NCBI GenBank assembly: GCA_026706895.1
Contig: JAPOXW010000006.1
Coordinates: 62,001-126,000, forward strand
Direction of reading: 5' to 3'
Origin: Gammaproteobacteria bacterium
GTDB taxonomy: Bacteria; Pseudomonadota; Gammaproteobacteria; Poriferisulfidales; Poriferisulfidaceae
DNA length: 64,000 nt
Shown here: one piece after another, positions 1 through 64,000 of the stretch
Layout: every line of letters starts with the position of its first letter
Position numbering within the stretch: the first letter of the stretch is position 1
Program-made: the position numbers and the translations under genes
The notes under the pieces: generated by a model
The model's database searches: none
What the model saw: only the letters and a program-made list of their open reading frames with translations
Told to the model about the DNA's origin: nothing

Positions 1-865
1 GCTGCGGCAGGATCACCGGGAAAACATTCAGGTTTTCCTCGAAGAACTCGAACAGCGACTCGCGCGCAGAGCCACTGCCGCAACCGACCCGTCCGATGCG
101 CTGCTGAGCCTGACCGGCAAAAGTGGACAAACTGACCGACTGCTCGAACAGCGGCACCCGCGTCTCGTCCCACAGGTCCCTCCCGAACAGGAACGGCGCG
201 TTGCAGGACATGGCAACCGTGGCCGCGGACAGGGCCATCGAGGCATTGTAGGCCGCGACCGTGCGCGACTGGGGAACCTGGAGGTGAACCTGGAACGAAG
301 TGCAGGCGGATTCCAGCATCACATCCTCGTGCAGGCTGAACAGGTGATCCCGCCCGCGGATGTCGATCTGCAGCGGACGGTTCTTGCGCAGGTCCATGAC
401 GCGTTCGTTGAGTGCCCGGTAGCGTTTCAACTGGCTCATGCTGTCGACCGTCAGGTCGCTCTCCTGCACGGTCGGGAGAATGCCGATCATGCCGAGCCGC
501 ATGTCCATGGATTCCGCCACTTCCGTCGCCTGCTGCCAAGACTCGTCCAGCTGCTGGTGGAGGAGGGACAGCATGCCGGAACCCACCTGAGTGTGCGGCG
601 TATTGAATTCGATGTTGAATCGCGACAATTCCGGCAGGCAAAGCGGATTGTTGTACCGCTCGAGGTAGGCGTCGTTATGCGGCAGCGGATGGCAGTCCAG
701 GTCGATCAGCCAGGTTTCCAGTTCGAAGCCGACCTGATATGTCTGGTTATCGAAGCGCTGATCCCGGAACCAGCGGCCGAGCAGCTCGGTTTCGCGCTCC
801 AGCGCCTGCCGGAAACGTTTCGTGTCGGATTCGCTGAACTGATCCGTCCGGATCTCGTCACCCAT
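1..865 (-). CDS. Glutamate-cysteine ligase family (GCS2/YbdK-like), partial
   Basis: This open frame begins with ATG at 865 and runs off the left edge, so the C-terminus is missing and the ORF track omitted it. The translation starts MGDEIRTDQF and contains VGFELETWLIDLD, then FNIEFNTP, and later LQVHLQVP-like text, which fits the GCS2 carboxylate-amine ligase fold (COG2170-like). Members of that fold join glutamate to an amine or to cysteine, ATP-dependently, in the cytoplasm. The start overlaps the argA stop by 8 nt (ATGGGTGA), so the two are probably co-transcribed and translationally coupled. Pairing with argA places it in glutamate metabolism. The exact substrate (cysteine for glutathione, or another amine) cannot be decided from the part seen. 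Confidence 0.7.
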   Translation of the reverse strand, partial: MGDEIRTDQFSESDTKRFRQALERETELLGRWFRDQRFDNQTYQVGFELETWLIDLDCHPLPHNDAYLERYNNPLCLPELSRFNIEFNTPHTQVGSGMLSLLHQQLDESWQQATEVAESMDMRLGMIGILPTVQESDLTVDSMSQLKRYRALNERVMDLRKNRPLQIDIRGRDHLFSLHEDVMLESACTSFQVHLQVPQSRTVAAYNASMALSAATVAMSCNAPFLFGRDLWDETRVPLFEQSVSLSTFAGQAQQRIGRVGCGSGSARESLFEFFEENLNVFPVILPQ

Positions 866-2159
866 GCCGGTTCTCCAAGACCTTGGCCAGCACCCTGGCA
901 TTGCGCTGGTTGTTGTAGAACTTCCGTCGTGCCACCGGCAGGGAACGCGGCGATGAAGTCCGGAACCCCTGCTCCCGGAACCAGTGCATGGCTCGCGTGG
1001 TCAGGACATAGATCTGCCGGAAGCCGTTCTCGAATGCACGGGCCTCCGCGTCATCCAGCAAGGCATGCCCGAACCCTTGGCCCTGGTATTCCGGGTGAAC
1101 CGCAAGGCAGATTAGTTCCGCATGGGTTTCGCTGAGCGGATGCAGGCAGGCGCAGGCCGCAATCAGCCCATCCAGTTCGATCACACGGAAATTATGGATG
1201 CGTAACTCTAGTTCCTCCTGAGTCCGCTCTGCCAAGACACCCTGTCCGACCAGCGGGTTCAGCAAGACCACGATGCCGCCGATGTCCGCGATCTCCGCCT
1301 GCCGGGGCGCATAGGCCTCGGTACGAGTAACCATGACTCCGGCACCGGTCCGGGTGAACAGCTCCTGCAACAGTACGCCGTCACGGCGCGCATCCAGCAG
1401 GTGGATTCGGCCCACCGAAGACAGGCTGGCGTCAACGGCGCCCTGGAGCATCTGGCGCTGGACGAGACTGAGCTTGCGCCTGCGAATCAGTGCAAGCGTT
1501 TCGCCTGAGGTCATTTGCCGGATCAGGCCTCGGCGGGTCCGCAGGGCCGGCTCCGCATGCAGGTAGATCAACTTGTCCGCAGAAATGGACTGGGCCACCG
1601 TGCAGGCCAGTGCCGCCGCATTGAGATTGAACGTCTCGCCAGTCGCCGAATAGCCGAGAGGAGGAATCAGGACGATGGCGTCCTGTTGCAACAAGCTCTC
1701 GATAGCGTTTGCAGCCACCCGTCGCACTTCGCCCGTGTACTCGAAGTCCACCCCGTCATGAACCCCGCGAGGCCGGGCGGCTACCAGGTTGCCGGTCAGG
1801 ACGCGCAGCCGCATGCCGGCCATCGGCGTATTCATCAATCCCTGCGACAGGCGCGCTTGGATTTCGGACTGCAACGCTCCAACAGCCTCCAGCACCGCAG
1901 GCATATCCGGGACCCGGGTAATTCGGCAACCGTCATGAAAGTCGGAGTTTGGAAGCTGCCGATCAATTCGGCAACGTGCGCCGAACACCAGCACCAACCG
2001 GATTCCCAGCGCCTGCAGCTGGGCGATATCCTGCAACAACGTGTCCTCGCCGGGATGCTCCAGCACTGCGCTGTCCAGGCACAGGACGAACGTCCGCCCC
2101 CGGTGGGCGTACACGTAGGGCGCGGTATCGCGAAACCCTTTCAGGTTGAATGAATCCAA
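858..2159 (-). CDS. argA: Amino-acid N-acetyltransferase (N-acetylglutamate synthase)
   Basis: Catalyses the first step of arginine synthesis, acetyl-CoA plus glutamate to N-acetylglutamate. The N-terminal two thirds is an amino-acid-kinase-like domain (LVLVFGARCRIDRQL, later IVLIPPLGYSATGE). The C-terminal third is a GNAT acetyltransferase with the acetyl-CoA loop HPEYQGQGFGHALLDDA. The ORF track starts at 2261, but family alignment (LKGFRDTAPYVYAHRGRTFV versus the E. coli VEGFRHSVPYINTHRGKTFV region) favours the TTG at 2159. That gives about 433 residues, near the usual 440. The upstream extension would also cross the promoter of the divergent neighbour. The gene couples to the following GCS2-like gene by an 8-nt overlap. 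argD and argF lie 7 kb away on the other strand, so the arginine genes are dispersed. Confidence 0.9.
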   Translation of the reverse strand: MDSFNLKGFRDTAPYVYAHRGRTFVLCLDSAVLEHPGEDTLLQDIAQLQALGIRLVLVFGARCRIDRQLPNSDFHDGCRITRVPDMPAVLEAVGALQSEIQARLSQGLMNTPMAGMRLRVLTGNLVAARPRGVHDGVDFEYTGEVRRVAANAIESLLQQDAIVLIPPLGYSATGETFNLNAAALACTVAQSISADKLIYLHAEPALRTRRGLIRQMTSGETLALIRRRKLSLVQRQMLQGAVDASLSSVGRIHLLDARRDGVLLQELFTRTGAGVMVTRTEAYAPRQAEIADIGGIVVLLNPLVGQGVLAERTQEELELRIHNFRVIELDGLIAACACLHPLSETHAELICLAVHPEYQGQGFGHALLDDAEARAFENGFRQIYVLTTRAMHWFREQGFRTSSPRSLPVARRKFYNNQRNARVLAKVLENRHG

Positions 2160-2194
2160 GGTGTGTTTCCGTGTGCGGTGGCGGCAAAATGTCC

Positions 2195-2203
2195 TGCTAT
2201 ATT
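2195..2203 (+). promoter_or_regulatory. Extended -10 element TGCTATATT
   Basis: TGC-TATATT matches the extended -10 pattern TGnTATAAT and lies between the divergent argA and RibD-like genes. The hexamer ends only 8 nt before the ATG at 2212, so a start site at normal spacing would give an almost leaderless message. No good -35 was seen, as expected for extended -10 promoters. Confidence 0.4.
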
Positions 2204-2211
2204 GTAAGTGG

Positions 2212-3045
2212 ATGCCCGCCATGCCGACTTCCCTGACCCGCTTGTCCCCGCCGGATGCCACCCGCCGTCCACTGTCAGGCTTGTGTCTTGGACACCGGCT
2301 GGTCGAACGGGCGGAAGCAGGCCAGCCTTACATCTACAGCAGCTTCATCATGAGTCTCAACGGCGCCATCGCGGTCGACGACGGCCAAGTCAACTGGACG
2401 CATCCCGAAACCCTGACCGACCCGCGCGATCTCAGGCTTTTGTGCGAACTCATGGCCCAGGCCGACTGCCTGATCACCAGCGGCGGCTACCTGCGCGACC
2501 TGGAGCGCGGCAGCCTCGGAAACCTTCTGCAATTGCCGCAGACGCCGGAATTCCAAGACCTGCTTGACTATCGTACGCAGAACCACGACTCACTTTTCCC
2601 CACCGTACTGGTAGTCAGCCGAAGCCTGGACTTCCAGATTCCGGCATCCATCGCCGAGCACCGCCAAGTCCTGCGTGTCCTGGCGCCGGCAAATGCCCCG
2701 GAACGGCGAGCCGCCGAACTGCGCGAACAAGGCGCCGACGTGATTCTCGGCGATGAGACCGACTGGGTCGGAAGCGAGACCGTCGTCGCCCACCTGAAAG
2801 AACTCGGCGCGCGGACGGCATACCTGTTCTGCGGTCCGCGGATGAACGGAATCCTGATGCAATCCGGCCAAGTCAATCGCTTGTACCTGACATGGCTGCA
2901 CCGGCTTCAGGGCGGGCATCCCGCATTGACGGTCGGGTCGTTCCTGCCCGCCTCGCAGGCCAGATCACTCAAACTCGTGGAACTGCACCAGGCGGAAGCC
3001 GAAGGAGACTTGCCGGGGTTGTGGTTCGGCTACTTCGATGCGTGA
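2212..3045 (+). CDS. RibD C-terminal domain (dihydrofolate-reductase fold) reductase
   Basis: A single-domain NAD(P)H-dependent reductase of the RibD-C/DHFR fold. The opening of the fold is visible as PYIYSSFIMSLNGAIAVDDG, followed by LMAQADCLITSGGYLRDL, where family members hold the cofactor, and AYLFCGPRMNGILM near the C-terminal half. There is no N-terminal deaminase domain, so it is not full RibD. It could act on a pyrimidine, pterin or related substrate, and none is identifiable. ATG at 2212 (MPAMPTS) or 2221 (MPTS) is preferred over the track's 2146, which would begin upstream of the -10-like element. It converges on the amidase gene and is divergent from argA. Confidence 0.7.
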   Translation: MPAMPTSLTRLSPPDATRRPLSGLCLGHRLVERAEAGQPYIYSSFIMSLNGAIAVDDGQVNWTHPETLTDPRDLRLLCELMAQADCLITSGGYLRDLERGSLGNLLQLPQTPEFQDLLDYRTQNHDSLFPTVLVVSRSLDFQIPASIAEHRQVLRVLAPANAPERRAAELREQGADVILGDETDWVGSETVVAHLKELGARTAYLFCGPRMNGILMQSGQVNRLYLTWLHRLQGGHPALTVGSFLPASQARSLKLVELHQAEAEGDLPGLWFGYFDA

Positions 3046-3066
3046 AGGCCGACCGGTAAATTCCGG

Positions 3067-4257
3067 TCAACCGTATTCCGGCACCTTGTTGAAGTAATTC
3101 CGGATGCCACTGCGCAAGGCCAGCGCGACACGGCGCTGGTGCTTCTTGGTACGCAGAAGCTTCTCCTCGTGGACGTTGGAAATAAAGCCGGTTTCCACCA
3201 GGATCGAAGGAATGTCGGGCGACTTCAGCACTGCAAACCCGGCCCGTTCGACCCGTTGACTGTGCATCTTTCCGACCCGCTTCAGCGAACCCACCATCAA
3301 CTCCCCCGCATGCAGGCTGTACTCCTGCACGGCATTGCGGGACATGGACAGCAACACGTCCTGCACATCCGGGTCCCGGCCCGATATCTCGATGCCCCCT
3401 TTCAGGTCCGCCGCGTTTTCCCGGTCTGCGAGCCACCGTGCGTGGGAACTGCTCGACCCTTTCGTGGAGACCGCGTAGACAGAGGCCCCGCGTGCGCTGC
3501 GTCGACGTGCCGCATCCGCATGCACCGAAACGAACAGATCAGCCTTCCTGCCACGTGCAATCCGGGTGCGATGGTGTAAACGCAGGAAGATATCCCGGTC
3601 GCGGGTCAGGTACGGCGTAATCCGGGGGTCCGCCTTGAGCAGGTTGTAGAGCTTCTTCGAAATCGACAGCACCACGTCCTTCTCGCGCGTCCGCCCCTTG
3701 CCGACCGCACCAGGATCCTTTCCGCCATGTCCGGGGTCAATCGCCACGACCAGGCGTCGTGACCGGCTCGAGATCGATGAGGCGGGCGCGCGGGCGGAAG
3801 GTTTTCTCTCGGGAGTGGATGGTTTCCGGGTCTGCTTGGGCACAACGAACGACCCGAGAAAGTCCACCACGATCCGGTCTTTCTTCCCGTCGGTAGTCAG
3901 CCACTTGCTAACATCCGCAGGAGCCAAGCGCTTCAGGTCCAGTACCAAACGCAGGGTTCCATCCCTCGATACATTCGAACGCAGCCCCTTGACGATGCCG
4001 TTGCGGTCGAAGCGTGGAGACTTGGGGACGGATTTCGAGATTCTCGCCCGCTTGACGTCCAAGACGTAGCGCGGCGGATTCCTGATGGCGAATTTTCTCT
4101 CGATTTCGACTTTTCCATCGAATTCGAACACGATCCGGTTGCGCTGCTCGTTGACGCTTTGGCGCAGCGCCACCAGCCGTCTCGCCGCTGACACGACGGC
4201 CGGGAAACCCAGTGGCAGCAACGCCAGCAGACTGAGAAATCTTCGGCGATTCAGCAT
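3067..4257 (-). CDS. N-acetylmuramoyl-L-alanine amidase with AMIN domain
   Basis: A periplasmic cell-wall amidase that cleaves the bond between MurNAc and the stem peptide at division. It has a signal sequence (RRRFLSLLALLPLGFPAVVSA), an AMIN domain at about residues 30-135 that targets the septum, a basic and serine-rich linker, and an Amidase_3 zinc domain. Zinc and catalytic motifs are visible: VVAIDPGHGGKDPGA, SVHADAA and SILVETGFISN. The length of 396 fits AmiB/AmiC. The RRRFLSL start resembles a twin-arginine-type export signal, as in E. coli AmiC. It follows tsaE by about 9 nt in the classic nnr-tsaE-amiB order, but the usual mutL-miaA are absent downstream. Confidence 0.88.
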   Translation of the reverse strand: MLNRRRFLSLLALLPLGFPAVVSAARRLVALRQSVNEQRNRIVFEFDGKVEIERKFAIRNPPRYVLDVKRARISKSVPKSPRFDRNGIVKGLRSNVSRDGTLRLVLDLKRLAPADVSKWLTTDGKKDRIVVDFLGSFVVPKQTRKPSTPERKPSARAPASSISSRSRRLVVAIDPGHGGKDPGAVGKGRTREKDVVLSISKKLYNLLKADPRITPYLTRDRDIFLRLHHRTRIARGRKADLFVSVHADAARRRSARGASVYAVSTKGSSSSHARWLADRENAADLKGGIEISGRDPDVQDVLLSMSRNAVQEYSLHAGELMVGSLKRVGKMHSQRVERAGFAVLKSPDIPSILVETGFISNVHEEKLLRTKKHQRRVALALRSGIRNYFNKVPEYG

Positions 4258-4266
4258 GGATTCATA

Positions 4267-4746
4267 TTATGTTTGAGTTTCGATTTTTCGCAATTCCGCC
4301 CGCCCCAGCAAACCCTGCCCGCGCTCGCTTGCAGCATCCATCTTGAGCTGCCGCGCCGACTCCGAGGCCCCATGCCGAAAGTCCAGGCTGATGTCCGACC
4401 GGGTTTCGATCTCGGGCCATCGCTCCGGCCATTCCACCAGCATCACCGCGTTGCCATCCAACAGTTCCCGGACCCCCAGCCCCTCCAACTCAAGCGGATC
4501 CTGCAGGCGGTACAAATCCACGTGCCAGATCTTCAGGCCGTCCGCCTCGTAAGGCTCCACCAAGGTATAGGTGGGACTCGGCACGACCCCGTCGTGGCCA
4601 AGAGCCCGCAGAAAGGCCCGGACCCAGGTCGTCTTGCCTGCGCCGAGCGGGCCACGGAGGGCGAATACGCACGGGGCATCCAGCGCCCGGGCCGTCGCGG
4701 CGGCATGGGCCTCGGTCTGATCCTGCGTTGCGAAATCAAACAACAT
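4267..4746 (-). CDS. tsaE: tRNA threonylcarbamoyladenosine biosynthesis ATPase TsaE
   Basis: A small P-loop ATPase that works with TsaB and TsaD to place threonylcarbamoyl on A37 of ANN-decoding tRNAs. Motifs are Walker A GPLGAGKTTWVRAFL, the conserved SPTYTLVEPYEA segment, and MLVEWPERWPE. The ATG at 4746 (MLFDFATQDQTEAH) gives about 159 residues, the normal family size. The track's start at 4788 lies inside nnr. The gene overlaps the nnr stop by 11 nt and is followed closely by the amidase, so it sits in a hyuB-nnr-tsaE-ami operon. Its partner tsaC lies elsewhere in the window (near 22.2 kb). Confidence 0.9.
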   Translation of the reverse strand: MLFDFATQDQTEAHAAATARALDAPCVFALRGPLGAGKTTWVRAFLRALGHDGVVPSPTYTLVEPYEADGLKIWHVDLYRLQDPLELEGLGVRELLDGNAVMLVEWPERWPEIETRSDISLDFRHGASESARQLKMDAASERGQGLLGRAELRKIETQT

Positions 4747-6208
4747 CCGGCGGATCCGACAGCGCCCGAAGGTGGGGCAGTAAATCACCGGCCGTCATGC
4801 CGTGCATTCCACGCTCACAGGCCAAATCGCCCGCCGCCGCATGCAGGCAGGCCCCGGCAAGAGCCGCGCGGCCGATGTCCAGGCCCTGGCCGATCAGGGA
4901 GGCAATGACACCGGTCAGCACATCACCCATCCCGGCCGTCGCCATGCCGGGATTGCCGCCGGCGCAGACGCCGATTCCCCCGTCGGCATCAGCGACGAGC
5001 GTGCCGCACCCTTTGAGGACAACGACACCTCCGTAGGTTTCCTGAATGCGCCCGACTGCCGAGAACCGGTCTTTCTGGACTTCCGCGGTCTTCGCGTCGA
5101 GCAATGCCGCCGCTTCTCCTGGATGAGGAGTCAGGACCCAGTCTCCAGACAAATTTCTGCAGGGGTCGGCGGCCAGCAGGCGAAGCGCGTCCGCATCGAT
5201 TACCCGGGGAAGCGACATCTCGAGAACCGCTCCGAGCATGTCCTGCGCCCAGGCATCCTGTCCAAGCCCGGGCCCAATGGCGATCACCGAAGCCCGGCCC
5301 GCCAGATCCCGGAGAGCCCGCCGGTTCGCCACCGCATGGCACATCAATTCCGGCATCGGGGAGCGCATCTTCAAAGCTTCCGGCGGCTGGACAAGACTCA
5401 CCAAGCCGCTCCCACAGCGCAAGGCGGTAATGCCGCATAGCTCGGCTGCGCCTTGATAACCAACATGCCCGCCGATTACCAGCACATGTCCAAACTCGTT
5501 CTTGTGCGAGCTCCGGCGACGCCGGGGCAGGCCCCGGCGGATCTCTGCCCAATCGCACAGCACAACCGCCGAAGAATTGTCGGACTCCACCTCCAGGTCG
5601 TCGTAAGTCACCCAGCCGACGCAGTCCGGTCCATCCGCGGTGTACAGCCCGCGCTTGCGCGCAATGAAGGTCACCGTATGATCGGCCCTCACGGTATGCG
5701 GGTCCGCCACTCCAGTGTCCGCATCCAGGCCGGACGGGATGTCTACGGATACGACACCCGCATTCGACTGGTTGATATGATCCACGGCTTCCGCCCAGTC
5801 GCCCTCGACCGGGCGGGACAGGCCCGTGCCCAAAAGCGCATCCACGACCAGGTCCTCGTCGATCGGATTCGCCTCCGCAAACGGTTGCATGGGAACCTCG
5901 GCACACGTCGCTTCCTCGCAAGCGGCCCCGGCATCGCCTTGCAGGGACTCTCCCGGAACCAATTGCACGATGCGCACGGATTTCCCAAGATCCTGCACCC
6001 GACGGGCCACGAGATAGCCGTCGCCGGCATTGTTGCCGGTCCCAGCATAGACCACGAGTCGCTCGATCTCCGGGTATTCCTTCTGAATCAACCGGCAGAC
6101 CGCTTCCGCTGCACGCGCCATCAGTTCAGGACCGGGGATGCCCTGGCGCTCGATCGCATCCCGGTCGATCGCACGGGTCTGCTCCGCCGTGTACAGCGGC
6201 CGGGTCAC
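4736..6208 (-). CDS. nnr: Bifunctional NAD(P)H-hydrate epimerase/dehydratase
   Basis: Repairs hydrated NADH and NADPH. The N-terminal half is the epimerase (YAGTGNNAGDGYLVARRV and SVDIPSGLDADTG). The C-terminal half is the ribokinase-like ADP-dependent dehydratase (VLTPHPGEAAALL and GGNPGMATAGMGDVLTG). The GTG at 6208 ([15 protein letters not shown]) gives 490 residues, close to E. coli Nnr. It shares a 4-nt GTGA overlap with the hydantoinase-B stop. The track's start at 6625 lies inside hyuB and is rejected. Downstream, tsaE overlaps it by 11 nt. Confidence 0.92.
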   Translation of the reverse strand: MTRPLYTAEQTRAIDRDAIERQGIPGPELMARAAEAVCRLIQKEYPEIERLVVYAGTGNNAGDGYLVARRVQDLGKSVRIVQLVPGESLQGDAGAACEEATCAEVPMQPFAEANPIDEDLVVDALLGTGLSRPVEGDWAEAVDHINQSNAGVVSVDIPSGLDADTGVADPHTVRADHTVTFIARKRGLYTADGPDCVGWVTYDDLEVESDNSSAVVLCDWAEIRRGLPRRRRSSHKNEFGHVLVIGGHVGYQGAAELCGITALRCGSGLVSLVQPPEALKMRSPMPELMCHAVANRRALRDLAGRASVIAIGPGLGQDAWAQDMLGAVLEMSLPRVIDADALRLLAADPCRNLSGDWVLTPHPGEAAALLDAKTAEVQKDRFSAVGRIQETYGGVVVLKGCGTLVADADGGIGVCAGGNPGMATAGMGDVLTGVIASLIGQGLDIGRAALAGACLHAAAGDLACERGMHGMTAGDLLPHLRALSDPPDVV

Positions 6209-7740
6209 GACGTGGCCCCCCAGCCACCCGCCCCCGGTGTCTCGATCACCAGCCGGTCGCCTTCCTCGACCTGACGCTGGCATTTGCCAGGAAGATCTTC
6301 GCCGTTGAGACGGTTGCGCCCTGCCTGGCCGTCCGCGCCTCCGGCGGCGCCCGACGGCGCCCGGCGCCGGCGTTCCGCCAGCAGGCTGAACCGCGCCGGA
6401 ACCCGGAATTCGTACTCCCGGATGACCCCGTCCCCGCCCGGATACCGGCCCTGCCCACCGGAACCTCGACGCAATGCATATCGACGTACCCGCATCGGAT
6501 ACACCTGCTCCACCACTTCTACCGGTGTGTTCAGGGTATTGGTCATGTGCGAGTGACGGGCTGACGGGCCAGGACCCCTGCCGTGGGCGCCCGTTCCCCC
6601 GGCCAAGGTTTCGTAGTAGGCCCAAGACACCTCGCCATCTTGGCCGACGGCGAAATTGTTCATGGTGCCTTGGCTTGCCGCCGGAATGCGCTCGGGAAGG
6701 GCCTGCTGCAATGCCGCGAGCACCAAGTCCACCACGCGCATGGAGGTCTCAACGTTCCCTGCCGCCACGGCGGCGGGCGATTGCGCGTTGAGCAGGCATC
6801 CTTCCGGGGCCGACAGTTCAATCGCGTCGAAGCAACCGGCGCATGCCGGGGTATATGCGGGCATCAGGCAGCGGAACGAGTAGTAGACTCCCGCGGCCGT
6901 CACCGAGATCGGACAGTTGATCGGGCCTTCCACCTGGGCATCAGTACCCTCGAAATCGACCCGGATCCGACCATCCCGGGCTTGAATTCGAACCTGCAGG
7001 CGGATATCCTCGTGACCCAGGCCATCATCCTCCATGACCTCGGTGGCCTCGTAAGTCCCATCCGGGATGGCCCGCAGGGCGTTGCGCGCGATGGTCCGCC
7101 CGTAATCGTTCAGTGCCTCCAAGGCTTGCGCATAGGCTTGTGCTCCCATCTCGCCGACCTGCTCCCGCAGGCGTGCGCAGCCCCGGTCGTTCACATGCAC
7201 CTGAGCCAGGAGATCGCCGCGCATGTCCCGTGGCGCCCGCGTCGTGCTCACGATGCCCTCGATCCTCGACTCGTCCAGACTCCCGTCCCGGCAAATCCGT
7301 TGCGGCGGCAGGATCAGGCCTTCCTCTTCCAGCCGGCTCGAAGTCGGCATGGAGCCTGGCGATTCGGCCCCGACGTCCGCATGGTGCGCCCGGTTCACCG
7401 CAAAACCCTGGAGTTCGTCGCCCAGGAAACACGGGGTGACCACGGTAATGTCGGGCAGATGGGTGCCCCCCAGAAACGGATCGTTGAGCAGGACGGCATC
7501 GCCGTCGGTCCAATCGAAGCGATCCACCAGGTCCTGCATGGCGTAGGCCATGCTGCCCAGATGCACCGGAATGTGTGCCGCCTGGGCGACCAGCCGGCCG
7601 TCTCGATCGAAGATCGCGCAGGAGAAATCCAGGCGATCCCGGATATTGGGCGAGAATGCCGAGCGGCGCAGGGTCGCGCCCATTTCCTCGCACAACGCTT
7701 CCATGCGGCTTGAGAACACGGCGAGTTCGACAGGGTCCAT
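6205..7740 (-). CDS. Hydantoinase B / 5-oxoprolinase B subunit
   Basis: The B-type subunit of ATP-dependent hydantoinase/oxoprolinase enzymes, which open cyclic amides such as 5-oxoproline or hydantoins. The family signature opens the protein ([20 protein letters not shown], then [20 protein letters not shown]). [19 protein letters not shown] and the glycine-rich end [10 protein letters not shown] follow. The ATG at 7740 ([13 protein letters not shown]) is chosen over 7776. At about 511 residues it is full length. No A subunit (HyuA, ATP-binding) lies upstream: there is a noncoding gap and then a toxin-antitoxin pair. The partner must be elsewhere, or the gene is an orphan. It overlaps nnr by 4 nt. 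Confidence 0.87.
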
Positions 7741-7831
7741 GAGATGCATCGGAGTGAATTGCGGAAAGTTTAACAAAGGGGCATTGGCGCTTTCTTTAAA
7801 TTAAAATCGCATGCACAGATTTGACTTGAAC

Positions 7832-7883
7832 ATGCCGGTAAGCGGCATCAAACGGTCGGGCGAATTTGTTTCATTTATGAAAC
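7832..7883. repeat. Two short perfect inverted repeats between hyuB and the toxin gene
   Basis: ATGCCG-GTAAG-CGGCAT at 7832-7848 and GTTTCA-TTTA-TGAAAC at 7868-7883 form two perfect 6-bp hairpins in the roughly 220-bp gap upstream of hyuB. Neither is followed by a clear T-run. They could be transcription-end structures for the toxin operon or protein-binding sites for hyuB control. No gene is visible in the gap. Confidence 0.3.
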
Positions 7884-7962
7884 CAAGCACTTGTATGAAC
7901 TATTGCCGCCCGTCATTCCCTGGGCCGACAGGCCGGGTTAGTGTGGCACGGAAAAACCTCCG

Positions 7963-8391
7963 TCATTGCGTTTTCGCCCAGTCGGCCAGTGTCACGATGG
8001 CCTCGCCATGCTCGGTCGGGGCGAGGGCGGCCACGAATCGGCGGTCCGCCGTCACCACCCTTGCGCCAATGCGGTGCGCGAGTGCGAGATAGACGCAATC
8101 GTAAACCGGGTGGTCGAGAGCCAGCGCCAAACGTGCCGCATCTGCGCCGACGGCTTCGTCGGCATTCCAGCGCACCGGCATTTCCGGCACCCACGCCAGC
8201 ATGGCACCGATGTCGCCGCGCTCGACCTCGCCCAGTCGCGCCTTGCGCCACAGCGCATTGGCGACCTCAGAGGCCATCAGGCGCGGAGCGTGCAGGTCTT
8301 CGTCACTCGCCGCAAGCTCCCGCGCGATATCTGAATCGGGCTCCGTGATCAGCCACTTGACCGCCACGCTGGCGTCAACGACGAACCGCAT
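7963..8391 (-). CDS. PIN-domain ribonuclease toxin (VapC/FitB type)
   Basis: A Mg-dependent endoribonuclease toxin. The acidic residues of the PIN active site are all visible: VVDASVAVKW, MASEVANALW, YDCVYLALA and VVTADRRF. The true start is the ATG at 8391 (MRFVVDASV), giving 142 residues. The longer ORF to 8538 reads through the antitoxin in another frame. The ATG shares one base with the antitoxin's TGA (TGATG), the tight coupling expected when antitoxin must be made first. Which RNA it cuts cannot be told. Confidence 0.85.
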   Translation of the reverse strand: MRFVVDASVAVKWLITEPDSDIARELAASDEDLHAPRLMASEVANALWRKARLGEVERGDIGAMLAWVPEMPVRWNADEAVGADAARLALALDHPVYDCVYLALAHRIGARVVTADRRFVAALAPTEHGEAIVTLADWAKTQ

Positions 8392-8648
8392 CAGAATTCG
8401 CGGTGTCCGTGGTCGCGGTCCTCTCGGATCAGCACTTCCGCCGGAGTCTGCCGGGTTCCCTCGGTCTTTCGCCGCAGCCGATCCGACGCAACCAGGAACG
8501 CGGCCCGCTTCTCCGCCCTGTTGTCGTCGGCTGCGCATTCCAGGATATGGCGCGCTTCGCCTTCCAGAGAACGATGGTTCAACGCGGCACGGCGCTTGAG
8601 CCGGTTTACCACGTCGTCGTCGAGTTGCCGCACATTGATCGTCGCCAT
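8391..8648 (-). CDS. FitA-like ribbon-helix-helix antitoxin
   Basis: An 85-residue Arc/FitA-type protein. The N-terminal strand and helices (MATINVRQLDDDVVNRLKRR, then HRSLEGEARHIL) match the ribbon-helix-helix DNA-binding fold of FitA antitoxins. The C-terminus would wrap and inhibit the PIN toxin. It is translated first in the operon. The start ATG at 8648 has a G-rich ribosome-binding site. Antitoxins of this type normally repress their own promoter, and a matching palindrome lies directly upstream. Confidence 0.82.
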   Translation of the reverse strand: MATINVRQLDDDVVNRLKRRAALNHRSLEGEARHILECAADDNRAEKRAAFLVASDRLRRKTEGTRQTPAEVLIREDRDHGHREF

Positions 8649-8665
8649 CGCTTGCCCCCCAGCAG

Positions 8666-8688
8666 TGATATCAGAATGTTATCATAAC
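8666..8688. promoter_or_regulatory. Palindromic operator candidate for the FitAB-like pair
   Basis: Two perfect palindromes, TGATATCA (8666-8673) and GTTAT-C-ATAAC (8678-8688), sit 18-40 bp upstream of the antitoxin ATG in an AT-rich patch. The spacing suits autoregulation by the ribbon-helix-helix antitoxin. The palindromes are seen directly; the operator role is inferred from position. Confidence 0.45.
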
Positions 8689-8803
8689 GTATCGGGTCGT
8701 GCAAGCCCCTGCGCCGGAACAGAACCAAGGATCTGCACACGATTATTGACCGGCCGCAGAGGCTCCGGGATCTGAACTTCTGAGGGAATTGACTCCTCGA
8801 CTT

Positions 8804-8812
8804 TGGTACAAT
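8804..8812 (+). promoter_or_regulatory. Extended -10 element TGGTACAAT
   Basis: TGG-TACAAT fits the extended -10 pattern and lies about 38 bp before the ATG at 8851, allowing a leader of around 30 nt that contains the ribosome-binding site GGAG. It would drive the membrane-protein gene divergently from the toxin-antitoxin operon. Confidence 0.45.
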
Positions 8813-8850
8813 CTTGGTCATACAGTGGCGATGACGCAGGAGACGTCCCC

Positions 8851-9438
8851 ATGAAAAACCCTCTGACTTCCGTCAAAGGCACCCTGATCTCCGGGCTGGT
8901 CCTGGCGGTCGTCTTGGGCTGGCTGGTCGACATGAAGCTTGACCTCAACTGGATTTCGCTGGTCGTCTGGGCGCATGTCTTCGTCGGCATTATCTGGATC
9001 GGGTTGCTGTACTACTTCAATTTCGTGCAGATTCCCGGGGTTGCTGCGGCAATCGCGGACAGTGATGGCCCGGGACCTGCGGCCATCAACAAGTACATTG
9101 CCCCAACGGCGTTGCTATGGTTCCGCTGGGCGGCACTGCTGACCTGGCTGACCGGCGCGGCCGCACTGGAGATGCTGGGCATCGGGATCGGCAACGCCTT
9201 CTCGCTCGCCAGCCCGAACATTGGCATTGGCGTCTGGCTTGGTACTATAATGCTGCTCAACGTCTGGGGCTTGATCTGGCCCAACCAGAAGAAGGTGTTG
9301 GGCATGGTGGAGGCCACAGACGAGGAAAAGGCGAAAGCCAAGAAGGTCGCCATGCTGGCATCACGGACTAATACGTTACTGTCGATTCCCATGTTGATGT
9401 CGATGGTATCGTTCGGCCACGGGGGGTTGGCTTTCTAA
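8851..9438 (+). CDS. Urate oxidase N-terminal domain (PuuD-like) membrane protein
   Basis: A 195-residue membrane protein of the Urate_ox_N (PuuD N-terminal) family. There are several hydrophobic spans: GTLISGLVLAVVLGWLVDM, WISLVVWAHVFVGIIWIGLL and LLTWLTGAAALEMLGIGIGN. Its WAHVFVGIIWIGLLYYFNF stretch holds the family's conserved histidine, which may bind haem. Full PuuD also has a cytochrome c domain, which is absent, so a urate-hydroxylating role is not assured. The start at 8851 (MKNPLTSV) has AGGAGA at good spacing, and the track's earlier start is rejected. Its gene ends in a strong hairpin before argD. Confidence 0.7.
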   Translation: MKNPLTSVKGTLISGLVLAVVLGWLVDMKLDLNWISLVVWAHVFVGIIWIGLLYYFNFVQIPGVAAAIADSDGPGPAAINKYIAPTALLWFRWAALLTWLTGAAALEMLGIGIGNAFSLASPNIGIGVWLGTIMLLNVWGLIWPNQKKVLGMVEATDEEKAKAKKVAMLASRTNTLLSIPMLMSMVSFGHGGLAF

Positions 9439-9464
9439 ATACCTCGCGACCACCCCCTGTTGAG

Positions 9465-9496
9465 GGCAAGGCGGCAGCTACGGCTGCCGCTTTGCC
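9465..9496 (+). terminator. Strong hairpin with a UACG tetraloop after the PuuD-like gene
   Basis: A 14-bp stem (GGCAAGGCGGCAGC paired with GCTGCCGCTTTGCC, one G-U pair) closes on a C-UACG-G tetraloop, one of the exceptionally stable UNCG loops. It lies between the membrane-protein stop and the argD start. There is no clear T-run after it, so it may stabilise the mRNA end or attenuate transcription rather than act as a classical terminator. Confidence 0.55.
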
Positions 9497-9505
9497 TTAA
9501 CGAGC

Positions 9506-10696
9506 ATGCTTATGACTGACTCTGCCCTGCTTCCCACCTACGCCCGGCTCCCGGTACGCTTCGTGCGCGGGCAAGGGTGTCGGCTGTGGGACGAAAACGG
9601 CGACGAATACCTTGATGCCGTCGCCGGAATCGCCGTGTGCGCGCTGGGGCACTGCCATCCCGACGTGACTGCGGTCCTGCGCGAACAGGTGGGCGTTCTG
9701 GTCCACACCTCCAACCTTTACCGGATCGAACCGCAAGAGGCCCTGGCAAACCGGCTGGCCGAGGCTTCCGGCATGGAACGCGCCTTCTTCTGCAATTCCG
9801 GTGCGGAGGCGAACGAGTGCGCGCTGAAGATCGCAAGGCTGCACGCCGCCCGGAAGAACATCACGTCTCCGGAAGTGCTGGTGGTCGAGGGCGCGTTTCA
9901 CGGACGCACCCTGATGACGCTCAGCGCCTCGTCGGGAGCCCGGGTCCGTGATGGCTTCGCCCCTTACGCCGAAGGTTTCGTGCGGGTCGGCTTCAACGAC
10001 CTGCCCATGATGCAGGCCGCCCTTGCCCAGCACCCGAACGCGGTGGCGGTATTGATCGAGCCCATCCAGGGCGAAGGTGGCGTCCGCCCGGTCGACGACG
10101 ATTACCTGGTCGGCCTGCGCAAACTGTGCGACGCGCACGACGCGCTGCTGATCCTGGACGAAGTGCAAACCGGAATGGGCCGGACCGGCCGGCTCTTCGC
10201 CTACCAGCATGCCGGCATCCTGCCGGATGCCGTGACGCTTGCCAAGGCACTCGGCAATGGCTATCCTATCGGAGCCTGCCTGACACGGGGGGCCGCAGCG
10301 ACCGCCCTGACGGCCGGGCAACACGGCACGACATTCGGAGGCAGCCACCTCGCCTGCCGGGTCGGGCTTTCGGTTCTTGATGCCCTGGACAGGGAACAGC
10401 TTCCGGAACGCGCGGAACAACTGGGGAAGACCCTGATGGAACGTTTTCATGCCGCACTGGCGGAACTGCCCGGAATCGAGTCTATTCGCGGCCGGGGGCT
10501 GATGATCGGCATCGAGCTGAGCGAGCCGGTTCCCGATCTCGTCGCGCGGGCCCTTCAGGCGCGCCTGCTCATCAATGTGACCCAGGAACGGGTGATACGG
10601 CTCCTGCCGCCTTTGGTGATGAGCGACGAGGAAGCCGACCTTCTTTGCGAACGCCTGATCCCTCTCCTGGCAGAAGCGGCAGGAGGGACGGCATGA
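9506..10696 (+). CDS. argD: Acetylornithine aminotransferase
   Basis: A PLP-dependent class-III aminotransferase that turns N-acetylglutamate semialdehyde into N-acetylornithine. It has the cofactor region [18 protein letters not shown], the aspartate stretch [18 protein letters not shown] and the Schiff-base lysine in [16 protein letters not shown]. At 396 residues it is full length. The start may be ATG 9506 or ATG 9512. Its stop overlaps the argF start in ATGA, so argD and argF form an operon. Many such enzymes also serve lysine synthesis as succinyldiaminopimelate aminotransferase. Confidence 0.92.
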
Positions 10697-11595
10697 GCGT
10701 GCAGCACTTCCTGAGCCTGATGGACCTGAGCCCGGCCACGCTCGACAGCATCCTTGATCGGGCGGTGGAACTGAAGGAGATGCGCCGGAGCGGAACCGAC
10801 TGGGGACTGCTGGCCGGCAAGACCCTGGCGATGGTGTTCGACAAGAACTCGACCCGGACCCGGGTGTCGTTCGAGGCGGGCATGGCCCAGCTCGGCGGCA
10901 GCGCACTGTTCCTGTCCCCGCAATCCACGCAGCAGTCTCGCGGGGAGCCCGTCGAGGATGCGGCGCGGGTGCTGTCTTCAATGGCCGACGCGATCATGGT
11001 GCGCACCTACGCGCACGAGACGCTGGAGAATTACGCCCAGGCTTCGTCCGTGCCGGTCATCAACGGGTTGACCGACCGGCTGCACCCTTGCCAGCTCCTG
11101 GCCGACCTGTTGACGTGGCGGGAGTTGCGCGGCGACATCCGCGGCACCCAGGTCGCGTTCGTGGGCGACGGCAACAACATGTGCCGCTCGTACATCAATG
11201 CGGCCCGGCAGTTCGGTTTTTCCTTGCGCATCGCCACGCCCGCCGGCTATACGCCCGGCGAGGAGTGGTTGGACTGCGCTCCGGACCAGGTCCAGTGGCA
11301 CGAAGACCCGAATGCCGCCGTCGCCGACGCGCAGCTGGTCGTCACCGATGTCTGGGCCAGCATGGGCCAGGAAGACGAACATTCCGACCGGTGCCGGGTG
11401 TTCGAACCCTACCAGGTCAACGCCGAGCTGATGGCCCGGGCCGTTCCGGACGCTCTGTTCATGCACTGCCTCCCGGCCCACCGCGGCGAGGAAGTGACCG
11501 CCGAGGTGATCGACGGGCCGCAGAGCGTGGTCTGGCAGGAAGCGGAAAACCGGCTGCACGCGCAGAAGGCGCTGCTGGAGTTCCTCCTGGCCTGA
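10693..11595 (+). CDS. argF: Ornithine carbamoyltransferase
   Basis: Makes citrulline from ornithine and carbamoyl phosphate. The carbamoyl-phosphate loop [17 protein letters not shown], the HPCQ element in [12 protein letters not shown] and the ornithine-binding [11 protein letters not shown] motif are all present. The ATG at 10693 overlaps the argD stop by 4 nt and gives 300 residues, the normal length. The track's earlier start lies in argD. This gene ends the argDF operon; the next gene has its own promoter-like element. Confidence 0.93.
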
Positions 11596-11660
11596 CTCCC
11601 GGGCGGTTCCCGTGCCCCGACTTCTCCTGATCGCGCGGAAGGAAAGAGCCGGAATTAATT

Positions 11661-11689
11661 TTGTGGAAAACGCTCATCGGGTCTATGAT
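11661..11689 (+). promoter_or_regulatory. Sigma70-like promoter for the TonB receptor
   Basis: TTGTGG (11661-11666), a 17-bp spacer and TATGAT (11684-11689) precede the ATG at 11717. The -10 matches five of six consensus bases and the spacing is ideal, but the -35 is weak. Confidence 0.45.
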
Positions 11690-11716
11690 GGGGGGAAGCG
11701 CAAGTGCGAGGAGCCC

Positions 11717-14700
11717 ATGGCGAAGAACATAGCCAACAATTGGATATGCGCCCGCATGTCCGATTCCGGTCACCGGCCCGACCCCGTGTTGCGCCAACTT
11801 GTCCCCCTGGGGGCCGCCGCGGGATTCCTGCTTTGCGCCTCCGGCATTCCGGCGCAGGCCGAGGAGCCTGAAGAAATCACCGTCACCGGCAGTTTCATCA
11901 AGCAGGACGCCAACGACGCCTCCATGCAGGTGGTCACGATGGACCGGGAGGCGCTGGACCTGCAGGGTTCGCCCTCCATGGTCGACCTGTTCAAGAACCT
12001 GAGCGCGAGCCACGGCATCATCGGCGAGAACAGCAGCTGGTACGGCACCGGACAGAACCTGGCGGAATCGGTCTCCAACGTCAACCTGCGCGGGCTGGGC
12101 GCTTCGCGTACGCTGGTGCTGATCAACGGCCGCCGGCAGGTCTACGTCCCGGCGCGCCTGGTGAGCGGTCGCTTCGTGGACGTGAACGCGATTCCCCAAG
12201 TGGCGATTGAACGCATCGACGTCCTGAAGGAGGGCGCCGCCGCCATCTACGGCTCGGATGCCATGGGCGGCGTGGTCAACTTCCATACGCGCAAGGATTT
12301 CGACGGTTTCGAACTGAGCGCCTCGCACGATTCCTTCGAGGACGCGGGCGACAGCACGATCGCGGGCATCTGGGGCGTTGATGTCGGCGACAGTGCGCAC
12401 CTGGTGGTCGCGGCGGAACACTACCGGCGGCAGGAATTGCAGACCGGGGAGCGCGACTGGGGCCTGCGGGAATTCGACGGGCTGCTCAATGGCTGGTCGA
12501 GCGTGGGCAACCCGGGAACCTACTACCGGATGACGGATGACCAGACGCGCGTCGCAGGCGGGCCCACGATTAACGACCCCCGCTGCAAGGAGTTCGGCGG
12601 GTTCGCGGAAACCTGGACCTGCCGGTTTCGCTACAGCCAGTTCGACAACCTGATCGAGAAGCAGGACCACACCCGGATCTTCGCGGAGCTCAACGGCGAT
12701 TTCGAGACCGGCATGAGCTACCACCTGGAGGCGATGTACTCCGAGGCGGACATCCCCGAGTGGCGCAACACGCCGTCCTATCCGCCGGCCGCCTGGGCGA
12801 ACATCGACGAGGTCAACTTCATTGGACCCGGCCATCCCGCTTTCGACAGCCTGAAGACGCTCTTTGATGTCGACCAGGCCGCGGGCTTCGGCTTCCGGGG
12901 GCGGTCGGTCGGGAACTCCGGGCCGGCGCGGTTCCTGAAGCGGGAATCGGAGACCTGGCGCGTGGCGGCATCGGTCAACGACGAAATCAACCTGTTCGGC
13001 GACAACCTGTACGAATACGACGTGGGCTTCTCCCACTCGCATTCCGAAGGCACCGTGGGCCAGCCCGCGGAGTACATCACCCGGCGCTTCCTGGCGTACC
13101 GCGGCTACGGCGGCCCGAACTGCGGCGTGGAGGCGCTGCCGGACCGCACCAAGAAGTCCGGCCTGAAGCTCGGCGACACCACAGGCAAGCGCCCCGGGGT
13201 CGGCGACTGCATGTACTACAACCCGTACAGCCACGCGCTGCAGTACTCCGAGCAGCCGGGCGCCGAGTTCTCCACGCGCGCCAACCCCGACTACGACGAG
13301 ACACGGGCGAACAGCCGGGAATTGCTCGACTGGATGGTCGGCAGCGAGGTCTCCCTGGACAGCGAGGCGGACCTGTACGTGTTCGACCTCACCCTGACCG
13401 GCGACGTGGGCGAGGACATGGGCAGCTTCGCCGCCGGCTACCAGTTCCGCCGCTTCGAGGCCGAGGCGACCCCGAACCGGCCCGGCGACCTCAGCATCAA
13501 CCCGTGCCGGGTCAACAAGGACCAGGCCCCCGGCGCATCCGACGAGGAATTGGACTGCGCCGAACGGAACAAGAACCTTGATGCCGAAGGCAATCCCAGC
13601 AGCGATCCGATCGCATTCACGGACGGGCAGATCGGCGCGTTCGGCTTCACCGTCGGGAACTACCCCTATTCCACGCATCAGACCACCCATTCGTTCTTCG
13701 GCGAGTGGGCCTACGACATCAGCGACACGATGAACATGCAGCTCGCCGCCCACTACGAAGAGCACGACGAGTCCAGCACGTTCGACCCGAAGGCCGCGTT
13801 GCTGTGGGACGTGTCGGACTCGGTCACCCTGCGCGGGTCGGTGCAGACGACTTTCCGCGCGCCCTCGGTGGACGACCTGAACGAGGACCCCTTCTACCGG
13901 CAGGAGTGGGTCGCCGGCGCCTACAAGCCGATCGAGGTGCGCGGGGACAAGAGCCTGGACCCTGAAGAGGCGCTGACCTACAACATCGGCATGTTCGCGG
14001 AATTTGGCGACGGCGTGGAGTTGACGCTGGACTACTGGAAATACATCTTCGACGACCCCATCACGGCGACCCCGCACGGGGCGATCCTCTCAACCTACAC
14101 GAACAATTGGGCCGACGAGGAGGGGAACTTCAACCCCAACGCAAGCGCTTCGCCAGTGGACGACCTCATCGTCTGCGCCGCAGGAACCGGGCATGCGGCC
14201 AAGACTCCGACGAAAGAGTGCCAGGTCGAGGCGATCCGCACACGGATGATCAACGGCCCGACCATCCGCACGTCCGGGCTGGATTTCAACCTGGGCGGCC
14301 GCCACGACACGGAACGGGGCATCTTCTCCTGGGGGCTGGGCGGCACCTACCTCCTGGAATACGACGTGGATGCCATGAATTTCCGGGGAATCCAACTGAG
14401 GGGCAAGATCGAGGCGGCCGGCTACTACAATGATCCCAGCGACTTCGACATCCCGCCACTGCCGCGATGGAAAGGGCACGGCTTCGCCAGTTACGTCTCG
14501 GGCGACTGGACCACCAGCCTCTACATGAACTACATCTCCGCCTATGACGACAGGAGGGCGGGCAGCCTTTACCCGGACATCGACAGTTTCGTCACCCTGG
14601 ACATCGGCCTGCGCTGGGAACCGCCGGCCGGAAACACGACGCTGACGCTCACCGTTCACAACATCGCGGACGAGGACCCGCCTGCGGCGGATTGGGAGGC

Positions 14701-14776
14701 GGCGCACGACAACCTGACCCACGACGCCAAGGGCCGCCGGGTCAAACTGGGCTTCAAGTACGCTTTCGGCGGCTGA
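11717..14776 (+). CDS. TonB-dependent outer-membrane receptor
   Basis: An outer-membrane active transporter of about 1019 residues. It has an N-terminal signal region (LGAAAGFLLCASGIPAQA) and a TonB-box-like stretch EEITVTGSFI. A plug domain follows (NVNLRGLGASRTLVLINGR, then IDVLKEGAAAIYGSDAMGG), and then a 22-strand barrel with long loops ending in a final strand that closes with Phe (KLGFKYAFGG region). The ATG at 11717 has an AGGAG site. The substrate is unknown. The large size, cysteine-bearing extracellular loops and plug sequence resemble receptors for peptides, glycans or other bulky ligands more than classical siderophore receptors. Neighbours (argF, phoU) give no hint. Confidence 0.88.
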   Translation: MAKNIANNWICARMSDSGHRPDPVLRQLVPLGAAAGFLLCASGIPAQAEEPEEITVTGSFIKQDANDASMQVVTMDREALDLQGSPSMVDLFKNLSASHGIIGENSSWYGTGQNLAESVSNVNLRGLGASRTLVLINGRRQVYVPARLVSGRFVDVNAIPQVAIERIDVLKEGAAAIYGSDAMGGVVNFHTRKDFDGFELSASHDSFEDAGDSTIAGIWGVDVGDSAHLVVAAEHYRRQELQTGERDWGLREFDGLLNGWSSVGNPGTYYRMTDDQTRVAGGPTINDPRCKEFGGFAETWTCRFRYSQFDNLIEKQDHTRIFAELNGDFETGMSYHLEAMYSEADIPEWRNTPSYPPAAWANIDEVNFIGPGHPAFDSLKTLFDVDQAAGFGFRGRSVGNSGPARFLKRESETWRVAASVNDEINLFGDNLYEYDVGFSHSHSEGTVGQPAEYITRRFLAYRGYGGPNCGVEALPDRTKKSGLKLGDTTGKRPGVGDCMYYNPYSHALQYSEQPGAEFSTRANPDYDETRANSRELLDWMVGSEVSLDSEADLYVFDLTLTGDVGEDMGSFAAGYQFRRFEAEATPNRPGDLSINPCRVNKDQAPGASDEELDCAERNKNLDAEGNPSSDPIAFTDGQIGAFGFTVGNYPYSTHQTTHSFFGEWAYDISDTMNMQLAAHYEEHDESSTFDPKAALLWDVSDSVTLRGSVQTTFRAPSVDDLNEDPFYRQEWVAGAYKPIEVRGDKSLDPEEALTYNIGMFAEFGDGVELTLDYWKYIFDDPITATPHGAILSTYTNNWADEEGNFNPNASASPVDDLIVCAAGTGHAAKTPTKECQVEAIRTRMINGPTIRTSGLDFNLGGRHDTERGIFSWGLGGTYLLEYDVDAMNFRGIQLRGKIEAAGYYNDPSDFDIPPLPRWKGHGFASYVSGDWTTSLYMNYISAYDDRRAGSLYPDIDSFVTLDIGLRWEPPAGNTTLTLTVHNIADEDPPAADWEAAHDNLTHDAKGRRVKLGFKYAFGG

Positions 14777-14794
14777 TACGCCACCGTATTCCGG

Positions 14795-15517
14795 TCAGAT
14801 CTGCGCTTCGGCCAGTTCTTTCTCCACCTGCTCGATCGAGATGTGGCGCAGGTCCTTGCCGAGGACCTGGTACAGCACGTGCTCGCAGATGTTGGCCGCA
14901 TGGTCGCCGATGCGCTCCAGCGCCTTGGCGCACCACAGGATTTCCAGCACCAGGCGGATGTCGTGCGGATCCTCCATCATGAACGTGATCATCTGCCGGA
15001 TCGCGGCTTCGTACTCCTGATCGACCTCGGCATCCGCCTTGAGAACTTCCAGCGCCTGTTCCGGGTCCAGCCGGGCGAATGAATCGAGCGACTTGCGCAA
15101 CATGTCCAGGACATGGCGGGCGATGTGTTTCACGGCGCGCAGGTGCCGCTTGCGAACCGCCTGGTAATCCAGCTGCATCGTCATGCGGGCGATCTTTTCC
15201 GCCTCGTCCCCGACCCGCTCCAGGTCCGTCGTGGCCTTGATCACCGCGATCACCGTGCGCAGGTCCATGGCGACCGGGTGCTGCAGGGCCAGGAATTCGC
15301 TGCATTCCTCGTCGATCTTGACTTCCAGCGCATTAATCTTGAAGTCTTCGCGGGCAATCTTCTTGGCCAGTTTCTGGTTCCCATCAAGGAACGCTTGCAC
15401 TGCGGAGGAGACATGCTGCTCCGCCAGCCCCCCCATCTCCAGGGTATGGCTGCGCACGTTCTTCAGAAACCGCGCGAACTCGCTGGACGTGTGCTGGATT
15501 ACGTCTTCCGGCTCCAT
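14795..15517 (-). CDS. phoU: Phosphate signalling protein PhoU
   Basis: A cytoplasmic metal-binding helical protein that links the Pst transporter to the PhoR/PhoB two-component system and keeps the Pho regulon off in high phosphate. Two tandem three-helix repeats with the E/D-rich motif are visible (KATTDLERVGDEAEKIARM and LWCAKALERIGDHAANICE). At 240 residues it is of normal length. It lies about 46 kb from the pst genes in this window rather than at the end of the pst operon. It is 18 nt downstream of the MFS gene and converges on the TonB receptor gene. Confidence 0.93.
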   Translation of the reverse strand: MEPEDVIQHTSSEFARFLKNVRSHTLEMGGLAEQHVSSAVQAFLDGNQKLAKKIAREDFKINALEVKIDEECSEFLALQHPVAMDLRTVIAVIKATTDLERVGDEAEKIARMTMQLDYQAVRKRHLRAVKHIARHVLDMLRKSLDSFARLDPEQALEVLKADAEVDQEYEAAIRQMITFMMEDPHDIRLVLEILWCAKALERIGDHAANICEHVLYQVLGKDLRHISIEQVEKELAEAQI

Positions 15518-15535
15518 TGCACTGCTCCGGTTACC

Positions 15536-16891
15536 TTAACCCTCTTCCATTCTACTCACTGACCGCCCTTCCATGAAGGGTGCAAGCCGACGACGGTTCA
15601 TCGCGATCAGCAGGAGGCTCGGTATCACCATCAGGGTCGTGATGACGAAGAATAGCGGCCAGTCACCCCCCAACCCGTCGATCAGAATGCCGCTGCCGGC
15701 GGCAAGCAGGGTCCGGGACAGCGTGCCCAAGGAGGCCAGCGCCGCATACTGGGTCGCAGTCCAGTTCCGGTCACACAACTGCGACAGGAAGGCGACAAAC
15801 GCGACAGTCGAGATCGCCGTGGTGAACTGGTCGGCGATCACGGCAACCACGAACAGCCCCGACGACGGGTACCAGGCCAGCAACGCGAAGAGCAGGTTGG
15901 TCAATGCCATCGCCACGCCGCCGATGATGATCCCGCGCAGCAAGCCGTAGCGGGCATTGATCAGGCTGCCCAGCACCGCGAAGACGGCAATGGCCACGGC
16001 CCCGTAACCCTTGGAGTACAGCGCGATATCCGACTTGGAGAAGCCGATCTCGGTATAGAACACCAGCGACATCCGCCCCAGGAAAGCCTCGCCCACCTTG
16101 AACAGGAAGATCGCCAGCAGCAGGAAGACTGCAAGCTGCGCCCCGTAGCGCACCACGAAACTCCGCACGGGGTGCACGTACATCTTTACGAGATGGAGCC
16201 CCCGACTGACGGTCCGCTTCACCGCCTGCCGGGGCCGGTCGGGTTCCGGCACCAGCCAGAGAAACAGCCCGACCAGCACGCCGGCCAGCAGGATCAACCA
16301 CAGATAACCATGCTGCCAAGCCCGTTCGATTCCGGCTTCCTGCAACTGCTCCACCAACCACAGGGCAAGCCCTCCCCCCAAACCGTATCCGATCCACCAG
16401 CCGGAAGTCGCCATCGCCGAGCCTCCGCCGACCTTGCGCGGCTCGTCTTCGCGGAACTGTTCGATTCGCAAAGCGTCAATCGCAACGTCCTGGGTCGCAC
16501 CGGCAGCCGCCAGCACCACCGCCCAGACCGCAATCCACTCAAGCTGCCCGTCGGGCTCCAGGCGCGACAGCGCGGCTAGGCAGACGACGATCACCGTCTG
16601 CATGGCGACGATCCAGGATCGTCGGGGACCCAGCCATCGGGCCAGAATCGGTAAGCGCACCGCATCCACGATGGGGGCCCATGCGACATTGACCGCGTAC
16701 ACCACCAGCACGAGGCCGAACAGGCCGATGTCCGTCCGGCTGAACCCACTCTCCTGCAGCCACAGGGTCATCATGGACAATACCGCGACCTGCGGCAGCC
16801 CGCTCAAGGTGCCGATCAGAAGGATCCGCACCATCCGGATATCTCGGTACATAGCCAGCGTCTCGCGCCAGCTCAGCGTGTGAATTTCCAC
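15536..16891 (-). CDS. AmpG-type major facilitator permease
   Basis: A 12-helix inner-membrane transporter of the AmpG/muropeptide permease group, which imports cell-wall turnover products. Family motifs are visible: LSGLPQVAVLSMMTLWLQE near the start, AAAGATQDVAIDALRIEQF, and SGWWIGYGLGGGLALWLVEQ. It starts with GTG at 16891, 7 nt after the xthA stop. At 451 residues it fits. Because peptidoglycan amidases and AmpG act in the same recycling route it may serve that role, but some relatives carry other substrates. Confidence 0.78.
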   Translation of the reverse strand: MEIHTLSWRETLAMYRDIRMVRILLIGTLSGLPQVAVLSMMTLWLQESGFSRTDIGLFGLVLVVYAVNVAWAPIVDAVRLPILARWLGPRRSWIVAMQTVIVVCLAALSRLEPDGQLEWIAVWAVVLAAAGATQDVAIDALRIEQFREDEPRKVGGGSAMATSGWWIGYGLGGGLALWLVEQLQEAGIERAWQHGYLWLILLAGVLVGLFLWLVPEPDRPRQAVKRTVSRGLHLVKMYVHPVRSFVVRYGAQLAVFLLLAIFLFKVGEAFLGRMSLVFYTEIGFSKSDIALYSKGYGAVAIAVFAVLGSLINARYGLLRGIIIGGVAMALTNLLFALLAWYPSSGLFVVAVIADQFTTAISTVAFVAFLSQLCDRNWTATQYAALASLGTLSRTLLAAGSGILIDGLGGDWPLFFVITTLMVIPSLLLIAMNRRRLAPFMEGRSVSRMEEG

Positions 16892-16898
16892 TTCGTGC

Positions 16899-17669
16899 TC
16901 ACTCCGGCAGTTCGTAGTCCATGATCAACGGCGAGTGGTCGGAAAACCGCTGCGCCTTGTAAATGCGTACACGGCGGGCGCAGTTTGCCAGGTTCCGCGA
17001 CACCACCTGGTAGTCGATCCGCCAGCCCACGTTCTTGTCCCAGGCCCGGCCGCGGTTGGACCACCAGGTGTATTGCCCGGGCCTCGCATCGACCTCCCGA
17101 AAGGCGTCCACGAACCCTCCCCGACCGAACACCTGGTCCATCCAGGCCCGTTCTTCCGGAAGGAAGCCGGAATTTTTCTGGTTCGAGCGCCAGTTCTTCA
17201 AGTCGATTTCGCGGTGCGCGATATTCCAGTCGCCGCACACGATGGCGCGCCGGCGCCGCAGGGACTGGAGGTGCACCATGAACTCGTCCATGAACCGGTA
17301 TTTCGCCTGCTGGCGTTCCTCGCTCGAAGACCCGGACGGTGCATACAGGGAAACCACCGACAGGCGGCCGAAGCGGGCCTCCAGGCAGCGACCCTCCGGA
17401 TCGAACTCGGCCGAGCCGAAACCCTCGATGATCCGGTCCGGCTTCTCCCGCGAGAACAAAGCCACGCCGCTGTAGCCGGGCCGCTCGGCCGGATGGTAGC
17501 AGCAATGGAACGACTTCGGATAGAACGCCGGCGCATCGATCTGGTGCAGGTGGGCCTTGAGCTCCTGCAGGCAGACCACGTCCGCCCGCTGGCGGGCCAG
17601 CCACCGGAAGAATCCCTTGCGCTCGGCGCTGCGGATGCCATTCGCATTGAGCGTGATGATGCGCATCAT
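16899..17669 (-). CDS. xthA: Exodeoxyribonuclease III (AP endonuclease)
   Basis: A DNA repair enzyme of the exonuclease-endonuclease-phosphatase fold that incises at abasic sites. Motifs: MRIITLNANGIRSAERKG at the N-terminus, VCLQELKAH, CGDWNIAHREID, WRIDYQVVS and FSDHSPL. The ATG at 17669 (MMRI) yields 256 residues and places its start 57 nt from the divergent pyrE. The adjacent ORF in another frame (16873-17742) is a shadow. Confidence 0.93.
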   Translation of the reverse strand: MMRIITLNANGIRSAERKGFFRWLARQRADVVCLQELKAHLHQIDAPAFYPKSFHCCYHPAERPGYSGVALFSREKPDRIIEGFGSAEFDPEGRCLEARFGRLSVVSLYAPSGSSSEERQQAKYRFMDEFMVHLQSLRRRRAIVCGDWNIAHREIDLKNWRSNQKNSGFLPEERAWMDQVFGRGGFVDAFREVDARPGQYTWWSNRGRAWDKNVGWRIDYQVVSRNLANCARRVRIYKAQRFSDHSPLIMDYELPE

Positions 17670-17725
17670 GCCCGGACCCCCGACCGCATCGGATAAAATT
17701 TGCCTTGGATTCCCCGCAGACCGGC

Positions 17726-18391
17726 ATGCCGTCCCCCGACACAACCCCGCCGACCGACTACCGGGCCGCGTTTCTGCAGCTCGCGCTTGAGTACGAATGC
17801 TTGAAATTCGGCGATTTCACGCTGAAGTCCGGTCGCAAGAGCCCGTATTTCTTCAATGCCGGGTCCTTCAACGACGGTACGGCGCTGGAACAGGTCGGGG
17901 CGTTCTATGCCCAAGCCGCCACCGATGCGGGTATCCAGTTCGACATGCTGTTCGGCCCGGCCTACAAGGGCATTCCCCTGGCCACCGCCGCCGCCTGCGC
18001 GTTCCAGCGGCTTTACGGCCAGACCGTGCCGGTGGGTTTCGACCGAAAGGAGGTCAAGGATCATGGCGATCAGGGGCAGACCTACGGAGCCCCGATCGAA
18101 GGCCGGGTACTGCTTGTAGATGATGTGGTCTCGTCGGGAATCACGGTCCGGGGATCGGTGGATCTGATCCGGTCGCTCGGCGCCACACCAGTCGGGTTAC
18201 TCATCCTGATGGATCGCGGCGAACGCGGACAAGGCCAACTCTCTGCGGTACAGGAACTTGAAGAGCATTGCGGGATTCCGGTCATTTCGGTTGCGTGCGC
18301 CGGCGATTTCCATCAGTTCCTGAAAGACGTCCCGCAGTATCGGCAGTATCAAGGGCAGATCGAAGATTATCTCAGGGAATACGGGGCCTGA
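17726..18391 (+). CDS. pyrE: Orotate phosphoribosyltransferase
   Basis: Converts orotate and PRPP to OMP in pyrimidine synthesis. The PRPP-binding signature VLLVDDVVSSGITVRGSVD is intact, as are the catalytic loop region FDRKEVKDHGDQG and the dimer segment FGPAYKGIPLA. The ATG at 17726 (MPSPDTTP) gives 221 residues; the track's earlier TTG at 17705 is possible but less likely. It is divergent from xthA, a pairing also seen in other proteobacteria, and its 3' end overlaps aroE by 20 nt tail to tail. Confidence 0.93.
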   Translation: MPSPDTTPPTDYRAAFLQLALEYECLKFGDFTLKSGRKSPYFFNAGSFNDGTALEQVGAFYAQAATDAGIQFDMLFGPAYKGIPLATAAACAFQRLYGQTVPVGFDRKEVKDHGDQGQTYGAPIEGRVLLVDDVVSSGITVRGSVDLIRSLGATPVGLLILMDRGERGQGQLSAVQELEEHCGIPVISVACAGDFHQFLKDVPQYRQYQGQIEDYLREYGA

Positions 18392-19202
18392 CCGCTGAAC
18401 GCAGGCGCTCGCGTACCGGCGTGGTGTCGGGGCGGATGCCGTGCCACAGTTCGAAACTTTCCGCGGCCTGCTCCACCAGCATCCCAAGCCCATCGCAAAC
18501 ACGGGCGCAGCCGGCCTGCCGCGCCCAAACCATAAACGCAGTGTCGGCGCCGTACATCAGGTCATAGCAGACCGTCGATCCCGCCTCCAGGACCGAGGGC
18601 GGCAGATTCATTGGTGAAGCCGACAATTCCGCCGCGGTAGCGTTGAGAATCAAATCAAAGGAAACCTCGCCCAGATCCTCCAGCCCGCATGCTTCGAGGT
18701 TGCCAGGAGAGCCATGCGCTTGAGCCAGTGCGTGCGCGCGTTCGGGAGTGCGGTTGGCCACGGTCAAGTGCTTCGGGGCGCACCCCAGCAGGGGGCCCAA
18801 AATGCCCCGTGCCGCGCCGCCTGCACCCAGCAGGAGAATCCGCATGCCGGACAGATCAAGGCCCTGTGCCTCGGTCAGGTCGCAAACCAGGCCGCTGCCG
18901 TCTGTATTGCCGGCAACGATGACGTCTTCTCTGAAGGCCAGCCAGTTGGCCGCACCCGCCGTGCGGGCCTGCGGCATGACCTCCCCCGCCAACCCCAACG
19001 CCGCCTCCTTGTGCGGCACGGTCACGTTAAGCCCGCAACCGCCCGCCTGCCGGAAATCCTGCACCGCGGCCTCGAAATCGGACGTCGGGACATTCAGTTG
19101 TTCGTAGTGGATTTCTTTCCCGGTCTGGGCCGCGAACCCGGCGTGAATGACCGGCGACAGGCTGTGCGTGACCGGATACCCGATGACGGCATAACGCTCC
19201 AC
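18372..19202 (-). CDS. aroE: Shikimate dehydrogenase
   Basis: Reduces 3-dehydroshikimate with NADPH in aromatic amino-acid synthesis. It has the substrate site YPVTHSLSPVIHAGF, the catalytic lysine in NVTVPHKEAAL, the GNTDGSGL loop and the nucleotide-binding ILLLGAGGAARGIL. At 276 residues it is of family length. It follows hemB on the same strand by about 20 nt, and its 3' end overlaps pyrE convergently. Confidence 0.93.
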   Translation of the reverse strand: MERYAVIGYPVTHSLSPVIHAGFAAQTGKEIHYEQLNVPTSDFEAAVQDFRQAGGCGLNVTVPHKEAALGLAGEVMPQARTAGAANWLAFREDVIVAGNTDGSGLVCDLTEAQGLDLSGMRILLLGAGGAARGILGPLLGCAPKHLTVANRTPERAHALAQAHGSPGNLEACGLEDLGEVSFDLILNATAAELSASPMNLPPSVLEAGSTVCYDLMYGADTAFMVWARQAGCARVCDGLGMLVEQAAESFELWHGIRPDTTPVRERLRSAVRPRIP

Positions 19203-19223
19203 GAACCGGAAACTCCTAGGGCT

Positions 19224-20231
<1,008 letters not shown>

Positions 20232-20294
20232 TTAAGTTTAGGGGATTGCGCCTGTTTTCGGAAACTGCAAAAGCTCCCACGACCCCGGCAATAC

Positions 20295-20300
20295 TACAAT
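20295..20300 (+). promoter_or_regulatory. -10 element TACAAT upstream of dsbB
   Basis: TACAAT ends 8 nt before the dsbB ATG, so a start at usual spacing would leave a leader of only a few bases. No clear -35 or ribosome-binding site was seen, consistent with near-leaderless translation. Confidence 0.35.
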
Positions 20301-20308
20301 ACAGGCCC

Positions 20309-20824
20309 ATGTCCCGTATCCCGAACCTCCATCTTGTCGGTCTCGTCATCTGCGTGGCCGCGCTTGCTTTTGGCTACCTGTACCTGGAACGCACCTTGGG
20401 TCTTGAGCCCTGTCCACTGTGTATCCTCGACCGGTTTGTCTTTATCGCTCTGGCCGTCATCTTCGCGCTGGCCTACTTTCAGCGTCCCGGGGCGAGGGAT
20501 CGAATCGGGTACGACATCGGCGCCCTGGTCATGAGCCTGGGCGGAACCGCAATCGCCGGGCGACACGTCTACCTCCAGAATCACCCGCCGGACACCCTGG
20601 GCGACTGCGGCGCGGGATTCTGGCACATGCTTGACCAGATCGGCCTCGAAGGAGCAGTGGCGTCTGCGCTGCAGGGCGGTGGCGATTGCGGCACCATCCA
20701 GTGGACGTTCCTGGGGTTGTCCATCCCGGCCCTGACCTTGGGCCTTTTTGTGGTATTGTTTCTGCTATCGTTGGTCGACATGATCGACGCCATTCGGAAA
20801 CGTCACCTGGAGTACCCGACATGA
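20309..20824 (+). CDS. dsbB: Disulfide bond formation protein B
   Basis: An inner-membrane quinone-linked oxidase that recharges DsbA. It has four hydrophobic spans, a first cysteine pair CPLC after the initial helix, and a second periplasmic cysteine pair (LGDCGAGFW and GGGDCGTIQW). At 171 residues it is standard. The ATG at 20309 is chosen; the track's upstream extension to 19907 is antisense to hemB. Its stop overlaps the next ATG by 4 nt, suggesting the DUF4399 protein is co-made. Confidence 0.9.
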   Translation: MSRIPNLHLVGLVICVAALAFGYLYLERTLGLEPCPLCILDRFVFIALAVIFALAYFQRPGARDRIGYDIGALVMSLGGTAIAGRHVYLQNHPPDTLGDCGAGFWHMLDQIGLEGAVASALQGGGDCGTIQWTFLGLSIPALTLGLFVVLFLLSLVDMIDAIRKRHLEYPT

Positions 20825-21249
20825 GATACGTGCATTCCGGCATTTTTGCCCTCGTCTTGGGCTTGGCCCTGTCCCCCCTTCTGGCCGAAATGCCCCGGCA
20901 GCCCGCGCCTGAAGGCGCCGGCGTGTATTTCATCGAGCCCGTCGGCGGCGCAACCGTCCAGTCCCCCTTCAAGGTGTTGTTCGGTCTGCATGACATGGGC
21001 GTTGCCCCGGCTGGCGTAAATCAGCCGAATACCGGCCATCACCACCTGCTGATCAACTCTCCGGGAGTCGACCTCGGCATGCCGCTTCCCACAACTGATC
21101 AGGTTCGCCATTTCGGCGGCGGACAGACGGAAACCATGCTGACGCTGGAGTCGGGCAGTTATACGCTGCAACTGGTGCTCGGCGATTACGCGCACATCCC
21201 GCACGACCCGCCGGTCGTGTCCGAGACGATTACGATCACCGTCGAGTAG
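20821..21249 (+). CDS. DUF4399 secreted protein
   Basis: A 142-residue exported protein with a signal peptide (IFALVLGLALSPLLAEM). It has DUF4399 hallmarks: VYFIEPVGGATVQSPFKVLF, a histidine cluster NTGHHHLLIN and a final region ending TITITVE. The function is not established, but the HHH and MGV pattern suggests a small immunoglobulin-like periplasmic domain, possibly copper-binding. It overlaps the dsbB stop as ATGA, so it is an operon partner of dsbB. Confidence 0.75.
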   Translation: MRYVHSGIFALVLGLALSPLLAEMPRQPAPEGAGVYFIEPVGGATVQSPFKVLFGLHDMGVAPAGVNQPNTGHHHLLINSPGVDLGMPLPTTDQVRHFGGGQTETMLTLESGSYTLQLVLGDYAHIPHDPPVVSETITITVE

Positions 21250-22161
21250 TCAGACCCAGTCGCGGGCGCCCAGAAAGCGTTCGGCCAGTTCCGCTTCCGG
21301 CGAGCCTGGTTCGGGTCGGTAGTCGTACATCCAACCGCAGTCCGGAGGGAGCGACATCAGGATCGATTCGGCACGCCGGCTGTTCTGCAGTCCGAACAGC
21401 GTGCCGCGGTCGTACAACAGGTTGAACTCGGCGTAACGGCCGCGACGGTATTTCTGGAAGGCTCTCTCGCGCTCGCCCCAAGGCGTCTCGCGGCGACGCT
21501 CCACGATCGGCAGGTACCCCTTGAGAAAGTGTTCTGCCACGGCACGCATGAACGCAAAGGTCTTCTCAAAACCCCATTCGTTGAGATCGTCGAAGAACAG
21601 GCCGCCGACGCCGCGCGTCTCGTCGCGGTGCGGCAGGTAGAAGTAGCGGTCGCACCACTGTTTGAATTTCGGGTAGACCTCGTCTCCGAAAGGCGTGCAA
21701 GCATCGCGAGCCATGGCGTGCCAATGCCGGGCATCTTCCTCGAATCCGTAGTACGGAGTCAGGTCAAATCCGCCTCCAAACCACCACCGATCTTCGCCGT
21801 CGGCCGCACGGGCGCTGAAGAACCGAACGTTGCAGTGCGCCGTGGGCACGTAGGGATTCAGCGGGTGAACCACGATCGACACGCCCATCGCGGTGAACGG
21901 CTGTCCCGCCAGTTCCGGATGCCGTTCGGTGGCCGCCTCGGGCAGCGCCGTGCCTGCGACATCCGAGAAGTTCACTCCTGCCTTCTCGAAAGCCTCTCCC
22001 CCCTCCAGCACCCGTGTATCGCCCCGGCTTCCCTCGGGATGATCCCAGGAGTCTTGACGGAATCTCGCTGTCGGCTCCAACTGCTCGAACGCCTCGGTGG
22101 CATCCTGCTGGAACTTCTCCAGGAAGGCGCGAACGGATCCGGGGTCGGGAAGGTCACTCAT
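21250..22161 (-). CDS. hemF: Oxygen-dependent coproporphyrinogen III oxidase
   Basis: Oxidatively decarboxylates coproporphyrinogen III to protoporphyrinogen IX using O2. The signature NVRFF and [18 protein letters not shown] are present, along with [17 protein letters not shown]. At 303 residues it is full length. It overlaps the tsaC stop by 4 nt (ATGA), so it belongs to a topA-tsaC-hemF run. Its presence implies oxygen is available to the organism. Confidence 0.94.
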
Positions 22162-22682
22162 GTCGCCTGTACCGGACGGATCACCTGCCCCGTCAGCAAG
22201 TCTCGAATCTCGCTGGGACCCGAAGCCCCGCCGAGCGGCCCTTCCACGATTCCGTCTATCGTCGAACCGAACATCTCGTCAACCTCTTCGGACGTTTTTG
22301 CCGGGGGCGCCCCTTCCGGGTTCGCGCTGGTCGAAACCAGAGGGCCCACCTCCAGGCACAGTGCACGGCACAGGCTGTGGCGGGTGATGCGGACCGCCTG
22401 GGTCGCATGCGTGCCCCGCAGCAGGGCGGGCGCATCTTCGGCGGCCGGAACCAACCAGGTCACCGGCTCCCCCGGGGACTCCAGTTTAGCCTGCTGTCCC
22501 TCGTCCAGAGGCCGGATGTACGGCTCCAGATCCTCGCAACGGGCCGCGATCAGGATCAGGCCCTTGTCCGGGTCCCTTCGTTTCATGTCCAGTAAGCGAC
22601 GCACCGCGTCCAGATGACTTGGCAGGCAACCCAGGCCCCACACGCCTTCCGTCGGATAGGCCAGGACCTTGCCGTCCAGCAA
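22158..22682 (-). CDS. tsaC: Threonylcarbamoyl-AMP synthase (YrdC/Sua5 family)
   Basis: Makes the threonylcarbamoyl-AMP used by TsaB, TsaD and TsaE. The family motif [29 protein letters not shown] and [11 protein letters not shown] are present. The boundary given uses TTG at 22682 (174 residues), but family members carry about 12-16 more residues before this motif. In frame upstream there is only CTG (22709) before the topA stop codon, which is in the same frame. The Shine-Dalgarno GGAGG directly after the topA stop has no ATG, GTG or TTG at normal spacing. The true start is therefore uncertain. It overlaps hemF by 4 nt. Confidence 0.85.
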
Positions 22683-22739
22683 CGCCTTGATGCCCTCTCG
22701 GGTGTCCAGCGTACTGCCGCCCCTGCCGGAGACGCCTCC

Positions 22740-25070
22740 TTAGCTTTTACGTTTTGCGCGTGAAGCGCGGCGCTTGCGCGGCGGTGCGGCGGCCAGGAGT
22801 TCCTGGCATTGTTCCAGCGTCAATTCCGCAGGATCCTTCCCCTTCGGAATCTTCGCGTTGCGCTTGCCATTCGTGATGTACGGGCCATACCGGCCGTTGA
22901 GCACCTGAATATCGTCCACCCCGAAGTCTTGAATCGTGCGGTTCGCCTCACGGTGCCGATGTTCCGCGATCAATTCATCCGCCTGCTCGCGCGTCACCGT
23001 CATCGGGTCTTCTCCTTTCGGCAGGGACACGTATTTTTTCGGCCCATATTTCACGTAGGGTCCGAAACGGCCAATGTTGACTTCGATCAATTCACCGTCG
23101 TCCCCCACGCCCAGCGATCTCGGCAATACCAGCAGGTCCATCGCTTCCTCGAACGTGATGGTCTCGAAACTCTGGCCTTCGCGGAGGCTCGCGAACCGAG
23201 GCTTTTCTTCATCCTCCCGGTCTCCGACCTGGACGAACGGCCCGTAGCGCCCAACCCGGACGCGGACCGGCTTGCCGCTTTCCGGGTCCGTGCCGAGTTC
23301 GCGCATCATCTGCGCCTTCTGGCGGGACACGGTCTCGCTCTTCTCGTTCACCTGCTGGTGGAACGGCTTCCAGAAACTGTCCACGACCGGGACCCACTCG
23401 GTTTCTCCCCGCGCCACCCGGTCCAGCGAATCCTCCAGTTGCGCCGTGAACTCGTAGTCGACGTACCGCGAAAAGTGCTCGGTCAGGAAATTGCACACCA
23501 CCTTGCCGAGCGCGGTCGGGAAGAATGTCCGTTTGTCGAGTTCCGCGTACTTGCGGCTGACCAAAGTCGACAGGGTGTCCGCGTAGGTGGAGGGGCGGCC
23601 GATGCCGTATTCCTCCAGGGTCTTGACCAAGCTCGCCTCGGTATAGCGCGGCGGCGGTTCGGTGAAGTGCTGGTTCGCCTTGACCTCCTGAAGTGCCACA
23701 CGTTCGCCCTCGCGCAGTTCGGGGAGGTAGCGTTCGTCGCTGTTTTTTTGGTTTCCGTTCCCGTTTGCCTCGTCCGAACCTTCGCGGTACACCTGCATGA
23801 ACCCGGGGATTCGCACATGGGAGCCGGTTGCCCGCAGCTGGGTGCCTGGGCCACAGTCGAGATCCACGCTGACCTGGTCGATCACGGCCGGGATCATCTG
23901 GCAGGCCACGGCGCGCTTCCAGACCAACTCGTAAAGTTTCTGCTGGTCACTGCTCAGCTTGCCGCGGGTGTGTTCCGGCGTTTGCGCGGCATCGGTCGGA
24001 CGAACCGCCTCGTGCGCTTCCTGCGCGTTGCGGGTTCGGGTCTTGTACCGCCGGGGAGACGGCGGCATCTGGTCCTCGCCATAACGCTCTTGGATGGTCT
24101 GGCGGAGGTTGTTCAACGCAACGGTCGCGAGCGTCACCGAATCTGTCCGCATGTAGGTGATCAGGCCGACCGGGCCGGAGCCCAGATCAACGCCTTCGTA
24201 CAACTGCTGGGCGACCTGCATCGTCTTGCGTGCGGAGAAACGCAGCTTGCGCGACGCTTCCTGTTGCAGGGTCGAGGTGGTGAACGGCGGCGCCGGGTTA
24301 CGCTTGCGTTCCTTGCGCTCCACCGACGCGACGGCCAGTTCCGTGGCATGCGCCTGAACCTGCTCGCGGGCCGCATTTGCCTGTTCTTCGTTCTCCAAAT
24401 CGAACTTCTTCAGGCGTTTCCCGTCCAGCGTGTGTAGCTTGGCCGGGAATCCGTGTCCGTCTTTGTCCAGCAGCGCATCCACGGTCCAGAACTCGCGGGG
24501 TTGAAACGCCTCAATCTCGTTCTCGCGTTCGACGACCAGGCGCAGGGCCGGGCTCTGGACGCGGCCTGCCGAAAGCTTGGGGGCGATCTTCCGCCACAGC
24601 AACGGCGACAGGTTGAACCCGACCAGGTAGTCGATGGCCCGCCGCGCCTGGTAAGCGTTGACCAGGTCGTCCGACAGGTCCCGCGGATGCTCTAGGGCCT
24701 GACGCACCGCCTCGGGAGTCACTTCGTGGAACACCACCCGGTAGGTTTTCTTCTCGCCCAGTTTCTTGCGCTTGTTGAGCAGGCTGTACAGCGACCAGGA
24801 GATCGCTTCCCCTTCGCGGTCCGGGTCGGAAGCCAGGTACAACGCCTCGCAATCCTCGAGCGCGCTCGCGATCTTGCGCAGGTGCTTCTCGTGCCCGGGC
24901 GTCACCTGGTACTTGAGGGCGTAGTCGCCTTCCGTGTCGACGGCTCCGTCCTTCGGAACCAGGTCCTGCACATGGCCGTAAGACGCCAGCACCTGGAAGC
25001 CTGGGCCCAGATACTTCTCGATCGTCCGGGCTTTCGCCGGCGATTCCACTACGACCAGATTGTTCGGCAT
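22740..25070 (-). CDS. topA: DNA topoisomerase I
   Basis: Relaxes negative supercoils through a tyrosine-DNA intermediate. It has a Toprim domain at the N-terminus (LVVVESPAKARTIEKYLG, SDPDREGEAISW), the catalytic tyrosine in GLITYMRTDSVTL, and the core motif YTEASLVKTLEEYGIGRPSTYA. Two or more C-terminal GRYGP repeats follow, then a basic tail. The classic zinc ribbons are replaced by Toprim-C repeats (GRFGPYVKYG, GRYGPYITNG). The ATG at 25070 (MPNNLVVVES) gives 776 residues. It is followed by tsaC and hemF on the same strand. Confidence 0.93.
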   Translation of the reverse strand: MPNNLVVVESPAKARTIEKYLGPGFQVLASYGHVQDLVPKDGAVDTEGDYALKYQVTPGHEKHLRKIASALEDCEALYLASDPDREGEAISWSLYSLLNKRKKLGEKKTYRVVFHEVTPEAVRQALEHPRDLSDDLVNAYQARRAIDYLVGFNLSPLLWRKIAPKLSAGRVQSPALRLVVERENEIEAFQPREFWTVDALLDKDGHGFPAKLHTLDGKRLKKFDLENEEQANAAREQVQAHATELAVASVERKERKRNPAPPFTTSTLQQEASRKLRFSARKTMQVAQQLYEGVDLGSGPVGLITYMRTDSVTLATVALNNLRQTIQERYGEDQMPPSPRRYKTRTRNAQEAHEAVRPTDAAQTPEHTRGKLSSDQQKLYELVWKRAVACQMIPAVIDQVSVDLDCGPGTQLRATGSHVRIPGFMQVYREGSDEANGNGNQKNSDERYLPELREGERVALQEVKANQHFTEPPPRYTEASLVKTLEEYGIGRPSTYADTLSTLVSRKYAELDKRTFFPTALGKVVCNFLTEHFSRYVDYEFTAQLEDSLDRVARGETEWVPVVDSFWKPFHQQVNEKSETVSRQKAQMMRELGTDPESGKPVRVRVGRYGPFVQVGDREDEEKPRFASLREGQSFETITFEEAMDLLVLPRSLGVGDDGELIEVNIGRFGPYVKYGPKKYVSLPKGEDPMTVTREQADELIAEHRHREANRTIQDFGVDDIQVLNGRYGPYITNGKRNAKIPKGKDPAELTLEQCQELLAAAPPRKRRASRAKRKS

Positions 25071-25132
25071 GGCGGGATGTTGCACGCAAGAAGTCTTGGT
25101 TTTCTGATTCTGTCAGCTTTTAAATTAGGGTA

Positions 25133-25167
25133 ACACGATCTCGATGCTGTAAATGTGAATCGTGTTG
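25133..25167. repeat. Inverted repeat AACACGAT/ATCGTGTT upstream of topA
   Basis: An 8-bp perfect inverted repeat with a 19-nt centre lies 63-97 bp upstream of the topA ATG, downstream of the secreted-protein gene. There is no T-run. It could be an operator or a transcript-end structure; nothing further supports a specific role. Confidence 0.35.
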
Positions 25168-25192
25168 TGGACAGTCAAATCGTCCATGCAAC

Positions 25193-25927
25193 CTACTCTG
25201 AAGCCTGTGCCGGTGCTTGCGGGATACACCATGCCGTCGGGCTGCGCGCCAAATCCCCCGGCCCGGCAACCGCCTGAGGCTCCAGCAACAGCGCGTAACT
25301 GTAGCTGGGAAAGACTGCCGCCACCACGGCTCGCAGCCAGGACGCCGGCTCCGCTTCTTTCTCGGCCGGAACCACCGTCAGCCCCATGCCGATCGACAGG
25401 AATTCCAGGCTGCCCGCGTTGAGGCGGACCATCGGAAGAGGCTGCGTCTTGCTGCTCGGCCAGAACCTCGAGACCCTGCGGTGGACCGCACGCGCCGGTT
25501 CATGCACGACGATTTCGGTCAAGTCGATCTCGATGTGTTGCGGCGGGTGCACCCACGCATCCGGAATCCAGGTGAAAGGCTCGATGTCGCCGACATTGAA
25601 AGCCTCCAATACCCGGGCATGCGGTTGGTCGCCGTTGCCGAGTCGGGCGCGCTGGATCCAACCGCGCCCATTGACCTGCACACGAACCAGAAGGTCTCCT
25701 GGACCGATCGACACCGGCGGCTCGTATCCGGGCCACGGGCACCACACCTTCGGCCAGTCCTGCGGGTCCTTGACGAAACGCCGTGCCGCATCCGCTTCGG
25801 CTTCTCCCTGGCTCACCAGGTAGACGTGCGGTGCGTCGTCACGCAGCCACTCCTTCGCCGGATCCGCCTCGAAAGAGGCAAAGACGGAACCGGAAACTAG
25901 GAAAAGAGCCAAAACCGCTGGGCGCAT
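25193..25927 (-). CDS. Hypothetical secreted protein
   Basis: A 244-residue protein with a clear signal peptide (MRPAVLALFLVSGSVFASF), so probably periplasmic. I do not recognise the family. It is rich in proline and tryptophan, with stretches such as KVWCPWPGYEPPVSIGPGD, a histidine-flanked IVVHEPARAVHRRVSRFW and a hydrophobic patch SLEFLSIGMGLTVV near residue 170. No catalytic motif is evident. It is divergent from argS and lies upstream of topA on the same strand with a noncoding gap of about 120 nt. The reading frame has codon use like its neighbours, which supports a real gene. Confidence 0.6.
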   Translation of the reverse strand: MRPAVLALFLVSGSVFASFEADPAKEWLRDDAPHVYLVSQGEAEADAARRFVKDPQDWPKVWCPWPGYEPPVSIGPGDLLVRVQVNGRGWIQRARLGNGDQPHARVLEAFNVGDIEPFTWIPDAWVHPPQHIEIDLTEIVVHEPARAVHRRVSRFWPSSKTQPLPMVRLNAGSLEFLSIGMGLTVVPAEKEAEPASWLRAVVAAVFPSYSYALLLEPQAVAGPGDLARSPTAWCIPQAPAQASE

Positions 25928-25980
25928 CTATCAATTTTAGAGCATGGGGGTACACTACGCCCCTCTTACCGGCCAATCCC

Positions 25981-27735
25981 GTGAAAGCCACTCTCGTTTC
26001 GAACCTGACCCAGGCATGGCAGACCCTGCACCAACAGGGCCTGTTGCCCGACCCGAACCCCGACCGCATCGAGGTCGTGTCGACCAAGGATCCGAGACAT
26101 GGAGATTACGCCTGCAACCTCGCTCTTGTCTTGGCGCGAGAAGCAAACCTTAATGCGCGCGATCTAGCCGAGCAGATCATCCAGAACCTGCCGGAGAACT
26201 CAGACTTGTTGTCCACGGAAGTGGCAGGCCCGGGATTCATCAACTTTCAGTTGCGGCCTGAAGCCAAGGCGGAGATCGTCGACCAGGTCCTGAGCCAGGC
26301 TACGAATTACGGAACCCGGCCGCCCGGCAGCGAACAGCGCATCCTGATCGAATACGTCTCCGCCAATCCGACCGGGCCCCTGCATGTCGGACACGGCCGC
26401 GGGGCCGCGCTCGGCTCCTGCCTCGCCCGGATTCTCGAGGCGGCCGGCCACACGGTCGAATGTGAATACTTCATCAACGACGCCGGACGGCAAATGGACA
26501 TCCTGGCGATTTCCGTATGGCTGCGTTATCTGGAACTGTGCGGAGAACCCGTGGTCTTTCCGGAGGCCGGATATCAGGGTGACTACATTCTGGACATCGC
26601 GGCCGACTGCCACCGCACTCGTGGCGACGTGTGGCGGGCCTCGTTCGAAAACATCCGGGCAGGCGCACCGGACGACGGGCCGGACGAGGACGGGCACAAC
26701 ATGTACCTGGACTTTCTGATCCTTCGGGCCCGGGATTTTCTTGACGAGACAGTCTGGACCGAATTGGCTTCGGTTGCGGTCGACACGCTGCTCGAACGTA
26801 TCCGCCGCGATCTGGATCATTTCGGCGCAAGTTTCGATTACTGGCAGTCCGAACGCAAACTGCTGGACGACCGCAAGGTCGAGCAAACCATCGCGCAATT
26901 GCGGGAGGCCGGCCATCTGTACGAACTGGAGGGCGCCCTCTGGTTCCGTTCAAGCGAGTTCGGTGACGAAAAGGACCGCGTCGTCCAGAGAAGCAACGGG
27001 CAGTGGACGTACTTCGCGACCGACATCGCCTATCACGCCGACAAGATGGCACGCGGCTACGGCACCGCGATCAATATCTGGGGGGCGGATCATCACGGCT
27101 ATGCGGGGCGGGTGCGTGCCGCGCTTCAGGCGCTCGGGATCGACCCCGAGCGGCTGGAAATCCTGCTGGTCCAATTCGCCAGCCTGTACCGAGGCAAGCA
27201 AAAAATCTCGATGTCGACGCGCAGCGGGGAGTTCGTGACCCTGCAGTCGCTGCAGCACGAGGTCGGACAGGATGCGGCACGCTTCTTCTACGTCATGCGC
27301 AAATCGGACCAGCACCTGGACTTCGACCTTCAACTGGCCACCGAACAAAGCGTGGACAACCCGGTCTACTACGTGCAGTACGCGCACGCACGGATCTGCA
27401 GCATCCTGGAGCGGGCGAAAGATGAGGACATCAACATTCCCGAGGATCCCTGCGACCTGTCACCGCTGACCGATGAGGGCGAACGCGCGCTGCAGAAGCA
27501 GTTGTCACGCTATCCGGACGCGGTCCTACGTTCGGCCCGGGAACGCGAACCGCACCACCTGACCGTCTACCTGCGCAAACTGGCCCAGGAATTTCACGCT
27601 TACTATAATGCCGTTGCCGTGTTGGTCGATGAACTTCCCGTGTGCCAGGCTCGGCTCCGGTTGATCATGGCAGTACGCCAGACGCTCGGCAACGGTCTGA
27701 ACCTGTTGAACATCGACGCCCCCGAGAGCATGTGA
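25981..27735 (+). CDS. argS: Arginine-tRNA ligase
   Basis: A class I aminoacyl-tRNA synthetase. It has an N-terminal Add1 domain, the HIGH-type motif in NPTGPLHVGHGRGAALG, a KMSK-like loop KISMSTRSGEFVT and a C-terminal DALR anticodon-binding domain ending in LRLIMAVRQTLGNGLNLL. The GTG at 25981 (VKATLVSNL) gives 584 residues, typical. The track's earlier start lies across the divergent gene. Its stop overlaps the next ATG by one base, making an argS-SPOR pair that is common in gammaproteobacteria. Confidence 0.94.
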   Translation: MKATLVSNLTQAWQTLHQQGLLPDPNPDRIEVVSTKDPRHGDYACNLALVLAREANLNARDLAEQIIQNLPENSDLLSTEVAGPGFINFQLRPEAKAEIVDQVLSQATNYGTRPPGSEQRILIEYVSANPTGPLHVGHGRGAALGSCLARILEAAGHTVECEYFINDAGRQMDILAISVWLRYLELCGEPVVFPEAGYQGDYILDIAADCHRTRGDVWRASFENIRAGAPDDGPDEDGHNMYLDFLILRARDFLDETVWTELASVAVDTLLERIRRDLDHFGASFDYWQSERKLLDDRKVEQTIAQLREAGHLYELEGALWFRSSEFGDEKDRVVQRSNGQWTYFATDIAYHADKMARGYGTAINIWGADHHGYAGRVRAALQALGIDPERLEILLVQFASLYRGKQKISMSTRSGEFVTLQSLQHEVGQDAARFFYVMRKSDQHLDFDLQLATEQSVDNPVYYVQYAHARICSILERAKDEDINIPEDPCDLSPLTDEGERALQKQLSRYPDAVLRSAREREPHHLTVYLRKLAQEFHAYYNAVAVLVDELPVCQARLRLIMAVRQTLGNGLNLLNIDAPESM

Positions 27736-28334
27736 TGGCGGCCCCTAAAAAACGTACCGCAGCCCCGAAACGACGTCCCGCGACCCCCAAGCGGCGACCG
27801 ACCGCCAAAAAGCGCAAGACACGCGCACGCAAGCCCCTTCCCCCATGGCTCCTGCTCGGCGGCGGCCTGCTGATCGGCATCGTCAGCGTCTTGGTGTTCA
27901 ACGTGGCGAAGGAAGTGGAATGGAGTGCCCTGTGGGGTAATGCGCAGCCACCGAAGACGGCCACGGCGAAGCCGGCGGAAACACCGCGGTTCGACTTCTA
28001 CACCATCCTGCCCAGCCAGGAAGTCGTAGTGCCGGATCCGGAACCACCGGTCAAAAAAGAACCGAAACCGGGCGACAAGAAAGCCACGCCGGTGCCCGAG
28101 GGCGTCTACTACCTGCAGGTGGGTTCTTTCCGCGGTCTCGACGATGCCAACGGCATGAGGGCCCGGGTCATCCTGCTCGGAACCGAAGCGTCCATCCAGT
28201 CTGTCACCATCGACCGCGACACCTGGCACCGGGTCCGGGTCGGACCCTACAAGAATCTGGCACGGCTGCGCGAAGTGCGCAAGCGGCTTCGTGACAACCG
28301 GATCGAGACGCTGCTGATCCGCGCGCACAAGTAG
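27735..28334 (+). CDS. SPOR-domain cell-division protein (FtsN-like)
   Basis: A 199-residue bitopic inner-membrane protein. The N-terminal cytoplasmic tail is extremely Lys/Arg/Pro rich (residues 1-33), then one membrane helix (LLLGGGLLIGIVSVLVFNV), a proline-rich periplasmic linker and a C-terminal SPOR domain (YYLQVGSFRGLDDANGMRAR, then WHRVRVGPYKNLARLREV). SPOR domains bind denuded glycans made by amidases at the septum. The argS-neighbour position is typical of FtsN-like proteins. The ATG at 27735 shares one base with the argS stop. Confidence 0.85.
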   Translation: MAAPKKRTAAPKRRPATPKRRPTAKKRKTRARKPLPPWLLLGGGLLIGIVSVLVFNVAKEVEWSALWGNAQPPKTATAKPAETPRFDFYTILPSQEVVVPDPEPPVKKEPKPGDKKATPVPEGVYYLQVGSFRGLDDANGMRARVILLGTEASIQSVTIDRDTWHRVRVGPYKNLARLREVRKRLRDNRIETLLIRAHK

Positions 28335-28340
28335 GCGCGG

Positions 28341-28550
28341 TCACTCCGCCTGGATTTCCCCCTCGACCACCACGCTCAGCGGTGAATTCGGGGGCTGGTC
28401 GCCGTAATCGGTCAGGTCCTCCAGCGTACAGCGCAGCCGCAGGGGGATGCCGTCCCCCAGAACCGCCAGATGCCGGACGATGGCCTCGTCCGCCTGCACC
28501 CCGAACCGCTTCAGAAGCATGCGGATATCCTTCCGGTTTTCTTCGCTCAT
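28341..28550 (-). CDS. Small hypothetical protein
   Basis: A 69-residue acidic protein starting MSEENRKDIRMLLKRFGVQA. The ATG at 28550 has an excellent Shine-Dalgarno (GGAGG) at ideal spacing, stronger than that for the track's upstream TTG. The protein is predicted to be a short helix followed by beta strands (IPLRLRCTLEDLT, LSVVVEGEIQAE). I do not recognise a family. It is convergent with the SPOR gene (6 nt between stops) and divergent from fur. Confidence 0.6.
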   Translation of the reverse strand: MSEENRKDIRMLLKRFGVQADEAIVRHLAVLGDGIPLRLRCTLEDLTDYGDQPPNSPLSVVVEGEIQAE

Positions 28551-28674
28551 CAATACCTCCTCAAGGTCTTCCGGGCTCAATCTTCACACCGGCAATTTTA
28601 GAACGGCATCCAACTCTTTCCCATGAGCCTCTATGCTAGAGTAAGTGACTACCCTGATTGGCGGAGATTTGCCC

Positions 28675-29091
28675 ATGTCCAGCGACGACGGATTGCGCAA
28701 GGCGGGCCTCAAGAGCACCGTCCCCCGGCTGAAAATTCTGGCCGTACTGGAAAACAGCGACGTGCGGCACATGTCGGCCGAAGACCTCTACCGCAGGCTG
28801 CTGGACGCCAACGAAGACATCGGGCTTGCGACCGTGTACCGGGTCCTGACCCAGTTCGAGCAAGCGGGCCTGGTGGTCCGGCACAACTTCGACGCGGGTC
28901 GAGCCGTCTACGAACTCAACGACGAATCCCCGCACGAGCACCTGATCTGCACGGAGTGCAACGCGGTTATCGAATTCGAGGATCCCGAACTCGTCGAGCA
29001 TCTCCGGGAGATCATCCGGCAGAAGCATTTCGACCTGCAGAGCCACTCCTTGTACCTGTACGGCGTCTGCAGCGACTGCCGGGATAAGTAG
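28675..29091 (+). CDS. fur: Ferric uptake regulator (Fur family)
   Basis: An iron-responsive repressor with an N-terminal winged helix and a C-terminal metal-binding dimer domain. Motifs: LRKAGLKSTVPRLKILAVLE, DIGLATVYRVLTQFEQAGLV, the histidine-rich DESPHEHLICTECNAVIEFED and a C-terminal CSDCRDK. The ATG at 28675 (MSSDDGLRK) gives 138 residues, and the GTG at 28645 is an alternative. It converges on the second TonB receptor gene, which could be one of its targets. The family also has zinc and peroxide members, but the HEHLICTECG-type pattern is closest to true Fur. Confidence 0.9.
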   Translation: MSSDDGLRKAGLKSTVPRLKILAVLENSDVRHMSAEDLYRRLLDANEDIGLATVYRVLTQFEQAGLVVRHNFDAGRAVYELNDESPHEHLICTECNAVIEFEDPELVEHLREIIRQKHFDLQSHSLYLYGVCSDCRDK

Positions 29092-29145
29092 GCCCCGCAC
29101 GGCGGCAAGGCCTACTGTCATCGAAGCGGCCGACCGCGGCCGCGT

Positions 29146-31449
29146 TCACCACTCCCAGTTCAACCGGGCGTAGACATTGCGCCCTGGCCCCGGCAGGCGC
29201 TCGCCGACCGCCAGTTCTCCCCCGCTAACCCGGTTGAAGCCATTCATGTGATCGACATACATGCGGTCCGTCAGGTTCTCCACGCCGGCGGACAGCATGA
29301 AGCCCATGGATGGGTGCATGTACTCGGTGCGCAGGTTGTACAGCGCATACCCTGAAGTCGGGCGGTTGTGGTTGTTGCCGCTCTGCGGATCGTCCAGCAT
29401 GAGTTGAGAGATCTTGGACTGGCGCGCCGCCCAGTCCACCTCCATCGATACCACCCAGTCGTCCAGGGTGCGTGAAACGGACAGCAGGCCGCGCAACGGC
29501 GGCATGCGGTAGATGTTGTCGTCCCGGATCGTGCGGGCCGTGCCGTCCTCCCGTCTCTGGCTCTGGAAAGACTCGCGCAGCTTGCCGCGCACGTAGCTGA
29601 CCGTGCCGTCCAGCCGCCAGTCTTCCGTCAGCGGGAACCCGAACACCGCATCGGCCCCATAGAACTCGGCATCGACATTGGCGAACTGGACCGGAGTCGG
29701 ATCGCCGTTGAGCACGCTGCTGACCCGGATGATGTGCTCGTCCGTAGCCGGGATCCCGGTGATGTAGTCGTCGACCCGGCGTACGAAGACTCTCGGTGAA
29801 AATTTCCCGCCACTGTCTTCCCAGTTCAGGCCCAACTCGATCTGCCAGGAATCTTCCGGTTTCAGGTTGATGTCGCCCACGTAGTTGTTGCCATCGCCCA
29901 GGCCCGCGTTGATCTCAAGCGGGACCCACAGGTAGCGTTCCATGTAGGCCGGCGCCCGGGTCTTATGCGCCAAACCGAACTCGAGCTCCGTGGACTCACC
30001 CCATTCGTAACGGAATACGGCCGTGGCGTCGATTTCCGTGTCCGTCTGGCTGCGATCGGCCCGATTGAAGCGCCCGCTCAACATGCCGACCGACATCGCC
30101 GGGGGCGGCATCCACACGCTCGGAGCGGCAGCATCGCACCCCCCGGCATCTTCAATCGCCTGTGCCTTCGCTCCGTCCGGACCGTAGGGATTCATGAGGT
30201 TGGCGTTGACCCGCAAAAGCATCTGGCAGGTTGGCCGGAAATGTTCGACGGTGTCGGCATCGGTACGTGTGTGGTGAACCCGGACTCCGAATTCGCCACT
30301 CCATGGGCCTGTCAGATCGCCATTCCACTCAATAAATGCACCATATTCGTCCGTTGTCGCATCGTCGAAGTTTTCGACAAAGAAAGGAGGCGCATCCGGA
30401 TCGAAGACGGTCGCCCCGTTCTCGCTTTGCCTGAAGTCCACTCCCATGCGCAGGGTCCCGTCGCCCCATGGACGGCTCCCGGCTAGTCTGCCGCCGACCG
30501 ACAGCCCATCGACCAGCACCAGGCGCTTGTCGGTCCCGCGGAACGGCGGCAGGACATTGGCCCGGCTGAAGTCCGGGGGGTCGCGCAGTGCGTAGTTGGA
30601 CATGTCGTGATCGGTTTCCTGGTAATGGACCTGCGCCTCCATGTGCCACTCTCCGGTATCTCCGCGGTAGCGCAGGTTGATCAAATCCGTGTGGTAGAAG
30701 TGAATGTCCATCGGCAAGGCTGGTACGCCGGCATCACCGGTATTGTTCCGAGCATAGTCGACCATCAGTTCACCCGCGCCCAACTGGTGGCCCATGCCGA
30801 ACCCGAAGAAATCCCGCTTGTAGTGAGAGGTCCGAATCTTGACGTCCGCGCTGTTCGCCTCGTCGCCCTGATCGTGTGCCCCGTACAGGTGGTATCGGGA
30901 ACGGTCGTTTGCCAGCGACAGGAACACGCTCGCGTTGTTGCCGTCGTTGAACGAAAGATTGTCCGCCGTCACCCGTGCATGGAATTCGTAATCCTTCGAC
31001 AGGGTGTAGCGGCTGGTGTACGAAAGCGCATCGATGTAGCCGCCGATCGCGGATCCAGCCCCGACCGGCGCGATGCCCCGGTGGACCTGCACCGACTCCA
31101 TCAGGGAACTCGGCATGTAATGCAGCGGACTGTCCATCCAGGCAGGTCCCGCCGTATGTGGCTGTCGACCATCCAGATGGGTCTGAACCCGGTAGGTGTG
31201 CAATCCCCGGTATTGCGGGATGCTGGTCAAGGCGCCGTTGCGACTGACCGCGCCGCCCGGTGCCAGACGGATCAGGTTGGGCGTGTCCGTCGGCACGCCT
31301 GCGTGCTGGAACACCGTCCTGGAACCGAACACCGTGATGATTTCCTGTGCATGAACGGTCACCGTCGTGAACAGAAACGCCGTGACGGCCAGCAGCCCTG
31401 AGAGAGAAAAACTGCATACCTGCATGCAAATCACTCCACAATGTGTCAT
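29146..31449 (-). CDS. TonB-dependent receptor (copper-receptor/OprC-like)
   Basis: An outer-membrane transporter with a signal peptide (LSGLLAVTAFLFTTVTVHA) and a TonB-box-like EIITVFGSR. The plug contains QYRGLHTYRVQTHLDGRQ, YMPSSLMESVQVHRGIAPVG and GSAIGGYIDALSY, followed by a barrel that ends in Trp (LNWEW). Several features (the MPSSLMESVQVHRG plug and histidine-rich loops) resemble the TonB copper-receptor family. The ATG at 31449 has a strong GGAGG; the track's start at 31479 lacks it. It converges with fur, so it may be metal-regulated. A roughly 175-nt noncoding leader precedes it. Confidence 0.85.
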   Translation of the reverse strand: MTHCGVICMQVCSFSLSGLLAVTAFLFTTVTVHAQEIITVFGSRTVFQHAGVPTDTPNLIRLAPGGAVSRNGALTSIPQYRGLHTYRVQTHLDGRQPHTAGPAWMDSPLHYMPSSLMESVQVHRGIAPVGAGSAIGGYIDALSYTSRYTLSKDYEFHARVTADNLSFNDGNNASVFLSLANDRSRYHLYGAHDQGDEANSADVKIRTSHYKRDFFGFGMGHQLGAGELMVDYARNNTGDAGVPALPMDIHFYHTDLINLRYRGDTGEWHMEAQVHYQETDHDMSNYALRDPPDFSRANVLPPFRGTDKRLVLVDGLSVGGRLAGSRPWGDGTLRMGVDFRQSENGATVFDPDAPPFFVENFDDATTDEYGAFIEWNGDLTGPWSGEFGVRVHHTRTDADTVEHFRPTCQMLLRVNANLMNPYGPDGAKAQAIEDAGGCDAAAPSVWMPPPAMSVGMLSGRFNRADRSQTDTEIDATAVFRYEWGESTELEFGLAHKTRAPAYMERYLWVPLEINAGLGDGNNYVGDINLKPEDSWQIELGLNWEDSGGKFSPRVFVRRVDDYITGIPATDEHIIRVSSVLNGDPTPVQFANVDAEFYGADAVFGFPLTEDWRLDGTVSYVRGKLRESFQSQRREDGTARTIRDDNIYRMPPLRGLLSVSRTLDDWVVSMEVDWAARQSKISQLMLDDPQSGNNHNRPTSGYALYNLRTEYMHPSMGFMLSAGVENLTDRMYVDHMNGFNRVSGGELAVGERLPGPGRNVYARLNWEW

Positions 31450-31625
31450 AAGAAATCCTCCTTGCGATTTCCCGGTCAATCAAAAAGCCGATCAAGACCA
31501 AAGCCCTCGATCGGCCGGATTGAAACAGGCTGCCAAGGACTCCGCCCCCGGTAGCCGGCAGTAATCCTATCAGAATTTTTCGGAAAACCCGGATTTGTTG
31601 ACTATTTGCCTCTCGGCTTCAAGGT

Positions 31626-33335
31626 TCAGCCACCCACCGCCACCAACCACAGGCACTGGTACGGCGCCAGCGTCAGATCCAGATGACGGTGATGGACCCG
31701 GATCCGGCTTTGCCCGATCAGGTCGTCCACCGCACGCGGCAACCCCAGCGGATCTGTGTCCAGATTCACGCGCTGTGGCTGTGGCGTGATGTTGCAGAGC
31801 ACCAGAATTTTCTGTTGTGAAGACTCCCGAACCAGGCCGAGAAACCCCGAGCCAAGAACCAACGGGGTCATCGACGCCTGCGGCGCGAACGCGGGCTGCC
31901 CGGTCCGTAAGCGAATCAGGCCGAGCAGAGCCTCCAATACTTCCCGCCTCGGATGCCCTAGCTCGTCCAATTGCTGTTCAAGCGCTGCCCGATCCAATTG
32001 GCCGCGGTTGACCGAGCGTGCGCGTCCGGTCGCACGTGCCTTCTCCTCGTCGTTCGGTGAAGCCAGCAAGCTGTGAATGTAGAACGCCGGAATCCCCGGA
32101 AGCGACAGAAGGATCACATGCGCGCATAGCATCCGGGCGATCTGCAAGTCATCTTCGCCGAAACGGGTGCCACGCAAGGCATCAAACAGGGTGATGTTAA
32201 TCTCGTAGGGGTGTTCGCGTCCATCATCGCCGGTCCGGGTGCTGATTCGCCCACCGAAGCGGCGCATCGTCTGCAGGAGATCCTCCAATTCCGCCGGGGT
32301 GACGATTCCCTCGACCGGACGTACGCCGATGCCGTCGTGGGAGGCGATGAAATTCAGGAAGGTGCAGCCCGTCGGCAATTCCGGCCAATCGCGGAGCCAC
32401 CGGTTCAGGTAGACAGAACTGCCGCGGTGAAGAGCCTGCAGCACCAAGGATGGCAACGCAAACTGGTAGACCAAATCCGCCTCATCTCCTGCACCGAAGT
32501 AGCTCAGGTTCTCGTCCTGCGGAACATTGGTTTCGGTGACGAGCCGACAGGCCGGCGCGTGTGCCCTGAGAATGGCGTGAAGCAGACGGACAATGCGGTG
32601 CGTATGGGGCAGGTGGATGCAACTCGTCCCCGGCTCCTTCCACAGGTAGGCGACTGCGTCCAGCCGCAGCAGGCGCGTGCCGACAGCTACGTATTGCGCC
32701 ATCACGTCGATGACCTCAAGCAGGACTTCCGGGTTGTGGTAATTGAAGTCCAATTGGTCGTCGCTGAATGTGGTCCAAACGCCGCGACCTTGCGGATCAT
32801 TCGGCAACGGGGTAATCAGCGGGGTCGCCCGTGGCCGAACAACTCCGGTCGTGTCCATTGCCGAATCCACCACGTGAAACCAGGGTTCCGCACTGGCATC
32901 GCCAGACCACAGACGTCGCGCTAGTAAGTGTTCCCGCGAGCAGTGATTAAGCACCAAGTCGGTCATCAGGTCGAATTTCCCGGCGATCCGGGAGACGTCT
33001 TCCCATCCACCCAGGTCGGGGCGTACTTCGCGATAGGACGAAACCGCAAAGCCGTCGTCCGAAGTGAACGGAAAATAGGGAAGCAGGTGCACCGCGCTGA
33101 ATGCGTCCTGCAGGCGGGTTTCCAGGAAGTTGGCCAGAGTGCGCAACGGCTCTTCCCCGGGTTTGGTCAGGGTGTCGCCATACGTGATCAGCAGCGTGTC
33201 CCGCTCTGACCAGTCCTGATCCGGGCGGCGGGACGCATATGCATGCTGTTTGAAGCTCGCGGCAATCCGCTCCTGCAGCGAATCCGCATCCGCATCCGGG
33301 TACAACGCCCGGAGATGTTCGACGATGGCGTTCAC
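31626..33335 (-). CDS. GH13 sugar phosphorylase (sucrose/glucosylglycerate phosphorylase-like)
   Basis: A glycoside hydrolase family 13 phosphorylase that splits alpha-glucosides with phosphate to give glucose-1-phosphate. Active-site regions: HLLPYFPFTSDDGFAVSSY, the nucleophile aspartate in LLRLDAVAYLWKEPGT, the acid/base glutamate in RLVTETNVP, and FIASHDGIGVRPVEG. GTG at 33335 overlaps the queG stop by 4 nt. The subfamily (GH13_18) acts on sucrose, glucosylglycerol or glucosylglycerate; the last two are osmolytes, which fits the next operon. At 569 residues it is complete. Confidence 0.82.
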   Translation of the reverse strand: MNAIVEHLRALYPDADADSLQERIAASFKQHAYASRRPDQDWSERDTLLITYGDTLTKPGEEPLRTLANFLETRLQDAFSAVHLLPYFPFTSDDGFAVSSYREVRPDLGGWEDVSRIAGKFDLMTDLVLNHCSREHLLARRLWSGDASAEPWFHVVDSAMDTTGVVRPRATPLITPLPNDPQGRGVWTTFSDDQLDFNYHNPEVLLEVIDVMAQYVAVGTRLLRLDAVAYLWKEPGTSCIHLPHTHRIVRLLHAILRAHAPACRLVTETNVPQDENLSYFGAGDEADLVYQFALPSLVLQALHRGSSVYLNRWLRDWPELPTGCTFLNFIASHDGIGVRPVEGIVTPAELEDLLQTMRRFGGRISTRTGDDGREHPYEINITLFDALRGTRFGEDDLQIARMLCAHVILLSLPGIPAFYIHSLLASPNDEEKARATGRARSVNRGQLDRAALEQQLDELGHPRREVLEALLGLIRLRTGQPAFAPQASMTPLVLGSGFLGLVRESSQQKILVLCNITPQPQRVNLDTDPLGLPRAVDDLIGQSRIRVHHRHLDLTLAPYQCLWLVAVGG

Positions 33336-34384
33336 GCGTGGCGCTCCAGCGCCCACGCGACGTGTTCGCGCACCAGTTCGCTGGGATGCCCGGCACGAAC
33401 CCGCAGCGCCATGACCGCGGCTTCATCGTGCGGCGCATTGCCGAGTGCCACGGCAACATTGCGCAGCCACTGGACATGCCCGATGCGGCGCATCGCCGTA
33501 CCTTCGGTGTGGCGCAGGTAGTCAGTCTCTTCCCAAGCCATCATCTCCACAAGCGACGACTTCTCGAGTGCGGCCCGCGGCTGGAAATCCTCTACCGAAG
33601 CCAGCCGGGCGTAGCGGTTCCACGGACAGACCAGTTGGCAGTCGTCGCAGCCGTAGACCCGGTTGCCGATCAGCGGTCGAAGCGGCAGCGGGATCGAACC
33701 CTTGAGCTCAATCGTCAGGTACGAGATGCAACGGCGCGCGTCCAGTTGATATGGCGCGACGATTGCCTGAGTCGGGCAGACGTCGATACAGGCGTGACAG
33801 TCCCCGCAGTGTTCTTCACGGGTCGGTGGATCGGGGACCAGCGGCAGGTCCGTGTAGATCTCACCAAGGAAAAACCAGGACCCGGCATCCTTGGCCAGCA
33901 GGTTGGTGTGTTTGCCGATCCAACCCAACCCGGCGCGTTCGGCCAATGCTTTCTCAAGCACCGGTGCGCTGTCGGTGAACACGCGATAGCCGAACGGGCC
34001 GGCCACTCCTTCGATGCGCTGAACCAAGTGCCGCAGGCGGCCTCGCAGCACCTTGTGATAGTCCCGGCCCAAGGCGTATCGGGATACGTAACCGCGGGTT
34101 GAATCCTCCAACGCCTGTTCCGCGTGATCCAGCCCGTGCGGGAGGTAATTGAGACGGACCGAAATCACCCGCTGCGTTCCGGGCACCAGCTCCCATGGGC
34201 GCGAGCGGCGCACCCCGTGGCGCTGCATGTAACCCATCTCGCCGTGCCAGCCGCGTGCCAACCAGTTCAGCAGGTGCGTCTCGTGCTCCTCCAGGTCCAG
34301 GTCGGCGATGCCTACCTGGTCGAAGCCCAGTTCCCGCCCCCATCGGTGGACGGCACGCGAGAGATCCGGCAGCGAATCAGGCAT
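33332..34384 (-). CDS. queG: Epoxyqueuosine reductase
   Basis: The last step of queuosine synthesis in tRNA, reducing epoxyqueuosine with cobalamin and two [4Fe-4S] clusters. The cluster ligands are visible: CGDCHACIDVCPTQAIV and CDDCQLVCPWNRYAR. The C-terminal HEAT-like region (LRNVAVALGNAPHDEAAV) is typical. At 350 residues it is normal. In E. coli queG sits next to nnr; here it is separated by about 27 kb. It is divergent from the amidotransferase and overlaps the phosphorylase by 4 nt. Confidence 0.92.
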   Translation of the reverse strand: MPDSLPDLSRAVHRWGRELGFDQVGIADLDLEEHETHLLNWLARGWHGEMGYMQRHGVRRSRPWELVPGTQRVISVRLNYLPHGLDHAEQALEDSTRGYVSRYALGRDYHKVLRGRLRHLVQRIEGVAGPFGYRVFTDSAPVLEKALAERAGLGWIGKHTNLLAKDAGSWFFLGEIYTDLPLVPDPPTREEHCGDCHACIDVCPTQAIVAPYQLDARRCISYLTIELKGSIPLPLRPLIGNRVYGCDDCQLVCPWNRYARLASVEDFQPRAALEKSSLVEMMAWEETDYLRHTEGTAMRRIGHVQWLRNVAVALGNAPHDEAAVMALRVRAGHPSELVREHVAWALERHA

Positions 34385-34412
34385 GGCGACAAAAAGTCCC
34401 GGAAAAAGGCTT

Positions 34413-34418
34413 TACTAT
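34413..34418 (+). promoter_or_regulatory. -10-like TACTAT just upstream of the amidotransferase start
   Basis: TACTAT lies 9 nt before the GTG at 34428 in a 43-bp gap between the divergent queG and amidotransferase starts. A start site at usual spacing would leave an almost leaderless mRNA, and no Shine-Dalgarno is visible. Low confidence. Confidence 0.35.
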
Positions 34419-34427
34419 ACTTGCATT

Positions 34428-36209
34428 GTGTGTGGAATCGCGGGAGAAAGGCATTTCCGGGGACCGGCCGATCCCGCCCGCATTGCCCGCATGCTCCTCC
34501 CTCTGGCCCGCAGGGGACCTGATCACGAAGGCCAGTGGCACCAGGGCCCGGTCGCATTGGGACACCGCCGCCTGTCGGTCATCGACCTGAATCCTCGGGC
34601 ACACCAGCCGTTGCTGGATCCCGATTCCGGACAGGTTCTGGTATTCAACGGCTGCATCTACAACTACCCGCAATTGCGGACGCAATTGAAGGAGCGCGGT
34701 CACCGCTTTCGCACCACAGGGGATAGCGAGGTCATCCTGAAAGCCTATGCCGAATGGGGTGAAGCTTGCGTCGAGCGCCTCCACGGCATGTTTGCCTTCG
34801 CCCTGTGGGATCCCCGCACGGAGCAGTTGTTTTTGGCTCGGGATCGGCTAGGCATCAAACCGCTTTATTACCACCAGACTCCCGATGCCTTCCGCTTCGC
34901 TTCCAACGTGCAGGCCCTGCTCGCCACCAGGGACGTGGACCTCACGCTTGACGAAGTCGCCTTGCACCATCACCTGAGTCTGCATGCGGTCGTTCCGGCC
35001 CCCCGCACCCTGCTGCGTTCCATCCGAAAACTTTCACCGGGCCATCACCTGACAGTCGATGCAGACGGTGCGATGAAAGAGGAGAGCTACTGGCAATTGG
35101 ATGCGCGAAATCCAGATTCTGCTCGCAACACGGAGGAATGGGTGGAACAGGTGCACGTCGAGCTTCGGGAGGCCGTGCGCAAGCGAATAGAGATCTCCGA
35201 CATCCCGGTCGGCGTGCTGCTGTCCGGCGGCCTGGACTCCAGCCTGCTGGTGGCCCTGCTGGCCGAGCATGGCTCCTCACCCATCCGCACCTACAGCATC
35301 GGCTTCGAGGATGCAGGCGGGGAAGCCGGGCATGAATTCGAATACTCGGACGCGGTCGCCCGGCACTACGACACCGAACATCACCGCTACTTCATCCGCA
35401 ACGACCAGTTGTTGGATCGCCTGGGCGAGGCCATCGGCTGCATGAGCGAACCCATGGTGGCCCAGGATGCGGCAGCGTTCTTCCTGCTGGCCGAGCAAGT
35501 CAAGCCGGATATCTCGGTCGTGCAGAGCGGACAGGGCGCGGACGAAGTGTTTGCCGGCTACTCCTGGTACCCGAAGATGCACGAGGAACAGGCGGACGGG
35601 CTGAATGCCTTCTGCCGCCATTACCTGGACCGCACTCATGATGAGTTCGGCGAAGCGCTGGCGCCGGAATGGATCGGCGAGGACCATACCCGGACGCTGC
35701 TCGCGGAGCGGCTTGAGTGCGGGCAGGATGTCGAATTCCTGAATGCCGTGCTGCGCATGGACGCGACCATGCTGATCACCGACGACCCGGTCAAACGGGT
35801 CGACAACATGACCATGGCGTGGGGGCTTGAGGCACGTGTACCGTATCTCGACCACCAATTGGTGGAGTGCGTCGCCGGAATGCCAGCGGAACTGAAGTTG
35901 CGCGACGGCGGCAAGTACCCGTTGCGTGCCCTGGCTCGGGCGCGACTGCCGGCAGAGGTGATCGACCGGCCGAAAGGGTATTTCCCGGTTCCGGCGCTCA
36001 AGTACGTGCAGGGGCCCTTCCTGGACTGGGCCCGGGAGGTTTTGAACCGGCCCGAATGCCTGAACCGCGGGCTGTTTCGAAGAGAATACCTTGATCGACT
36101 GCTTCAGGATCCCCTACGCTATCGAACCGCACTGGACGGCAGCCTGCTATGGCATGCGGCAGCATTGGAGTGCTGGCTACAGCAACACGTTGACGGGATC
36201 AATTCCTGA
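34428..36209 (+). CDS. Asparagine-synthase-like amidotransferase (possible N-acetylglutaminylglutamine type)
   Basis: A glutamine-dependent amidotransferase with an N-terminal glutaminase domain (Cys2 after the GTG start, CGIAGERHFRG, then LARRGPDHEGQWHQG) and a C-terminal PP-loop synthetase (VGVLLSGGLDSSLLVALLA). The GTG at 34428 places the catalytic cysteine at position 2, as required after Met removal; the track's upstream start would bury it. The HLSLHAVVPAPRTLLRSIRK region recalls the amidotransferase for the osmolyte N-acetylglutaminylglutamine amide. Its usual ligase partner is not in this window, so an asparagine-forming role remains possible. Confidence 0.8.
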   Translation: MCGIAGERHFRGPADPARIARMLLPLARRGPDHEGQWHQGPVALGHRRLSVIDLNPRAHQPLLDPDSGQVLVFNGCIYNYPQLRTQLKERGHRFRTTGDSEVILKAYAEWGEACVERLHGMFAFALWDPRTEQLFLARDRLGIKPLYYHQTPDAFRFASNVQALLATRDVDLTLDEVALHHHLSLHAVVPAPRTLLRSIRKLSPGHHLTVDADGAMKEESYWQLDARNPDSARNTEEWVEQVHVELREAVRKRIEISDIPVGVLLSGGLDSSLLVALLAEHGSSPIRTYSIGFEDAGGEAGHEFEYSDAVARHYDTEHHRYFIRNDQLLDRLGEAIGCMSEPMVAQDAAAFFLLAEQVKPDISVVQSGQGADEVFAGYSWYPKMHEEQADGLNAFCRHYLDRTHDEFGEALAPEWIGEDHTRTLLAERLECGQDVEFLNAVLRMDATMLITDDPVKRVDNMTMAWGLEARVPYLDHQLVECVAGMPAELKLRDGGKYPLRALARARLPAEVIDRPKGYFPVPALKYVQGPFLDWAREVLNRPECLNRGLFRREYLDRLLQDPLRYRTALDGSLLWHAAALECWLQQHVDGINS

Positions 36210-36228
36210 TCCGGGAATTCCGGGCTCG

Positions 36229-36723
36229 TCAGGCCGGATTTTTGGGCGTGTCTACCTCGCGCAAGGTGCAGACGGCAGGGCTCAATTCCTGCCAAGAACC
36301 GCAGTCCACATCCAGACGGACCACCGCACAGGTTGGAAGATCGCCCAAGACTTGATTGGCTAGGTACGCGACAACTCCGCTGGTTGCGGGATTGTGCCCG
36401 AAAATCGCAACCCGGTCGGCGGTATCGTCCAGTTCGTGCAACTCCCGAAGCAGGTCATTGGGCGAGAAGGTGTAGAAGCCCTTCCGCAGGCGGATATCCT
36501 CCGTGTCCATGCCCAGTGCCTCAGCGAAATACCCCGCAGTGTCCAGCGCCCGGCGGGCAACCGAACTGTACAGGGCGTCGATGCCCTCTTGGCGCTCCGC
36601 CAGCCGTCGCCCCATTTCCGGCGCATCCCGTTCCCCTCTCGGAGCCAGCGGACGTTCGACATCCGGGACGCTCCAATCGCTGCGATCGGACTTGGCATGG
36701 CGAACGAGGATTAGTTGGCGCAT
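36229..36723 (-). CDS. sixA: Phosphohistidine phosphatase SixA
   Basis: A histidine-phosphatase-superfamily enzyme that dephosphorylates phosphohistidine on signalling or PTS proteins. The RHG-type motif LILVRHAKSDRSDW, YSSVARRALDTAGYFAEALG and VAIFGHNPATSG are all present. The ATG at 36723 (MRQLILVRH) gives 164 residues. It converges with the amidotransferase gene. It marks the left edge of the AT-rich island; the next gene upstream on this strand is the unknown Rossmann-like protein. Confidence 0.88.
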   Translation of the reverse strand: MRQLILVRHAKSDRSDWSVPDVERPLAPRGERDAPEMGRRLAERQEGIDALYSSVARRALDTAGYFAEALGMDTEDIRLRKGFYTFSPNDLLRELHELDDTADRVAIFGHNPATSGVVAYLANQVLGDLPTCAVVRLDVDCGSWQELSPAVCTLREVDTPKNPA

Positions 36724-36785
36724 AAGCAAAATCAAAAGGTCAGAAGTTTAGATATCCATAAAGCATTCCACCACAAATGTCAGTC

Positions 36786-37844
36786 CTAGGTAGGGCAAAC
36801 ATCCACACAATCTATAGCAAGATGAAAAATTTGTTTTGCTCCTTCGGTATAGCGGTCCGGCTCAACAAATTGCAAAGGTGTTGGGTATACAATCTGAACG
36901 TCTGCCAGAACCCCACGCAAGATACCAATAGCGACCGCTTGCATCTTGCTACCAGTCGGCGCAATTACGAAACGATCAAACATTGAGTGTCGCTGATACA
37001 GTTCCAGAATTAGATTAAGCGTTTCTCGATAATCTAAAGTGCTGGTTTCATGACTTTCTGCACGTTGTAGTGCCTTCATAGTTGATTCGTTCAATTGACT
37101 TATCGCTTTTGTGCGCCAAGCCATTTCTTCGTGTGGAGGCATTCCGTGGATTACATCATTGTGAGTAGGCTGAACCTCTTGAACAAGGTGTGACAATTGG
37201 CCGTGATCAAATGAAGGAAATGAAATGAGGCGGATGGTCCCTCCGAGCATAAAAACTGAGCTTAACTCTGGACTAGAGACAATCTCGAAAATTCCGCTAG
37301 AAATAAATGAGGGATTTGTATCATTCGTTGTACGTGCTTTTTCATACTCCTCCTTGTACTCTTGCTCAGACGGTGGATAGTTTTCCGCTTCTGTATACAA
37401 AATGTGAAATTTTTTCTTCCTCTTCATCAACTCCACAATAATTTGTACGATCAATAAGCGTGACATGCCCGAAACATCTAAAAAAATTTTCTCAAAATTC
37501 AATATATTATTAGCAAGAGTCAGTCCCATGCCTGATGGATATTCTCGATCATATTCGAACTCTTCGAAATTGAGGTTGTTTTCCCTGCAAAACTCCAGAC
37601 ATGTTGTTTCTTGGTTCTCCTCTATCTTGGGCAGATATCGAATCAATACAGTGTGGAAGTGTTTCGACGCCTCGCATGCTCTTTTTAGTCCAACTAGCGC
37701 CCTTTCCTCAAACCCCATTCCAACCACAATACAGTCCGCAGGACCAAGTGCAATATTGTCAATTGGTTCCAGCTCTGGCCAGTCGACCGAGGATAACCGC
37801 TCATCTTTTCTGAGCAAATCTTCTAGTACTTTTTCATCGCCCAT
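36786..37844 (-). CDS. Unknown Rossmann-like protein, third gene of the island operon (CARF-like?)
   Basis: A 352-residue cytoplasmic protein I do not recognise. It shows two Rossmann-type stretches. One begins DCIVVGMGFEERALVGLKRA and continues with IFLDVSGMSRLLIVQIIVEL (near residue 121). The second, near residue 291, is DRFVIAPTGSKMQAVAIGIL. The glycine/serine turn before a helix resembles nucleotide-binding CARF/SAVED sensors, but this is a visual analogy only. The ATG at 37844 overlaps the kinase-ATPase stop by 11 nt (ATGGGCGATGA) with AGGA upstream, so it is the last gene of a three-gene operon. Codon use is AT-rich, unlike flanking genes. Confidence 0.75.
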   Translation of the reverse strand: MGDEKVLEDLLRKDERLSSVDWPELEPIDNIALGPADCIVVGMGFEERALVGLKRACEASKHFHTVLIRYLPKIEENQETTCLEFCRENNLNFEEFEYDREYPSGMGLTLANNILNFEKIFLDVSGMSRLLIVQIIVELMKRKKKFHILYTEAENYPPSEQEYKEEYEKARTTNDTNPSFISSGIFEIVSSPELSSVFMLGGTIRLISFPSFDHGQLSHLVQEVQPTHNDVIHGMPPHEEMAWRTKAISQLNESTMKALQRAESHETSTLDYRETLNLILELYQRHSMFDRFVIAPTGSKMQAVAIGILRGVLADVQIVYPTPLQFVEPDRYTEGAKQIFHLAIDCVDVCPT

Positions 37845-40323
37845 TATCTTTCCTATCAAACAAATTTTTTTGAGTTTTACTGTCTTTTCTCTTCACCCTC
37901 GGATTATTAGCACTTTTAATTCGCTTTCGCTTTTCGAAGGTGCTTGGGTCCGTTAGAAGCAACTCTATTTCATCATTCTCAAGTTGTATGGAGTCTCTTT
38001 TACTAAATGTGAGATTGAAATATGGCAATAAATAGCGCCTCAAATAAAGCCGAGGCACAACATCTCCACGGCGACTTTTCCCTCGAGAATCCATCATCAG
38101 GATTGAAAATCTAATTAGGTCATTTAAGAGATGTTGAGCATCATCGGATAAATGTAGAGCTTCATAGGGTTCTATTCTTGACGCTTGGTGCGGTGGATTC
38201 CCTTTTTCATTACGCGCATTGCGATATCGCATATAGGAACTCGCGACATTTCCTAGCGTACTGATGATTAGAGCAAGCTTTTCTCCATGGCGTGGCAAAT
38301 TTCGTACTGACTCTATAAATTCGCCTGCTGCTGTTCGAATAGTGCGAGACTGTCGAACAGATGAGATTCGTGGTACATCCTCGCTTGAAGAAAGGTCGCC
38401 TACATCTTCCACCATCTTGCCAACGAGTCGAATCATGTAATGTATATCGCCACTACACATCGCGGTCACTGTTTGAACTCCCCAATAAGTATTTTGACCC
38501 TTTCTTTCTCTGAATTGTCTTGCAGTATCATTTTCATTTCTCGGGTTATCGCCGAGTAATTCCATCAAGGAATCACATGGGAAATCCTTGACTTCGTGGA
38601 ATCGACGCTGAAAAAGATCTTCGAGAAAGCTCTGTACTTGACTACTATCGCTCTCCAAGTAGCGTAAGCCCAAATTTAATAAGTAATATTCTCGTTCTTC
38701 GACATACTGTTTTTCATCAACGTCTTTCCGCTCAAATGAAATTGGGCTCTCCGTAGACAATTTGAAAAACACATCCGCACTTCGGTGCATAAACAATCTA
38801 TTGAGATTTTGCTGCAATTTTTCCGTAATTTTAGGTGTTGAATAATCGTCAATAAAATAGAAAAAAGGACGTTCCTGTAAAAATGTAAATGTTTTTCTTA
38901 AGGCAGAACAAAATTTAAGCAATACTTCAGGGCCCATATAGCCTTTTATTGGCACTTCAGGCACATGACAAAACTGTTGTTTTTTAGCCGCGCGATCACG
39001 CTGCTTCACAAGCTTGTCAATTAATGCAGTAAATTGTCCAGCAGATGGTTCGGGGGGCTGCGTTAGCCCTATAATCTCCCACAATTCCTTCGTCACCTCA
39101 GGCTCTTTTTTCTCAAATTCTTCTTCAAAATATTTTTTCGCCCAAAAACTCACATGCCGTAAAGTTTCCGCCATAAGGCTCACAATAGCAAAATGCATTG
39201 GGATGTCGATAGCTTCTTGCCTTTCGGGTAGTTCGTAACGTGGAAATGAGAAATATAAATCATCGCAACGGTAATAGACACCTATAAACTGAAGTTGATC
39301 TGGATTATCTGATTCTGTGGAAATTTTGTAGTCTAGACTTAACGCCCGAAAAACCGTTGTTTTGCCGCAACCTCGTGGTCCAGTAAGCACAAGATTCGAT
39401 CGTGCTTGAATCTCCGTTAAACCCAATAATCGATCCGAATATAAATTCCTGAGCAATAAATGGGAATTACCCATCTGCTCACAGTTTGGATAATCAAACG
39501 GAGTCACCATCTTGGCTGATGTGTGCTCCCTTGTAGCCTCTTGAAAAGAGTTGTCTACTGTGCGCAATTTTGCATCTAGTTCTTTTGCATTCTGCGCTAA
39601 GGAATCAGCCAGAGAATCTGTCTCAATCAAATGCCTCTTCAAAAAATCATCTCGCAATATGCTGAGCACATAACGGTCACGTGATTGTTGCTTTTGATAG
39701 TCAATGCAAGACAACAAATCTTTCAGAGTATGTGCGATAGAAAGGTAATCATTAGTATGCGGTTTGGCGGTTACTCCAGCTACCCCAAAATCAGTAACTT
39801 TAAACGTTGGTCTACCAGTCAAATCAAACTCTGACTTGGAGACTAGTACATTACCCGAATGCAAATCACCATGTTTCATTCCGCGTAGGTCAAGTTCAAA
39901 CAATAGACTAAACATTGTCGTCAAAAATTTTTCTACAAAGGGAACATTTATGTCGTCACGATACTTTTTTATGTACTCTCTCAAAGACAATCCAGGCACG
40001 TACTGAAAAATGAATACCACAAAAGTGTTGCCTAGTTTGTCATCCTCCCAAAGTAGTGCGTTTATACACCGAACAACACTCTCGTTTTCCAACAAGTTGG
40101 CTTTTCTTGCCTCTTCCAAATAAATGTCACTTTGCTTCGGATCTACAGACAAATTTTCCTGTGGCACAAATTTGAATGCCAGATCTCCCGCCACCTCATC
40201 AGAATGAGCCCTATATACGTGGGCATTAAAACCAGAATCAACTTTATTAATTATTCTGTAGTTTGAAAACCCTGGGAGAGTTACATCTAAAAAATGATCA
40301 GAAGGAGGCAGGTACTTTCTCAT
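37834..40323 (-). CDS. Ser/Thr kinase fused to an ORC/STAND-like P-loop ATPase
   Basis: An 829-residue fusion. Residues about 20-225 form a protein-kinase domain with a degenerate glycine loop (KVDSGFNAHVYRA), a VAIK-type lysine (LAFKFV), an EARK helix, the HRD-equivalent MKHGDLHSGNVLV and VTDFGVAG, so it appears catalytically complete. From about 300 onward is an AAA/ORC-like NTPase: Walker A LVLTGPRGCGKTTVFRALS (near 314), Walker B FFYFIDDYS (near 488) and FFKLSTESP like sensor 1. No membrane span is seen. It starts one base after the methyltransferase stop. Low GC and AT-rich codons suggest horizontal transfer. It is probably the sensing and effector hub of the operon. Confidence 0.85.
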   Translation of the reverse strand: MRKYLPPSDHFLDVTLPGFSNYRIINKVDSGFNAHVYRAHSDEVAGDLAFKFVPQENLSVDPKQSDIYLEEARKANLLENESVVRCINALLWEDDKLGNTFVVFIFQYVPGLSLREYIKKYRDDINVPFVEKFLTTMFSLLFELDLRGMKHGDLHSGNVLVSKSEFDLTGRPTFKVTDFGVAGVTAKPHTNDYLSIAHTLKDLLSCIDYQKQQSRDRYVLSILRDDFLKRHLIETDSLADSLAQNAKELDAKLRTVDNSFQEATREHTSAKMVTPFDYPNCEQMGNSHLLLRNLYSDRLLGLTEIQARSNLVLTGPRGCGKTTVFRALSLDYKISTESDNPDQLQFIGVYYRCDDLYFSFPRYELPERQEAIDIPMHFAIVSLMAETLRHVSFWAKKYFEEEFEKKEPEVTKELWEIIGLTQPPEPSAGQFTALIDKLVKQRDRAAKKQQFCHVPEVPIKGYMGPEVLLKFCSALRKTFTFLQERPFFYFIDDYSTPKITEKLQQNLNRLFMHRSADVFFKLSTESPISFERKDVDEKQYVEEREYYLLNLGLRYLESDSSQVQSFLEDLFQRRFHEVKDFPCDSLMELLGDNPRNENDTARQFRERKGQNTYWGVQTVTAMCSGDIHYMIRLVGKMVEDVGDLSSSEDVPRISSVRQSRTIRTAAGEFIESVRNLPRHGEKLALIISTLGNVASSYMRYRNARNEKGNPPHQASRIEPYEALHLSDDAQHLLNDLIRFSILMMDSRGKSRRGDVVPRLYLRRYLLPYFNLTFSKRDSIQLENDEIELLLTDPSTFEKRKRIKSANNPRVKRKDSKTQKNLFDRKDNGR

Positions 40324-40324
40324 A

Positions 40325-41449
40325 CTAACAATGCCTCTCGTATACCAAGATATATTCTTTTTTTACGCCAGAGGAGTTGCGTCTTGAACGTCTAATATCA
40401 GGAATTTGGTCGCTGATGATCTCCTTAATTCTCAAATTTGGTGCAGATTCGTCTAAAACTTCCGAAAGCACTTCCGAAGGAGAGCGGTTACCATTTCGCG
40501 TGGCCCTTTCACCAACCACGAAAACACACCGCCCATTTTTAGCTAGTGCCGTTGTGAGTATCCGGGCATAGGATGACATCATGCGGCGAAAATCTGTATC
40601 GCTGGTAAGTCGTGCATCAATGTGATCCTGAGTGTTTCCAGATAAAAACCAATTTCTCAAACGATTGTCGCGCCCATAATCAAGTGCATTCATGTAGGGT
40701 GGGCTCGTGATGAAACAGTTCACTGTGCATGGAAGATTGAGGCACTCGATAGTTGATCGACGAACCCCCACTACTAAGTTAGTATCTATCTTTTCGTAGC
40801 GTTTCAATGCACGTGCGACTTTCGCTTGAATGCGAGATTCGACACTTCGATATTCGTACATCTCAGGATAATTTTCTCGAGGAAATTTTTTTGATCTGAG
40901 ATAGGGGACAAGGTGGCTGCTTGGGAAAGATAGAAACCCTGGGCGCTGATGATGTAAAACACCTAGTAAACAAGCCAGCAAAAAATAATCTTTGCGCTTA
41001 CGCAATACAACCAGTAGTCCCAATATTTCTTTGAGTGTTTTAGGGTGATAGAAGTTACGTACCCAACTTGGAACCCGGCGAAGATCTATTCGACGTGATT
41101 GTGCGACTTTTAGTGCTTTATCCAATGCTGTACTTGCTTCTTCGAGATCACTAGGGGCATTCAGTTTCCCTTTAGTAAGAGTAATCGCATAAGGACTAAC
41201 ATCTGATGCGAAGACTTGCCGTCCCATCTGAACGCATTCAAGCGGAATTGTGCCACTGCCACAAAAAACATCTGCAACTATTTCTCCTCTTCTTGAATAC
41301 TCTGAAACTAGGTCGCGAGCGATGGAACTTTTCAACTTGCCAATATATGGTGAAAGTTGGTGCAACGTCGACTCGCTATGTGTGCAAGACTCCCGCCACT
41401 CTAGAGGCGCAGAATTAGGCTGGTCGATCAAACTCTGGTATGAACGCAT
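40325..41449 (-). CDS. DNA methyltransferase (TSPPY type)
   Basis: A 374-residue SAM-dependent DNA methylase. Motif I is ADVFCGSGTIPLECVQMG near residue 59 and the catalytic motif IV is CFITSPPYMNALDYGRDNR near residue 248, the SPPY form usually linked to N4-cytosine or N6-adenine methylation. Motif I precedes motif IV, with about 180 residues between that could hold the target-recognition part. The ATG at 41449 has only a weak ribosome-binding site. It is the first gene of the island operon: one base separates it from the kinase-ATPase. A tentative role is self-marking, but no dedicated restriction nuclease is in the operon. Confidence 0.85.
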   Translation of the reverse strand: MRSYQSLIDQPNSAPLEWRESCTHSESTLHQLSPYIGKLKSSIARDLVSEYSRRGEIVADVFCGSGTIPLECVQMGRQVFASDVSPYAITLTKGKLNAPSDLEEASTALDKALKVAQSRRIDLRRVPSWVRNFYHPKTLKEILGLLVVLRKRKDYFLLACLLGVLHHQRPGFLSFPSSHLVPYLRSKKFPRENYPEMYEYRSVESRIQAKVARALKRYEKIDTNLVVGVRRSTIECLNLPCTVNCFITSPPYMNALDYGRDNRLRNWFLSGNTQDHIDARLTSDTDFRRMMSSYARILTTALAKNGRCVFVVGERATRNGNRSPSEVLSEVLDESAPNLRIKEIISDQIPDIRRSRRNSSGVKKEYILVYERHC

Positions 41450-41804
41450 TACACAATTTCTAAATATTGTTCATAGCCCGAATTTAGATTTAGGCGTAGA
41501 TCAAGGTCTCCGCAAGATATTGATAAATAATGTAAATTTTCATGTTTCTGGGAACCTGATGAGCAGTATTACGGCTTTATTGTTTCTGGGCAAAGAATTA
41601 TCGCACGAATTTGTCTGGCTCCTTTGTCCAGAAGGCAGCAATTCTCCACACTACGGGAATTACGATCGCTAAGAACATCTATCGGGCCACCGTAATGCTG
41701 GAACTCCAGCCTGTTGGCTACCAGCCACTACCCTTCAAAAGCCTGTGGAATTTGCCAGACAAACAAACCTCGCATAGAAGACTCTATCGGGAAGGGAGCA
41801 CTGC
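41450..41804. other. Intergenic region upstream of the island operon
   Basis: This 355-nt stretch contains no convincing gene: the plus-strand ORFs of 140 and 65 residues are short, have no family features and cross the methyltransferase start. It is AT-rich next to the methyltransferase and becomes mixed-GC and structured further upstream (see the ncRNA candidate). No clear promoter with good -35 and -10 spacing could be fixed. Confidence 0.6.
41610..41763 (-). ncRNA. Candidate structured RNA upstream of the island operon
   Basis: A perfect 10-bp inverted repeat TTTGTCTGGC/GCCAGACAAA brackets a 154-bp element. Inside it AATTCTCCACA pairs with TGTGGAATT (two-base bulge), ATTACG pairs with CGTAAT, and CTGG-AACT-CCAG and GGCT-ACC-AGCC form small hairpins. 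The nesting suggests a closed, multi-stem RNA. The strand is chosen only because the operon reads that way. The alternatives are a small inverted-repeat element without visible target duplication, or chance. The pairing is seen; the RNA role is inferred. Confidence 0.35.
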
Positions 41805-43535
41805 TTAGATGTCTTCAATCAATCCAGCCCATTCTGGAACCTGTTGATCCCGACTGAGTTTCGCACGCTGCAGACAGACCGATTCGAATATCTCCTCAAG
41901 ATCAATGGCACATGGTTCTGCCTGAGTTCGGATTCCCGGTAGGCTTGCAGAAGCCTCTACTAGAAATTTCTCTTGTAAAACAGAGTCGCTCCGGAAATAG
42001 GCTTGATCCCACCATTCCAGAATCCGGTTTTGCGCTTCATCCATAACGGATTCGCTGGGTAGGAAGTTTTTCTTCTTATTCTGATTCACCCTGCGGTTGG
42101 CCGGCATCAGGTTCCAGAGATCACTGCACGACCACACCGACCATGGTAGACAATGATCTATATCCAGCGATTGTTCACGAAGACGGCTCCCGCTCCATAC
42201 GCAGTACAGTCGACGATTTTCTAGAAGACGCATTGCCTGCTCACGGGAAATTTTCACATCCCGCTCCGGGTCGGCCCAAGCCATAACATCCCTGAGCTTT
42301 CTCTCGTCAATGACCCTCCCCTGCTTTTGCGCATACCCGCGCATCATCTCGGCCCACTCCGCTATGACGACCGGTTCCACCCACACCGCATGCTTACGCA
42401 GGGCCTGCCACAAGGATTCTGGAACCCGAGCCTCACCGAAGCTGTATAGATAGGTTTTGTCTAGCCAGACTTCTCTAGGCGAGCGCGTCTTCGCACCCGC
42501 TTTTACCTGGAGAACCGGTTTTCCTTCTTTACCGGGATAGGTCATGTATTTGATCGGCATCTTCCTGATGTTGGCTGCCACATCTCGAAGTGCTTGATGT
42601 ATGAAGGGCCCCTGCTCTTTCCCAAAACGCATCCCGATCCGAAAGTCGAGGTGTGACAGGAGCTCAATTTCTTTATAAGCCGCCTTCACGAAACCAAGTT
42701 TTGGGTTCTTGCTAGGCAACTGGGGGAGTTTTTCTTTTAGAAGTGGTTTATACAGCCGCAGCCAGATCAAGGCTACCAGTCCCATCGGAAGACTAATGCT
42801 TCCGTCGTCATTTGCCCGTGCAATGCCCGGCGCGCCGTCCGCGATCCGGCACAGCGTACGCAGCAGACCCAACTTGTGGGTCGCACTCTTGCTTTGTTTG
42901 AGAATGATGTGGCGAAGGAGCGGCAACTCCCCAGTTCCATCGTCCGGGAAGCGGATTACAAGGTTTGTCCAGCAGATCCCTTCGCGCCCCAAGCCATCTT
43001 CGACCTCGTCTTGGTAAGCTACAAATGCACCATGGTCGCGAGCCAGAGATTCGATCTCTTCCACAGAAACAGCATGAGCTTTCCGGCCCAGAACTTCAGG
43101 ACCGTGGCGCAAGCTGATCGCTAGAGATCCGTCCGGTTTGAGCAGGTTGATGGTTTTCCGGAATGCCCGTTTGCGGTCGGACCGCTCCACGTGCTGCCAC
43201 ACACCATTGATCAGAATCAGGTCGAAAGGTTCCTGCTTGGAGAGCTTACGCAGGCTAGGCAGACTATCGTTACGCCACCGGATGCCAGTCCCAGGATGCC
43301 ACCGCCTGCCCTCCTTGCGCATCTCTGGAGAGGGCTCCACCGCAATCACTTGGTGGTGCAACTCCGAGAGCCAAGCCGCATCCCGTCCACTGCCCGCGCC
43401 AATATCCAGAATCCGCCCGGGGTTTTCTGGCAGGAACCTTTTCAGCCAACCATGAATATCTTCCGCGGCGACCGCCTCGTATTGCTTCGCAGCTTCCCGG
43501 GCGTTTTCTTGGTACCAGCGGGTGGAGTCGAGCAT
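41805..43535 (-). CDS. Class I SAM methyltransferase fused to an HNH endonuclease
   Basis: A 576-residue fusion. The N-terminal third is a UbiE/TrmB-like methyltransferase (RILDIGAGSGRDAAWLSEL, then IAVEPSPEMRKEGRRW and FDLILINGVWQHVERSDR). The C-terminal part carries an HNH nuclease: RRLYCVWSGSRLREQSLDID, HCLPWSVWSCSDLWNLMPA and NRRVNQNKKKNFLPS, with cysteine, DIDH and asparagine positions expected for a beta-beta-alpha-metal site. The middle is helical and unrecognised. It is on the same strand as the island operon, 355 nt upstream. GC is closer to the host than the operon's. Likely a nucleic-acid-targeting defence or modification protein. Confidence 0.75.
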   Translation of the reverse strand: MLDSTRWYQENAREAAKQYEAVAAEDIHGWLKRFLPENPGRILDIGAGSGRDAAWLSELHHQVIAVEPSPEMRKEGRRWHPGTGIRWRNDSLPSLRKLSKQEPFDLILINGVWQHVERSDRKRAFRKTINLLKPDGSLAISLRHGPEVLGRKAHAVSVEEIESLARDHGAFVAYQDEVEDGLGREGICWTNLVIRFPDDGTGELPLLRHIILKQSKSATHKLGLLRTLCRIADGAPGIARANDDGSISLPMGLVALIWLRLYKPLLKEKLPQLPSKNPKLGFVKAAYKEIELLSHLDFRIGMRFGKEQGPFIHQALRDVAANIRKMPIKYMTYPGKEGKPVLQVKAGAKTRSPREVWLDKTYLYSFGEARVPESLWQALRKHAVWVEPVVIAEWAEMMRGYAQKQGRVIDERKLRDVMAWADPERDVKISREQAMRLLENRRLYCVWSGSRLREQSLDIDHCLPWSVWSCSDLWNLMPANRRVNQNKKKNFLPSESVMDEAQNRILEWWDQAYFRSDSVLQEKFLVEASASLPGIRTQAEPCAIDLEEIFESVCLQRAKLSRDQQVPEWAGLIEDI

Positions 43536-43617
43536 CTAGAAGACAAGCTATCCGAGAAAATCCAACGCGATTTTAGCCTGCCGAGAACCCGTTATTCACA
43601 TTTGATACCATTAGGCT

Positions 43618-43812
43618 ATGAACAAAATGTATAGCCAAGAGGAAAAGTCAGCAATAAAGTACAGCGACTGTCCTTCCTGTAGCCATGATGAACACACTCA
43701 CATTCGCTCGCATTGCAGTGAAAACGGCTGGATTATGATCGCAGTCTGTAATTCATGCGAAAAAGAGTATGAGTTCTATTTTACGGACGAACATGGCAAG
43801 CCGCTCAATTAG
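43618..43812 (+). CDS. Small zinc-ribbon protein
   Basis: A 64-residue protein with two cysteine knuckles, YSDCPSCSHDEH and VCNSCEKEYEFYF, separated by about 27 residues, the spacing of a zinc ribbon. The ATG at 43618 or the in-frame ATG two codons later could be the start. It is divergent from the methyltransferase-HNH gene across about 80 bp that must hold both promoters. Function unknown; small zinc ribbons often bind nucleic acid or a partner protein. Confidence 0.5.
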   Translation: MNKMYSQEEKSAIKYSDCPSCSHDEHTHIRSHCSENGWIMIAVCNSCEKEYEFYFTDEHGKPLN

Positions 43813-43972
43813 CATCCCTAACTCTAATCCTTTCGCACCGAAGCCGGGCTATGATCGTGTGCTTCCCCCAAGTTCCGATCAAGAGAGAAAACCGACATTT
43901 CTAGCTGCTGCCGGGAATTCGCACCGGATGGCTTCCTTGATTTCTTCATGGTTGCGCTCGTAGTCCTCTGCC

Positions 43973-44824
43973 TCACGACAAATCATGAGCCAAAGTCGCC
44001 AGCACCTGGTCGCAGGCCACCAGCCCCCACAGATGCCCGGCCTTCGGGATAACGGTCAAATAGGAACCGGGAAACGTGCGCGAATAAATGAACGCGGCTT
44101 TTGGCACAATCACCTTATCCTCCGCCCCGTGCCAGATCCGCACCGGCACATCCAGCGCAATCGGCGAAGAAGGGCGTTCGCGATAAAAGTTCCTCGCTTC
44201 GAGGGCGGTCGCGCGCCCACTCCAGAGAACCCCGGCAATGCCTTTGGTCAGGCATCGGCGAATTTCCCGATCTTTCAGAGCCTGCCGATCACTGCGATTG
44301 AGACCCGGACCAATCAGGAACCGCGAAAAATTCGGTGCGGCTACCGCGGGAATCGCGATCGCCAAGAACACCAATCGAGCCACCGGGATGCTGACATTCG
44401 CCAGTTTCATCAGAATCCGGTGCCCCGGGCCGGGCTGTACGCCCTGCACGTGCGCACTGACCAGGGTCAAGGCCCGTATCCGATGCGACTCCTGCCTGGC
44501 CACTTCCGCCGCATAGGGACCCCCGCCGGAAAAACCGAGCACCGCAAATTTCTCCACCCCGAGATGATCCAGCAAGGCGACCGCATCCTCAATATGCCCT
44601 GCGAGACTGTGATCGGGGCAGTCATCCGAACCCCCGACACCTGCCCGGTCCGGCGCAATCAGACGCAATCCATGTTTCCGAGCCGAAGTGTCGCCCAGCG
44701 AAAAGATGTGCCGGGTTCCGGGCGTGCCATGCAAACCCAGAACCGCAATGCCATCGGAATCGCCATATTCAGCATAGGCCAGCACCCGCCCATCCGGCAG
44801 CCTCATGCTCAAATTTTCATTCAT
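43973..44824 (-). CDS. Alpha/beta hydrolase
   Basis: A 283-residue serine hydrolase. It has the oxyanion segment VLGLHGTPGTRH, the nucleophile elbow VLGFSGGGPYAAEVA, an aspartate in IWHGAEDKVIVPKA and a histidine in PKAGHLWGLV, so the triad is complete. The N-terminus (RLPDGRVLAYAEYGDSDG) is typical of the family. The ATG at 44824 overlaps the DsrS-like stop by 8 nt, so it is the last gene of the six-gene operon; the track's start at 45085 lies inside its neighbour. Substrate unknown. Confidence 0.85.
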   Translation of the reverse strand: MNENLSMRLPDGRVLAYAEYGDSDGIAVLGLHGTPGTRHIFSLGDTSARKHGLRLIAPDRAGVGGSDDCPDHSLAGHIEDAVALLDHLGVEKFAVLGFSGGGPYAAEVARQESHRIRALTLVSAHVQGVQPGPGHRILMKLANVSIPVARLVFLAIAIPAVAAPNFSRFLIGPGLNRSDRQALKDREIRRCLTKGIAGVLWSGRATALEARNFYRERPSSPIALDVPVRIWHGAEDKVIVPKAAFIYSRTFPGSYLTVIPKAGHLWGLVACDQVLATLAHDLS

Positions 44825-45905
44825 CATCGGCCAGGCATTCCAAATGTTTCCTAATCGGCTGGATGACCGGTTCGATCCGCCGGCGCATGACCGATCCCAC
44901 TGCATCGCTGACGCCGAAAATCGGATCCAGCAATCGCTCTCCCACCCGGGCCATACACAACACGGAACGGCGGAGTTCGGAGAGATCAGCATCCTCTTCC
45001 CAAGGCACCCGGGTCGGCAGGGCACAAACTTCCTTTTCCAGTTCATCAAACGAGCGGAACGAGGCGGTAGCACCAGGCAGAACAAATCCTTGCCCGATCG
45101 AGTTCAGCAAAGCCACTACCACGTCCTGATTGGGCGGGCGCGCAAGCGCCTTTCGGACGGCCGCAAGGAAGCCCTGCCCGGACGCATCCAGAGCCCACAG
45201 TAGACGCTGCGCGAGAGGGTCTTTGGAATCTTTGCCGATCGCTGTCCGGGCTTCTTCAAGTTTCGGGTGCGATGGATGCGTTTCCGGCAAGCACTCGGCA
45301 CCAGCCGACAAAAACCCCACCATGTAGGCGGACTGCCTCTGGGCGCGCTGCCACAAGGCAGACCGTCGCTCTTCGGTCAAGGAAGCATGCCGCAGCAGGC
45401 GCTGCAGCGAAGCGATGACATCGCCCGGGCGTTCTTCGAACGGCAGGAACTCAAGGAGAAACTCCACCAGTGTCGCGCCCAGCGTGCTGTCGGCAACCGC
45501 CGGGCTGTCCAGCATCCGTCGGGCATGTTCGGAGATCGGTTCCACCCACCAGGCACGCCGCGCAAGTTCTTCCGTAAGCCCCGGCGCATGCACCACTGCC
45601 GCAACCGCTTCCGGCTCGCCCAGCAGCAGCAACCGCTCCAGCGAACCGTCGCGCGCCTGACCCATCCGGGTCCAGCGCCGGATGTACAGCGGGTAGCCGC
45701 CCGGAGAACCCAGGATCCGGGTGGAAAGCATGGCGCGCACTTCGCGCAGATAGGATTCCGGACGGGTGTTCGGGTGCAACGCCACTCGCGCTTCTCCCTG
45801 GTCGGTCAAAGCCTCCAGGCACATGCGGGACTCATCGATGCGGACCGCCTGCAACGGCTGGGTCAGCAGCACGTTCATGCGCAACAGGTCGGCTTCGGCC
45901 AGCAC
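44817..45905 (-). CDS. DsrS-like protein
   Basis: A 362-residue cytosolic protein. The start NVLLTQPLQAVRIDESRM, the SPGGYPLYIRRWTRMGQARD stretch and GEPEAVAAVVHAPGLTEELA match my memory of proteins annotated 'sulfur reduction protein DsrS' in purple and colourless sulfur bacteria. No catalytic motif or cofactor site is visible, and a role in sulfur oxidation is not proven even where the name is used. The GTG at 45905 follows the VWA-protein stop by 4 nt. No dsrAB genes are in the window, but its presence suggests a sulfur-oxidising relative. Confidence 0.65.
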   Translation of the reverse strand: MLAEADLLRMNVLLTQPLQAVRIDESRMCLEALTDQGEARVALHPNTRPESYLREVRAMLSTRILGSPGGYPLYIRRWTRMGQARDGSLERLLLLGEPEAVAAVVHAPGLTEELARRAWWVEPISEHARRMLDSPAVADSTLGATLVEFLLEFLPFEERPGDVIASLQRLLRHASLTEERRSALWQRAQRQSAYMVGFLSAGAECLPETHPSHPKLEEARTAIGKDSKDPLAQRLLWALDASGQGFLAAVRKALARPPNQDVVVALLNSIGQGFVLPGATASFRSFDELEKEVCALPTRVPWEEDADLSELRRSVLCMARVGERLLDPIFGVSDAVGSVMRRRIEPVIQPIRKHLECLADDE

Positions 45906-45909
45906 CGCG

Positions 45910-47043
45910 TCAGTTCAACTGGATTCTCTCGCCCCACGGCACGGAAGCGCGGCCCTTGACCAGCCACAAAACCGGGTAAGGCGGCTCGGCCTCCGGGTAA
46001 CGGCCCTGGGCATCCGTGAAATACAGCAGCAGGTCCGGCATACGGTCCTGCCCATTGACCCACTCGAAGACCGGACGGAACGAGGTGCCGCCGCCGCCGC
46101 TGACCTTCGTCGGCGGCTCCAGTGTCTCCCAGGGTTCAAAGACTTTCGGACTGTCCGAGGATAACTCCTGGTCACATGCGAGCAACGTGATGCGGGCACG
46201 CAAGGTCCCTTTGATCGCATTCACCTCGCCAACGAACTCCGCGATTTCAGTGTCCGAAACCGAACCGCTGACATCCAACGCAGTGACAAGGTCGACTTCG
46301 CGCCCGCGAAGGCTGGGATAGATCGCAGGCCCTTCCCGGCGCGTGGAAGTCCGCTGGTAACTGTAATCGTCGCGAGCCAATGTGCCGGCATAACGGGCGA
46401 GTAGTTGCCGCCACGGCAGGCGCGGCATCAACTGCGGGGAGAAATGGCGCTCGAAGTTCCCGGATAGCCGCCCGGCCTGCCGGGTCGCGTCCAGGGCGCG
46501 GGAAACCCGGGCCTGCCAAGTCGCCGCCATGGCATTCTGCTTGGCCTGGCTGAGCGGGCGGGGCCCTGCCGCTGAATCTTCTTGTCCCGACGAATCGCCG
46601 TACAGGTGCAGATCCTGGGTCCGCTTGTCCTCCATCTCGTCGAGGCAGGGGTAGATTTCTTCCGCGGTGAGGTCTGCGAACTTGGGTTCGTACAGGGCAC
46701 CTTGGGGAAGTATCATGTCCTCGGCGACCAGCAGGCAATTCGCTGCGTAGTCGCAGGCGACATCCCAGCGCCCGCGCGCCCGGTGTCCTCGCCGATGCAG
46801 GTGAAGCAAGGCGCAATGGAGAGCCTCATGGCACAGCACCGACTGGACTTCCTCGCCGGTCAGGCGGTCGATGTAGGCCGGGTTGTAGTAGAAGCTCTGC
46901 GTGTCGGTGGCCGTGGTGCGGCACCAATCTCCCCCTTCCACCAGCGGCAATTGCAGCACCAGGGCGCCAAGAAAAGGCCGGTCCAGAACCAGCCGGGTGC
47001 GGGCTTGTGCCAGCCGGGTCTTCGCGTCGCGCGTCGCCGGCAT
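45910..47043 (-). CDS. DUF2201 metallopeptidase-like / VWA-like protein
   Basis: A 377-residue protein of the DUF2201 type. The N-terminal half has a zincin-like motif VLCHEALHCALLHLHRRG (HExxH-like) and WDVACDYAANCLL. The C-terminal half is a von Willebrand A-like fold with the metal-site start TALDVSGSVSDTEI and SGGGGTSFRPVFEW. This pair commonly partners a MoxR ATPase, which lies immediately upstream with a one-base overlap (TGATG). The assembly is thought to act as a chaperone or metal-insertion module; the client here is unknown. Confidence 0.83.
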   Translation of the reverse strand: MPATRDAKTRLAQARTRLVLDRPFLGALVLQLPLVEGGDWCRTTATDTQSFYYNPAYIDRLTGEEVQSVLCHEALHCALLHLHRRGHRARGRWDVACDYAANCLLVAEDMILPQGALYEPKFADLTAEEIYPCLDEMEDKRTQDLHLYGDSSGQEDSAAGPRPLSQAKQNAMAATWQARVSRALDATRQAGRLSGNFERHFSPQLMPRLPWRQLLARYAGTLARDDYSYQRTSTRREGPAIYPSLRGREVDLVTALDVSGSVSDTEIAEFVGEVNAIKGTLRARITLLACDQELSSDSPKVFEPWETLEPPTKVSGGGGTSFRPVFEWVNGQDRMPDLLLYFTDAQGRYPEAEPPYPVLWLVKGRASVPWGERIQLN

Positions 47044-48089
47044 CAGTCGTAGACCAGCAGTTCCGCGACTTGATCCGCCCAGGGTTTGAATTCCGGCGCG
47101 CCGAAGACCGCCTCTTCGCCGACCCCTCGCATCAGGTCGCAGACCAGCATGACGCCGATCTCGCGCTGCGGGAACTGTCCGGCGTAGGTCAGGATCGGGC
47201 CCAGCACTGTCTCGAGCTTCGATTCACCATTGGCGCGCACGGCCCGGCCGACCAGCGCGGCGGCGACAGCGTACTGGAGATCCACCGACTCGGGAATCGC
47301 CGTGTCCTTGCCTGCCAGCACGTCGTCCAGATCCGGCAATTCCGCGGCATGCTGCACGAAAGCATGCAACTGCATCCCTGCTGCCGGACCCACGCAGGCC
47401 TGGAGCGCCTCGCCCAGCACCAAGGGATCGGATTCGAACTTGCGCAGTGCCCGATGTGCGAATTCCCAGGATCGCGGAGTAGGAAATGCGCTGGGATTAT
47501 GCTCGGCATCAAAATCGAACAGAAGTTCCGGGCGCAACCGCAGGAAGCCGATCACCCGGTCGTCGATCCCTTCGCCATAGGCCCATTGCACCCAGTCGTC
47601 CAGGTGCACTTCGATCTCGAAGTGCGAGAAGCGGTTGGCCAGCGGCGACGGCATCACGTAGGTCACGCCGCGGTCGCCCTGGCGGTTGCCGGCGGCGAAG
47701 ATGGCCCAGCCGTCCGGAACCTGGTAGTGGCCGAGACGGCGGTCCAGGATCAACTGGTAGGCGGCAGCGGAAACGGTCGGTGCAGCCGAAGTGATTTCAT
47801 CCAGGAACAGGATTCCGTTCGGTCCGTGGCGATCCGTGTTCGGCAGCATGGCCGGAATTGCCCAATCCACCGTATCGTCAACGCGAAAAGGGATTCCGCG
47901 CAGATCGCTCGGTTCCATTTGCGACAGGCGGATGTCGATCATCGGGGCCGCATGGCGGTCGGCGACCTGTGCCACGATCTGCGACTTGCCCACGCCGGGC
48001 GGCCCCCAGATCATGGCCGGCGTATGGTGTCCTTGAGCCGCGCTGCGGAATTCCTCTTCCAGCACCCGGGCGAGTTGGGACGGACGCAT
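47043..48089 (-). CDS. MoxR-type AAA ATPase
   Basis: A 348-residue AAA+ ATPase. Walker A MIWGPPGVGKSQIVAQVAD, the MEPSDLRGIPF segment and Walker B ILFLDEITSAAPTVSA are clear, and FAAGNRQGDRGVTYVMPSPL is the sensor region. Such ATPases work with VWA proteins in complex assembly. It precedes the DUF2201/VWA gene and overlaps it by one base, so the two form a functional pair. Confidence 0.9.
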   Translation of the reverse strand: MRPSQLARVLEEEFRSAAQGHHTPAMIWGPPGVGKSQIVAQVADRHAAPMIDIRLSQMEPSDLRGIPFRVDDTVDWAIPAMLPNTDRHGPNGILFLDEITSAAPTVSAAAYQLILDRRLGHYQVPDGWAIFAAGNRQGDRGVTYVMPSPLANRFSHFEIEVHLDDWVQWAYGEGIDDRVIGFLRLRPELLFDFDAEHNPSAFPTPRSWEFAHRALRKFESDPLVLGEALQACVGPAAGMQLHAFVQHAAELPDLDDVLAGKDTAIPESVDLQYAVAAALVGRAVRANGESKLETVLGPILTYAGQFPQREIGVMLVCDLMRGVGEEAVFGAPEFKPWADQVAELLVYD

Positions 48090-48094
48090 GCCGA

Positions 48095-48520
48095 TCAGAA
48101 CCCGGCTTTCTTGTACAAGGCGCGGGCCCGCTCCGTATCCTGCGGCACCAGCTTCCCTTCCTCGTACATCATGGCCAGCGTGGTCAGGGAGCCCGCCAAA
48201 CCCTGCTCCGCCGCCTTCTCGTACCAGTACACGGCTTTCTCTCCATTCTGTTCAACGCATTCGCCTTCCATGTACATGAACCCCAGACCGTGCTGCGCCA
48301 GCGCCAAGCCCGCCTCGGCCGCTGCAGTCATCCAGGCAAACGCCCGTTCGGCGTCCACCACGCAGCCCAATCCATTCTGGCACATGATCGCGCACCGGTA
48401 CTGGGCCTCCGGCTCCCCTGCCTCGGCCAACGGGGTCAGCAGCTGGAGCGCGCGCGAAAACTGTTTGGACGCGAATGCCGCAATGCCGCTTTGCAGGCTC
48501 AACTGGGTCGATTCGTCCAT
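48095..48520 (-). CDS. Sel1-repeat protein
   Basis: A 141-residue helical solenoid. Sel1/TPR-like repeats are visible: FSRALQLLTPLAEAGEPEAQYR, ERAFAWMTAAAEAGLALAQHG and KAVYWYEKAAEQGLAGSLTT. No signal peptide is seen. These scaffolds mediate protein contacts, and here it probably assists the surrounding MoxR-VWA module. It is separated from its neighbours by 2 and 5 nt, consistent with one transcript. Confidence 0.85.
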   Translation of the reverse strand: MDESTQLSLQSGIAAFASKQFSRALQLLTPLAEAGEPEAQYRCAIMCQNGLGCVVDAERAFAWMTAAAEAGLALAQHGLGFMYMEGECVEQNGEKAVYWYEKAAEQGLAGSLTTLAMMYEEGKLVPQDTERARALYKKAGF

Positions 48521-48522
48521 CG

Positions 48523-49617
48523 CTACAGTCCCGCTTCGAAACGTGCCCGTGCCCGACCGCTGTCGATAGCTTCGCAGGCAGTCGGATAATGGCGCCGGAT
48601 GTCCCGGCTGCCGTCGAGATGCGCCAGGATCATCCCCGCCGCATACTGGAGGCTGTCCTTGGCCGGCCCTGCCTGTCCGCCCAACGCCGCAAGCCCGGTC
48701 TCGGCCGCGGCCTGCGCGATATGCTCCGCCGGCATATCCGAATCCGGCAAAGGCACCGCCCGGCTGTCATGCGCGAAATCCAGGTCGTCGGCATGGAAAT
48801 CCCACTCCGTCTCTTCGTCCTTCCCGTGAAGCCCGAACGCCTTTCCGGCCTGCTTGAGCGAAGGGAAGATGCCGCCTTCCACGCCACGCACGATCAATGC
48901 GGAATCGAATCCCGCCGCGCGGGCCAGGTGTGCGTAAACCGGCGGGTAAGGCTTGTGCACGTAACCGGTAACGAGGTGAGTCGCCTCGCGGCCGCGCACC
49001 GGTGCGAGCAGCACCTCCACGGTCGTCAGCACCGGGCGCTTGACGATGCGGGTGCGGAATTCCAGCAACTGGTGCAGAGCGGGGCAGAATTGCGACTGAT
49101 CCACGTAGCCCCAACCGCATTCGGCCTCCCCCACCCGTGCGGCAGCTTCCCGAGTCGGACGATCCACATCCGCCCCACAGGCACGCAAGATTTGCCGCGG
49201 CGTCACCCCGAATTTCGGTCCGACCGTCTCGGCGCCGTGGCAGATCGAAGGTGCCCCGCAGGCGCTCAGTACGGCTGGCAGGAACGCCCCCATCGGCAGC
49301 CCGCGCACGAAACCGTCGTACGGTTCCGCCACGTCCACAACCTGCGCGACGTCCGCCACCTCCGGCACAGTGTGGTCGCGCAACGCCTCGAGCGCCCCGG
49401 TGTTTTCTTCCAGGGTTTCCCGCTTCATGCGCAATGCAATGAAGAAAATCCCCGCTTGCACCGGATCCGCCTGCCCGTCCAGGATCAGGTTCAGCGCGGC
49501 GCGCGCCTCTTCCTGCGGGAGGTCCTTGCTGTACTCGGGTCCGGTCGCAATGCACTGCAGAACGCTGCGCATGAAAGCTTGCGGTTCAGTCTGTGCGGCG
49601 GTGGCCGGATCGCTCAT
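48523..49617 (-). CDS. Anthranilate-phosphoribosyltransferase-like protein (TrpD2/YbiB family)
   Basis: A 364-residue glycosyltransferase-family-3 protein. The two-domain fold is seen in LPQEEARAALNLILDGQ (alpha domain) and in VLSACGAPSICHGAETVGPKFG, where TrpD has its phosphate-binding glycine loop. The lysine-rich TrpD2 tail is weak. E. coli relatives bind nucleic acid rather than anthranilate, so a tryptophan role is not assumed. It opens the six-gene operon; its ATG at 49617 lies 14 nt from the tRNA-Gly gene's 3' CCA. Confidence 0.8.
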   Translation of the reverse strand: MSDPATAAQTEPQAFMRSVLQCIATGPEYSKDLPQEEARAALNLILDGQADPVQAGIFFIALRMKRETLEENTGALEALRDHTVPEVADVAQVVDVAEPYDGFVRGLPMGAFLPAVLSACGAPSICHGAETVGPKFGVTPRQILRACGADVDRPTREAAARVGEAECGWGYVDQSQFCPALHQLLEFRTRIVKRPVLTTVEVLLAPVRGREATHLVTGYVHKPYPPVYAHLARAAGFDSALIVRGVEGGIFPSLKQAGKAFGLHGKDEETEWDFHADDLDFAHDSRAVPLPDSDMPAEHIAQAAAETGLAALGGQAGPAKDSLQYAAGMILAHLDGSRDIRRHYPTACEAIDSGRARARFEAGL

Positions 49618-49630
49618 CGGTACTCGAAAG

Positions 49631-49704
49631 TGGAGCGGGTGAAGGGAATCGAACCCTCGTTATCAGCTTGGGAAGCTGAAGTTCTGCCATTGAACTACAC
49701 CCGC
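49631..49704 (-). tRNA. tRNA-Gly (anticodon CCC)
   Basis: A cloverleaf with acceptor stem GCGGGTG/CACCCGC, a D arm including TAGTTCAATGGCAGA and an anticodon stem TCAGC/GCTGA around loop TTCCCAA, so the anticodon is CCC. The T loop GGTTCGATTCC and an encoded CCA end follow. The ORFs that cross it in this region are shadows. Confidence 0.93.
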
Positions 49705-49832
49705 TTGGAGCCTTATTCTACTTGTTGCACTCCCGAAATACGCATGAGGCCATTATCTTTATTTAGGCGATAAATCATAATAACAGGTTCTCTTATTTTG
49801 ATTTACGTAATAACTCGCCGTAAAAGGGGTTG

Positions 49833-49863
49833 TTATTATTATTTATACGTGAAATAATAATAA
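49833..49863. promoter_or_regulatory. Operator-like perfect inverted repeat in the AT-rich leader of fic
   Basis: TTATTATTATTT-atacgtg-AAATAATAATAA is a perfect 12-bp inverted repeat 40 bp upstream of the Fic ATG. The 200-bp gap contains further related words (TTTACGTAATAAC at about 49803, AATAAC, GGTTATTTTGA), all rich in A/T and centred on ACGT or GTTATT-like cores. This looks like a cluster of binding sites for a regulator, perhaps the Fic protein's own C-terminal winged helix. The repeat is seen; regulator binding is inferred. Confidence 0.5.
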
Positions 49864-49902
49864 TGGATTTGGTTATTTTGACTTCTGCAACAAGGAAGAG
49901 CC

Positions 49903-51063
49903 ATGAGACGCGGTCCAACAGGCCAATTCAGCACCACCTCCACCGGCGGTGAAACCGTGCGTGCCTTCGTGCCTCACCCTCTCCCGCCCGAACCCGCACT
50001 GGATCTGGGCATCCTCCAGGAGTCCATGGGAAAGGCGCTACTGGCACTCGGAAAACTGGACGGCCTGTCCGCGCTCCTGCCCGATGTGCACCAGCTCCTC
50101 TACACCTATGTGCGCAAGGAGGCGGTCCTGTCCTCCCAGATCGAGGGCACCCAGTCCACCTTGTCGGACCTTCTGCTCTACGAACTCGAAGAGGTGCCCG
50201 GCACTCCCCTGGACGACGTCATCGAGGTCTCCAACTATGTCGCAGCGTTGGAGCATGGAATCTCCCGACTGGACGGCGGATTTCCGCTTTGCAACCGGCT
50301 GGTCCGGGAAGTCCATGCCAAGTTGCTCAGCCATGGCCGCGGCAGCGGGAAAATGCCGGGGGAATTCCGCAGGACGCAGAACTGGATCGGCGGAACCCGC
50401 CCCGGGAGGGCGCGCTTCGTGCCTCCGCCCCCCCATGCCGTCGAAGACTGCATGGCGGATTTGGAACGGTTCTGCCACAAGGAAGACGAAGGACTGCCGG
50501 CACCCCTGCGTGCGGGCCTTGCCCACGTCCAGTTCGAAACCATCCATCCATTTTTGGATGGCAACGGTCGAGTTGGCCGACTGATGATTACTCTTGCACT
50601 GTATGACGCGGGCACCATACATCAGCCGCTCCTATACCCGAGCCTCTATTTCAAGCAGCACCGGGACCGGTACTACGCGCTCCTCGATGAGGTGCGGGAA
50701 AACGGCGACTGGGAAGCATGGCTCGAATTCTTTTTCGACGGCGTGGCGCAAACCGCCCAAGAAGCCGTCTCAACTGCCCGGCGTCTGCTTGACATGTTCC
50801 AGCAGGATCAAGTCAGAATCCAGCAGGAAGGGCGCAGGGCCGGGTCGGCGCTACGGGTTCATCAGGTGCTGCAAAAACGCCCTATCGCATCCCTTCGAGA
50901 GATGGCCCGTGGCACGGGGCTTTCGTTCGCGGCTGCAACCGCCGGAATAAAGTTGCTGGAGCGGCTTGACATCGTGCGCGAACTGACCGGAAAAAAAAGG
51001 AACCGCCTCTTCGGTCACCAGCGGTATCTGGACGTTCTTGCCGAAGAATCCGAAACACTGTAG
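49903..51063 (+). CDS. Fic-family protein (adenylyltransferase)
   Basis: A 386-residue Fic protein. The catalytic signature is HPFLDGNGRVGR near residue 218. The inhibitory helix motif SSQIEGTQST lies N-terminal, making it the class II type that is auto-inhibited. The C-terminal part (KRPIASLREMARGTGLSF) looks like a winged-helix DNA-binding domain. It would transfer AMP to a target hydroxyl. The ATG at 49903 has AGGA upstream. It is transcribed away from the tRNA, and its leader is very AT-rich, unlike the gene body. Confidence 0.92.
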   Translation: MRRGPTGQFSTTSTGGETVRAFVPHPLPPEPALDLGILQESMGKALLALGKLDGLSALLPDVHQLLYTYVRKEAVLSSQIEGTQSTLSDLLLYELEEVPGTPLDDVIEVSNYVAALEHGISRLDGGFPLCNRLVREVHAKLLSHGRGSGKMPGEFRRTQNWIGGTRPGRARFVPPPPHAVEDCMADLERFCHKEDEGLPAPLRAGLAHVQFETIHPFLDGNGRVGRLMITLALYDAGTIHQPLLYPSLYFKQHRDRYYALLDEVRENGDWEAWLEFFFDGVAQTAQEAVSTARRLLDMFQQDQVRIQQEGRRAGSALRVHQVLQKRPIASLREMARGTGLSFAAATAGIKLLERLDIVRELTGKKRNRLFGHQRYLDVLAEESETL

Positions 51064-51187
51064 CGTACGCTTGACTCCCCCTCATCCCGGGTTTCATCAA
51101 CCTTGAAATTTGGACGTGTCATATCCAATTTTCATGGTATTGACGTTTCGGCCAGACTCAAGCAATCCAACGGATTCTGACCTGCGG

Positions 51188-51805
51188 TCAGCCCTCCTCG
51201 CCGCGCAGAAGACGACGCAGGTTCTCCCGGTGCCGGTAGACGACCACGATGCCCAGAAAGAGGCCCGCCAGCACCAGATCCCAGTCTCGATGCACCGCCC
51301 AGGCGTAGAGCGGCAAAGCCGCGCCCACCGCGATGGAGGCGGCCGACACCCGGCGATACAGCACGTACCCGAACAACCAGGTCGCCAGCCCCATCGCCAA
51401 CAGCAGCGGATTCAGCACCGCCATCACCCCGGCCAACGTCGCCACTCCCTTGCCGCCCTGGAAACGGTAATAGACCGGCCACACGTGCCCGACCACTGCC
51501 ATGACCGCAGCCACCAGTTCCGGTGACGGCCACGAGGAGGGGAGGCTCTCTCCGGCAAGGTAGGAAGCCAGCCAAACCGCCAGCGCTCCCTTGCCGGCGT
51601 CCCCGGCCAAGGTTATCGCGGCCCATCTCTTGTTCTCGCTGACCCGCAGCATGTTGGTCGCGCCCGGATTGCCGGAACCTTCGGTGCGCGGATCTTTCAG
51701 GTCGAAGGCCCTGCTTATAATCAAAGCGCTGTTGACCGCGCCGAGCAGATAACTTCCCAGCACCACGCCCAGCAGCACAAGAAACTGGTGAACCTCAACG
51801 CTCAT
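51188..51805 (-). CDS. plsY: Glycerol-3-phosphate acyltransferase PlsY
   Basis: An inner-membrane enzyme that adds the first acyl chain to glycerol-3-phosphate from acyl phosphate. The family motifs are RTEGSGNPGATNMLRVSE and GKGVATLAG, with about five membrane spans. The ATG at 51805 (MSVEVHQFLV) gives 205 residues. That ATG shares the four bases CATG with the divergent bioH ATG, an unusual head-to-head overlap (see findings). Confidence 0.9.
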   Translation of the reverse strand: MSVEVHQFLVLLGVVLGSYLLGAVNSALIISRAFDLKDPRTEGSGNPGATNMLRVSENKRWAAITLAGDAGKGALAVWLASYLAGESLPSSWPSPELVAAVMAVVGHVWPVYYRFQGGKGVATLAGVMAVLNPLLLAMGLATWLFGYVLYRRVSAASIAVGAALPLYAWAVHRDWDLVLAGLFLGIVVVYRHRENLRRLLRGEEG

Positions 51806-52538
51806 GGCCAACTCGGATTCCAAAAGCAAACCGTCGGTGATCCTGATTCACGGATTTGGGTTTCATTCATTCGTTTGGGAACCGGTCGCGACGCGGCTTG
51901 CTGCCAATTATACGGTTCGCCGACTCACGCTCGCGGGGTATGACGGAACGCCCGACCGATCCAATGGCCAAGATTCCGAGCAACTGGTGGAATACGAGGA
52001 TGCGCATTGGGTCGGCTGGTCGATGGGCGGCCTGGTGGCGCTTTCCGCTATTGAGAGCGGGCTCCTCCCGCGTTCGCTGACCTTGCTTGCCTCGTTGCCC
52101 TGCATGGTCGAACACGAGGACTGGCCCCATGCCATCGGGGCTTCGGCATTCGAAGACTTCCGTCGGCGCATCCAGTTGGACTCTGAAGCCGCGGTGCGTT
52201 ATTTTGCGACCTTGGTCGCCCATGGCGACGACCAAGCCCAGCAAATCCGCGATCAACTGCAGGCCGCGCCGATTCCGGACCGCCCGACTCTCGAACGGGG
52301 CCTGGACCTGCTCGAACACACGGATCTGCGCGAGACATGGACCCGATGCCGGGCTCCACAACAATGCATCCTGGGAGAACACGACGCGCTGATTCCGGCG
52401 GACGCGGGCCGGGCCCTGCGTACCTTGCGCCCCGAGGCCCGTTTCGACCTCGTCCCCCGGTCCGGGCATGCCCTGCCGCTGTCGGAACCGGACCGGTGTG
52501 CGGAGCTGATGCGCACATTCTGGGAGTCACTCGGATGA
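51804..52538 (+). CDS. bioH: Pimeloyl-ACP methyl ester esterase
   Basis: An alpha/beta hydrolase that removes the methyl group of pimeloyl-ACP methyl ester in biotin synthesis. The oxyanion stretch ILIHGFGFHSFVWEP, nucleophile GWSMGGLVALSAIE, aspartate in CILGEHDALIP and histidine in RSGHALPLSEPDR are all present. At 244 residues it is standard. The ATG at 51804 has no obvious Shine-Dalgarno, because the upstream bases are the plsY coding region read the other way. It overlaps bioC as ATGA. Confidence 0.9.
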   Translation: MANSDSKSKPSVILIHGFGFHSFVWEPVATRLAANYTVRRLTLAGYDGTPDRSNGQDSEQLVEYEDAHWVGWSMGGLVALSAIESGLLPRSLTLLASLPCMVEHEDWPHAIGASAFEDFRRRIQLDSEAAVRYFATLVAHGDDQAQQIRDQLQAAPIPDRPTLERGLDLLEHTDLRETWTRCRAPQQCILGEHDALIPADAGRALRTLRPEARFDLVPRSGHALPLSEPDRCAELMRTFWESLG

Positions 52539-53383
52539 ACGAGCCGGACCGCGCCCGGCAGGCAAGACTGCGCCGGAGATTCGACCGTGCAGCGGCTCGC
52601 TACGACGAGTGCGCGGGCGTGCAACGCGAAATCACCCACCGGCTGCTCGAACGGCTGGACCTGGTCCAGTTGGATCCCGGGTGCGTGGTGGACCTGGGTG
52701 CCGGAACCGGGGACGGAACGGTGCAGTTGCACCAGCGCTACCCCGAGGCTCGGATTCTTGCGGTCGACTTCTCGCAAGCCATGCTGCGGCAGGGTCAAAA
52801 GCGCGAACAGGCTGGCTCTTCCGTTGTGGCTGACGCGTTTCATCTGCCTTTCGCACCCGGCACGGCCGACTTGATGTTTTCAAGCTCCACCTTGCAGTGG
52901 TGTGTACCACTGACCGAGGTTCTGCGGGAGATCAGCCGCGTGTTGCGCCCCGGCGGGCTACTGATGTTCTCGACTTATGGCCCGGACACCCTGCAAGAAT
53001 TGCATGCCGCACAACAGGCGGCAGGCATGGAAGGCGGCGTCAACGAGTTCAGCGACATGCACCCCATCGGCGACCTGCTGCTGGAAGAAGGCTATCAGGA
53101 TCCGGTTCTTGATGTCGAGCGCTTGGATGTCTCTTACGCGTCGGTTCGAGACCTGATGATTGAACTTAAGGGCATCGGCTCAAGTCGTATCGACTCCCCG
53201 ACCGAACAGCCCTGCACTCGGCATCAGTGGCAAGCGCTGACCGACGCCTATCCAACCGACGATCAGGGGCGGATTCACGCGACTTACGAGGTCATTTTCG
53301 GGCATGCCCTTGCACCTGTTTCGCGTACTCACGGCGAAACCGCCACAGTGCCGATCGAAGCCGTCGGGCGGCAGACCCGATAA
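52535..53383 (+). CDS. bioC: Malonyl-ACP O-methyltransferase
   Basis: Methylates malonyl-ACP to start pimelate synthesis for biotin. SAM motif [36 protein letters not shown] and [21 protein letters not shown] are diagnostic of BioC. The ATG at 52535 (MNEPDRARQ) gives 282 residues and overlaps bioH by 4 nt, so the two form an operon; the track's start at 52337 lies in bioH. Confidence 0.92.
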
Positions 53384-53418
53384 GATATGGACATGTATGG
53401 TTCGCCGATTTCCAGAAC

Positions 53419-53907
53419 ATGGCCGATTTGACACACTTCAACGCCCAGGGCGAAGCCCATATGGTTGATATCTCAGAGAAAGAACCCACACACCGCATAG
53501 CGGAAGCGGAAGGGCGCATCCTGATGCAGGCGGAAACCCTGGAGCAGATTCGAGAAGGAACCCACCGCAAGGGCGATGTGCTCGGCATTGCGCGCACCGC
53601 AGGCATCATGGCCACCAAGCGAACCGCGGAACTGATCCCACTGTGCCATCCGCTGTCCCTGACCCATGCATCAGTCGAGTTCGAGCTGGAGGATCAGCCT
53701 CCTGCCGTACGTTGCCTCGCGCGCTGCGAAACCAAGGGACCTACCGGGGTCGAGATGGAAGCCCTGACGGCGGTGCAGGTTTCGCTGCTGACCATTTACG
53801 ACATGTGCAAAGCCGTCGACCGGGGAATGCGCATCCAGGAGGTCGGGCTGCTGCGCAAGTCCGGGGGTCGCTCGGGAGACTGGACGCGCGAAACCGCCTC
53901 GTCCTAG
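53419..53907 (+). CDS. moaC: Cyclic pyranopterin monophosphate synthase
   Basis: Second step of molybdenum cofactor synthesis, forming cPMP. The motifs [19 protein letters not shown] and [20 protein letters not shown] and the lysine in MCKAVDRGM are intact. The ATG at 53419 ([11 protein letters not shown]) yields 162 residues. No other molybdenum cofactor genes are near. A gap of about 35 bp after bioC holds a possible -10 (GATAAGAT). Confidence 0.93.
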
Positions 53908-53911
53908 ATTA

Positions 53912-56014
53912 ATGCTGCTCAGGCTTCTGCGTTACACCGCCTTCGGCATCCTGACGCTGGTGCTTGCGAGCCTGTTGGCGCTCAGCTACCTGGTGCTGAC
54001 GTTCGAACCCGACGATTACCGGGACGACCTCATCAATCTAGTGGAGGAACAGACCGGGCGGGCATTCACCATCGACGGAAGCCTGGATCTTCACCTGAAC
54101 CCGCCGCTGGTCGGCTTCGAGGTCCACGACATCTCGTTCGACAACCCTCCAGGGTTCGGGCAGGAACCGATGCTGACCGCGAAACGCGTCGAAGCGTACC
54201 TGCAAGTCATCCCGCTGTTGCTCGGCGAACTCCGCATTCGCTCTGTACTTCTGGACGGACTGCAGTTGCGGCTGCGGCGGAAGTCGAACGGACACACCAA
54301 CTGGTCCGACCTGCTCGCCGACAAGGATGCCCCTGGCCCCGGCCCAAGCGACCCCGGCAAAGCAACCGGCATTGATCTGGCCGAGATCCACCTGACCGAC
54401 GGGACCATCGCAATCTGGGACGAACTGCGCAATCGCCGCCTGCGAGGGTCCCATCTCGACCTGAACTTGAAGAACCTGACTTCCGGCGGCAACGTGCAGG
54501 TCGCATTGAACGGCGAGCTGATGGCCTGGCTCGACACCCGTGCCGAAAGCCGGATCAATGCCCAGGTGCAGATGACCACCGATCTCGCCCTGAAAGACGG
54601 CGGAGAGAAAATCACCGGGGAAGACCTGGACATGACGCTGGAGTTGACCGGGCCGGCATTCGCCTTCATGCGCATCAATCCCACCATCGAGGCCGAATCC
54701 TTCCGCTGGGACCAGGCAAGCGACACGCTTCGCCTTGATGAGACCGAGGCGACGGTCGAAGGCGCGCAGTTGCGGCTCGCCCCTCTGGAGGTGAAGTCCT
54801 TATCCGGAAAGCCGGAATTGACGGGACATGTCGAGGGAACCGGCGTCGATGTCCTGCACTGGCTGGCCCTGTGGAACGAAGAAGTGCCAACCCTGGAGGA
54901 TCCGACCGCTTTGCGGTTCCTGAAGTGGCAAGGCGATCTCAGGGTCCATCCGCAGGGAATCCAGCTGTCGGGACTGGATGCCGTGCTGGATTCCACTCCG
55001 ATTCGGGGAGAACTTTCTCTCCTGGACTTCGACCGGCCGCGGATCGCCCTGGATCTGCAGGTGGGTAAAATCGACTTGGACCGTTATCTTCCTCAGGATC
55101 AGGAAGCCGAAGCCGAGAAAAAGCCCGATGCCGAAGGTGTGGCATCACCGGAACCAAGCAGCTTGCCGATCGATTGGCTCCGCCAGCAAAGACTCGTGGC
55201 GAAAGTGGCGCTGGAACGCCTGCATTGGCAAGGGCTTCAATTCGCGGAAACACATGCTCAATTGACGGCCAATCAGGGGCTCTGGGAAGTCGAGTCGCTG
55301 GACGGGAGAATCAACGACGGCACGGTCGAGGCCAGTGCGGAACTGGACGTCTCCGGCGGCATCCCGTTGTATCGGCTGGACCTGAAACTGGAACAAATGG
55401 AACTCGGCCGCGTGATAGCCCTGTTCGACGAACATGGGCACACCCCCATCGAGGGCACGACCGACCTGAATCTGGCCTTCAACGCACGCGGACACCGCAT
55501 GGCCACGCTTTGGCCTTCGCTGACTGGCTTTGTCAGTTTGGCCGTGCGTAACGGCGTGCTGCAGGTCGGAGGGGTCGCCCAAGCCGTGGAGGCTGCCGTC
55601 GCGGCGCTGCAGGGGCGACCCAGCGAAACGACCTCCCAGGGCAAGTTGCCGTTCGACCTGCTGCTTGCGAGCTGGGACGCCAACGACGGGCGATTGACCA
55701 GTCGCGAATTGAAGCTGAATGCCGGCGCAATTTCCCTGGACGGGCTGGGTTACATCGACCTGCCGCATTCGTCGATCGACTACCAGTTGAATGTCTGGTC
55801 CGGCGACAGCCTGCGGATCCCGGTTCGCATCCGAGGGCCGTTCGGCGACCTGTCACACTCCCTGGACATGTCGTCACTGGTCGAGGAACAACTGGACAAA
55901 GGGCTCGACAAGGGATTGGGGTCCATCGTCGACAAGGTCGAGGAAAAAGTCGAAGAAAAAGCTGGCAAGCCCGCCGGAAAGGTTCTGCGGAAGCTGCTCA
56001 AAGACCTGTTCTGA
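53912..56014 (+). CDS. AsmA-family protein
   Basis: A 700-residue inner-membrane-anchored periplasmic protein. One N-terminal helix (TAFGILTLVLASLLALSYLV) is followed by the AsmA N-terminal fold (FEPDDYRDDLINLVEEQTGR, FTIDGSLDLHLNPPLVGFEV) and a long beta-rich region, then a C-terminal AsmA domain. Such proteins form a hydrophobic groove for moving phospholipid to the outer membrane. A charged coiled tail (EEQLDKGLDKGLGSIVDKV) ends the protein. It starts 4 nt after moaC, so the two are probably co-transcribed, and mutY follows by 4 nt. Confidence 0.85.
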   Translation: MLLRLLRYTAFGILTLVLASLLALSYLVLTFEPDDYRDDLINLVEEQTGRAFTIDGSLDLHLNPPLVGFEVHDISFDNPPGFGQEPMLTAKRVEAYLQVIPLLLGELRIRSVLLDGLQLRLRRKSNGHTNWSDLLADKDAPGPGPSDPGKATGIDLAEIHLTDGTIAIWDELRNRRLRGSHLDLNLKNLTSGGNVQVALNGELMAWLDTRAESRINAQVQMTTDLALKDGGEKITGEDLDMTLELTGPAFAFMRINPTIEAESFRWDQASDTLRLDETEATVEGAQLRLAPLEVKSLSGKPELTGHVEGTGVDVLHWLALWNEEVPTLEDPTALRFLKWQGDLRVHPQGIQLSGLDAVLDSTPIRGELSLLDFDRPRIALDLQVGKIDLDRYLPQDQEAEAEKKPDAEGVASPEPSSLPIDWLRQQRLVAKVALERLHWQGLQFAETHAQLTANQGLWEVESLDGRINDGTVEASAELDVSGGIPLYRLDLKLEQMELGRVIALFDEHGHTPIEGTTDLNLAFNARGHRMATLWPSLTGFVSLAVRNGVLQVGGVAQAVEAAVAALQGRPSETTSQGKLPFDLLLASWDANDGRLTSRELKLNAGAISLDGLGYIDLPHSSIDYQLNVWSGDSLRIPVRIRGPFGDLSHSLDMSSLVEEQLDKGLDKGLGSIVDKVEEKVEEKAGKPAGKVLRKLLKDLF

Positions 56015-56018
56015 ATTC

Positions 56019-57050
<1,032 letters not shown>

Positions 57051-57051
57051 C

Positions 57052-57057
57052 TATAAT
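57052..57057 (+). promoter_or_regulatory. Perfect -10 (TATAAT) upstream of the first barrel gene
   Basis: TATAAT starts 1 nt after the mutY stop codon and ends about 40 nt before the barrel ATG at 57098. No matching -35 is obvious at 17 bp. It could start a barrel transcript separate from mutY. Confidence 0.45.
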
Positions 57058-57097
57058 CCTATGGGTCGGTGATCGACTCCAGCAAGAGAAACGCAAC

Positions 57098-57985
57098 ATG
57101 AAAGCAATGACTTGGCCCAGCACCTCTATCTTTAGCACCCTGGTCCTGACGGCAATCCTCGCCTATTCTCCGACCCTCGTCTTTGCGGCGCAGGAAGGAG
57201 TCTACTTCGGGATTTCTGCCGCAGCAGAAGAGCTGGACGTGTCGGTTTTCAAGACCGTCGACAACACGCCCGACGGAAACATGACCCTGTCGCAGGACAA
57301 GATCTTCACGGAACGGGATTCCGCCACCAAGACGGCAAGCGGGTTCGGTTTCGTACTTGGATACCAGCGCCCCCTACACTACGGAAGCTTGTACTGGAGC
57401 GGAGAGATCAATCTGGCTTACCACGGCGGAAAGGCTCATGGAAGGCTGGAAGGAACCGAGGATGTCGCGGCACGGAAAACCTACAACGATGCCAATGATC
57501 CGGACTTGCCAGCCTTTTCGGTCGGGCCACAGGTCGGCGAAAACTGGCCAGAACACTGGACCTTCGAAAAAGACTACAGCTACGGCGTAACGCTCAGGCT
57601 AGGCGGGCGACCGGAATTCCTGACCTCCGCACTCGGACCAGACGCCGGACTCTATATTCTGGCTGGCGTACGCCGGATCGAGGCCGAATACGTCAACACC
57701 GGAACCGGCTGTTTTGAAACCCCTCCGGCACTCTGCGCAAGCGCGGAGGATTTCGAGGTGAGCGTGGTCCGCACCGACCGGGACTACAGCGCCTGGACCC
57801 TGGGGGCAGGGGTACAGGCTTCGCTTGCGGAACAGATCGGCCTGCAGGTCGAAGCCTACTACATGGACTACGATTCGGAATCCCTGGTGCAGCTGGACGG
57901 AACGGAGGACTTGCGGGTTCGGGCCGTGCACGAGCCGGATGCCGAGGAAGTCGGCCTGAGGATGAGGCTGCTGCGGTACTTCTAG
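57098..57985 (+). CDS. Outer-membrane beta-barrel protein, copy 1
   Basis: A 295-residue exported protein with a signal peptide (STLVLTAILAYSPTLVFAA). The body alternates short strands with aromatic girdle residues, and the last residues end in Phe (RMRLLRYF), typical of an outer-membrane barrel. The region VYFGISAAAEELDVSVFKTVDN and YSYGVTLRLGGRPEFLTSALG suggest a small Lpg1974/OmpW-like porin fold; the exact family is not certain. It has a paralog 9 nt downstream. The ATG at 57098 is chosen; the track's start at 56819 is in mutY. Confidence 0.75.
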   Translation: MKAMTWPSTSIFSTLVLTAILAYSPTLVFAAQEGVYFGISAAAEELDVSVFKTVDNTPDGNMTLSQDKIFTERDSATKTASGFGFVLGYQRPLHYGSLYWSGEINLAYHGGKAHGRLEGTEDVAARKTYNDANDPDLPAFSVGPQVGENWPEHWTFEKDYSYGVTLRLGGRPEFLTSALGPDAGLYILAGVRRIEAEYVNTGTGCFETPPALCASAEDFEVSVVRTDRDYSAWTLGAGVQASLAEQIGLQVEAYYMDYDSESLVQLDGTEDLRVRAVHEPDAEEVGLRMRLLRYF

Positions 57986-57994
57986 CCTGCTCGC

Positions 57995-58855
57995 ATGGAG
58001 AGATTCGACCATTCGGGACCTTTTGGGGCTCTGGCCCTGGCGGCGGCGCTGGCTGGCACTCCGGGCCTTGCTTCCGCCATGGAGGAAGGGTTCCACCTGG
58101 GGCTTTCCGCGTTCATGGAAAACCTGGACGCCACCGCTTTCAAGACGACGGACAACACGCATCCTGGGAATGCGACCGCATCCAGCGGCCGGGCCTTCCA
58201 CACCCGGGATTCCGACGACAAAGCGGCAAGCGGGTTCGGCATCCTGGCCGGCTACACCTTCCAGCTGGACAACCGGGGGCTGTTCCTGAGCGCTGAAGCC
58301 GACTGGGCCTGGCACGGCGGGAAAGCACGGGGCCGGCTGGAGTGGGTCCGGGATTCCGCGGCCCGGGAGGCCGCGGGCAGCAACCCCGACTGGCCGCAGT
58401 CCGGCGAAAGCTGGCCGGACGGCTGGACCTTCGAGAAAGACCGCAGCTACGGGGTGACGCTGCGCCTGGGCGGACGGCCTGGATTCCTAGCCGCCGCGCT
58501 CGGGCCCGGCTCTGGGCTGTATCTCATGGCCGGCATCCGCCGGGTCGAGACCGAATATATCGTCACCTACGAAGGCTGCCCGCGCGCGGACGGCTGCCCC
58601 GGCGGGAGAGAGGACGAGTCCTATACGCGCGGACGCGACCGGGTGGAAAAAGACTACACCGCCTGGACCGCGGGCATCGGGCTGCACGCACCACTCGGAG
58701 ACCGGACCGGCGTGCAAGTGGAGGTGTACTACACCGACTACGGCAAGGAGGATCCGCTTCACCTGGACCGCCGGAACGCCCCGCATATCGGGGTCCTGCA
58801 TGCGCTGGAGGTCGAGGCGGTCGGCCTGCGCCTGAGGCTACTTCGGCATTTCTGA
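57995..58855 (+). CDS. Outer-membrane beta-barrel protein, copy 2
   Basis: A 286-residue paralog of the previous gene: the same signal-like start (GALALAAALAGTPGLASA), FKTTDNTHPGN, YSYGVTLRLGG-like SYGVTLRLGGRPGFL, GLYLMAGIRRVETEY and a final Phe (RLRLLRHF). The copies keep the same order of segments along the whole length, so they arose by tandem duplication and then diverged. Copy 2 is more GC-rich. It probably forms an operon with copy 1 and could produce a hetero-oligomeric pore or antigenic variant. Confidence 0.75.
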   Translation: MERFDHSGPFGALALAAALAGTPGLASAMEEGFHLGLSAFMENLDATAFKTTDNTHPGNATASSGRAFHTRDSDDKAASGFGILAGYTFQLDNRGLFLSAEADWAWHGGKARGRLEWVRDSAAREAAGSNPDWPQSGESWPDGWTFEKDRSYGVTLRLGGRPGFLAAALGPGSGLYLMAGIRRVETEYIVTYEGCPRADGCPGGREDESYTRGRDRVEKDYTAWTAGIGLHAPLGDRTGVQVEVYYTDYGKEDPLHLDRRNAPHIGVLHALEVEAVGLRLRLLRHF

Positions 58856-58878
58856 CTTACCGAAACCGCTTACAGAAC

Positions 58879-59649
58879 GTGCCTTTCTCGGCATTCCGAG
58901 GTCCCCTTCTGCGACAGTGCAAGACTTCTCTCTGCATCATTCTTGCCACCAGCTTACATATCCCGACCGTCTCGGCCGAAACCTGGCGCGGCCTAATCGT
59001 TGAACCGGAATATCGTTGCTCGCCTTACCGAAGCGGCGACTATTCCTATCCACAGTCGGTCGAGCCTAAAATCGTCGCTGAACTCGGGAAAATCTACAGC
59101 CCTTACACCGGGCAGTGCTTCGACAACATCCGGCAAACTGACATTGAGCATATTGTGGCTCGTTCCGAGGCGCATGACAGCGGGCTGTGCCGCGCAGACA
59201 TTGCCACCCGAAAAAGATTCAGTTCCGATCCTCTGAATTTGACGCTAGCTAGCCCCCGACTCAACCGGTGTCAAAAACGAGCCTACGACGCGGTTAAGTG
59301 GATGCCTCTTATCAATCGCTGCTGGTTCGCCAATCGCGTGCTCCAAGTGCGCCTCAAGTACGGGCTGAACATCGACCGGCGCGAGGCTGAAGCCTTGGAG
59401 CAGGTGCTTTCTACTTGTACAACAACTGAAATTGAGATGTCGAGCTGCTCTACAGCACCCAGCCGGGTTGCCTCTGATATTCCGATACATCGTGGGAAGA
59501 TAGATGTCCTTTGCCTTTGGGATGATAATCAAGATGGAAAGATTACCTGCCGCGAGGCGCGCCGCCACGGCATTGCGCCCGTGCCGCGCGGGCATCCCGC
59601 CTATCCGTTCATGCACGATGGTGACGGCGACGGCGTGGTCTGCGAATGA
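58879..59649 (+). CDS. Secreted HNH-type nuclease with excalibur domain
   Basis: A 256-residue exported protein with a signal peptide (LLRQCKTSLCIILATSL and a PTVSA-like cleavage site). A nuclease domain of the DUF1524/HNH type follows: DIEHIVARSEAHDSGLC and NLTLASPRLNRCQKRAYDAV. The C-terminus carries an excalibur calcium-binding motif DGDGDGVVCE, with a preceding DDNQDGKITCREA. It probably degrades extracellular DNA for phosphate or nutrients. The GTG at 58879 is chosen, since the track's ORF (58342) runs out of frame through the barrel gene. Confidence 0.78.
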   Translation: MPFSAFRGPLLRQCKTSLCIILATSLHIPTVSAETWRGLIVEPEYRCSPYRSGDYSYPQSVEPKIVAELGKIYSPYTGQCFDNIRQTDIEHIVARSEAHDSGLCRADIATRKRFSSDPLNLTLASPRLNRCQKRAYDAVKWMPLINRCWFANRVLQVRLKYGLNIDRREAEALEQVLSTCTTTEIEMSSCSTAPSRVASDIPIHRGKIDVLCLWDDNQDGKITCREARRHGIAPVPRGHPAYPFMHDGDGDGVVCE

Positions 59650-59670
59650 CAAGCCGAGGGTGGGGCGGGA

Positions 59671-59946
59671 TCAACGGTAAAACTCCACGTAGAAACGAAC
59701 CTTACCGAGCGCCTTGACTTCGTGTGCAATCTCCGGCTCTACAATCCCGGGTGTCTGCGGTGAAAGTTTCTCGTCCCGGGCCTCGGGTTCCAGGATACGG
59801 TAACGCAACCGACCCTCCAAGACGACGATTTTCCCCCAGACCCCCGCACTGGTCCGGTGCTCTTTCTTGAGGTTCTTCGGCATCGAGTTCTCTGTGAATT
59901 CGGGGGACTGAGCGAAACTTGAAACTTCTGCAGGCAGGGTTTTCAT
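59671..59946 (-). CDS. DUF1971 (TehB-like cupin) protein
   Basis: A 91-residue single-domain protein. Segments MPKNLKKEHRTSAGVWGKIV, VLEGRLRYRILEPE and PGIVEPEIAHEVKALGKVRFYVEF match the DUF1971 cupin-like domain, sometimes fused to tellurite-resistance methyltransferases. It may bind a small ligand. The ATG at 59946 overlaps the PIN-toxin stop by 4 nt, so it is attached to the toxin-antitoxin operon. Confidence 0.78.
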   Translation of the reverse strand: MKTLPAEVSSFAQSPEFTENSMPKNLKKEHRTSAGVWGKIVVLEGRLRYRILEPEARDEKLSPQTPGIVEPEIAHEVKALGKVRFYVEFYR

Positions 59947-60401
59947 GGCAGTGCTTCTTCGCCATGGCTCGGAAGCGCTCCTGCGCTGATCGGCAAGCCC
60001 AGCGTCCTACCCGCGGCAATCATCTGCTTGTCCAGGCTGTAGATTGCAGCTACACCACGGTTTCCCGCGATCGCGAGATGCAGCGCATCTCCGGCTCTCA
60101 GGCCGGTCTCAATGCGCTCAAGCCACTCCTTGGCCTGTTCGAAGTCGTCGCTGTCCGGCAACAGGACGACAAAAGATTCCTGGACCATAGTCTCGAAGCG
60201 TGAACCGGCCTCACGCGCCGCAATGGCGTCAAGATTGCCCATGCGAATTTCGCGAGCGAGCATCGACGCAAACTCAACCCGGGTCCAGTGGCTGACTGCC
60301 AGCGTGTCTGCGGGCAAGGTCTCGAAAAAATCGGCGATCGGTTCGCTGGTGGCTTCCGGCAGGATGAGGGGAACGAGGAAACTGGTATCGAAATAGCGCA
60401 T
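59943..60401 (-). CDS. PIN-domain toxin (VapC type)
   Basis: A 152-residue PIN nuclease. Catalytic acidic residues: MRYFDTSFLVPLILPE, TRVEFASMLAREI, AGDALHLAIAGN and IYSLDKQM. It pairs with the Phd-type antitoxin gene 18 nt upstream. Target RNA unknown. At its 3' end it overlaps the DUF1971 gene, an unusual third member. Confidence 0.85.
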   Translation of the reverse strand: MRYFDTSFLVPLILPEATSEPIADFFETLPADTLAVSHWTRVEFASMLAREIRMGNLDAIAAREAGSRFETMVQESFVVLLPDSDDFEQAKEWLERIETGLRAGDALHLAIAGNRGVAAIYSLDKQMIAAGRTLGLPISAGALPSHGEEALP

Positions 60402-60419
60402 TCGAATTGCCCACCGAGC

Positions 60420-60719
<300 letters not shown>

Positions 60720-60774
60720 TCAGGCCGAGTGCCCTTCATACGATTGGGATGCCTTGGCCCTGGCCCACATCGCA

Positions 60775-60780
60775 TATAAT
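60775..60780 (+). promoter_or_regulatory. Perfect -10 (TATAAT) upstream of yggX
   Basis: TATAAT ends about 38 nt before the yggX ATG at 60819; TTGGCC lies 15 bp upstream as a weak -35. This gives yggX its own promoter, consistent with its separation from mutY. Confidence 0.45.
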
Positions 60781-60818
60781 CGCCACTCGCACGAACTGCT
60801 TGCCGCGTCTTCCCCGCA

Positions 60819-61091
60819 ATGCCCCGGATGGTCCAATGCGTCAAACTCGGCCGTGAAGCCGAGGGTCTGGAGCGGATGCCCTACCCGGGACCGCTCGGGC
60901 AGCGCATCTTCGACGAAGTCTCGGCCGAGGCCTGGAGCGGCTGGCTGCGCCACCAGACCATGCTGATCAACGAATATCGACTGACCCCGGTCGACCCCAA
61001 GGCGCGAAAATTCCTTGAGGAGGAGATGGAAAAGTATTTCTTCGGAGAAGGTTCTGAAAAGCCGAAAGAATTTATCGAACCGGAGAGTTAA
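60819..61091 (+). CDS. yggX: Fe(2+)-trafficking/oxidative protection protein YggX
   Basis: A 90-residue cytosolic protein that protects iron-sulfur clusters against oxidation. It keeps the cysteine motif of the family ([20 protein letters not shown]) and [27 protein letters not shown]. The start at 60819 aligns with E. coli YggX (MSRTIFCTFLQREAEG), so the longer form is taken. It is the natural partner of mutY, from which it is separated here by an inserted block. Confidence 0.9.
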
Positions 61092-61124
61092 CCCCGGCGA
61101 TTTGGTCACGGCGTCCCCATGCCG

Positions 61125-61164
61125 CTGTAATCAAACTGAAACATAACGTCGAAATAATGTCTCT
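61125..61164 (+). promoter_or_regulatory. Pho box upstream of pstC
   Basis: Tandem PhoB half-sites with 11-bp spacing: CTGTAATCAAA, CTGAAACATAA, CGTCGAAATAA and TGTCTCT. The first pair fits the 7-4-7 consensus (CTGTCAT-N4-CTGTCAT) with a few differences. It lies about 25 bp before the pstC GTG, where a PhoB-activated promoter would sit. The sites are seen; activation by PhoB under low phosphate follows from the family. Confidence 0.72.
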
Positions 61165-61188
61165 TTCCTAGAGGCCCGGCGTTTCCAG

Positions 61189-62568
61189 GTGTCCCCACTC
61201 TTTCTTGTCTTCATACTGCTGGCATTGTCGTCGGCAGCTTATTTTTTCAGCCAGCGCCGCATGCTGCGGCAGGCCCGGAACGCCAACGTCGCGCGTCTCA
61301 ATTCCCTCCCCGAACACTTTGGAATGCTGGGCGCCATCTGGGCCGGCGCACCCGCTTTGCTGGTGTACTTCGTATGGTTGATTTTCGAGGGTGACATCCT
61401 CATGGCCCAAGTGCTGGCGATGCTGCCGGATCCCGAATCCATGGCGGCGACTCGCGAACTGCTGATCGGCGACATCCGCAACGCCATCAACAATCCCATG
61501 AGCTACCAGATGGCCAGCGAAGAGGTCCGCATGGCGGCGGACCGCTACCGTGAACTGTCGCAGACCGCCACGCTCGCGCTGACCGCCACCTGCCTGTCGG
61601 TCTTTGCCATTTGTTCCGCGTTGGTCTTGAAGTTCCTGACTCCCCAGATCCGTGCCCGAGTCCGGGTCGAGAAGATCATTCGCGGATTCCTGCTGTTGTG
61701 CTCGACGCTAGCCATCTTCACCACCGTCGGCATCGTGCTTTCGGTCCTGTTCGAGGCCAGCCGGTTCTTCCAGACTGTCTCGGTGACCGAATTCCTGTTC
61801 GGCCTCGAATGGAGCCCTCAGATGGCCATCCGCGAGGACCAGGTCGGCTCCAGCGGCGCCTTCGGCGCCGTGCCGCTGTTCGCCGGCACCCTGCTCATCT
61901 CGTTCATCGCGATGCTGGTAGCTGCCCCGATCGGCTTGATGTCGGCAATCTACCTGTCGGAATACGCCCCAGCCAAGGTCCGTACCGCGGTCAAGCCGAT
62001 GCTGGAAATCCTGGCAGGCGTGCCGACCGTCGTGTACGGCTTCTTCGCCGCTATCACGGTTGGCCCAGCCCTGCGCGGGTTCGGGCAGTCCATCGGATTG
62101 GATGTCGCTTCCGAAAGCGCCTTGGCGGCTGGCTTCGTGATGGGAGTGATGATCATTCCTTTCGTCTCATCCATCTCCGACGACGTCATCACGGCCGTAC
62201 CGCAGGCGATGCGCGACGGCTCGCTCGGAATGGGAGCCACCAATTCCGAGACCATGCGCCGGGTCATTCTTCCCGCCGCTCTCCCCGGCATCATCGGCGG
62301 CCTCCTGCTGGCCATCTCGCGTGCCATCGGTGAGACCATGATCGTCGTGATGGCGGCCGGCCTGTCCGCCAACCTGACGGCCAACCCGCTGGAGGCTGTG
62401 ACCACGGTCACCGTGCAGATCGTCACCTTGCTGGTTGGTGACCAGGAATTCGACAGTCCCAAGACGCTGGCCGCATTCGCCTTGGGCCTGGCCCTGTTCT
62501 TCATCACCTTGGTGCTCAACTTCATTGCCCTGTATGTGGTTCGCAAATACCGGGAGCAATACGAATGA
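61189..62568 (+). CDS. pstC: Phosphate ABC transporter permease PstC (extended type)
   Basis: A 459-residue inner-membrane permease. An extra N-terminal pair of helices (SPLFLVFILLALSSAAYFF, then WAGAPALLVYFVWLIF) and a soluble loop precede the usual six-helix core. The EAA-like loop is LGMGATNSETMRRVILPAAL. GTG at 61189 is the start, with AGAGG upstream. It needs PstA, PstB and PstS; PstS is not in the window. It overlaps pstA by 4 nt (ATGA). Confidence 0.93.
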   Translation: MSPLFLVFILLALSSAAYFFSQRRMLRQARNANVARLNSLPEHFGMLGAIWAGAPALLVYFVWLIFEGDILMAQVLAMLPDPESMAATRELLIGDIRNAINNPMSYQMASEEVRMAADRYRELSQTATLALTATCLSVFAICSALVLKFLTPQIRARVRVEKIIRGFLLLCSTLAIFTTVGIVLSVLFEASRFFQTVSVTEFLFGLEWSPQMAIREDQVGSSGAFGAVPLFAGTLLISFIAMLVAAPIGLMSAIYLSEYAPAKVRTAVKPMLEILAGVPTVVYGFFAAITVGPALRGFGQSIGLDVASESALAAGFVMGVMIIPFVSSISDDVITAVPQAMRDGSLGMGATNSETMRRVILPAALPGIIGGLLLAISRAIGETMIVVMAAGLSANLTANPLEAVTTVTVQIVTLLVGDQEFDSPKTLAAFALGLALFFITLVLNFIALYVVRKYREQYE

Positions 62569-63839
62569 ACCCCACCAAGCAGATCGTTTCCGGGTTGGCC
62601 CGGCGGCAGCGGGCCGAGAAGCGGTTCCGGCTCTACGGCCTTACCGCCGTCGTCCTCGGCATGGCCTTCCTGCTGCTGCTGTTCGGCAGCATCGTCGCCA
62701 ACGGCTATAAGGCATTCACCCAGACCTATATCGAACTGCCCATTTACTTCGACCCCGCAGTGATTGATCCAAGTGGCGAACGCGATCACCAAACCCTGTT
62801 TTCGGCCGACTACTGGAAGCTGGTCAAAACCGCCATGTACCAGAAGTTTCCCCAAGTCAGCGGGCGGAAGGAGCGCCGCGAACTGGCCCGGATGGTCAGT
62901 GAAGGATCTGCGTATGAACTGCGCGATCAGGTTCTGGAGAATCTCCGACTGATCGGAACCACGCAACATGTCTGGCTGGCAGCCGACGATGATATCGACA
63001 TGCTGATGAAAGGCTACATCGACCGGAATTTGCCGGAAGACGAACGGCGCCTGAACGACCGAGTCATCGGCTATGTGGACAGCATGCGCGAGGCCGACGC
63101 CATTGAGCGGCGCTTCAACACCACGTTCTTCGCCGCCGGGGATTCCCGGGAACCGGAACAGGCCGGCATTCTCGGCGCGCTGATGGGATCCTTCCTCGCC
63201 TTAATCGTCACCTTGCTGCTATCGTTCCCGATTGGCGTGGCCGCCGCAGTCTACCTGGAAGAATTCGCGCCCCGAAACCGCTTCATCGACCTGATCGAGA
63301 TCAACATCAACAACCTGGCCGCCGTACCCTCGATCATCTTCGGACTGCTTGGGCTCGCCATTTTTATCAACTGGTTCGGAATGCCTCGCTCCACGCCTGT
63401 CGTTGGCGGACTGGTTCTGGGGCTGATGACGCTGCCGACCATCATCATTGCCTCACGTGTCTCCATCCAGTCAGTCCCCCCTTCCATCAAGGAAGCCGCG
63501 CTTGGCGTCGGCGCCTCGCGCATGCAGGCGATGTTCCACCACGTACTGCCCATCGCCACGCCCGGCATGTTGACCGGCACCATCATCGGCATGGCGCGGG
63601 CACTTGGCGAGACAGCCCCGTTGCTGATGATCGGCATGGTGGCCTTCATCGTCGATCCCCCCGGGGGGTTCACGGAACCGGCCACCGCCCTACCCGTGCA
63701 GATCTTCCTGTGGTCGGACAGTCCAGAGCGAGGTTTTACCGAGCGTACCTCCGCCGCAATCCTGGTACTGCTTGCGTTCCTGATCGCCATGAACGCCGCC
63801 GCTGTCTACCTGCGCGAGAAAGTCACCAAGCGGTTCTGA
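62565..63839 (+). CDS. pstA: Phosphate ABC transporter permease PstA (extended type)
   Basis: A 424-residue permease with a long soluble insert after the first helix (residues about 50-190), followed by the five-helix core and the EAA loop LGVGASRMQAMFHHVLPIAT. The ATG at 62565 overlaps the pstC stop. The extended form matches the extended PstC, a pairing typical of one group of gammaproteobacteria. pstB follows. Confidence 0.92.
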   Translation: MNPTKQIVSGLARRQRAEKRFRLYGLTAVVLGMAFLLLLFGSIVANGYKAFTQTYIELPIYFDPAVIDPSGERDHQTLFSADYWKLVKTAMYQKFPQVSGRKERRELARMVSEGSAYELRDQVLENLRLIGTTQHVWLAADDDIDMLMKGYIDRNLPEDERRLNDRVIGYVDSMREADAIERRFNTTFFAAGDSREPEQAGILGALMGSFLALIVTLLLSFPIGVAAAVYLEEFAPRNRFIDLIEININNLAAVPSIIFGLLGLAIFINWFGMPRSTPVVGGLVLGLMTLPTIIIASRVSIQSVPPSIKEAALGVGASRMQAMFHHVLPIATPGMLTGTIIGMARALGETAPLLMIGMVAFIVDPPGGFTEPATALPVQIFLWSDSPERGFTERTSAAILVLLAFLIAMNAAAVYLREKVTKRF

Positions 63840-63873
63840 AGAGCCCGATTCATCACCGGCACCCACTATAATC

Positions 63874-64000
63874 ATGAACACCACTGAAACCTTGGCTATT
63901 CCGATTCCGGAACAACTCGACCCCCCTGCCATAACCGGCAAAGTGGATCTTGATCTGACTACGGTCGGCGATTTTACCGTCCCGGACCCGCGGATGAAAA
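63874..64000 (+). CDS. pstB: Phosphate ABC transporter ATPase PstB, N-terminal part
   Basis: Only the first 42 codons are in the window. The start MNTTETLAIPIPEQLDPP is an N-terminal extension seen in some PstB proteins, before the ATPase domain, which lies outside the window. Identity rests on position right after pstC-pstA. A TATAAT hexamer ends 2 nt before the ATG, so it may drive transcription of a shorter product or be chance. Confidence 0.7.
   Translation, partial: MNTTETLAIPIPEQLDPPAITGKVDLDLTTVGDFTVPDPRMK

Follow-up and report, generated by a model that had tools for sequence, protein, structure and literature searches.

A widespread methyltransferase-HNH nuclease fusion protein as a candidate single-gene defence enzyme

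Why would a nuclease be joined, in a single polypeptide, to a methyltransferase that does not look like a DNA methylase? The question is raised by one gene in a 64,000-nucleotide stretch of a Gammaproteobacteria bacterium contig (JAPOXW010000006.1; the whole stretch is referred to as the window), which a first-pass annotation had described as a fusion of a class I methyltransferase with an HNH nuclease. From sequence comparisons and predicted structures we propose, with a probability of roughly one half, that this gene encodes a self-contained, horizontally moving anti-invader nuclease whose methyltransferase would act off the host DNA, on a nucleotide or RNA substrate.

The fusion itself is real. 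Its reading frame opens with ATG and is translated through 576 codons with no internal stop, and the motifs that had been picked out in it (DIGAGSGRD, CVWSG, DIDHCLPW and NRRVNQNKKKNFLP) are all found in the protein. Pfam recognizes both halves above its curated cut-offs, Methyltransf_25 at residues 42 to 136 (5.7e-15; 56.2 versus 27 bits) and HNH_4 at residues 451 to 490 (2.5e-6; 27.8 versus 22 bits), and the AlphaFold2 model, built with 64 aligned sequences (mean pLDDT 92.6, pTM 0.85), is a confidently predicted single chain with two enzymes. Homologues that share this architecture along their full length are annotated in Roseomonas, Azospirillum, Sphingobium and Pseudoalteromonas (35 to 47% identity across about 98% of the protein). 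Among 107 complete relatives, which come from several phyla and were retrieved with the C-terminal half as query, 104 carry the methyltransferase in frame; this set is skewed to close kin, as it keeps only the best 80 loci. The fusion is therefore not an accident of sequencing or reading frame. The three unfused cases are a contig-edge fragment, a copy interrupted and spread over two frames, and a stand-alone protein from a cyanobacterium. Beyond the two halves described at first, a third domain of about 240 residues lies between the enzymes (Table 1). The unit is made of established parts, as both halves are known folds and defence nucleases with HNH domains have been described before; as a whole it is named by none of the Pfam, NCBIfam or PADLOC models, and no paper describing such a fusion was found in the open-access literature, to which our search was confined. 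Divergent from the gene, a small open reading frame (43618-43812, plus strand, 64 aa) shows a weak zinc-ribbon match (Elf1-like, 7e-4, below cut-off).

Table 1. Coordinates, in the window, of the fusion gene, the parts of its product and the insert that carries it
Feature	Position	Strand	Basis
Fused methyltransferase-HNH nuclease gene	41805..43535	-	576 aa; ORF call, Pfam, AlphaFold2
Class I SAM-dependent methyltransferase domain, residues 1-196	42948..43535	-	Pfam, invariant residues, fold matches
Middle helical domain, residues 197-438	42222..42947	-	pLDDT >90 in most blocks; C-terminal model unmatched in PDB at E<0.01
HNH (beta-beta-alpha metal) nuclease core, residues 439-494	42054..42221	-	HNH_4, invariant residues, PDB profile matches
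C-terminal helices after the HNH core, residues 495-576	41808..42053	-	W508-W509 invariant; AlphaFold2 model
Low-GC insert, variable-cargo site	36736..43972	.	GC profile; flanked by SixA-like phosphatase gene and alpha/beta-hydrolase gene

The methyltransferase half has the features of a class I SAM-dependent enzyme, namely motif I (D44-x-G46-x-G48-x-G50), an acidic residue after strand 2 (E67) and matching folds. D44, G46, G50, W113, R123, R126 and R184 are invariant in 64 of 64 fused proteins, and the conserved tryptophan and arginines suggest that the role of this half is catalysis, beyond mere binding. DNA methylases carry [DNS]PP[FYW] or a Pro-Cys at motif IV. Both are absent at this position of the fused-family methyltransferase, which reads N110-G111-V112-W113-Q114-H115 in the window protein and SAVW(M/Q)H in most members, and the PADLOC MTase_II models do not match the fusion protein. 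The closest solved folds include those of toxoflavin N1-methyltransferase, CmoM, Trm9, TehB and N-terminal protein methyltransferases (PDB entries 5ufm; 8joz and 4htf for CmoM; 5cm2 for Trm9). These results bear out the initial impression that the arrangement is not a standard type II or IIG one and that the methyltransferase resembles small-molecule or RNA methylases, to which protein methyltransferases can now be added. On the modelled fold a tRNA, protein or small-molecule substrate fits equally well, the fold being one that does not discriminate among them. Identity as a DNA methylase of type II or IIG was considered and rejected on motif IV, on the size of the domain (about 196 residues with no target-recognition domain) and on the non-DNA folds that it matches.

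The nuclease half likewise has an intact active site, of the Cas9/IscB/PtuB type. D460, H461, N475, N484 and K488 of the HNH core are invariant in all 64 fused proteins, the same D-H, N, N, K set is kept in six forms of our alignment (A5) in which the HNH protein is split off as a separate gene, and the assignment to HNH_4 and the beta-beta-alpha metal nucleases is borne out by an above-cut-off match with catalytic His and Asn in place. A profile search of PDB sequences recovers Cas9 and other HNH nucleases, the best being DNA-cutting Cas9 and a nicking HNH nuclease. The top rows of the PDB fold search with the whole model were methyltransferases only, and the C-terminal module was therefore modelled separately; folded alone, it reaches a pLDDT of 92.9 and its matches are for the most part HNH domains, of the Cas9 type and others, whose whole-chain scores are weak (best E 0.015). 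For the middle domain Pfam gives no match, and no solved relative of it emerged from the PDB fold search with the C-terminal model. At its start lies a K-x(2)-T-Y-K-like motif; K216 and K221 are invariant in the fused family together with the other linker residues D199 and R208 (64 fused proteins), and K221 is invariant in fused and split forms alike. We infer that this helical domain probably serves in DNA or partner recognition. The two halves evolve at similar rates (mean identity 0.50 versus 0.48), and their distances correlate (Spearman 0.66).

How far the gene has travelled can be judged from its relatives. With an alignment of the C-terminal half as query, at least 510 loci in a collection of genomes at species level prove to be related; scans of genome and viral contigs with a single sequence returned no match, which we attribute to exact-peptide seeding. 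A long match is present in about 15 of 399 genomes sampled from the window's phylum, and within the window's genus the fusion occurs in one of five other genomes, at 58% identity. The family tree mixes Pseudomonadota, Acidobacteriota, Nitrospirota, Cyanobacteriota and Actinomycetota, and its supported branches force at least six label changes for Pseudomonadota, a figure that leaves the number of transfers uncertain since some host labels are those of metagenome bins. Several copies lie on plasmids and adjoin insertion sequences, and intact copies outnumber broken ones. In the phage collection there was no fused member and there were only methyltransferase-alone matches, and viral matches were partial, one to the HNH end in a viral contig and one to the split HNH protein. 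To judge from these genomes, the fusion gene is widespread, patchy and horizontally moving.

In the window, the gene sits in a 7.2-kb insert (Table 1) with a GC content of 41 to 54%, compared with 60 to 65% around it, which also holds a CARF operon. The two flanking genes are only 60 and 66 bp apart in two same-genus genomes in which the site is empty (G001 and G004), and 4.6 kb separates them in G002 and 3.2 kb in G003, where other cargo is found: a PIN-domain gene, a DUF433 protein and an SDH-type protease in the former and a DUF433/PIN-like pair in the latter. On the far side of the SixA-like gene, before an asnB-like gene, G003 carries DndC, a GmrSD-type protein, an SNF2 helicase and a ParB-domain protein. 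The site between the SixA-like and alpha/beta-hydrolase genes looks like a defence-type hotspot. The G003 locus itself (L283:2910-9983), in which the DndC-like sulfurtransferase, the GmrSD/HEC-06-like protein, the helicase and the ParB-domain protein are accompanied by proteins of 242 and 361 aa (the latter unmatched in Pfam at E<=0.001), resembles a restriction cluster of the phosphorothioation type. Scans for terminators and promoters stayed at chance level, and a search for repeats within the insert gave no clear site duplication.

The CARF operon (36786-41449, minus strand) has three genes, which encode an N6/N4-type DNA methylase (40325-41449), a CARF-like protein (36786-37859) and, between them, a fusion of a Ser/Thr kinase with an ORC/CDC6-like ATPase (37834-40323). 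In PADLOC, the kinase-ATPase matches the N-terminal part and the CARF protein the C-terminal part of one model, CARF6--CARF_STK_AAA, whose counterpart is here split into two genes and joined by the DNA methylase. No such CARF/kinase-ATPase/DNA-methylase operon lies beside the family in about 100 other loci, and its GC content (about 41%) differs from that of the fusion gene (about 53%), so the two are probably separate arrivals.

Elsewhere, neighbours of the relatives match 116 and 140 PADLOC families per 150 proteins at 1e-10, compared with 37 per 144 proteins from random regions of related genomes, a set of genomes that overlaps only partly with the test genomes, counts which refer to families rather than proteins and are inflated by generic ATPases and methylases; many of the control's 37 are repeats of one model name, e.g., DpdF. 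We regard this enrichment as moderate evidence of a defence association. Loci of the split branch adjoin a type I-Fv CRISPR-Cas system, a BREX system and McrBC with a type I restriction-modification system, and many fused loci lie among ordinary genes, outside dense defence islands. The gene has the location, mobility and patchiness typical of defence systems, with an association that is strong at the window site and at the split loci and moderate across the fused loci. The suggestion that this could be an independent defence gene is supported by its context, that is, by the variable site, the differing GC content and a CARF operon that the other loci do not share. Neither of the two findings that the first-pass annotation had named as speaking against it was made: the homologues are not consistently placed in metabolic clusters, and, far from being lost in most members, the catalytic residues H461, N475 and N484 are invariant.

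No conserved ATPase neighbour of the fused family was found. A second HNH_2 protein repeatedly lies close to the fusion gene (L058:6823-8055, L006, L008, L011, L076, L099, L112 and L130), and in L058 it bears a ScoMcrA/type IV-like head. Relatives of the methyltransferase alone have Dnd genes as neighbours in Rhizobium, a PAPS-reductase gene in an E. coli prophage and, in ordinary surroundings, clpB in Azospirillum. In the E. coli prophage (L260:4587-5770) and in phage phi458 (L164:2336-3519), a 195-aa gene overlaps the related methyltransferase gene near an integrase; this pair is present in 29 of 5426 E. coli genomes, adjoining the PAPS-reductase gene.

What the methyltransferase may do for the nuclease is best approached through a distant branch, in which the HNH protein is encoded separately, mostly beside a methyltransferase gene or a HIT hydrolase gene. 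Comparing coordinates by hand at the 13 full-length stand-alone plasmid HNH loci, we found a methyltransferase of a type here called B at most 335 bp away in nine, a HIT-family hydrolase gene directly 5' in two, and methyltransferase B at distances of 3.7 and 7.8 kb in the remaining two. Further pairs have the methyltransferase 5' (G304, G594 and G510) or 3' (G624, G645, G309 and G447) of the HNH gene, and two methyltransferase subgroups occur among the split pairs. Between G594 and G510, identity is 72% for the HNH proteins and 25% for the methyltransferases: the nuclease stayed while its partner was exchanged.

Methyltransferase B is also found next to type IV restriction enzymes of the SauUSI-like kind, in G529 (PADLOC mREase_IV, 6.5e-89), G707 and G582, and MutT homologues adjoin SauUSI homologues in published neighbourhoods (PMC7641849). 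In G541 (L248:5744-9604), methyltransferase B is fused in frame to a SauUSI-like PLD-helicase-DUF3427 protein of 1286 aa; the same locus has a Peptidase_S24-like match. The HIT partner of the HNH protein matches the Thoeris ThsC2 model (2.3e-14), and at L141:1094-2559 (G120) and L159:6657-8029 the HIT hydrolase gene overlaps the HNH gene in the methyltransferase's place. In Paenibacillus, a phosphoribosyl-ATP-pyrophosphohydrolase-like (MazG-like) gene lies 21 bp downstream of an HNH gene, a partner known from one locus only. These partners have little in common, save that HIT, MutT and MazG-like enzymes act on nucleotides. The methyltransferase would then fill a nucleotide-type partner slot, although what applies to the split branch may not apply to the fused form, from which it is remote (HNH modules about 15 to 20% identical).

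Known systems share single traits with the fusion protein. SauUSI-like enzymes likewise combine a large nuclease with a small adjacent or fused partner and have methyltransferase B in common with the split HNH branch, but their nuclease consists of PLD, SF2 helicase and DUF3427 rather than HNH, and the fusion protein has neither helicase nor ATPase. PtuB of Septu is also an HNH nuclease in phage defence, and the split HNH protein matches PtuB models at 1.5e-5 over the HNH core only; Septu requires the PtuA ATPase, whereas the fused family has no consistent ATPase gene and neither Pfam nor PADLOC finds a PtuA-like gene adjacent to the fusion gene in the window. The HNH domains of Cas9 and IscB have the same D-H...N...N-x(2-3)-K pattern and are the best structural and profile matches, but no RuvC half is seen in the fusion protein, weak Cas9 model matches cover the HNH region only, and the C-terminal fold search returned no full-length match. 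EVE-HNH and ScoMcrA-like modification-dependent endonucleases likewise place an accessory domain and HNH in a single-gene anti-invader enzyme; Pfam, PADLOC and NCBIfam detect none of the EVE, SRA, McrA head, GmrSD or SauUSI architectures in the fusion protein. Type IIG enzymes combine methyltransferase and nuclease in one polypeptide, as here, but differ in order, domains and methyltransferase type. MADS (mad2) was rejected, as only the methyltransferase stretch matches (profile positions 277 to 443 of 492) and the adjacent genes that were scanned are not a mad operon.

In the reading that we favour, that of an anti-invader nuclease with a methyltransferase acting off the host DNA, the gene was likely acquired as a single cargo and its product likely works alone. 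The HNH domain would likely cut nucleic acid of the invader, DNA in all likelihood, with the helical domain as its guide. It seems reasonable, with moderate confidence, that the methyltransferase, unlike a type II M subunit, leaves host DNA unmarked and that it occupies a partner enzyme slot otherwise taken by a HIT hydrolase, by a pyrophosphohydrolase (MazG-like or MutT) or by a methyltransferase of another subgroup, the common denominator likely being a nucleotide-type substrate. MTH1, a MutT-family protein, removes N6-methyl-dATP from the nucleotide pool (PMC7152754). We speculate that the partner might alter modified nucleotides, for example, those from degraded phage DNA, and keep them out of host DNA, and that the nuclease might in this way spare its own genome; this would explain the interchange of MutT, HIT, MazG-like enzymes and methyltransferases. 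The idea can be generalized, tentatively and with more doubt than belief, to an interchangeable small enzyme (methyltransferase A or B, HIT, or MutT/MazG type) coupled to HNH or PLD-helicase invader nucleases, which would clear or alter either modified nucleotides or an RNA/nucleotide signal and would thereby make a nuclease lacking a DNA self-mark tolerable, with the window gene as the fused form.

Other explanations would assign the two enzymes differently. The protein might be an RNA-directed restriction-modification or abortive system, in which HNH cuts tRNA or another RNA, a CmoM/Trm9-like methyltransferase modifies the same RNA and the host's RNA stays protected as long as infection does not disturb the balance. 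The closeness of the fold to these two tRNA methyltransferases is consistent with this, as is the match of the split HNH protein to PtuB, whose HNH motif is required for defence by Septu, a system that cleaves tRNA-Tyr (PMC13096335). However, the PtuB match is confined to the HNH core, the best profile matches are DNA-cutting or nicking nucleases, and small-molecule and protein methyltransferases match as well as the tRNA enzymes, and we consider an RNA target for both halves unlikely. We judge it similarly improbable that the protein is a suicide nuclease gated by SAM or methylation, its methyltransferase sensing the SAM/SAH level, a phage SAM hydrolase or a methylase and its HNH domain staying inactive until infection. 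Direct fusion through a conserved linker (D199, R208, K216 and K221) suggests mechanical coupling, and the SAM site is intact, but the invariant tryptophan and arginines suggest catalysis and not binding alone, and SAM sensing would be unexpected for HIT or MazG-like enzymes, so that the slot would need a changed role.

HNH nucleases are frequent in mobile elements. This fact, together with the plasmid copies beside insertion sequences, might point to a homing-type or mobile-element nuclease, or to a toxin-antitoxin-like selfish gene, with no antiviral role; yet the copies showed no regular association with introns, inteins or any one element, the surroundings vary, intact copies outnumber broken ones and the window site bears other defence-type cargo in relatives, all of which makes a purely selfish gene quite improbable. 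The presence of methyltransferase and nuclease in one polypeptide, as in type IIG, could finally suggest a type II-like restriction-modification system in one chain, the methyltransferase protecting host DNA where HNH cuts. This is highly unlikely, not only on the motif IV, domain size and folds described above but also on the behaviour of the split branch, where the methyltransferase is swapped or replaced by a HIT hydrolase, an exchange that a methylase and nuclease sharing one specificity would not tolerate.

Our findings point to a candidate single-gene defence enzyme that is widespread, with at least 510 related loci in one species-level collection, and that goes unnamed as a unit in the libraries searched. 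A helical domain with no solved relative sits inside it. Together with the split branch, this family raises the question of why nucleases that lack a DNA self-mark retain a methyltransferase, HIT or MutT-type partner. If it is true that the partner sanitises modified nucleotides or guards RNA, this would be a general strategy of self-protection distinct from restriction-modification.
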